A stretch of 34,498 nt of DNA from an uncultured Bacteroidota bacterium (GTDB lineage: Bacteria > Bacteroidota > Bacteroidia > 2-12-FULL-35-15). The notes under the pieces were generated by a model that worked only from the letters and a program-made list of their open reading frames with translations, was not told where the DNA came from and made no database searches. Within the stretch, counting starts at the first letter, position 1, and the number at the start of each line of letters is the position of its first letter. This document shows positions 1-34,498 of the stretch, in pieces. The stretch covers positions 1 through 34,498 of the forward strand of contig CAIQBY010000064.1 in the NCBI GenBank assembly GCA_903870175.1. Direction: 5' to 3'. The position numbers were made by a program, and so were the translations under genes.

Positions 1-1
1 C

Positions 2-3000
2 GATGTAACGTCTGCTTATTCGTGGATTGCTTCTAATAATCCAAATACGTCGGGCGAATCAACAAGTTTGCAAACTTCTAATACTTTATCCGATGTAATA
101 ACCAACAATACAGCAGTCGCACAAACGGTAACCTATACAGTTACACCATCAGCGACGGTTTTAGGTAGCTGTCCTGGAAATACACAAACAGTAACTGTAA
201 CTGTTAACCCGTCAACTACGGCAAATGCAGGAGGAAACGGAACTATATGTTCAAATGGCACATATACACTTTCAGGAACAATTGGAGGAGGGGCAACATC
301 ATTAAACTGGACAACCAGCGGAAGTGGTACTTTTGATAATGCATTATTGGCAAACGCTACCTATACTCCTTCCCCTGCGGACATTACGTTCGGAAGTGTT
401 ACTTTAACCATCACTACTAACGACCCTCCAGGACCATGTTCTTCTGCAACCGATGCTATGGTGCTTACTATTAATCCTGCGGCAATTGTCAATGCAGGCA
501 CTAATGCAACAATATGTGCCGGCAATACCTATACTTTATCAGGTTCTGTTGCAGGAGGAACAACTTCAACAACCTGGACAACCAGCGGAAGTGGAACATT
601 TGATGATGCAAGTTTGCAGAATCCTACTTATACACCTTCTCCAACAGACATTACAAACGGAAGCGTGACTTTGACAATTACTTCAAATGACCCATCAGGA
701 CCTTGTCCGGCTGTGAACAGCGCAATGATATTAACAATTAACCCAGTTACTATTGCAAATGCAGGGGCAGATGCAGCAATTTGTCAAAGTACTTCTTATA
801 CATTATCAGGTTCTATCGGAGGAAGTGCAACTACCTTGTTATGGACAACCAGCGGAAGCGGAAGTTTCAATAATGCTGCATTGGCAAACGCAATTTATAC
901 TCCTTCAATAGCAGACAATACTGCTGGTAGCGTAACATTATATATTACTACTAACGACCCAATAGGTCCTTGTTCTTTTACTATTGATTCTATGCTTTTG
1001 ACAATAAACCCTCCTGTTACTGCCAATGCAGGTGTTGATGCCACAATATGCGCCGGTGACACATATACTTTGTCAGGCTCAGTTGGTGGAGGAGCAACTT
1101 CTTCTGCCTGGACCACTAATGGAAGCGGAACATTCGACAATGCAGCTTTACCTAATGCGACTTATACTCCATCTTCAACAGATATTTCCAACGGAAGCGT
1201 TACATTAACAATTACAACAAATGACCCATCAGGACCATGTCAATCAGTTAGTGATGCGATGATATTGAATATTAATCCTGCTGCAACAGCAAATGCAGGG
1301 GCAGATGCCTCAATTTGTCAAAACAGTTCTTACTTGTTATCGGGATCAATTGGTGGAAGTGCAGCTTCTTTAACTTGGTCGAGCAGTGGAACAGGAACAT
1401 TTGATAATATCAATTTAGCCAATGCAACATATACTCCTTCAGCCAATGATATTACAGCAGGAACAGTAACTTTAACAATTACAACAAATGACCCGGTGGG
1501 GATTTGTCCCGCTGTAAATGATAATATGATTTTATCAATTACACCAAATGATAATGCTGCATTTTTATATACAACTTCAACGTTTTGTAAAACAGCGCCA
1601 AATCCGACTCCAACCATAACAGGTCTTTCAGGTGGTACATTTACTTTCACTCCTGCTGGCTTGTCATTAAATAACAATACCGGCACAATTAATCTTTCTC
1701 TAAGTTCGGTTGGTAACTATACAATATTTTATACAACAAACGGTCCTTGCCCGGCAAAAGATTCAATGAACATTACTATAACTACCGCACCAATAGCAAC
1801 TTTTAGTTATAGTCCTTCTTCATATTGCCAATTCAGCAGTCCGAATCCGTTGCCCTCATTTACATCAGGTGCAAGTGCTGGCGTATTTACTGCAATTCCA
1901 TCGGGTTTAGTTTTTGTAAGTAATATTACCGGGGAAGTTGATTTGCAGCTTAGTTCGCCTGGAAACTATACAGTTACAAATACGATTGCAGCAGCAAATG
2001 GATGCTCACAAGCTATAGCAACAAGCAATTTGACAATTAATGCCGCAGTTATTGCAAATGCAGGCTCTGATGCTGTAATGTGTTCTGGTTCTCCTTATAC
2101 TTTGTCAGGGTCAATTGGCGGCGGAGCTACATCATTAACTTGGACAACAACCGGAACAGGATTATTTAATAATGCAACTCTTGCAAACGCAACTTACACT
2201 CCATCAGCTGCAGATAATTCAGGAGGATCAATTTATTTAATATTGAATGTAACTGACCCTGCAGGATTTTGCCCTGCACTCGATTCAACGGTTTTAACAA
2301 TTAATTCTGCGGCAACAGTTAATGCAGGTATTAGCAGTGTAATTTGTGCAGGAAGCACCTTTACTTTAAATGGGACTTTTGGTGGAAGCGCTACATCCGC
2401 AACATGGAGTTCAAGCGGAACAGGAACTTTTGATGATGCTGCTTTAACAAATGCGACTTATACGCCTTCATTAACTGATGTGTCATCAGGAAGTGTTATT
2501 CTTACCTTAACCACAAATAATCCTTCTGGCCCATGTGATTCTGTGTCCGACGCAATTGTATTAACAATTAACTCGCTTCCAATTGCTAATGCAGGGCCAG
2601 ATGCATCAATCTGTTCTTCTTCTACTTATTCAGCGACAGCATCGATTGGAGGCTCAACAACTTCAGTTACTTGGAGTACAAGCGGGACGGGAACATTTAA
2701 CAATTCTAATGTGCCAATTTCTGTTTACACGCCATCAGCCGCGGATATTGCTGCTGGAAGTCTATTTTTAATTGTCACCTCCAATAATCCTGCAGGACCT
2801 TGTAATGCAGTAGTTGATTCAATGTTATTAACCATTAACATGGCTACAACAGTTTCAGCAGGTACAAATGCGGTAATTTGTTCTGGAAGTGCGTATTTAT
2901 TATCAGGTACATTCCGTGGCGGAGCAACTTCTGCTAATTGGAATACAAGCGGTAGTGGAACATTTAATGATCCAACGTTAGCCAATGCAACTTACACTCC

Positions 3001-6000
3001 TTCGGCAGCAGATATTTCATCTGGAAGTGTAATTCTCACATTAACAACAAATGATCCGTCTGGACCGTGCAACGCAGCAACAGATGCAATAGTTTTGACA
3101 ATAAACCCTCTTCCAACGGCTAATGCAGGCCCAGATGCTACAATTTGTTCTTCTTCTCATTATACTGCTACCGCTTCGATAGGAGGATCAACTTCATCTA
3201 TTAGCTGGAGTACAAGTGGAACTGGAACTTTTAACAACCCGAATATACCAACAACAACTTATACTCCTTCTGCAGCCGATATTTCAGCAGGAAGTGTTTT
3301 TTTAATAATTACAACAAACGACCCGATCGGACCATGTAACGCAGTAAAAGATTCAATGTTACTTACAATAAATTCTGCCGCCACTGTAAGTGCAGGGTTG
3401 GATGTGGTAATTTGCAATAGCAATTCTTATACTTTATCCGGATCTTTTGGTGGTGGTGCAACCTCTTCATTATGGACAACCAGTGGAACTGGGACATTTG
3501 ATAATGCAACTCTGACAAATGCAACTTACTCTCCTTCAGCTGCAGATATTGCAGCAGGGAATGTTATATTGACTATTACAACAGACGACCCAGCTGGAGT
3601 TTGCTCTTCTGTTTCTGACTTCATTACTCTAACAATTAATCATCCACCTATTGCCAACGCAGGACCGGATGATGCAGTTTGTGCCAATTCAACTTATAAC
3701 TTATCAGGTTCTTTTGGAGGCGGTGCAATTTCGGTAACATGGGGCACTACAGGTACCGGTTCTTTCAATAATGTTAATCTGCCTAATGCAACCTATACTC
3801 CTTCTGCCAGTGATATTTCTGCCGGCAGTGTAATTTTATTTATTACTACTAATGATCCTCCCGGACCCTGCTCTTCCATTTCCGACTCACTAGTTTTGAC
3901 TATCAATCCTCCAGCCACTGCTAATGCAGGAATTGACGATGTAATATGTTCAGGAAGTACTTATAATTTATCCGGTTCGGTTGGTGGTTCTGCTACTTCA
4001 CTGACTTGGATTACAAGCGGAAGCGGAACCTTCAATAATACAACTATTGGAAATGCAACATACACTCCTTCTGCAAATGATATTACACTTGGAAATGTAA
4101 CATTAACAATAACTTCTAATGATCCTGCGGGACCTTGTCCATCAGTAAGCGATGCTATGGTATTAACAATAAATCAAAATGCAACGACAAATGCAGGCGC
4201 TAATGCATCTATTTGTGCCAACAGTTCAATTATATTGGCAGGTACAATTGGTGGCGGTGCATCCTCTTTGAACTGGACCTCTTCAGGAAGCGGAACTTTT
4301 AATAATCCTAATAGTGCTACGGCGACATATACACCTTCAGTTGCTGATATTGCAGCAGTCAGCGTGACGTTAACGATTACTACTAACGACCCTGCAGGTC
4401 CTTGCACACCGGCAACCGATGCAATGATTTTAACAATTACCCCCGTTGCTTTGGCAAATGCCGGTTCTGATGATGTGACATGCGCAGGCAATAGCTATAC
4501 TCTTTCGGGTGCGATTTCAGGTTCGGCAACTTCAGGAATTTGGAGCAGTAGTGGTACTGGAACATTTAACACTACCTCATTGCTTAATGCAGTTTATACT
4601 CCGTCCGGAGCAGATATAATTGCTGGAAGTGTTACATTAACTCTTACAACAAACGACCCTCCTGGACCATGTCCTGCCGCAACAGATGCGATGATTCTGA
4701 CAATAAATCCTAATGCCACTGTAAATGCCGGTATTGATGGTAGTGTTTGTGCAAATTCAACCTATTCGCTGTCTGGTACCTATGGCGGAAGCGCTACTTC
4801 TGCTACTTGGACAACTCTGGGAACTGGGACTTTTAGTAATCAAGCGAGTCCTAACTCAACATATACTCCATCGGCAAGTGATATTGCTACAGGCAGCGTG
4901 CATATAATTTACGCTACAAACGACCCTGTTGGAGTTTGCCTGCCTACGAGTGATACAATGCTTTTAACAATTAATCCTTTGCAGATTGCGGCTTTCATTT
5001 ATTCCAGCTCTACATTCTGCTTGACAGGTACTAATCAAACACCGGTTATTTCGGGCGTTTCAGGAGGTACTTTCTTTTCAACACCCGTTGGTTTATCTAT
5101 AAATTCAAATACAGGGACAATTACTTTAAGTACAAGTACTATAGGTACATATACCATAACGTATGCAACTCCAGGTCCTTGCCCGAATACAAGTACATTC
5201 ACTGTTACAATAACTACTGCTCCGTCAGCAACCTTCAGTTATAATCCAACTGCTTATTGCCAAAACAGCGGTTCAAGCGCAACTCCAACTTTCCCATTAG
5301 GCGCCAGTGCAGGCACTTTTAGTGCTATACCGGCAGGTTTGTCGTTTATTAATGTTAATACAGGGGTAGTTGATTTAGCGAACAGCGCACCCGGGACATA
5401 CACCGTAACTAACTTGATACCTGCCTCTGGTGGTTGTGCATCAGCAACAGCAACAAATACAATTTCTATTGGAGCATTGGCTACCGCCAATGCAGGAGTA
5501 GATGCTGCAATCTGTTCTAATGTAAACTATACTTTATCAGGAACAATAGGAGGAAGTGCAAGTTCATTGATATGGATTACGAGCGGAACTGGAACATTTA
5601 ACAATCCAAGTATAGCAAATGCAACTTACACGCCTTCTGCAGCGGATATTGCAGGTGGATCTGTTACGTTGACAATAAATACAGACGATCCTGCAGGTGC
5701 TTGTCCATCAGCCAACGATGCCTTGCAGTTGACAATTTTACCTGCTGCTACAGTAAATGCAGGTGCTGATGCGGTAATTTGCGGAAGCAGTACTTATGCA
5801 TTATCAGGTATTATAGGAGGAGGTGCAACTTCAGCTATATGGACTACGAGCGGAACAGGCAGTTTCAACAATATTAATCTTGTTAATGCCATATATACTC
5901 CTTCAGCAGCTGATATCAATGCAGGAAGTGTAACACTTACTCTTACAACCAATGATCCTGCCGGCCCATGCCCTTCGGTTTCGGATGCAATGACATTAAC

Positions 6001-8254
6001 ATTTAATCCACCTGCTACTGCAAATGCAGGAGCGGATGCTGCAATCTGTTCGGGAAATACGTATGCATTATCCGCAGTAATTGGAGGTGCTGCATCATCG
6101 TTAAACTGGACAACAAGTGGAACCGGGAATTTTAATAATGTTTCTTCTGCCTCGGCAATTTATACTCCATCAGCTGCTGACATAAGTGCGGGAAGCGTTA
6201 CTTTGACGATAACTACAAATGACCCTGCGGGAATTTGCGCTCCCGCATCCGATAATTTAATATTAACAATTAACCCATTAAATGTTGCGACATTCACTTA
6301 CCCGGGTTCTACATTTTGTCAAACAGGACCGAACCCAACGCCAACTTTCGCAGGATCCGGTGCATTTACATCTTCACCAGTGGGATTAACGCTTAATTCA
6401 TCAACAGGAACTATAAATTTAGCGTCAAGCACAGCAGGTACTTATACTATTACAAACTTTACTTCAGGTCTTTGTCCTGATACGGCAACGGCAACTGTAA
6501 CCATTACAACTTCATTTAATGCCAATTTCGGTTATTCAGGAAGTTTATTCTGTCAGGCAGGCAGCCCTGACCCTTTGCCTACATACATAGGAACAGGCAG
6601 TGGTGGAATATTTACTGTTGCTCCGGCAGGTTTAGTGGTTAATAATGTTACCGGTGAAGTGAATTTGGCTATTTCAGCTCCTGGAAATTATATTGTTACC
6701 AATACAATTTCTGCTTCCGGAGGATGCGCTGCAGCAGTGGATACCGGTGCGATAACAATTACAGCACATGATAATGCTGCTTTCAGTTATTCTGGAAATT
6801 CATTCTGTAATTCAGCAGCTAATCAAACACCGACAATTACCGGATTGGCAGGCGGAACATTTATAGCATCATCTCCTAATTTAGTGATAGACGCTTCTAC
6901 AGGAATTATCTCAATGAGCGCAAGTCAGCCAGGCGCTTACAGCATTACATATACTACAAATGGTATTTGTCCGTTCTCAACCTCAGTGCCGTTCACTATC
7001 ACTCCGGCGCCTGATGCATCATTTAGTTATGGAACAGAAGTGGTATTTTGTATAAATTCTACTGACCCAATTCCTACATTGGCTGGTGTAAGCGGTATTT
7101 TCAGTGCTTCGCCTGCCGGCATCACAGTTAACGCTTCTACAGGTGAAATAATTCTTGCTTCAACTATTCCGGGAACTTATGTAATCAAGGATTCGATATC
7201 TGCTGCCAATGGCTGTTCGGCTGCGGTAAGTACTACTACTATTACAATTACTCCGCTTGATGATGCCGGATTCAACTACTCGCAACCAACTTATTGTCTC
7301 GGAGGAAGTAATCCGACACCTACGATTACTGGTATTTCGGGAGGTGTATTCAGCTCTACTCCGGTAGGATTAACGCTTAATTCAGCTACAGGAGAAATAA
7401 CAATTGCGTCGAGCATTGCAAGCAGTTATACAATAACTTATGCTACCGCAGGTTCCTGCCCTAATTCTTCTACACAAGTAGTGAATATTATTGCAGCGCC
7501 GGTTGCGAATGCTGGCAGAGACAGTGTTATTAACTGCGGACAAACAATCCAGCTGAATGGTGCTTCTACCAATGCTGCAACTTATTTTTGGACAACAATA
7601 GGTGGCACAATTTTGTCGGGAGCAACTACTCTTATTCCAACGATTAGCGCACCAGGCACCTATATTTTAACGGTAACAAATCCGGCAGGCTGTCAGGTTT
7701 CGGACACAGTAATAATTACCGGTGCTACTCGCCCTACGGCTTCATTTACCACCAATCCAAATCCGGCTACCGGCAATGCGCCTTTGGATATAGCGTTTAG
7801 CAATACGAGTACCAATGCTACGTCCTATATATGGGACTTATGCAGTGGATGCCCTACAAGTATTACGCAGGATGCAAGTTATATTTATAATACATCAGGC
7901 ACCTACACTGTATATTTAGTGGCAATAAACGGTACCTGCAGGGATACGGCTTCGACAAAAGTGATTGTCAGTGATTCATATTCGTTGACATCGGCTAACG
8001 TATTTACGCCTAATGACGATGGAATAAATGATATATTCAACTTTAAGGTTACCGGTGTTACTGCGCTTGATGCGCTTATTTATGACCGCTGGGGATTGAA
8101 AATGTATGAATGGACTACAGTGAACGGCGGTTGGGATGGGCATACCGTTACCGGATTAAAAGCTGCAGAAGGAACGTATTTCTATATTGTTACTTTGACA
8201 GATGATATAGGAAATGAACATGTGGAAAAAGGAAGTTTTATGCTGATGAGGTAA
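2..8254 (+). CDS. Giant repeat-containing T9SS substrate / adhesin-like protein with C-terminal gliding-motility (CHU_C, type B sorting) domain; 5'-truncated by window edge
   Basis: The frame is open from base 2 (DVTSAYSWIASNNPNTSGES...). The listed start at 68 is an internal TTG. There are about 19 copies of an ~86-aa repeat (xANAGxDAxICxxSxYTLSGSxGGxATSxxWTTSGSGTFNN..NATYTPSxADIxxGSVTLTxTTNDPxGPC), interleaved with ~9 copies of a second repeat (xAxFxYxxxxFC..). These are followed by a PKD-like domain and C-terminal SANVFTPNDDGINDIFNFKV..IYDRWG..WDG....EGTYFYIVTLTD..KGSFMLMR. Confidence 0.93.
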   Translation, partial: DVTSAYSWIASNNPNTSGESTSLQTSNTLSDVITNNTAVAQTVTYTVTPSATVLGSCPGNTQTVTVTVNPSTTANAGGNGTICSNGTYTLSGTIGGGATSLNWTTSGSGTFDNALLANATYTPSPADITFGSVTLTITTNDPPGPCSSATDAMVLTINPAAIVNAGTNATICAGNTYTLSGSVAGGTTSTTWTTSGSGTFDDASLQNPTYTPSPTDITNGSVTLTITSNDPSGPCPAVNSAMILTINPVTIANAGADAAICQSTSYTLSGSIGGSATTLLWTTSGSGSFNNAALANAIYTPSIADNTAGSVTLYITTNDPIGPCSFTIDSMLLTINPPVTANAGVDATICAGDTYTLSGSVGGGATSSAWTTNGSGTFDNAALPNATYTPSSTDISNGSVTLTITTNDPSGPCQSVSDAMILNINPAATANAGADASICQNSSYLLSGSIGGSAASLTWSSSGTGTFDNINLANATYTPSANDITAGTVTLTITTNDPVGICPAVNDNMILSITPNDNAAFLYTTSTFCKTAPNPTPTITGLSGGTFTFTPAGLSLNNNTGTINLSLSSVGNYTIFYTTNGPCPAKDSMNITITTAPIATFSYSPSSYCQFSSPNPLPSFTSGASAGVFTAIPSGLVFVSNITGEVDLQLSSPGNYTVTNTIAAANGCSQAIATSNLTINAAVIANAGSDAVMCSGSPYTLSGSIGGGATSLTWTTTGTGLFNNATLANATYTPSAADNSGGSIYLILNVTDPAGFCPALDSTVLTINSAATVNAGISSVICAGSTFTLNGTFGGSATSATWSSSGTGTFDDAALTNATYTPSLTDVSSGSVILTLTTNNPSGPCDSVSDAIVLTINSLPIANAGPDASICSSSTYSATASIGGSTTSVTWSTSGTGTFNNSNVPISVYTPSAADIAAGSLFLIVTSNNPAGPCNAVVDSMLLTINMATTVSAGTNAVICSGSAYLLSGTFRGGATSANWNTSGSGTFNDPTLANATYTPSAADISSGSVILTLTTNDPSGPCNAATDAIVLTINPLPTANAGPDATICSSSHYTATASIGGSTSSISWSTSGTGTFNNPNIPTTTYTPSAADISAGSVFLIITTNDPIGPCNAVKDSMLLTINSAATVSAGLDVVICNSNSYTLSGSFGGGATSSLWTTSGTGTFDNATLTNATYSPSAADIAAGNVILTITTDDPAGVCSSVSDFITLTINHPPIANAGPDDAVCANSTYNLSGSFGGGAISVTWGTTGTGSFNNVNLPNATYTPSASDISAGSVILFITTNDPPGPCSSISDSLVLTINPPATANAGIDDVICSGSTYNLSGSVGGSATSLTWITSGSGTFNNTTIGNATYTPSANDITLGNVTLTITSNDPAGPCPSVSDAMVLTINQNATTNAGANASICANSSIILAGTIGGGASSLNWTSSGSGTFNNPNSATATYTPSVADIAAVSVTLTITTNDPAGPCTPATDAMILTITPVALANAGSDDVTCAGNSYTLSGAISGSATSGIWSSSGTGTFNTTSLLNAVYTPSGADIIAGSVTLTLTTNDPPGPCPAATDAMILTINPNATVNAGIDGSVCANSTYSLSGTYGGSATSATWTTLGTGTFSNQASPNSTYTPSASDIATGSVHIIYATNDPVGVCLPTSDTMLLTINPLQIAAFIYSSSTFCLTGTNQTPVISGVSGGTFFSTPVGLSINSNTGTITLSTSTIGTYTITYATPGPCPNTSTFTVTITTAPSATFSYNPTAYCQNSGSSATPTFPLGASAGTFSAIPAGLSFINVNTGVVDLANSAPGTYTVTNLIPASGGCASATATNTISIGALATANAGVDAAICSNVNYTLSGTIGGSASSLIWITSGTGTFNNPSIANATYTPSAADIAGGSVTLTINTDDPAGACPSANDALQLTILPAATVNAGADAVICGSSTYALSGIIGGGATSAIWTTSGTGSFNNINLVNAIYTPSAADINAGSVTLTLTTNDPAGPCPSVSDAMTLTFNPPATANAGADAAICSGNTYALSAVIGGAASSLNWTTSGTGNFNNVSSASAIYTPSAADISAGSVTLTITTNDPAGICAPASDNLILTINPLNVATFTYPGSTFCQTGPNPTPTFAGSGAFTSSPVGLTLNSSTGTINLASSTAGTYTITNFTSGLCPDTATATVTITTSFNANFGYSGSLFCQAGSPDPLPTYIGTGSGGIFTVAPAGLVVNNVTGEVNLAISAPGNYIVTNTISASGGCAAAVDTGAITITAHDNAAFSYSGNSFCNSAANQTPTITGLAGGTFIASSPNLVIDASTGIISMSASQPGAYSITYTTNGICPFSTSVPFTITPAPDASFSYGTEVVFCINSTDPIPTLAGVSGIFSASPAGITVNASTGEIILASTIPGTYVIKDSISAANGCSAAVSTTTITITPLDDAGFNYSQPTYCLGGSNPTPTITGISGGVFSSTPVGLTLNSATGEITIASSIASSYTITYATAGSCPNSSTQVVNIIAAPVANAGRDSVINCGQTIQLNGASTNAATYFWTTIGGTILSGATTLIPTISAPGTYILTVTNPAGCQVSDTVIITGATRPTASFTTNPNPATGNAPLDIAFSNTSTNATSYIWDLCSGCPTSITQDASYIYNTSGTYTVYLVAINGTCRDTASTKVIVSDSYSLTSANVFTPNDDGINDIFNFKVTGVTALDALIYDRWGLKMYEWTTVNGGWDGHTVTGLKAAEGTYFYIVTLTDDIGNEHVEKGSFMLMR

Positions 8255-8290
8255 GTTTGACAAATTCTAAATTCTAAATTCTAAATTCTA

Positions 8291-8319
8291 AAGTCCCGAA
8301 GTGATTCGGGACTTTTTTA
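8291..8319 (+). terminator. Intrinsic terminator of the giant T9SS gene
   Basis: AGTCCCGAA-gtga-TTCGGGACT followed by TTTTTT. Confidence 0.85.
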
Positions 8320-8362
8320 TTAAAACTATTTTTATATAAATCTTGCGTATTGCAATTATAAC

Positions 8363-8370
8363 TATATTTG
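8363..8370 (+). promoter_or_regulatory. Bacteroidetes-type -7 element
   Basis: TATATTTG matches the TAnnTTTG consensus, with TTG 17 bp upstream at 8343; precedes the candidate sRNA/sORF. Confidence 0.45.
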
Positions 8371-8375
8371 CCAAC

Positions 8376-8516
8376 ACAAATAAAAAAAACAAATGCTCTT
8401 GAAAATACTTTTACAACGACCGCCTACCGGTGAAACAAGAGCAAGCATTGAAAGAGTAAACACTATACTTAATATTTTACCAAAACGCTTTGTGCATTTA
8501 CACAAGGCGTTTTTTG
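8376..8516 (+). ncRNA. Candidate ~140-nt small RNA or attenuator/leader (overlaps a 51-aa sORF 8393-8548)
   Basis: Upstream TAnnTTTG element, internal pairing TGCTCTTG (8394-8401)/CAAGAGCA (8436-8443), and a strong terminator hairpin ACGCTTTGTG-CATTTA-CACAAGGCGT + T-run (8485-8515). Confidence 0.4.
8485..8516 (+). terminator. Intrinsic terminator hairpin
   Basis: 10-bp stem (one G:U), 6-nt loop, followed by TTTTT. Confidence 0.7.
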
Positions 8517-8562
8517 TATTTATCAATTCAATTAATAATAACTAACAATTAAAAACACAAAA

Positions 8563-8769
8563 ATGACAAGGGAAAATAAAATATACTTTTTAATTACAAT
8601 GTTGAAAGAAAAGTTTAAATTAGAGATTAATAATGCTAATTCAAGTAAGGTTCTTTTTGAAAAAATGAATACTACAGAAAGTGATAAAGCGTGGTTTAAT
8701 CGTATGAACGGAATGGACAGTCTTGGAATACTTGACGAGTTGAGAGAATACGCAAACGGAAATAAATAA
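8563..8769 (+). CDS. Small hypothetical protein (68 aa)
   Basis: ATG ORF with an A-rich leader; sequence MTRENKIYFLITMLKEKFKLEINN...; no recognised family. Confidence 0.5.
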   Translation: MTRENKIYFLITMLKEKFKLEINNANSSKVLFEKMNTTESDKAWFNRMNGMDSLGILDELREYANGNK

Positions 8770-8797
8770 ATTATAATAAGAAATAAATAATTATCAT

Positions 8798-9085
8798 ATG
8801 GCAAGAATAGAACAAAACGGAATACCCTTGGATTTTACCTGTGAAAATAAAAGGTTTAAAACTGATATTACAAAAGGACATAATGGAAGCGTAACGGAAA
8901 ATTATCTATATGAAGAAGATGGTGAAGTTTTATCATTAGAATATGTTATAGACAAAATAAATGGTAATTCAATATACTGGTTTATGTGGTATAAAGATGG
9001 TATACCAAAATTGGCAACAAGTGCTGTTATGGATGAAACTGCAATAACAGAGGTAATTAAAAATATTACAGCAATTAAATTTTAA
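8798..9085 (+). CDS. Small hypothetical protein (95 aa)
   Basis: ATG ORF MARIEQNGIPLDFTCENKRFK...; same strand and closely spaced to the previous ORF. Confidence 0.6.
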   Translation: MARIEQNGIPLDFTCENKRFKTDITKGHNGSVTENYLYEEDGEVLSLEYVIDKINGNSIYWFMWYKDGIPKLATSAVMDETAITEVIKNITAIKF

Positions 9086-9157
9086 TAATAAATCAACAAT
9101 TAATAAAAAGATAGTTATTGAATAACTTAAGTACCTTTGTCAAAATAAAAAAACAAG

Positions 9158-9427
9158 ATGGAAACGATTATAAAACTGAACCCTGATGAATTGAATCAAA
9201 CAATATTTGAATACCTGAAAAATATTGTGGCGAAAAATGGTATCAAACAAATAACAATAAATTTGAATGATAATGAGCCTGTAAAACAACTTCGAAAGGA
9301 AAATAAAGAGGCTGTGAGAACGAGAATTAAAAATACTCTGGAAGAAATAAAACATAATAAAACCAATTTTATAACTTTTACTGCTGATGAGTTTGATGTG
9401 TATTCTCAATCGGTATTAAAGAAATGA
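9158..9427 (+). CDS. Putative antitoxin of a type II TA pair
   Basis: 89-aa ORF directly upstream of a YoeB-like toxin with ATGA overlap (9424-9427); METIIKLNPDELNQTIFEYLKN.... Confidence 0.75.
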   Translation: METIIKLNPDELNQTIFEYLKNIVAKNGIKQITINLNDNEPVKQLRKENKEAVRTRIKNTLEEIKHNKTNFITFTADEFDVYSQSVLKK

Positions 9428-9684
9428 GGCGTGTATCGTTCTCGCCACAGGCATTTAAAGATTATATTGACTGGAGTAAACAAAACGAGGAGGTGTTTGA
9501 AAAAATAAATGAATTGATAAAGGAAATTTTACGCGAACCATTTAAAGGCAAAGGAAAGCCGGAACCGTTGAAAGGAAATTTGAAAGGAAGCTGGAGCAGA
9601 AGAATAAATCACGAGCATAGATTAGTGTATGCTGTAAAAAACGAAGAAATAATTATTATTAGTTGTCATGGACATTACGAATAA
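9424..9684 (+). CDS. yoeB: Txe/YoeB family toxin (mRNA interferase)
   Basis: MRRVSFSPQAFKDYIDWSKQNEEVFEKINELIKEILREPFKGKGKPEPLKGNLKGSWSRRINHEHRLVYAVKNEEIIIISCHGHYE carries the YoeB motifs (KGKPEPLK, GSWSRRIxxEHRLVY, SCHGHY). Confidence 0.93.
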   Translation: MRRVSFSPQAFKDYIDWSKQNEEVFEKINELIKEILREPFKGKGKPEPLKGNLKGSWSRRINHEHRLVYAVKNEEIIIISCHGHYE

Positions 9685-9747
9685 TCAATAAGCAGAAAAA
9701 TAACCCCCCAATAAATTGCAATTAATCACTTACATATCAAAGTTTTT

Positions 9748-9786
9748 GGCAGCGTGCGGCAACAAATGTTATTTGGTGCCGTCGCC
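9748..9786 (+). other. Structured GC-rich intergenic hairpin
   Basis: CGGCA-a-CAAAT-gtt-ATTTG-g-TGCCG with flanking GGC/GCC, in an otherwise AT-rich intergenic region. Confidence 0.4.
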
Positions 9787-9834
9787 TCGTCCGCCGAATT
9801 ATGTTGGTGTTTCTATTGCATCAATAAAATATAT

Positions 9835-9872
9835 AAAGCCCGTTCAGCAGCAAAGCCGGACGGGTTTTTTTA
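9835..9872 (+). terminator. Intrinsic terminator
   Basis: AAAGCCCGTTC....GGACGGGTTTTTTT. Confidence 0.65.
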
Positions 9873-9909
9873 TGCTTTATTTACAGAAAACAAGACGGTT
9901 TACTAATGC

Positions 9910-10098
9910 GGTACACGTACGGAAGTGTTAGGTACACGTACCGAAAACTCTGGTAGATGTACCAGAAAGTCCGGTACAAGTACCGAAAAGTTGGGTACAC
10001 ATACCGAGATGTTTGGTACACGTACCAACAAATTCGGTACAGGTACCGGAAAGTTTGGTATGTGTACCGGAAAGTTCGGTACACGTAACGAATCAATA
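9910..10098. repeat. 21-bp palindromic tandem array 1 (9 units, consensus GGTACACGTACCGAAAAGTTC)
   Basis: Units start at 9910, 9931, 9952, 9973, 9994, 10015, 10036, 10057, 10078: exact 21-bp spacing, no indels, each with a GGTAC..GTACC-type dyad. Confidence 0.95.
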
Positions 10099-10140
10099 TA
10101 AACAGTTAAATAACAAGTAATTAACATAAAATATATAAAA

Positions 10141-10881
10141 ATGAAAAAAATAATAATACTAAAGGAGCAAATAATAATACTATTTGCAGGAGTACGTAGA
10201 AACGTAGTTCCACACGCAATAGAGCCGTTCAACGCCTATATTATAGCAGTATATGCATATCTGCAAGCCAATCAAACACGGTTATTGGTGAGTGTTGCAA
10301 ATATGAAAGCATTGGGCATTTTGATAAACGACCCTGATACCGGCTGGATTCAGTTGCATACGCTGCATAGCAGCACGAGTACCCGCACAGGTGATGTGAA
10401 CACCGATTTGGCAAATAGTGAATCAACAATCACCCATTTGCTGGAAAGTATTTATCTCGATATTCCTCGCAGCGTGATGATTACAGCCGATTATTCTACT
10501 TTGCATATTGCAAAATTGAGCAATTCGAAAAGTGCACGTGCAAAAATCATCAATATTCCTTTTGCAAAAATGTACTCAACAGGCGGAGCAATAGTTAGAT
10601 GGATTACCCGTCCGGCAAGTTCGGCAGGTAAAGCACATATTGACCCATTGGCAGATGAACTGTAGGTGGAAGGCATTTTACTGAATGCTGCTGACCCATT
10701 GCCTACTGATATTACAGGATGCAATATTCACTTTTCGAGCAAACACGCTATTTTCAGTCATGCTTTCACGCCAAGCGATGCAGGCAAACGGTTTGCCTGC
10801 TTTGTGAAGTATGCAAATACTTCGGACGATAAAAAATCGGGCGGCTGGAGTGGAATTATTATTTGTATTGTGGCGTTTTAG
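10141..10881 (+). pseudogene. Bacteroidetes small protein with C-terminal fibronectin-like (GGWS-type) region, interrupted by in-frame TAG at 10663-10665
   Basis: ORFs 10141..10665 and 10666..10881 are in the same frame, separated only by a TAG. The C-terminus ...DAGKRFACFVKYANTSDDKKSGGWSGIIICIVAF resembles the RW.NT..GPWSEI ending common in Bacteroidetes hypothetical proteins. Confidence 0.6.
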
Positions 10882-10976
10882 GAGTAATAGAGTAAGGATT
10901 TTTGGATTAAGGATTTAGGATTGAAGTTACTCAACGTTAATCCTAAATCCTAAATCAGAAAATCCTGAATTTTAAT

Positions 10977-11012
10977 AAAAATCCTGCTTGGTAAAAAAAG
11001 CAGGATTTTTTA
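10977..11012 (+). terminator. Intrinsic terminator
   Basis: AAAATCCTGCTT-ggtaaaa-AAGCAGGATTTTTT. Confidence 0.8.
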
Positions 11013-11074
11013 TTTTTCACAGAGTTATAATTTGCTTCAAAGGCTAATAAAATAAAAATATTTTCAACCGTATG

Positions 11075-11104
11075 TTGTTTATATAAATTAAATTCTTACT
11101 TTTG
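11075..11104 (+). promoter_or_regulatory. Promoter of the str/S10 ribosomal operon
   Basis: TTG (11075-11077) - N19 - TACTTTTG (11097-11104), a close fit to the Bacteroidetes TTG-N19-TAnnTTTG consensus. Confidence 0.75.
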
Positions 11105-11170
11105 CCGTCCCTAAAAAAATGGGGAAGTGTATTATTTCAATAAAAAAGAATAAAAATTAAACTTTAAGAA

Positions 11171-11575
11171 ATGCCTACAATATCACAATTAGTGCGTAAA
11201 GGAAGACTAAAAGCAGCTAACAAAAGTAAGTCAGCAGCATTGGATTCTTGCCCTCAAAAACGTGGAGTTTGCACACGTGTTTACACCACAACTCCTAAAA
11301 AACCGAACTCTGCAATGCGTAAAGTTGCCCGTGTTCGTTTGACAAATAAGAAAGAAGTGAATGCTTATATACCAGGAGAAGGGCATAATTTACAGGAGCA
11401 CAGTATTGTATTGATACGTGGTGGAAGAGTGAAAGATTTACCAGGAGTTCGTTACCATATTGTTCGTGGAGCATTGGATACTTCCGGAGTTGATGGAAGA
11501 AATCAAAGAAGAAGTAAATACGGAACTAAAAAACCAAAAGCAGGAGCAAAAGCAGCACCGGCAAAGAAAAAATAG
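11171..11575 (+). CDS. rpsL: 30S ribosomal protein S12
   Basis: [12 protein letters not shown]...[33 protein letters not shown].... Confidence 0.99.
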
Positions 11576-11716
11576 GTTACCAATAAACAAATAAAAACGA
11601 ATTTACTAAACAGATTCGTGATATATTGGAAACCTAAAAACAAAATAAATAAAAGTAAAACAATCATTGAGAAATAGATTTCGTAAATTAGTTTTAATTA
11701 GATATTAGTAACCGTT

Positions 11717-12187
11717 ATGAGAAAAAGCAGAGCAAAAAAAAGAATCCTTTTACCGGATCCAAAGTTTAACGATGTATTAGTTACACGTTTTGTAAACAAT
11801 TTGATGTATGATGGTAAAAAAAATAAATCATACGATGTTTTTTATGAAGCATTGGAGATTGTTGAAAAAAGAACTCCAGATTCTAATGGTTTGGAAGTTT
11901 TCAAAAAAGCATTGACTAATATTACTCCAGCAGTTGAAGTTCGCAGCCGTAGAGTAGGTGGTGCAACTTTTCAGATACCATCTGAAATCCGTCCGGAAAG
12001 AAAACTTTCAATGGGGATTAAATGGATGATATTATATGCACGTAAACGCAATGAAAAATCAATGGCTCAGAAATTAGCCGGAGAAATAATTGCAGGTGCA
12101 AAAGAAGAAGGAGCTGCATTCAAAAAGAAAGAAGATGTACATAAAATGGCAGATGCTAATAAGGCATTCTCTCATTTTAGATTTTAG
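11717..12187 (+). CDS. rpsG: 30S ribosomal protein S7
   Basis: [17 protein letters not shown]...[23 protein letters not shown].... Confidence 0.99.
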
Positions 12188-12190
12188 GAA

Positions 12191-12376
12191 ATGGATAAGT
12201 TTGAGTATAAAATTATTAAAGAATCTGTACTTACAGGTCAAGGTAATGGACAAATAGACAGAGCACTAAATTATCTGGGAGACGAAGGTTGGGAATTAAT
12301 TCTAATTCGATTCGGAAAAGAAAGTGGTTATGAATATTATTTCAAAAGAAAAAAAATAAATACAAACAAAGTTTAG
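12191..12376 (+). CDS. DUF4177-like small protein inserted in the str operon
   Basis: MDKFEYKIIKESVL...ALNYLGDEGWELILIRFG...YYFKRKK; the LN.LG.EGWEL...FKR signature is typical of DUF4177. Starts 3 bp after the rpsG stop. Confidence 0.7.
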   Translation: MDKFEYKIIKESVLTGQGNGQIDRALNYLGDEGWELILIRFGKESGYEYYFKRKKINTNKV

Positions 12377-12412
12377 AATTTAGAGATTAGAGTTTAGGAT
12401 TTAAAAAAGATA

Positions 12413-14536
12413 ATGGCTGATTTAAGATATACAAGAAATATAGGAATTGCTGCTCACATTGATGCAGGAAAAACAACTTGCACCGAGCGTATTCTATATT
12501 ATACAGGAGTTAATCACAAAATAGGTGAGGTACACGATGGTGCTGCAACTATGGACTGGATGGTGCAGGAGCAGGAACGTGGTATCACAATTACTTCGGC
12601 AGCCACTACTTGTTTTTGGAAATACAGAGATCAGCAATATAAAATTAATATTATTGATACTCCGGGACACGTTGATTTTACTGTTGAGGTAAATCGTTCG
12701 TTACGTGTATTGGATGGATTGGTTTTCTTGTTTTCTGCTGTTGACGGTGTTGAGCCACAATCAGAAACTAACTGGAGACTTGCAAATAACTATAACGTTA
12801 CCCGTTTAGGTTTCGTTAATAAAATGGACCGTTCGGGTGCTGACTTTTTATCTGTTGTAAAACAGGTGAAAGAAGTATTGGGAGGAAATCCATTACCTTT
12901 ACAATTACCATTAGGGTCGGAAGAAAATTTTATTGGAGTTGTTGATTTGATTAACAATAGAGGTATTGTTTGGAACGAAGAAGATAAAGGAATGACTTTT
13001 AAAGAAGTTCCTATTCCTGAAGATATGTTGGAAGAAGTAGCAGAATGGAGAGGGAAATTATTGGAAGCAATAGCTGAATTTGATGATCATTTGATGGAGA
13101 AATTCTTTGAAGATCCAAATTCAATTACTGAAAGAGAAGTATTAAACGCTTTGCGTCAAGCTTGTGTTGCTAATAAAGTGGTACCAATGCTTTGCGGTTC
13201 AGCCTTCAAAAATAAAGGAGTTCAAACAATGTTGGATTTGGTTATGGAATTAATGCCAAGCCCAATGGATAAAGACCATATCACCGGAATTAATCCTGAT
13301 ACTGATTTGGAAGTTACACGTAAGCCTGATGTAAAAGAGCCATTCACGGCTTTAGCATTTAAAATTGCAACAGACCCTTTTGTTGGTCGTTTGTGTTTCT
13401 TCCGTGTATACTCAGGTCGTTTGGATGCAGGTTCTTATGTATTAAATACCCGTAGCGGTAATAAAGAACGTATTTCACGTATCTTCCAGATGCACGCTAA
13501 CAAACAAAATGCGATTGATTTTATCGAAGCAGGAGACATTGGAGCTGCTGTAGGATTTAAAGATATTAAAACAGGAGATACATTATGTGATGAAAAACAT
13601 CCGATTGTATTGGAGGCTATGAATTTCCCTGAGCCTGTTATCGGAGTGGCAATTGAGCCTAAAACTCAAGCTGACTTGGATAGATTAGGTGTTTCATTAA
13701 ATAAATTGGCTGAAGAAGATCCTACATTCCGTGTTAAAACGGATGAAGATAGCGGTCAGACTATTGTTAGCGGAATGGGTGAGCTTCACTTGGAAATCAT
13801 CGTTGACCGTTTGCGTCGTGAGTTTAAAGTTGAAGTAAATCAAGGACCACCACAAGTGGCATATAAAGAAACTATTACCGGTCAAGTATCACACCGTGAG
13901 GTTTATAAAAAACAAACCGGTGGTCGTGGTAAATTTGCTGATATTCAAGTTGTGATTTCTCCTATTGATGCTGATTTTGATGTAACTACTAAAGCTGGAG
14001 GATTGCAGTTTGTAAATGAAATTTCAGGTGGTAATATACCTCGTGAATTTATTCCTGCTGTTGAAAAAGGATTCAGAGCTGCAATGGTAAATGGAGTGTT
14101 GGCAGGTTATCCTGTAGATACTTTAAAAGTAAGATTGTTGGATGGTTCGTATCACAATGTCGATTCAGATGCTTTATCTTTTGAGATTTGTGCACGTACA
14201 GCTTTCCGTGAGGCATTGCCAAAAGCAAAACCAATTTTATTGGAACCGATTATGAAAATTGAAGTTCTTACTCCTGAGCAAAACATGGGTGATGTGGTAG
14301 GTGACTTAAATAAAAGAAGAGGTCAGATAGAAGGAATGGATCAGAGAGCAGGTTCGCAGGTAATTAAAGCTAAAGTTCCTTTGTCAGAAATGTTTGGATA
14401 TGTTACTACATTGCGTACTATCACTTCTGGTCGTGCTACTTCTACAATGGAATTTTCGCATTATGCTGAAGCTCCAAAAAATACTTCGGAAGAAGTAATT
14501 GCAAAGGTAAAAGGTGCAAAATCAGAAAAAGTTTAG
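12413..14536 (+). CDS. fusA: Elongation factor G
   Basis: [32 protein letters not shown]...DTPGHVDF...[10 protein letters not shown]; full length 707 aa. Confidence 0.99.
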
Positions 14537-14618
14537 AAAGTATTAAGTACAGAGTATTAAGTATTAAGAAATAAAACAATAATTTAATCTATATAAATCG
14601 TTCTTTAAAATAAAAATC

Positions 14619-14927
14619 ATGAGTCAAAAAATCAGAATTAAATTAAAATCGTACGACTTCAACTTGGTTGACAAGAGTGCTGAGAAAATTGTAAAAACAG
14701 TTAAAATGACAGGTGCTGTTGTGAGTGGACCAATTCCATTGCCAACGCAAAAGAAAATTTATACTGTATTACGTTCGCCACACGTTAACAAGAAAGCACG
14801 TGAGCAGTTTCAATTGTGTTCATACAAAAGATTGTTGGATATTTACAATTCAACTTCAAAAACTGTGGATGCTCTAATGAAATTAGAGTTGCCAAGTGGT
14901 GTTGAAGTAGAGATTAAAGCATCTTAA
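14619..14927 (+). CDS. rpsJ: 30S ribosomal protein S10
   Basis: [27 protein letters not shown]...VSGPIPLPT.... Confidence 0.99.
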
Positions 14928-14958
14928 GAGAAAATAGTTAATCAATAAATAAGTAATA

Positions 14959-15576
14959 ATGTCTGGAATAATAGGTAAAAAAGTAGGAATGACCAGTATT
15001 TTCGGTGCCAATGGTAAATATATACCATGCACAATAATCGAAGCTGGTCCTTGCGTGGTAACGCAAGTAAAAACCTTGGAGAAAGACGGATACGCTTCGG
15101 TACAATTGGCTTTTGATGAGAAGAAAGAAAAACATACTTCTTCTGCAATGAAAGGTCATTTTGCTAAAGCATCAACTACTCCTAAACGTAAAATTGTTGA
15201 ATTCAAATATTTTGAAACAGAGCAAACTCTTGGTGGAGTTATTGATGTGAATTTATTTGTTGAAGGCGATTTTGTGGATGTAGCAGGAACTTCAAAAGGT
15301 AAAGGGTTTCAAGGTGTTGTAAAACGTCACGGATTTGGTGGTGTAGGTGGTACTACTCACGGTCAGCATGACAGATTACGTGCACCGGGTTCTTTAGGTG
15401 CATCTTCATGGCCTTCGCGTGTATTCAAAGGAATGAGAATGGGCGGAAGAATGGGTGGAGATCGCGTGAAGATTCAAAACTTGGAAGTGGTAAAAGTAAT
15501 GCCTGAAAAAAATCTTTTAATTGTAAAAGGTTCGATAGCAGGTGCAAAAGGTTCATACGTAACGATTGAAAAATAA
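14959..15576 (+). CDS. rplC: 50S ribosomal protein L3
   Basis: [32 protein letters not shown]...[15 protein letters not shown].... Confidence 0.99.
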
Positions 15577-15577
15577 A

Positions 15578-16207
15578 ATGGAAGTATCAGTAACAAATAT
15601 AAGCGGTAAAGCTACTTCTAAGAAGGTGAGCTTAAACGATGCAATCTTTGGCATCGAGCCGAATGACCATGCGATTTATCTGGATGTGAAACAACATTTG
15701 GCTAACAAACGTCAGGGTACTCATAAATCAAAAGAAAGAGGTGAGATATCAGGTTCTACTAAGAAATTAGGGAAACAAAAAGGAGGCGGAGGTGCTCGTT
15801 CGGGTTCTATTAAATCGGGAACAAAAGTAGGTGGTGGTCGTATTTTTGGACCACGTCCGAAAGATTATTCTTTCAAATTGAATAAGAAATTGAAACGCCT
15901 GGCTCGTATTTCTGCTTTGACTTATAAAGCAAAAGCAAGTAATATTACTGTGCTGGAGGATTTCAATTTTGAAGCTCCGAAAACTAAACAGTATCAGGAT
16001 TTGATAAATAATTTGAAACTTGCTGATAAAAAGACTTTGCTGGTACTTGGTGCTGCAAACAAGAATGTGTTTTTATCTTCAAGAAATTTAACGAATGCAA
16101 AAGTAGTTTGTGCATCGGATTTAAACACCTATGATATTTTAAATGCCAATAACCTGTTGCTTGTTGAGAGCTCGGTGAAGGAAATTGAAACGTTATTAAA
16201 TAATTAA
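15578..16207 (+). CDS. rplD: 50S ribosomal protein L4 (ATG start at 15578 preferred over listed TTG at 15566)
   Basis: [77 protein letters not shown].... Confidence 0.98.
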
Positions 16208-16211
16208 GAAA

Positions 16212-16502
16212 ATGAGCATAATTGTAAAACCGGTTATAACCGAAAAGATGACTGCACAAGGCGAAAAAATGAATCGCTATGGATTTGTGGTTGAGAAAAC
16301 TGCTAATAAAGTGCAGATTAAAAATGCTGTTGAAAAACTTTATGGCGTTTCTGTAGAGTCAGTAAACACTCAAAATTACATTGGTAAAATTAAATCGCGT
16401 AATACTACACAAGGTGTAACTGTTGGGCGTGTAAATCAATTTAAAAAGGCAATTGTTACATTGAAAGATGGTGAAACAATTGATTTTTATGCCGGAATTT
16501 AA
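16212..16502 (+). CDS. rplW: 50S ribosomal protein L23
   Basis: MSIIVKPVITEKMTAQGEKMNRYGFVVEKTANKVQIKNAVEKLYGVSVESVNT.... Confidence 0.98.
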   Translation: MSIIVKPVITEKMTAQGEKMNRYGFVVEKTANKVQIKNAVEKLYGVSVESVNTQNYIGKIKSRNTTQGVTVGRVNQFKKAIVTLKDGETIDFYAGI

Positions 16503-16606
16503 TTTTGAGGAGTATTAAGTACAAAGTATTAAGATAGTATTAACTTAAAAAAACGTAAAAACCAGCAGATTTAAAGTATTTGAAGTAGACATATACGGGT
16601 GCTAAT

Positions 16607-16648
16607 AAAAAAGACAGACACATTAAATTATGTGTCTGTCTTTTTTTT
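16607..16648 (+). terminator. Intrinsic terminator ending the ribosomal operon after rplW
   Basis: AAAAGACAGACACAT-taaatt-ATGTGTCTGTCTTTTTTTT. Confidence 0.92.
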
Positions 16649-16846
16649 AACACAATTGCCCAAATTTTTTCTTTTAATCTTAATTTTATATAATCACCCA
16701 AACGGAACGCTAAAAATAAACTAACGAAAAAATGATAATGTTAGGGAATTTGAAGTAAACAAATCAAACAGATAAAATCATGAAGTTTTGGCGTAAAATG
16801 GTTAAACAATTAATAGTATATAAAGCAATGGTAATATCTTCTTTTC

Positions 16847-16877
16847 TTGCATTATATAAATTAATACGCTAATTTTG
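16847..16877 (+). promoter_or_regulatory. Promoter of the SBBP/PKD T9SS gene
   Basis: TTG (16847) - N20 - TAATTTTG (16870-16877), upstream of the ATG at 16916. Confidence 0.55.
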
Positions 16878-16915
16878 ATGGTTATTAAAACTATAATGTG
16901 GTTAATGTCTGCACA

Positions 16916-19900
16916 ATGAAGTTATATTACTTCAATATTCTTATTCTTGTTGTTTTCTTTTCTTATGTTAATAAAGGAGTTGCGCAGGGTATTAAATCTG
17001 CTAAACCCGAAACAGCTATAAAATTTACCGAGAATAAAAAACAATGGACTCCCGAAATCCTTTACCGTGCTCAATTGGATGGTGGAGTTCTTTTTCTCGA
17101 AAAAAATTGTTTTACTTATAGTTTTTATGACAAGGAAACGCTTCGTGAAAATCATGTTGGTGTTTACAAAAACAAATCAGACAAGAAGAATTCTCCAATC
17201 CGTTCTCATGCTTTCAGGATGACTTTTGTGAATGCAGAAAAGTTTCCAAAAGTTTCATCAACACAAATTACTCACGACTACTGTAATTATTTTATTGGGA
17301 ATGATGAAAAGAAATGGGCTGGCAACGTAAAAAATTATCGTGAGGTAAATTATAAAGGATTATATCGCGGCATTGATATGCAGATAGATGGTCTGGAGAA
17401 TAGTGTGAAATATAATTTTATTGTTGCTCCTCACGCAAATGCGAATGACATTAAATTATTTTATGAAGGACTTAATAAGATTTACGTTTACAAGCGAGCA
17501 CTGACACTTATAACTTCTGTTAATCAAATGCAGGAGCAACGGCCCGTTGCCTATCAAATGATTGAAGGAAAAAAAGTTGAAGTGAATTGCGAATTTGTTT
17601 TGGAAAACAATATTGTAAATTTTAATTTCCCTGATGGTTATAATAAAAATGTCGAACTGGTAATTGACCCTGTTCTTGTGATGGCCTGCTCCTCCGGTTC
17701 TACAGCTGATAACTTTGGAATGACGGCAACATACGATTCACGCGGGAATTTATATTCAGGCGGAACTTGCTTCGGGCAGGGATTCCCTACTACTCTTGGT
17801 GCATACGATACACTTTATAATGGTGTAGTACAACAGGGAAGAACGGATGTGGTGATTACAAAATATGACTCAGCCGGCACTGCTTTAATTTATTCAACTT
17901 ATCTGGGAGGTGCCACAGGTACAGAAATAGTTACCAGCCTTATTGTTGACGGACAAAATAATTTGTTGCTGTATGGAGCTACCGGTTCTACTGACTTTCC
18001 AACTACTTCTACTGCCTTCGACCGTACTTTTAATGGAGGAACTTATTTAAGTTTTGTGGCAAACGGAACAAAATTCAGTGGAGGAACTGATATATATATT
18101 GCTAAATTTAATTCGGCAGGCTCCTCGTTATTGGCTTCAACATATATTGGCGGAAGCGGCAATGATGGAGTAAATAATAATAATGATACGGTTTATATTC
18201 CGGCATGGGGCGTTTATGAATATCCTTTGGATTCGTTACAATATAATTATGGCGACCAGTATAGGGGCGAAATAAATGTTGATGCCTCCGGTAATGTATA
18301 TATTGCCAGTTCTACACGTTCTGCTGATTTCCCTATTGTAAACGGTTTTGACCATACACTTGGAGGGAAACAGGATGCTGTGGTATTTAAAATGAATAGT
18401 TCTTTATCACAATTAATTTGGAGTACTTATCTTGGAGGCAGTGATAATGATGCCGGATATGCTTTGGCACTTGACGATTCACTTAATGTATACGTAACAG
18501 GCGGGACAAGAAGTATTGATTTCCCTGCCAGTCCGGGTGTTCTTAAACCTAATTACTGCGGTGGAAAGGCTGATGGGTACATTACCAAAATAAAGAATGA
18601 CGGAACAACTATTCTTTGTTCTACTTATTGGGGGACTTCGAGTTATGACCAGACATATTTTGTTCAGCTTGATCAGAATTCAAATGTATATGTTGTAGGG
18701 CAATCGGAAGGCGCAATGCCTGTAACCGCTGGTGTTTACAGTAATCCAAACAGCGGGCAGTTCATTACAAAAATGAACAGTACCTTGAGTACCCTTGTGT
18801 TTTCAACTGTTTTCGGGAATGGAAACGGGATGCCGAATATATCGCCTGCTGCTTTTTTAGTGGATGACTGTGGAAACATTTACATGACAGGATGGGGAGG
18901 AAATATTATTTCAAGTGTTCCTACTTTTAACATGCCATTGACAGCAAATGCCATTCAGCCGACAGATCCGGACGGTTATAATTTTTATTTATTTGTTCTT
19001 ACCACTAATGCTGCGTCGTTAAATTATGCTACTTATTTTGGAGGTTCGCAGAGCAGAGAACACGTGGATGGCGGCACAAGCAGGTTTGACAGGAAGGGAA
19101 TAGTATATCAATCGGTATGTGCAGGGTGCGGGTCTCATGACGATTTCCCTGTGAAACCAGGCTGTTGGCCTTATACTGACCCCAATTATACTGCGGCTAC
19201 AGGTATTAACTTCTCCTCGAATTGCAATAACGGAACATTCAAATTTGATTTCCAAATTCCGCCAGTTGCTGCTGCATTCAGCGCGGATAGCTTAAAAGGC
19301 TGCGCTCCTTATTCAGTTACATTTCATAATCAAAGTTCTTCCTGGGGAAATTATTTATGGAATTTTGGTAATGGTGATACTACTTCAACTATATTTAATC
19401 CGACACATGTTTTTACAACTCCAGGAACTTATCCGGTAACTTTAATTGTGAATAACGGTACCTGTTCTTCAACAGATACTGCCATACATAACATTGTAGT
19501 TTATCCAAATATCACAAGCGATTTTAATTTGGTAAATACTCCATGTACCAATACAGTAATCTTCAGGGATTCTTCTTATGTTGCTCCTGCTTCATGGCAA
19601 TGGAATTTCGGGGATGGCACTCCTGTTTCATTGGTTCAAAATCCAACACATATATATGCTACATCCGGAAATTACAGCGTTACATTGATTGCTTCAAATG
19701 CTTATGGATGCAAGGATACAACGATTGTTGATTTCGATAATTTATCGGGAGTAAGTATAAATCCTTCTACAAGTGTGTGCATTGGAAACAGCACACAACT
19801 TTCGGCATCAGGCGGAATTACCTATGTCTGGTCGCCTGTGGCAGGTTTGAGCAGCACAACTATTTCCAACCCTATTGCAAATCCTGCGGTAACTACAACT

Positions 19901-20512
19901 TATAGTGTATTGGTAACTTACGCTACTGCGCATCACGATACCTGTTCGCAAATGCTTACTACAACTGTTCATGTGTATACACCAAGCAGTTTTCCGCTTA
20001 CTGCCACCACTAATAAGGATACTATAAGTCAGGGACAATCGACAATAATACACGCAATAACTGACACAACATTAACTGTGCAATGGAGTCCTGCCACAGG
20101 ATTGAGCAATTCGAATTCGTTTAACCCGACTGCTTCGCCAACGGTTACAACTACTTATACTGTTACTATCACTGATTCCTCGGGCTGTCCGAAAAAAGCT
20201 TTTGTAACCATTTATGTTATCTCCATGAAATGTAATCCTGATGATGTGTTTGTGCCGAATACCTTTACGCCGAATGGCGATGGGAAAAATGATATATTGT
20301 ATGTGAGAAGCAATAGTGTTTCCGAAATTTATTTTGCGGTATATAATCGTTGGGGAGAAATGGTTTTTGAAACCAATGATATTCATACCGGATGGGATGG
20401 AATTTATAAGGGTGAGCTTGCAAACCCTGATGTTTTTGCATGGTATTTGACAGCTAAATGTTATAATGGAGATGAGATGAAGAAGAAGGGGAATGTGACT
20501 TTGATAAGGTAA
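16916..20512 (+). CDS. Secreted SBBP beta-propeller/PKD-domain protein with CHU_C T9SS type B sorting domain (ATG 16916 preferred over GTG 16898)
   Basis: Signal peptide MKLYYFNILILVVFFSYVNKGVAQ; SBBP-like STYLGG repeats; two PKD-like NFGDGTPVSLVQNPTHIYATSGNYSVTL segments; C-term VFVPNTFTPNGDGKNDILYVRS...YNRWGEMVFET...GWDG. Confidence 0.95.
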   Translation: MKLYYFNILILVVFFSYVNKGVAQGIKSAKPETAIKFTENKKQWTPEILYRAQLDGGVLFLEKNCFTYSFYDKETLRENHVGVYKNKSDKKNSPIRSHAFRMTFVNAEKFPKVSSTQITHDYCNYFIGNDEKKWAGNVKNYREVNYKGLYRGIDMQIDGLENSVKYNFIVAPHANANDIKLFYEGLNKIYVYKRALTLITSVNQMQEQRPVAYQMIEGKKVEVNCEFVLENNIVNFNFPDGYNKNVELVIDPVLVMACSSGSTADNFGMTATYDSRGNLYSGGTCFGQGFPTTLGAYDTLYNGVVQQGRTDVVITKYDSAGTALIYSTYLGGATGTEIVTSLIVDGQNNLLLYGATGSTDFPTTSTAFDRTFNGGTYLSFVANGTKFSGGTDIYIAKFNSAGSSLLASTYIGGSGNDGVNNNNDTVYIPAWGVYEYPLDSLQYNYGDQYRGEINVDASGNVYIASSTRSADFPIVNGFDHTLGGKQDAVVFKMNSSLSQLIWSTYLGGSDNDAGYALALDDSLNVYVTGGTRSIDFPASPGVLKPNYCGGKADGYITKIKNDGTTILCSTYWGTSSYDQTYFVQLDQNSNVYVVGQSEGAMPVTAGVYSNPNSGQFITKMNSTLSTLVFSTVFGNGNGMPNISPAAFLVDDCGNIYMTGWGGNIISSVPTFNMPLTANAIQPTDPDGYNFYLFVLTTNAASLNYATYFGGSQSREHVDGGTSRFDRKGIVYQSVCAGCGSHDDFPVKPGCWPYTDPNYTAATGINFSSNCNNGTFKFDFQIPPVAAAFSADSLKGCAPYSVTFHNQSSSWGNYLWNFGNGDTTSTIFNPTHVFTTPGTYPVTLIVNNGTCSSTDTAIHNIVVYPNITSDFNLVNTPCTNTVIFRDSSYVAPASWQWNFGDGTPVSLVQNPTHIYATSGNYSVTLIASNAYGCKDTTIVDFDNLSGVSINPSTSVCIGNSTQLSASGGITYVWSPVAGLSSTTISNPIANPAVTTTYSVLVTYATAHHDTCSQMLTTTVHVYTPSSFPLTATTNKDTISQGQSTIIHAITDTTLTVQWSPATGLSNSNSFNPTASPTVTTTYTVTITDSSGCPKKAFVTIYVISMKCNPDDVFVPNTFTPNGDGKNDILYVRSNSVSEIYFAVYNRWGEMVFETNDIHTGWDGIYKGELANPDVFAWYLTAKCYNGDEMKKKGNVTLIR

Positions 20513-20521
20513 AACTAATAA

Positions 20522-21556
20522 ATGAAAAAAGTACTGCTACTATTATTTGCCTGTTTTTCTTCTCTCTTTTGGAGAGATGCAGGAGGCAATATATCCGCTC
20601 AGGACATTCATTTTTCTCAGTTTAATGCATCTCCGCAAAACTTAAACCCAGCCCAAACAGGCTTATTTGATGGTGATTGGAGATTTGTCGGGAATCAAAG
20701 AAGTCAATGGGCTTCTGTGCCTGTGCCTTATCGGACTTATTCTCTTTCAACTGATACTCGTTTGAAAAAATCTTTTCTGGGAGGAACCATTGCTCTTGGA
20801 TTGATTGCAAACACTGACAAATCGGGAGATTCCAAATTAAGCACTACCAATGTTTATGCATCGGCATCATTCATCAGGAAATTAAACAGAGACTCTACAC
20901 ACTTTATATCTGTTGGCGTTCAGCCGGGAGTAACTACAAAAGTTTTTAATCCTTCTGCTCTAACTTTCGATAGTCAGTATGACGGAGATAGCTATAATCC
21001 TGCATTGCCGAGCGGCGAGAATTTTACAAACTATAGAATAACATACTTTGATGCTGGTGCCGGAATTGCTTATCTTTATAGAAAGAACAAAAGATTGTTT
21101 GCCAATATCGGTGTATCTGCATTGCATTTAACAAGGCCGAAAGAATTATTCTTTGGCAATAGCGGCAGCAGGCTGGATATAAAAACTACTGTGAGCGGCA
21201 TAGTCGAATTTCCTGTATCGGAAAAGCTGGATATTGTGCCAACCTGCCTGTATTCGCATCAGGGAAAATACGATGAAACAGTTGCAGGCGGCTTTGCCAA
21301 ATATTTTTTAACTCCTGTGGATGGCATGACAACAGCGGTTTCGCTTGGCGGACTTTATCGTTTTAAAGATGCTTTTATTATTGCCGGCAATGTGGATTAC
21401 CGCAATTTTAATGTAGGTGTGAGCTATGATGTGAATACTTCAAAACTTATTGCCGCCACAAATTATCGCGGAGGTTTCGAAATTTCTGTGATATATATCT
21501 TCAGAAAAATAGTTCCTTTTGTGGCAAAGAAAAGAGTTTGCCCTGTATATATGTAA
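20522..21556 (+). CDS. Type IX secretion system membrane protein, PorP/SprF family
   Basis: AQDIHFSQFNASPQNLNPAQTGLFDGDWRFVGNQRSQWASVPVPYRTYSLSTDTR...; follows a CHU_C gene. Confidence 0.95.
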   Translation: MKKVLLLLFACFSSLFWRDAGGNISAQDIHFSQFNASPQNLNPAQTGLFDGDWRFVGNQRSQWASVPVPYRTYSLSTDTRLKKSFLGGTIALGLIANTDKSGDSKLSTTNVYASASFIRKLNRDSTHFISVGVQPGVTTKVFNPSALTFDSQYDGDSYNPALPSGENFTNYRITYFDAGAGIAYLYRKNKRLFANIGVSALHLTRPKELFFGNSGSRLDIKTTVSGIVEFPVSEKLDIVPTCLYSHQGKYDETVAGGFAKYFLTPVDGMTTAVSLGGLYRFKDAFIIAGNVDYRNFNVGVSYDVNTSKLIAATNYRGGFEISVIYIFRKIVPFVAKKRVCPVYM

Positions 21557-21567
21557 GCGGTTATTTT

Positions 21568-22188
21568 TTATTGAGGAGACATTTCTATAGGATTACTATA
21601 GGTAAGTTTTCCCTCAGATCCCATTCCGAAAGAAACGAATTTGTGTTTTTCTTTGCTGATAAGTTCAGAAATTATTCCTTTTCTTCCTGCGCAGTAATGG
21701 AAGTTCCAATGTGCCGGATTATTATCTTCATTAGTGGTCAGAGTGTACATAATACCATAGCGAATTCCCTGCAATTGTATTTTAGAAATGGAATACGAAA
21801 CCCTTCCTTTTTGCTTCAGCGCCCTTATTTCTAAAACTGTTTCTTCCAACTGACCTTGAGCTTTAAAACCACCCTGAAAAGGATACCCTGTCTTATTTAA
21901 TAAAGTTTCATCGCCATCTGCAAATATATTTAACCAGTTACCATTTTTTCTAAGTATTTTCTCAACTTTCTTTCTGGCATCTTTCACATCTGCACCTTTT
22001 CCATGATATACTAAATTAGTTCTTGCATTATCAAATTTAACAATCAATGGTAGCAAGATATTCATCTTTACAGGCAAATCAGTAAAAAAGGCAGCATTAA
22101 TCTTTAATGTTTTATAGACACGCATTGATGCTTTATAAAAATCAGGTTCAGTGAAATTGGAGAAATCAGTAATTATTTTTGCTGCCAT
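21568..22188 (-). CDS. Bacteroidetes hypothetical protein (N-terminal helical, C-terminal fibronectin-like); 206 aa
   Basis: MAAKIITDFSNFTEPDFYKASMRVYKTLKINAAFFTDLP...KFVSFGMGSEGKLTYSNPIEMSPQ; resembles the widespread Bacteroidetes family with NxNFxxP.P and C-terminal Fn3-like region. Confidence 0.75.
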   Translation of the reverse strand: MAAKIITDFSNFTEPDFYKASMRVYKTLKINAAFFTDLPVKMNILLPLIVKFDNARTNLVYHGKGADVKDARKKVEKILRKNGNWLNIFADGDETLLNKTGYPFQGGFKAQGQLEETVLEIRALKQKGRVSYSISKIQLQGIRYGIMYTLTTNEDNNPAHWNFHYCAGRKGIISELISKEKHKFVSFGMGSEGKLTYSNPIEMSPQ

Positions 22189-22211
22189 AGTTGTTTGTGT
22201 TATTTCTTATT

Positions 22212-22370
22212 ACACCTATCCCTAAGATTATTTTAATTACTTCTGGATATCAGGGCTAAAGCCAATTTTGGTGTTATTTGATAGTAACCCTAGCCTTAAG
22301 GCTAGGGTTATTGGAACATTAGTATTAGTGGGCTTTAGCCCAATTTAAAATAATCTTAGGGATAGGTACA
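22212..22370. mobile_element. MITE-like non-autonomous element with 23-bp terminal inverted repeats and 9-bp target-site duplication
   Basis: TIRs ACCTATCCCTAAGATTATTTTAA (22214-22236) and its perfect reverse complement (22345-22367). TTTCTTATT direct repeats flank it at 22203-22211 and 22371-22379. Inside is a perfect 26-bp palindrome TAACCCTAGCCTTAAGGCTAGGGTTA (22285-22310). Confidence 0.8.
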
Positions 22371-22389
22371 TTTCTTATTGATAGTTAGG

Positions 22390-22485
22390 TTTATTAGGTT
22401 GTCGGTTAATACCCCGAGGCTCTGCCTCGGAATTAAAAAAATCCTTTAACTGATACCTCGAGGCTCTGCCTCGGGGTAATTCATT
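22390..22485. repeat. REP/BIME-like repeat, copy A (96 bp, two CCGAGGCtctGCCTCGG hairpins)
   Basis: Identical over 96 bp to 33033-33128. Confidence 0.95.
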
Positions 22486-22556
22486 ATTATCTGTACAAAC
22501 GTTTAGCAAATGCCAGTGTTTCTCATTGGTATAAATCTCTTTTCTTTCCCTTTAAA

Positions 22557-22724
22557 AGTTTATTGCATAAGGTTGATAGTTTACGATAAACTGTTAGAGG
22601 TTTGCGTAAAACTTACAACAGTTTACCGTAAAAGGATGACAGGAATCCGTAAACCTCTATAGGTTTATCATAAATTGTCAACAGGAAACGACAAACCTCT
22701 AACAGGTTACTGTTAAAGGTTGTT
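22557..22724. repeat. 21-bp palindromic tandem array 2 (8 units, degenerate AGTTTACCGTAAACCTCTAAC)
   Basis: Unit starts 22557, 22578, 22599, 22620, 22641, 22662, 22683, 22704 at exact 21-bp spacing; cores such as AGTTTACGATAAACT. Confidence 0.8.
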
Positions 22725-22839
22725 CTCTCGAAAAATGATGGTTTACTCCTGTAAAATAAGTTATCATATTTACTACATCCTTAAAAAGAACTTTTGCAAA
22801 AGTAACTCTAATAATCGGTTATGTGGTAATTATAATTAC

Positions 22840-23199
22840 TTACTTGGCTTTGCCAATGATTCCGAGATGTGTGTTATTGAAACTATCTGGATATTTTAAT
22901 CCGTATCCCATTATTCTGTCCATCGAAGAATGTGCGAACAGTATAATACCGATGAGTTGCAGTGCAGGATTCATTATATATATTCCAATAACATATATTA
23001 TAATTGCCACTGCTTTGAGATGGACAAAATTATATAAATGTGCTCCTATTTCAGTGTTTACAAGGTACCCAAGCATGCTTAAGTCGGGAAGAAAAAGCAA
23101 TGCGGGAAACCACCACAAGTTATAATTTAGGTGATTGAATAAAAAGATTGCAAATAAAAACATCGCTGTTTCTTCCAGTTTAAGTAAATACTTCATCAT
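22840..23199 (-). CDS. DUF4260 family small membrane protein
   Basis: MMKYLLKLEETAMFLFAIFLF...WWFPALLFLPDLSMLGYL...GAHLYNFVHLKA...HSSMDRIMGYGLKYPDSFNNTHLG. Confidence 0.85.
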   Translation of the reverse strand: MMKYLLKLEETAMFLFAIFLFNHLNYNLWWFPALLFLPDLSMLGYLVNTEIGAHLYNFVHLKAVAIIIYVIGIYIMNPALQLIGIILFAHSSMDRIMGYGLKYPDSFNNTHLGIIGKAK

Positions 23200-23202
23200 T
23201 GA

Positions 23203-26200
23203 TTATGCATCTAAATCGCCGTACTCTAATTTTATTCCTTTGATATATAAAATAAATCTCAATATCCATACGAAGAACGGAATGTACATTGTTGCAGCAG
23301 GTAAATCGAAATGCTTTAAAACAATTACTGATTTGCGTTTCAATCTCTCTGCAATTAAATACATGGCAGGTACCAATAATAAAGTAAGGAAGGTGGAGAA
23401 ACCCAATCCGAAAATCATGGTCCATGATAACGGTCCCCAGAAAGCAACGTTGTCTCCGCCGAAATAAATATGCGGATTCCCATGTGTCAGCAAGGTTTCG
23501 AAGTCAATGTTCAACCCTACAGCCAGCGGAATCAATCCGAGTATTGCAGCTGTAGCAGTTAATATTACAGGTGTTATACGTGTTCGTCCCGCTTCAATTA
23601 TTGCATCCCATAAGCTCATTCCTTCAGACCGCGCCAGTTCGGCAAACTCAATTAACAAAATACCGTTACGCACCACAATGCCCGCCAATGCTACTATTCC
23701 GATACCTGTCATTACACTGCTCATATCCATCTTGAAGATGGCTGTACCTAATAAAACTCCAATAATACTGAAGAATATTTCGGTAAGAATAATAAATGGT
23801 TTACCTATCGAATTAAATTGTGTAACCAGAATCAATAATATTAAGCCTAAAGAAATCATCATTGCTCTGCCGAGAAACGCTTGTGTTTCTGCTTGTTCTT
23901 CTGTTGCCCCTGTCATTGCAATTTCCACGTTTCCTGATTTTACATATCCTTTCATTGCCTTCTGAACCGCTGCAGCTACTTCATTTTTGTTATATCCCGC
24001 TGAAGCATCAGAAGATAATGTAATAACTCTTTTCTGCATCTTTCGTTTGATGCCGCCATACGTATTGCTATATTCAATATCGCAGAAAGCTGAAAGAGGA
24101 ACGCTTCTTAAAACCCCGCCCATGTTCATATCGCGAAACGTTATTTTCAAATTTCGAAGCGCTTCAATATTATTTCGCTGGTCAAGTTGATAACGTATCT
24201 GAATCGGATATTCATCATTTGCATCACGGAACTTCGATGGTTTATCAATTCCAAAAACTGCATTTCTAATCTCTGCAGCAATAGTATAAGTTGATATTCC
24301 TTCTCTGTTGGCACGCTCTCTGTCAATATTGAAAGTGATTTCAGGTTTATTACTTTCAAAGTCCGACTTCAGATTATCCACACCCGGAATATTCTGTGCA
24401 TCAAGAAATTGTTTCAACCGGATAGAATTATTCACCAGGTCTTCAAATTTATCTCCGCGAATTTCAATGTTGATAGGTTTCGAAACCGGCGGACCTGCCT
24501 GCTCTTTGCTCACAGTAATATCAGCTCCCGGTATATTCCAGCGAAGATGCTGCAACTTGATTAAATAATCCGTCGTATTCTTTCCATCTCTTTCCGAGAA
24601 GTCAACAAATGAAATTGCAATCTTCCCTCTGTTCGGATAATCGTTCTGGTCCTGGTCTTGCGGGTCAGTAGTCTGTTTGGTTACATTGGTAATTATTGAT
24701 TTTACAAGTTTGTTTGTATCGCCCAGCACTGAATTTACTTTTTGTTCCACCTGCAGCATCACTGCATTTGTTTTGGCAGGATCTGTACCAACAGGCAGTT
24801 TCACATATACATAAACAAAGTTGGGATCTCCTTCAGGGAAGAAAACCACTTTAGGACTTCTAACAATGAAAAGCCCGATAGCAAAAACAAACAACGCGAA
24901 TGTTGCCCAAAGTGCCAGCCAAGGGCGTTTCAGAAAGCGTAACAAAAAACGTGTATATCTATCTTTGAATGCGGGCCAGGTTTTTTCCTGAAATTTCTCA
25001 ATAACTTTATGCAACCAGAAACGATGAAGTAACATAAAAGCCACAAAGAATAAAAGTAAATTCCCAAACGCCGGATGTCCCATCAAATGCGATATTGCAG
25101 CAATCAAAACAAATAAGACAATACGAATAATTGCCTTCCTGTTTATGCTTCCGTAATTCCGTTTTTCATCGTCATGCGTTCTCATAAAATCAACTGCAAA
25201 TACAGGATTGATAATGTATGCAATAACCAGAGAAGCAAGTAATGTGGTGATTAAAGTAATAGGTAAAAAGAACATGAACTTACCGATGATTCCACTCCAG
25301 AAAGCAAGTGGAATAAAGGGAGCAAGAGTTGTAAGAGTTCCGCTTAATACCGGAAGAAATACTTCTCCGGCAGCCATCTTGGCAGCTGTTTTTATATCCC
25401 GTTTCCCATTTTCGAAAAGCCGGTGTGTATTCTCAATCACTACAATTGCATCATCCACCACTATTCCGAGTGCAAGAAGGAATGCAAACAGAACAATCAT
25501 ATTTAATGTAAATCCATAAGCAGGGAAAACCAGAAATGCCAGAAACATTGACAGCGGAACCGATGCAGCTACGAAGAGTGCATTGTTTACTCCCATAAAA
25601 AACATCAGAATAAGCGTTACGAGTATAAATCCAATAATAATTGTATTAATTAAATCATGAAGAGTGCTTCTTGTTTTTTCAGATTGATCACCTGTTATAG
25701 TAACAGTAAGATTCGAAGGCAGCTCCTTTGATTCTTGCATTTGTTTTATTGTTTCATTGATTTTGTCAGATGCTTCAATAAGATTTTCTCCTGAACGTTT
25801 TACAATATTCAATGTAATAACATTTTTTCCTGCAAGTCGTGCATAACTTTCCTGCTCGTGAGTTCCATCAACTACTTCTGCAAGGTCCTTTAAATAAAGC
25901 TTTGCGCCAGTAGGAGAATTAATCACAAGGTTTTTTATTTCTTCTACAGTTTTAAATTCCGCTTTCACAGTAAGGTTTCTTTTCATGCCATCCATCGGAA
26001 CTAATCCGCCCGACATGTTCAGATTTTCAGAGCCGATGGCACGTTGAATATCACCTAAAGTCAATGTAGCAGCCTGCAGTTTATACATATCCACATTCAC
26101 TTGTATTTCGCGCTCCAAATCACCAACCATCACCACTTTCGAAATCTGTTTCATTGATTCTATCTTATCTTTCAACGCATCGCCATACTTCTTCAGCTTG

Positions 26201-26667
26201 TTCAAATCAATGCTTCCGGCAAGATTTACATACATAATCGGCAGGTCGGAAAATGCCACTTCCAGCACGTTTGGTTCCGCAGTTAAATCTTTTGGCAAAT
26301 CAGTTGCAGCTTTATCCACTGCATCTTTCACCTTTTGTTTTGCTACCGCAACATTTACATCCGTATTAAACTCAACCATAATCACGGATACATCCTGCAA
26401 CGAATTTGAATTCAGTTTTTTTACTCCCGAAATGGATTTCAATTGCTTCTCAATCGGTTTAGTAACAAGGTTTTCAATATTAGCCGGTGAGTTTCCAAAG
26501 TAAACCGTATTCACATAAATAGTTGGCACAACAATGTCAGGAAAACTTTCTTTTGGAAGAGAGTTATACGACATAATCCCTGCAAAACAAAGGATAATAG
26601 TAAATACATAGATACTTATTTTATTATCTATCGCCCAGCTTGAAGGTTTAAATTCTCTAATTTTCAT
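23203..26667 (-). CDS. RND family efflux transporter permease (AcrB/AcrD/AcrF-like)
   Basis: 1154 aa; VDDAIVVIENTHRLFENG, GTLTTLAPFIPLAFWSGIIGKFM, GIVALAGIVVRNGILLIEFA motifs. Confidence 0.97.
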   Translation of the reverse strand: MKIREFKPSSWAIDNKISIYVFTIILCFAGIMSYNSLPKESFPDIVVPTIYVNTVYFGNSPANIENLVTKPIEKQLKSISGVKKLNSNSLQDVSVIMVEFNTDVNVAVAKQKVKDAVDKAATDLPKDLTAEPNVLEVAFSDLPIMYVNLAGSIDLNKLKKYGDALKDKIESMKQISKVVMVGDLEREIQVNVDMYKLQAATLTLGDIQRAIGSENLNMSGGLVPMDGMKRNLTVKAEFKTVEEIKNLVINSPTGAKLYLKDLAEVVDGTHEQESYARLAGKNVITLNIVKRSGENLIEASDKINETIKQMQESKELPSNLTVTITGDQSEKTRSTLHDLINTIIIGFILVTLILMFFMGVNNALFVAASVPLSMFLAFLVFPAYGFTLNMIVLFAFLLALGIVVDDAIVVIENTHRLFENGKRDIKTAAKMAAGEVFLPVLSGTLTTLAPFIPLAFWSGIIGKFMFFLPITLITTLLASLVIAYIINPVFAVDFMRTHDDEKRNYGSINRKAIIRIVLFVLIAAISHLMGHPAFGNLLLFFVAFMLLHRFWLHKVIEKFQEKTWPAFKDRYTRFLLRFLKRPWLALWATFALFVFAIGLFIVRSPKVVFFPEGDPNFVYVYVKLPVGTDPAKTNAVMLQVEQKVNSVLGDTNKLVKSIITNVTKQTTDPQDQDQNDYPNRGKIAISFVDFSERDGKNTTDYLIKLQHLRWNIPGADITVSKEQAGPPVSKPINIEIRGDKFEDLVNNSIRLKQFLDAQNIPGVDNLKSDFESNKPEITFNIDRERANREGISTYTIAAEIRNAVFGIDKPSKFRDANDEYPIQIRYQLDQRNNIEALRNLKITFRDMNMGGVLRSVPLSAFCDIEYSNTYGGIKRKMQKRVITLSSDASAGYNKNEVAAAVQKAMKGYVKSGNVEIAMTGATEEQAETQAFLGRAMMISLGLILLILVTQFNSIGKPFIILTEIFFSIIGVLLGTAIFKMDMSSVMTGIGIVALAGIVVRNGILLIEFAELARSEGMSLWDAIIEAGRTRITPVILTATAAILGLIPLAVGLNIDFETLLTHGNPHIYFGGDNVAFWGPLSWTMIFGLGFSTFLTLLLVPAMYLIAERLKRKSVIVLKHFDLPAATMYIPFFVWILRFILYIKGIKLEYGDLDA

Positions 26668-26709
26668 ATTATAATTTTGTTGATATTTATTCTGACGAAC
26701 AGAAAATAT

Positions 26710-27813
26710 TTACTTTTTATAAACAATCGCAATACCGTCATTTATTACATCGTAACCCGCCGAAACAAGCATGTCACCTTCCTTTAAACCTGAAGTTATT
26801 TCGGCCTGTCCGTTATATTGTTTACCTAAATTAACAAGATGTTTCTTCGCAATTTTGCCTTCAGCAACATAAACAAATGACATATTATTTTCATCTTTCT
26901 GAATTGTTTTTACCGGCACTATAATTACCGGAGAAGTTGATTGATAGTCGCTGATATTCAATCGGGCAACCATATTGGGATGATATTCCTTTTTATCATC
27001 GAGCATTACTTCCACCGTAAATGAGCGAGTATTTGAGTTAATAGCGCGCGATACATAATTTATTGTTGAAACAAGCGAATCATTTGAATCAGGGAAACGC
27101 ACAATTACTTCACTTCCCTTTTTTATTTTAGAAGCATAACTTTCAGCAATGTCAGCTTTCACTTTCAAATGTGAAAAATTAATTACACGAATAGAAGCCA
27201 ATCCAGGCATCACCATCTGACCTAATTTAATATCCACAGCGTCCACAGTTCCGTTGATAGGAGAAATAATTTTAGTCATTCGTAATTGTTCTTTCAAAGC
27301 AGACATTTTTTTCTCCATACTTTCTTTATTTGTTTTTGCCTGAAGAAATTGAATTTCAGTTCCGATTTTTTGGTCCCAAAGATTCTTTTGTTTCTCAAAA
27401 ATCTGATTTACCAAATCAGCATTGGTCTGTAAGTCTGATATCTGTTGATTTATAGCACGAGCATCAGTTTCAGCAAGCACATCACCTGTTTTTACTTCGT
27501 CACCTACTTTCACATTTATTTCAGTAATAGTGCCAGGCATCTCAGTACTTAAATTCACATTTTCATCTGCATCCACTCTTCCCAAGACATCAATATAATT
27601 TTTAAAAGTTGCTGCTTTTAATGTCTCCACAGATACTGCAATTCCTGTTTGCGAAGAATCTGTTTTATTCATACTTGCCTCCAAAACTGAAATCTTGGAT
27701 TTGATTTCCGCCTCTTCTTTTTTCAAAGCATCCAGTTCCGAGCTTTTATCTACAGGCTTCGAACAAGCTACAAACATTGAAAGAGCACCTATTATTATTA
27801 TTCCTTTTTTCAT
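26710..27813 (-). CDS. RND efflux periplasmic adaptor (membrane fusion) lipoprotein
   Basis: MKKGIIIIGALSMFVACSKP lipobox; PGTITEINVKVGDEVKTGDVLAETDARAIN; ISPINGTVDAVDIKLGQMV. Confidence 0.96.
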   Translation of the reverse strand: MKKGIIIIGALSMFVACSKPVDKSSELDALKKEEAEIKSKISVLEASMNKTDSSQTGIAVSVETLKAATFKNYIDVLGRVDADENVNLSTEMPGTITEINVKVGDEVKTGDVLAETDARAINQQISDLQTNADLVNQIFEKQKNLWDQKIGTEIQFLQAKTNKESMEKKMSALKEQLRMTKIISPINGTVDAVDIKLGQMVMPGLASIRVINFSHLKVKADIAESYASKIKKGSEVIVRFPDSNDSLVSTINYVSRAINSNTRSFTVEVMLDDKKEYHPNMVARLNISDYQSTSPVIIVPVKTIQKDENNMSFVYVAEGKIAKKHLVNLGKQYNGQAEITSGLKEGDMLVSAGYDVINDGIAIVYKK

Positions 27814-27870
27814 ATTTATTTTTAATGTTGATTTGTTATATGTTTTTTAAATTCTGTTTCTTAATACTTA

Positions 27871-29211
27871 TTATTTCAAGTTGCCATTTGCTTTATCAAA
27901 ATCTATCTTTGCAATTATAGCATCATATAAAGCATTGTAATAGTTTGTTTGCGTTTCCTGAAGTGCCGTCTCGGCAGTTACTAATTCAAGATTGGACCCG
28001 ATTCCCTGATCGTATTTCTTTTTCGCTACGTTCACCACATCTTCGGCAAGCTTGATATTTTTCTTTTGATTTTCGAGCGAAGAAGCTGCATTAGTAAGGT
28101 TAGCGATGGAAGAAGCTAAATCCAAATCAATTGATTTTTTAATAAAATCCATATTGTTTTCTGCCTGCTGAACATTAAGTTTTGCCTCTTGTACTTTCAC
28201 ACCGTGCTGAAACCCTGAAAATATAGGCATCTTAATAGTAGCACCAATTAATGCTGTTGGATACCAAGGTCTGTAGGTATCAAAAACATTAAAATCATTT
28301 CGAAATGCATTACCACTCAAATTACCATAAGCATAAGCAAATGGAAGGAAAGCTAAATTTTGACGCTTTAAATCAATCTTAGCCAATTTGAATTGAGTTT
28401 CCATAATTCCGTATTCAATTCGTTTTGAATAATCAAATTTATCAGGTTGAGCTAAAACTCCGATGTCAACTTTTACATCGTCCAGCTTATCTGTCAAAGA
28501 TAAGTCAGCATTCACATCCATTCCCATTTGATATTTCAAAAGATAAGTACCTACCTTTAATAATCTATTTATTTTTTCCTGTTCTACTATCAAATTATTA
28601 TAGGTAACTGTTATTCTGTCAAAATCTATTTTTTCTACAAAACCATTATCCATCAAAGCTTTTGTATCATCCATCGTTTTTTTAACTCTTGCAATATTTG
28701 CATCCATCAGCTTCAATCGTTCGGTACTTACAAGTACCATATAATAGGCTTTACTTACCGTTGCAGCCGTTTCAATTTTAGTACGCTGAACATTTTTTGT
28801 TGAAAGGCTAACATAAACTTTCGAGCCTTTTAATCCAATAATATAATCAGAACTGAAAAGTAATTGACTGGCATCAAACCCTGCAGTTGCCTGATATTGC
28901 AAACCAAATTTTACCGCAGCAAGCACTCCGGGAGGACCTCCAAAAGCCTCGGCAGGAAATACCTGAGTTGGAATTTCTATAAAATCTTTTACATCAAAAC
29001 TTGAATTAATTTGAGGCAAACCTGTTCCTATAGTTTCCGATACTCTTTTACGAGCTAATTCTTCAGTGATAGCAGCATTTTTAATATCATTTTGGTTTTG
29101 CATTGCAAATTCAACTGCCTGCTTCACCGAAAAAGAAAAGTTGTTTTTTGTTTGCCCAAAACAATTAACTACTGCTATTCCTAATCCTATTCCTATTATT
29201 ATTTTCTTCAT
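27871..29211 (-). CDS. TolC family outer membrane efflux protein (ATG at 29211 preferred; ORF extends to 29271)
   Basis: MKKIIIGIGLGIAVVNCFGQ signal peptide; AVEFAMQNQNDIKNAAITEELARKRVSE...; typical TolC coiled-coil repeat. Confidence 0.95.
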   Translation of the reverse strand: MKKIIIGIGLGIAVVNCFGQTKNNFSFSVKQAVEFAMQNQNDIKNAAITEELARKRVSETIGTGLPQINSSFDVKDFIEIPTQVFPAEAFGGPPGVLAAVKFGLQYQATAGFDASQLLFSSDYIIGLKGSKVYVSLSTKNVQRTKIETAATVSKAYYMVLVSTERLKLMDANIARVKKTMDDTKALMDNGFVEKIDFDRITVTYNNLIVEQEKINRLLKVGTYLLKYQMGMDVNADLSLTDKLDDVKVDIGVLAQPDKFDYSKRIEYGIMETQFKLAKIDLKRQNLAFLPFAYAYGNLSGNAFRNDFNVFDTYRPWYPTALIGATIKMPIFSGFQHGVKVQEAKLNVQQAENNMDFIKKSIDLDLASSIANLTNAASSLENQKKNIKLAEDVVNVAKKKYDQGIGSNLELVTAETALQETQTNYYNALYDAIIAKIDFDKANGNLK

Positions 29212-29279
29212 TCTTTTAATTACTATTTTATTAGTTCGATTTTTCAAATCTTCAAATTGATTTATTTTCAAATTAAATT

Positions 29280-29894
29280 TTACTCATCTTCCATTACCTC
29301 TTTATATTTATTGAAGAGTTTATGTCCTTTAATATTACATATCCCTAACAAAAAATGGTCAAGTAAAGTTACCTGCACATCTAATATTCTAAATTTATCA
29401 GGAGGGAATATATCAGGATTAAAACCCATTTGTACTTGTTCAATTCTAAGTTTGGCAAGTATTTTAGCATTCAAGTCTGTTCTGACATAACCTTCCTTTA
29501 TCCCTCTTTCAATTGAGTCCTCAACCATTTTCGCCATACAGTTTTCTTTAAATACTATAAACTGTTTCCAGGCACCCGGATGATATTTTTGCAAATCATA
29601 AAATATATTAGGATGAACCTTTGAAAACATATTGCCCATGTGTTTCATCAAATTCAATACTTCCTCTATTACATTTTCCGAATCTTTTTGTATTTGTCGT
29701 AACTCATTCTCATCTTTTTTCAAACTTTCTGAAAGAAGTGTTTCCACCAATTCATTTTTGTCTGCAAAAAAGTGATAAATGGTTTTTTTAGATACTGCAA
29801 GATGTTTTGCAATATCATCCATTGTAATACTCTTAATTCCATACTTAAAAAACAGATCCTGAGCACCAAATAATATTCTTTCTTTTATTTCCAT
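29280..29894 (-). CDS. TetR/AcrR family transcriptional regulator
   Basis: MEIKERILFGAQDLFFKYGIKSITMDDIAKHLAVSKKTIYHFFADKNELVETLL: canonical TetR HTH. Confidence 0.97.
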   Translation of the reverse strand: MEIKERILFGAQDLFFKYGIKSITMDDIAKHLAVSKKTIYHFFADKNELVETLLSESLKKDENELRQIQKDSENVIEEVLNLMKHMGNMFSKVHPNIFYDLQKYHPGAWKQFIVFKENCMAKMVEDSIERGIKEGYVRTDLNAKILAKLRIEQVQMGFNPDIFPPDKFRILDVQVTLLDHFLLGICNIKGHKLFNKYKEVMEDE

Positions 29895-29922
29895 TTTGTA
29901 TGAATTTTTTTATTTCGGGGTG

Positions 29923-29961
29923 CAAAACTATGGAAACATTTTTAATTTCCAACGTTTCCAT
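29923..29961 (-). promoter_or_regulatory. Promoter with overlapping inverted-repeat operator for the TetR-efflux operon
   Basis: On the minus strand TTG (29952-29950) - N19 - TAGTTTTG (29930-29923). The inverted repeat ATGGAAAC (29930-29937)...GTTTCCAT (29954-29961) spans it. Confidence 0.7.
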
Positions 29962-30118
29962 GCAATTATTTTTTTTATAGAACTTAATGAACTGAAATCA
30001 TAATTGAAAAAAGAAGCTGTTTTACTGGAAAATGTATCAAAAGACAAAAAAATAGTTGCATTTTGTTTCTATTAATTTACCAACTTTGTAAAAACCCCAA
30101 TAATTTTATTATTGAACT

Positions 30119-30532
30119 ATGTCCCAAAATTTCCCACTATTTTCAGAAAGAGCAAAATCAGGGATAATGTTATTTGACAAATACGCAGTTTTTCTTCGTG
30201 ATGATGATATTATTCAGATTCAGATGAAAGATAACTTTGATTGTAAATTAGCCGATTCCCAAAAGATGCTGGAATGTATAATCCAGTTAAGCAACAACAA
30301 AAAATATCCTCTCCTGTCAATATATGGTCACAACAATTCTTTTACTAAAGAAGCAAAGGAGTTTGTCGCAAATAGCTCTTCTACTCTGGCAGATGGCTTA
30401 GTAGGATATAATGTAATATTTAATTTACTTGGCAATTTATATATTAAAATAAATCAGCCGAACAGACCTACCAGACTTTTCAACAATGTTGAAAATGCTG
30501 TTGAATGGCTCAAACAATTTAATTCGCATTAA
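30119..30532 (+). CDS. STAS/SEC14-like small protein, copy 1
   Basis: 137 aa; ...KKYPLLSIYGHNNSFTKEAKEFVANSSSTLADGLVGYNVIFNLLGNLYIKINQPNRPTRLFNNVENAVEWLKQF. Confidence 0.7.
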   Translation: MSQNFPLFSERAKSGIMLFDKYAVFLRDDDIIQIQMKDNFDCKLADSQKMLECIIQLSNNKKYPLLSIYGHNNSFTKEAKEFVANSSSTLADGLVGYNVIFNLLGNLYIKINQPNRPTRLFNNVENAVEWLKQFNSH

Positions 30533-30667
30533 TTCGGATAGTTGTTATCAGCACTATTTTAAATTCCATATATATTTCGAAATTGATATTAATTAACCGG
30601 TTGATATAATTTTATCATTACATTTGAACATCTATTTTTACCATCACCAAATTAATACTCAATTCCA

Positions 30668-31081
30668 ATGGAAACAAAATTTCCTTTATTTTCTGAACTC
30701 GCGAAATCTGAAATATTAGAATTCGAATATTACGCTGTTTTTCTGCGGAAAGATAACATAGTGCAAATTCAAATTAAAGATAATTTCGAATGTGAATTGG
30801 AAGACTCAAAAAGAATTTTGGAATGTATAAAACACGTGAGCAAAAAAAATAAATATCCTTTACTTGCTATTTATTCCAATTTCAACTCTTTCAGCAAAGA
30901 AGCTACAGCTCTTGTTGCAAAACATACTTTAACAGTTGCAGATGCTTTAGTCGGCAATGGTGTGGCGTTCAAAATTGTCGGCAATTTTTATCTCAATATC
31001 AATAAACCGGTTCGTCCTACCCGACTCTTTAATGATGTCGAAAGTGCTCTTCTTTGGCTTGAGCAATTTTATCCTGAATAA
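30668..31081 (+). CDS. STAS/SEC14-like small protein, copy 2 (tandem paralog)
   Basis: 137 aa; clearly homologous to 30119..30532 over the full length (FPLFSE.AKS.I..F..YAVFLR.D.I.QIQ.KDNF.C.L.DS...LECI). Confidence 0.7.
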   Translation: METKFPLFSELAKSEILEFEYYAVFLRKDNIVQIQIKDNFECELEDSKRILECIKHVSKKNKYPLLAIYSNFNSFSKEATALVAKHTLTVADALVGNGVAFKIVGNFYLNINKPVRPTRLFNDVESALLWLEQFYPE

Positions 31082-31276
31082 TACACAATTACCTTCCTCC
31101 CTCCTAAAACCTATTTTAATCAGCTTCAACACCAAAACCGTATTAATATTAAAAAACACTATACCTTATATTATAATGTATTAAATCGCCTTAAAAGGAA
31201 CATTTTGGAGAATTAAGTAAAAACGGCAGGTTATTAGCCAAAAAAACCCGCTTAGGCGACCGAAATTCTTGATTAC

Positions 31277-31465
31277 GGAAATGATTTCCGTAATCTCGGA
31301 ACTGATTTCCGTAACCTCGGAATTGATTTCCGTAACCTCGGAAATGATTTCCGAGACCTCGGAAATGGTTTCCGAGACCTCGGAAGTTGTTTCCGTAACC
31401 TCGAAAATCTGTTTCGAACCCTCGGAAATCATTTCCGTAATCACGGAAATCATTTCCGAGGTCGA
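31277..31465. repeat. 21-bp palindromic tandem array 3 (9 units, consensus GGAAATGATTTCCGTAACCTC)
   Basis: Unit starts 31277, 31298, 31319, 31340, 31361, 31382, 31403, 31424, 31445; exact 21-bp period, dyad GGAAAT..ATTTCC. Confidence 0.97.
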
Positions 31466-31562
31466 GAATTTGGGGTGCTTTTTCTGGTTTTTGAATTTTT
31501 ATTCAAGAGAAAAGAAGAAATATAGAGGAAAATGTTCCGCATTATAAAGTTAAAAAACAAAA

Positions 31563-31600
31563 ATACCTGCAGCAATAAACATTGAGCAGGATTTTTTTTC
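31563..31600. terminator. Possible bidirectional terminator between array 3 and the pabB-like gene
   Basis: CCTGC....GCAGG followed by ATTTTTTTT on +; A-rich flank gives a T-run on -. Confidence 0.45.
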
Positions 31601-31617
31601 AGCGAAAAAAAAGAAAA

Positions 31618-32925
31618 CTACAATTTGCCAAGCACTTCAAACATTGCCTTTGCCTTCAGCAAACATTCCTCATATTCCTTTTCCGCATCCGCTTTATCTG
31701 TAATCGCACTGCCTACCATAAAAGATAAATACTTGTTTTCGGCATTATATAAAATACTTCTTATAACCACATTAAAATCAAAATCGCCTTCTGGATTAAT
31801 ATAACCAACAGCTCCCGAATACAAACCCCTCTTGGTACTTTCGTATTGTTCAATAAGTTTCATCGAACTCACTTTTGGTGCACCAGTCATCGATCCCATC
31901 GGAAAAGTACTTTTAATAATTTCGGCAAAATCACAATTTTCTTTCACCTCACAACTAATTGTAGAAATCATTTGATGCACTTGCTTAAAACTATAAATGC
32001 CAAAAAGCTCATCCACATTTACGCTTTTCCGCTTCGCCACTCGCGACAAATCATTACGTACCAAATCAACAATCATCACATTTTCACTTCGTTCCTTCTC
32101 ATCATTTTTCAATTTTAATTTAAGAAGTTCGTCCTCCTCTATATCTAAAGACCGTTTTATAGTTCCTTTAATTGGCTGCGAAATTAACCTGTTGCCACGT
32201 TTTTGTAGAAATCGTTCTGGGCTCGCACACATTAAAAAATGATTATTGAATTTACAATAAGCAGAAAAAGGAGCACGGGATATTGCATTTAATTTTTCAT
32301 AAATAGCAACAGTATTTATTGTAGTATTTTCAGCAAAAAATTCCTGACAAAAATTTATTTCGTAACTATCTCCTCTGCTAATATGTTGTTTTAATTGATT
32401 CACAGCAGCAATATATTCATCTTTTGTAATCTTTGACTCAATAGAAATCTTTGAAATATTTTCCTGGACATTTTCTTTCTGATCAGAAAAGGCCATTTTA
32501 TAAATTGCCTCAGCCTCTGATTGAGAAATAAAATCTTCATCATAAAAAACTGTAACATCGTTTTCAATAATTTGCAAAACTACTTTAGGAGAAAAGAAAC
32601 ATAATTCTGGAAAGCCAAGTCCATCATCATTATCTGACTTAAGCTGTTCTATTTTATTTTTGAAATCATAAGTAAAATATCCAAATAACCAGCCTTTACG
32701 TTCATCATAAAATTTCCGTAATCTCGAAAAACTGTCTTCGACATCAGTTAATATCAACTCCTGTGTAGCACTAATAGCAATGAGTTTAGAATATCGCAAA
32801 TGCTTCCTGTCATTAAATTCACTATTGGAATCCAATACGCATACGGTACCATAGCATTCGTTTAGTGCATCAATGTTAATGGTTGAGCAATCGGTATTAA
32901 TTATAAAAGATAATTCTTTAAACAT
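31618..32925 (-). CDS. pabB: Chorismate-binding protein, aminodeoxychorismate synthase component I-like
   Basis: [75 protein letters not shown] motifs. Confidence 0.92.
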
Positions 32926-33032
32926 ATTTTATTTCTGAAACTCTTATTATTTCTCTTATTCAAAGATTTCTTTAGCGACTGCGAAATTAAAAAATATTGT
33001 TTTGCTTTCCTTTTCTTCTTCAAATTCAATTT

Positions 33033-33128
33033 TTTATTAGGTTGTCGGTTAATACCCCGAGGCTCTGCCTCGGAATTAAAAAAATCCTTTAACTGATACC
33101 TCGAGGCTCTGCCTCGGGGTAATTCATT
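33033..33128. repeat. REP/BIME-like repeat, copy B (96 bp)
   Basis: Identical over 96 bp to 22390-22485, same orientation. Confidence 0.95.
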
Positions 33129-33269
33129 CCAACAAATGAACATTCCCGCATTTTTCTCCCACTGGAAAAAACCGCTTCGAAAAACATACTATTTCTATAC
33201 TGGTATTATGTTTTGTCGAAATTTTATTCAGGTACTAAAACTTCTTTCAGGATAAAGTTTTCAACAAAG

Positions 33270-33294
33270 TGGTAGAAAGTGGTAAAAAGTGGGA
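33270..33294 (+). promoter_or_regulatory. Putative MraZ-binding repeats (MRE) upstream of mraZ
   Basis: TGGTA-gaaag-TGGTA-aaaag-TGGGA: three direct repeats with 10-bp period, as described for MraZ autoregulation (TGGGN with 5-bp spacers). Confidence 0.75.
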
Positions 33295-33331
33295 TAATTA
33301 TATTTATTTTTACACCGCTTAATAAAAAGTA

Positions 33332-33796
33332 ATGGATAGTTTATTTGGAGTATATCAATGTAGTGCAGATGCGAAAGGGCGTGTAATGCTTCCTGTTGCA
33401 TTTAAAAAGCAACTCGCCAAAGAACTTACCGAAGGATTTGTGATTAAGCGCAGCATTTTCAGCAAATCGCTGGAATTATTTCCAATGTCCACCTGGAACG
33501 AAACCTCCAAAACAGTAAACAAGTTGAATAAGTTTAATAAAAAGAATGTGGAGTTTATTCGCTTGTTCAACTATGGTGTAATGGAAGTTGCACTGGACGC
33601 AAATGGTCGTTATTTGATATCAAAAGACCTGATGACTTTTGCTAAAATCACCAAGGATATTGTGATGGCAGCTGCCGGTGACCGAATAGAAATCTGGGAC
33701 AAAAAATCATACGAGAAATTTATTAATAGTGGTACTACTGATTTTGAAAAATTAGCTGAAGATGTAATGGGCGGTATAACTCCTGATAACAACTAA
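33332..33796 (+). CDS. mraZ: Division/cell wall cluster transcriptional repressor MraZ
   Basis: MDSLFGVYQCSADAKGRVMLPVAFKKQL...ALDANGRYLISKDLMTFAKITKDIVMAAAGDRIEIWDKKSYEKF. Confidence 0.97.
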   Translation: MDSLFGVYQCSADAKGRVMLPVAFKKQLAKELTEGFVIKRSIFSKSLELFPMSTWNETSKTVNKLNKFNKKNVEFIRLFNYGVMEVALDANGRYLISKDLMTFAKITKDIVMAAAGDRIEIWDKKSYEKFINSGTTDFEKLAEDVMGGITPDNN

Positions 33797-33802
33797 GCTA
33801 AG

Positions 33803-34498
33803 ATGGAGTACCATAACCCTGTTCTTTTAAAAGAGTGTATAGAAGGCTTAAATATAAATCCAAAAGGAATTTATGTTGACGTAACATTTGGAGGCGGAGG
33901 TCATTCAAGAGAAATATTAAAGCATTTAACAACCGGTAAATTATATGCTTTTGATCAGGATGATGATGCTTTGAAAAATAAAATTGAAGATGAACGATTT
34001 GTTCTAATAAAACAAAACTTCAAGTATCTCAAGAATTTCCTCAAAATGTATGACGCATTACCAATTGACGGTTTGCTTGCTGATTTAGGAGTTTCCTCAC
34101 ATCAATTTGATGAAGCAGGAAGAGGGTTCTCTATTCGCTTTGATGCAAAACTGGATATGCGAATGGATAGAAATATCAAACAAACGGCTGCAGATATTAT
34201 CAATACATACAGTGAAGAGGATTTGAAACGGATTTTTAAAGTGTATGGAGAGGTTGATAATGCAGGAAGATTAGCCAATGTAATATTTCATTCAAAGAAA
34301 GAAAAAAAAATAAATACAGTGAATGATTTAAAAGCAGCCATTGAGAAATGTGTGAAGCGAGGAAGAGAGAATCAATATCATGCACAGGTATTTCAGGCAT
34401 TACGAATTGAAGTCAATAAGGAGTTGGATGCTTTGCAGGAATTGCTTTTACAAAGTTTAGAAGTGTTGAAGCCTGGAGGAAGATTGGTAGTGATTTCA
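33803..34498 (+). CDS. rsmH: 16S rRNA (cytosine1402-N4)-methyltransferase, 3'-truncated by window edge (absent from ORF track)
   Basis: Translation from ATG 33803: MEYHNPVLLKECIEGLNINPKGIYVDVTFGGGGHSREILKHL...LYAFDQDDDAL...DGLLADLGVSSHQFDEAGRGFSIRFDAKLDMRMD; open to the last base. Confidence 0.97.
   Translation, partial: MEYHNPVLLKECIEGLNINPKGIYVDVTFGGGGHSREILKHLTTGKLYAFDQDDDALKNKIEDERFVLIKQNFKYLKNFLKMYDALPIDGLLADLGVSSHQFDEAGRGFSIRFDAKLDMRMDRNIKQTAADIINTYSEEDLKRIFKVYGEVDNAGRLANVIFHSKKEKKINTVNDLKAAIEKCVKRGRENQYHAQVFQALRIEVNKELDALQELLLQSLEVLKPGGRLVVIS

Follow-up and report, generated by a model that had tools for sequence, protein, structure and literature searches.

A short Bacteroidia MITE with IS1595-type ends and an interior of probable REP-like palindromes linked to Y1 transposases

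MITEs are usually viewed as deletion remnants of one insertion sequence (IS). REPs, the repeats of RAYT transposases, have a conserved GT(A/G)G head, an enzyme with a Y...NP signature and a copy number over 100, and ends of the Merlin/IS1016 type are described as starting with GG. The MITEs known for bacterial ISs, among them the Correia elements, RUP and the ISCca4-related MITE of Cardinium, are short and non-coding, share their terminal inverted repeats with an IS and are found in several copies (PMC2817692, PMC9769881). Elements of the IS1595 family make 8-bp duplications, which are AT-rich for ISApl4 (PMC12561309; PMC8101967), and the transposases of TnpA-Y1 subclass 1.2, which carry a Y---Q--HH signature, are reported to have in general no typical terminal secondary structures (PMC6006769). 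The element analysed here is like the Correia, RUP and Cardinium MITEs in its shortness, its lack of coding capacity, its terminal repeats in common with an IS and its presence in several copies. It is unlike them in having an IS1595-type IS as its likely parent, and in having as its interior a three-palindrome module that is found also in MITEs with unrelated ends and beside Y1 transposase genes. We give a probability of about 0.8 to the reading that it is a non-autonomous DDE-type MITE, moved by an IS1595 transposase, that carries the REP-like palindromes of a single-strand (HUH, Y1) transposase.

The element lies in a 34,498-bp stretch of DNA from an uncultured Bacteroidota bacterium (contig CAIQBY010000064.1; the whole stretch is referred to here as the window), within a 650-bp gap between two minus-strand genes (Table 1). 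When the whole window was scanned blind for inverted repeats with direct flanks, this element ranked first, and no match came from five shuffled windows. The perfect 23-bp arms of its inverted repeat (22214-22236 and 22345-22367) match nothing in the window beyond each other and did not appear in 100 shuffles, and its folding energy is 10 standard deviations under that of shuffled sequences (z = -10.4). No open reading frame of 80 or more amino acids is present inside the element, which is thus non-coding.

Table 1. Positions in the window of the element, its component repeats and the adjacent gene
Feature	Position	Strand	Remarks
Complete MITE, IS1595-type ends	22211..22370	.	160 bp
Left target-site duplication TTTCTTAT	22203..22210	.	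Exact repeat of 22371-22378; 8-bp register common to relatives
Right target-site duplication TTTCTTAT	22371..22378	.	
Left terminal inverted repeat TACACCTATCCCTAAGATTATTTTAA	22211..22236	+	23 bp perfect from 22214; resembles IS ends of G034, CGCACTTATCCCTATGATTATTTTTT / CGCACTTATCCCTAAGATTATTTTTT
Right terminal inverted repeat	22345..22370	-	
Three-hairpin core, putative REP-like unit of one clade of Y1 (HUH) transposases	22253..22342	.	Covariance model R1, both strands; same palindromes beside six Y1_Tnp genes
Left small palindrome GGGCTAAAGCCA, consensus GGGCTAAAGCCC	22253..22264	.	
Central 26-bp perfect palindrome	22285..22310	.	Stem varies in pairs across genomes
Right small palindrome GGGCTTTAGCCC	22330..22341	.	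GGGCT/AGCCC changed to GGACT/AGTCC in six relatives
Adjacent gene, 206 aa	21568..22188	-	No Pfam or NCBIfam match; paralogues in genus

These features bear out the original prediction of a MITE-like element with 23-bp perfect terminal repeats and a perfect 26-bp central palindrome, with some adjustment of detail. The length is 160 bp and not 159 bp. The flanking direct repeat is exact, but it is 8 bp long rather than 9-10 bp: in relatives the duplication begins 4 bp outside CCTATCCC, and since all of them share this 8-bp register the additional A and T match the ends of the element by chance. Both of the expected GGGCTWWAGCC palindromes are present, although the left one has one mismatched end base. 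The element does adjoin the start codon of the 206-aa gene, at a distance from the ATG of 22 bp rather than ~24 bp; the nearest homologues of this gene are distant only, at <50% identity, and a search through them for the empty site of the insertion gave no orthologous site and no empty allele. The element may have displaced the promoter of the gene, as was suggested; scans for Bacteroidetes-type and for sigma-70 promoters gave no candidate in or beside the element. The same gap contains, at 22570-22740, several near repeats of GTAAACCTCTA / GTTTACGATAAACTGTTAGAGG, upstream of the element. The window also holds a single open reading frame of 2728 aa (68-8254, plus strand) and type IX secretion genes (PorP/SprF, CHU_C domain).

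The genome of origin has copies on contigs C64, C289 (two full copies), C359/C413, C357/C351 and C169, together with fragments; those beyond the window copy, with duplications of their own, answer the check proposed earlier. The C169 copy is a diverged relative, the same inside but with a different end sequence. Four half copies at contig ends pair by a common 8-mer, TAGAAAAT for the ends of C359 and C413 (L003/L005) and TAATTAAA for the start of C357 and the end of C351 (L004/L006); it follows that assembly breaks fell within two MITE copies that are almost identical. Contigs C359-C413 and C357-C351 are joinable across these copies, the assembly having been split by short repeats. An exact 8-bp duplication flanks 10 of 12 elements with related ends, compared with 0 of 132 mismatched pairs, and the flanking 8-mers of the remaining two match at 7/8 and 6/8 positions. 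The suggestion that the window copy was inserted fairly recently has the intact duplication on its side, but is weakened by a difference of 8-13% from the other full copies; the two copies split between contig ends, nearly identical to each other, look younger.

What, then, moves the element? Complete IS1595-family elements with matching terminal repeats, the source of transposase that one would look for in the case of a MITE, occur in the same genus, the genome of origin having partial ones only. One of these, in an uncultured Bacteroidetes MAG (G034, CAIWDF010000158.1), is a 1638-bp IS flanked by the duplication ATATTTTT; its ends are those compared with the window element in Table 1. A second, of 1432 bp, is found in G019 and has ends CGCACCTATCCCTTTAAAGG, the variant found in the C169 MITE. 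Both transposases pass PF12762 (DDE_Tnp_IS1595), and that of G034 is also above the NCBIfam IS1595 cut-off (NF033547). In the genome of origin the IS1595-type IS is in pieces: C6 and C409 hold left ends, and a contig end of C139 holds a right end that bears this terminal repeat together with the first 23 amino acids of the G034 transposase (91% identity); these pieces would belong to an IS with ends ACTTATCCCTAWGA. The assembly of this genome has no complete cognate transposase, and the full one, on C339, has different ends. It belongs to a 4.5-kb relative (C339 27229-31763; L099 1230-5764), long for an IS, whose IS1595-type ends, flanked by an exact 8-bp duplication (AACAAAAT), enclose a complete IS1595 transposase and several further open reading frames. 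A 404-bp internal-deletion derivative on C55 (L088 2208-2611), with IS1595-type ends and the duplication TATTTTTA, is possibly an intermediate toward a MITE. This derivative keeps an apparent transposase start (MATNIL) and then diverges.

The element differs from the IS1595 family (IS1595/ISXO2/IS1016) in being without a gene, and the IS ends of this group start with CGCACYTATCC rather than with the GG of Merlin/IS1016-type ends; the MITE ends vary in their outermost bases, which do not agree with the CGCA of the IS. The likeness lies in the 8-bp AT-rich duplications (PMC12561309, PMC8101967) and in the DDE_Tnp_IS1595 domain of the relatives, to which a zinc ribbon is added in the C339 enzyme. 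The end sequence is unmatched in viral contigs. These comparisons make it very likely that the element is driven by an IS1595-type transposase acting from elsewhere in the genome, and the identification of the element as a MITE is supported by its short non-coding sequence, its terminal inverted repeats, its multiple copies with their own duplications and the ends that it shares with autonomous elements.

The interior is not confined to these ends. R1, a covariance model for the three-hairpin core built from MITE copies of the genus, has matches in 18 of the 36 genomes searched in the genus; at the level of the class it matches 28 of 295 genomes, from 12 of 155 genera. Copies per genome are few, at 8 places in the genome of origin and tens at most in the genus. 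The small hairpins have the form GGGCTWWAGCCC and accompany the central hairpin, and paired changes occur at two stem positions across genomes. Pairing of the left and right palindromes as one long stem was also considered; it is broken in six sequences, and three separate hairpins are preferred. The core is found within MITEs of at least four end kinds, whose duplications are of 8, 9, 5-6 and 3 bp, and also alone. Ends CACTACTAACCGACTAA are associated with 9-bp duplications, ends CAATAGTTCGGTAGTTTTT with 5-6-bp duplications and ends GAGCCTGTTTAAA with 3-bp duplications (TTA or TAA), and core copies were also seen with TTAACGCAAGTTGCTAGTT ends. From their end sequences and duplication lengths, the types CACTACTAACCGACT, CAATAGTTCGGTAGT and GAGCCTGTTTAAA appear to be distinct. 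In other genera some cores are without obvious outer repeats; one stands alone beside tadA in a species of another genus, where the other six species are without a core and the spacer is too diverged to fix ends.

Conversely, the ends are found without the core. A ~162-bp MITE in a palsa_968 Bacteroidetes MAG has the same IS1595-type ends (ATCCCTAAGATTATTTT) and exact 8-bp flanks (GAAAATTG and GTTATTCC) around an unrelated interior. In G005, near-identical type-B arms enclose either the core or a GAGATTCCTCACTTCG palindrome, at sites 1.2 kb apart, and a 37-bp element consists of ends alone. The core is thus a module separate from the MITE ends, and the two occur independently. The original prediction had treated the inner palindromes as parts of this MITE; they are present in it but are not private to it, a point that was missed. 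The second palindromic cargo between the type-B ends of G005 (GAGATTCCTCACTTCGTTCGGAATGACA...; L250 357-546 and L251 313-505) has similar palindromes beside tadA in another genus, and in G021 (L181, L182) core-like hairpin arrays with extra palindromes lie inside an element with ends AACGTGAGTTTCG. An Rfam search with the window and the core loci gave nothing at curated scores, the weak matches resembling hairpin chance, and the only literature match to the palindrome letters was the Haemophilus influenzae REP GTAGGGTGGGCTTtAGCCCACC, which bears a GTAG head and has some likeness to the right hairpin.

A second enzyme is implicated by the genes beside which the core is found. Six Y1_Tnp genes of the genus adjoin core palindromes, four on both sides and two on one, with the nearest palindromes ~30-100 bp from the matched Y1 domain. 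The six enzymes form one clade in a tree of 34 Y1 enzymes (support 100/99, 100% of bootstraps), which none of 500 label shuffles equalled. All six have the Y---Q--HH signature of TnpA-Y1 subclass 1.2, with DH.H and WQ present where visible, and no Y...P motif was found. Simple counting of motifs round Y1 genes picked out 2 of 23 loci, controls giving no match, and implied that only a subset of Y1 genes is flanked by the core. Other Y1 enzymes are flanked by their own, different palindromes, and in 47% of 32 Y1 genes the two flanks share a word of 11 bases or longer in inverted orientation, compared with 4.7% of mismatched pairs. Cores beside Y1 genes match R1 less well (~22-46 bits) than the MITE cores of the genus (up to 100 bits), from which the model was built. 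Position and clade together suggest that the core belongs with subclass 1.2 Y1 enzymes. The agreement with that subclass (PMC6006769) extends to its occurrence in Bacteroidetes, the difference being that many of the genes here are palindrome-flanked.

No core-flanked Y1 gene was found in the genome of origin, where C26, C141 and C48 were inspected, and the core copies found there are all inside IS1595-type MITEs; in this genome the module seems to travel as cargo only. A different set of palindromes, GAGGCTCTGCCTCG, is present in the window as two copies of an inverted pair, at 22409-22478 and ~33052-33121. A Y1 (IS200-like) transposase gene on C26 (L321, L288) is flanked by these palindromes too, and they look like REP-like repeats of that transposase.

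Although the core palindromes behave like REPs, we do not file them as RAYT/REP because the enzymes have the subclass 1.2 signature and RAYT scores below cut-off: the five core-flanked enzymes scanned reach 20-34 bits with the RAYT model NF047646 (cut-off 80), and all five score above the IS200 cut-off. The core itself is without the conserved GT(A/G)G head, the bases beside its stems varying (TCA, TTT, AGT and others), its enzymes do not have the class 2 Y...NP signature, and its copies per genome fall well short of the >100 that serves as a REP criterion. It shares with REP/BIME systems the inverted palindromes on both sides of a Y1 gene, the paired stem changes and the dispersed intergenic copies (PMC2817692).

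Could the interior have a simpler origin? If this were an ordinary IS1595-derived MITE, its inner palindromes would have arisen within it, unrelated to Y1 enzymes, and the resemblances elsewhere would reflect exchange of MITE ends. The confinement of the core to IS1595-type MITEs in the genome of origin is what this account would predict, and the C169 copy, with its retained interior and changed ends, also fits; it has more difficulty with those cores of other genera that lack obvious outer repeats and with the flanking of a single clade of Y1 genes, and we consider it quite unlikely. Assignment of the ends to another DDE family, such as an IS1-like one, with IS1595 merely similar, seems very improbable: an IS1 model does match the cognate enzyme weakly (30 bits, below cut-off), and the lack of an assembled complete cognate transposase in the genome of origin leaves some room for it, but the end sequence, the 8-bp AT-rich duplication and the complete elements of G034 and G019 all fit IS1595.

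Two other accounts look to the host. The hairpins may be kept for a cell function, as a strand-symmetric terminator or RNA-stabilising unit that makes carrier MITEs less harmful and so allows them to persist. Co-variation of the stems, the almost exclusively intergenic position of the copies and a reverse complement of the same layout, which would act in either orientation, are all in keeping with such a role. No T-run follows the stems, however, a terminator scan marks nothing inside the element, no Rfam family is matched, and convergent neighbours are not overrepresented at the 44 core-bearing loci (31 tandem, 7 divergent, 6 convergent). We regard a cell function as unlikely here, while noting that it is compatible with the carriage of REP-like palindromes by an IS1595-moved MITE. 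Barely credible, in contrast, is that the element is an immobile, structured regulatory region of the 206-aa gene with fortuitous flanking repeats; the closeness of the start codon is in its favour, but multiple copies stand by unrelated genes, each with its own duplication, and homologues of the gene have no element upstream.

Returning to the IS1595-moved MITE with REP-like cargo, we envisage an IS1595-family transposase, supplied from another site in the genome, that would recognise the 26-bp ends, then cut and paste the element, leaving the 8-bp duplication. The middle would be cargo of other origin, a three-hairpin REP-like unit on which a Y1 enzyme may act; in related genomes this unit flanks a subclass 1.2 Y1 transposase gene and lies scattered between genes. 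Once taken into this MITE, and into others with different ends, the unit would spread by cut-and-paste. Its entry could have come about through Y1-driven insertion into a MITE or through an exchange of ends around the core.

A more general proposal, to which we give about even odds, is that the three hairpins form a dual-mobility module in Bacteroidia: a REP-like calling card of subclass 1.2 HUH enzymes that has been captured repeatedly as cargo by MITEs belonging to four or more unrelated cut-and-paste systems, with both ends and cargo being swapped. Ends and contents would then have separate histories, the contents pointing to a second, chemically unrelated transposase. If this is true, carriage within DDE elements allows palindromic repeats to outlast their own transposase and to spread beyond its reach, and there is now a candidate DNA substrate for an orphan group of HUH enzymes.
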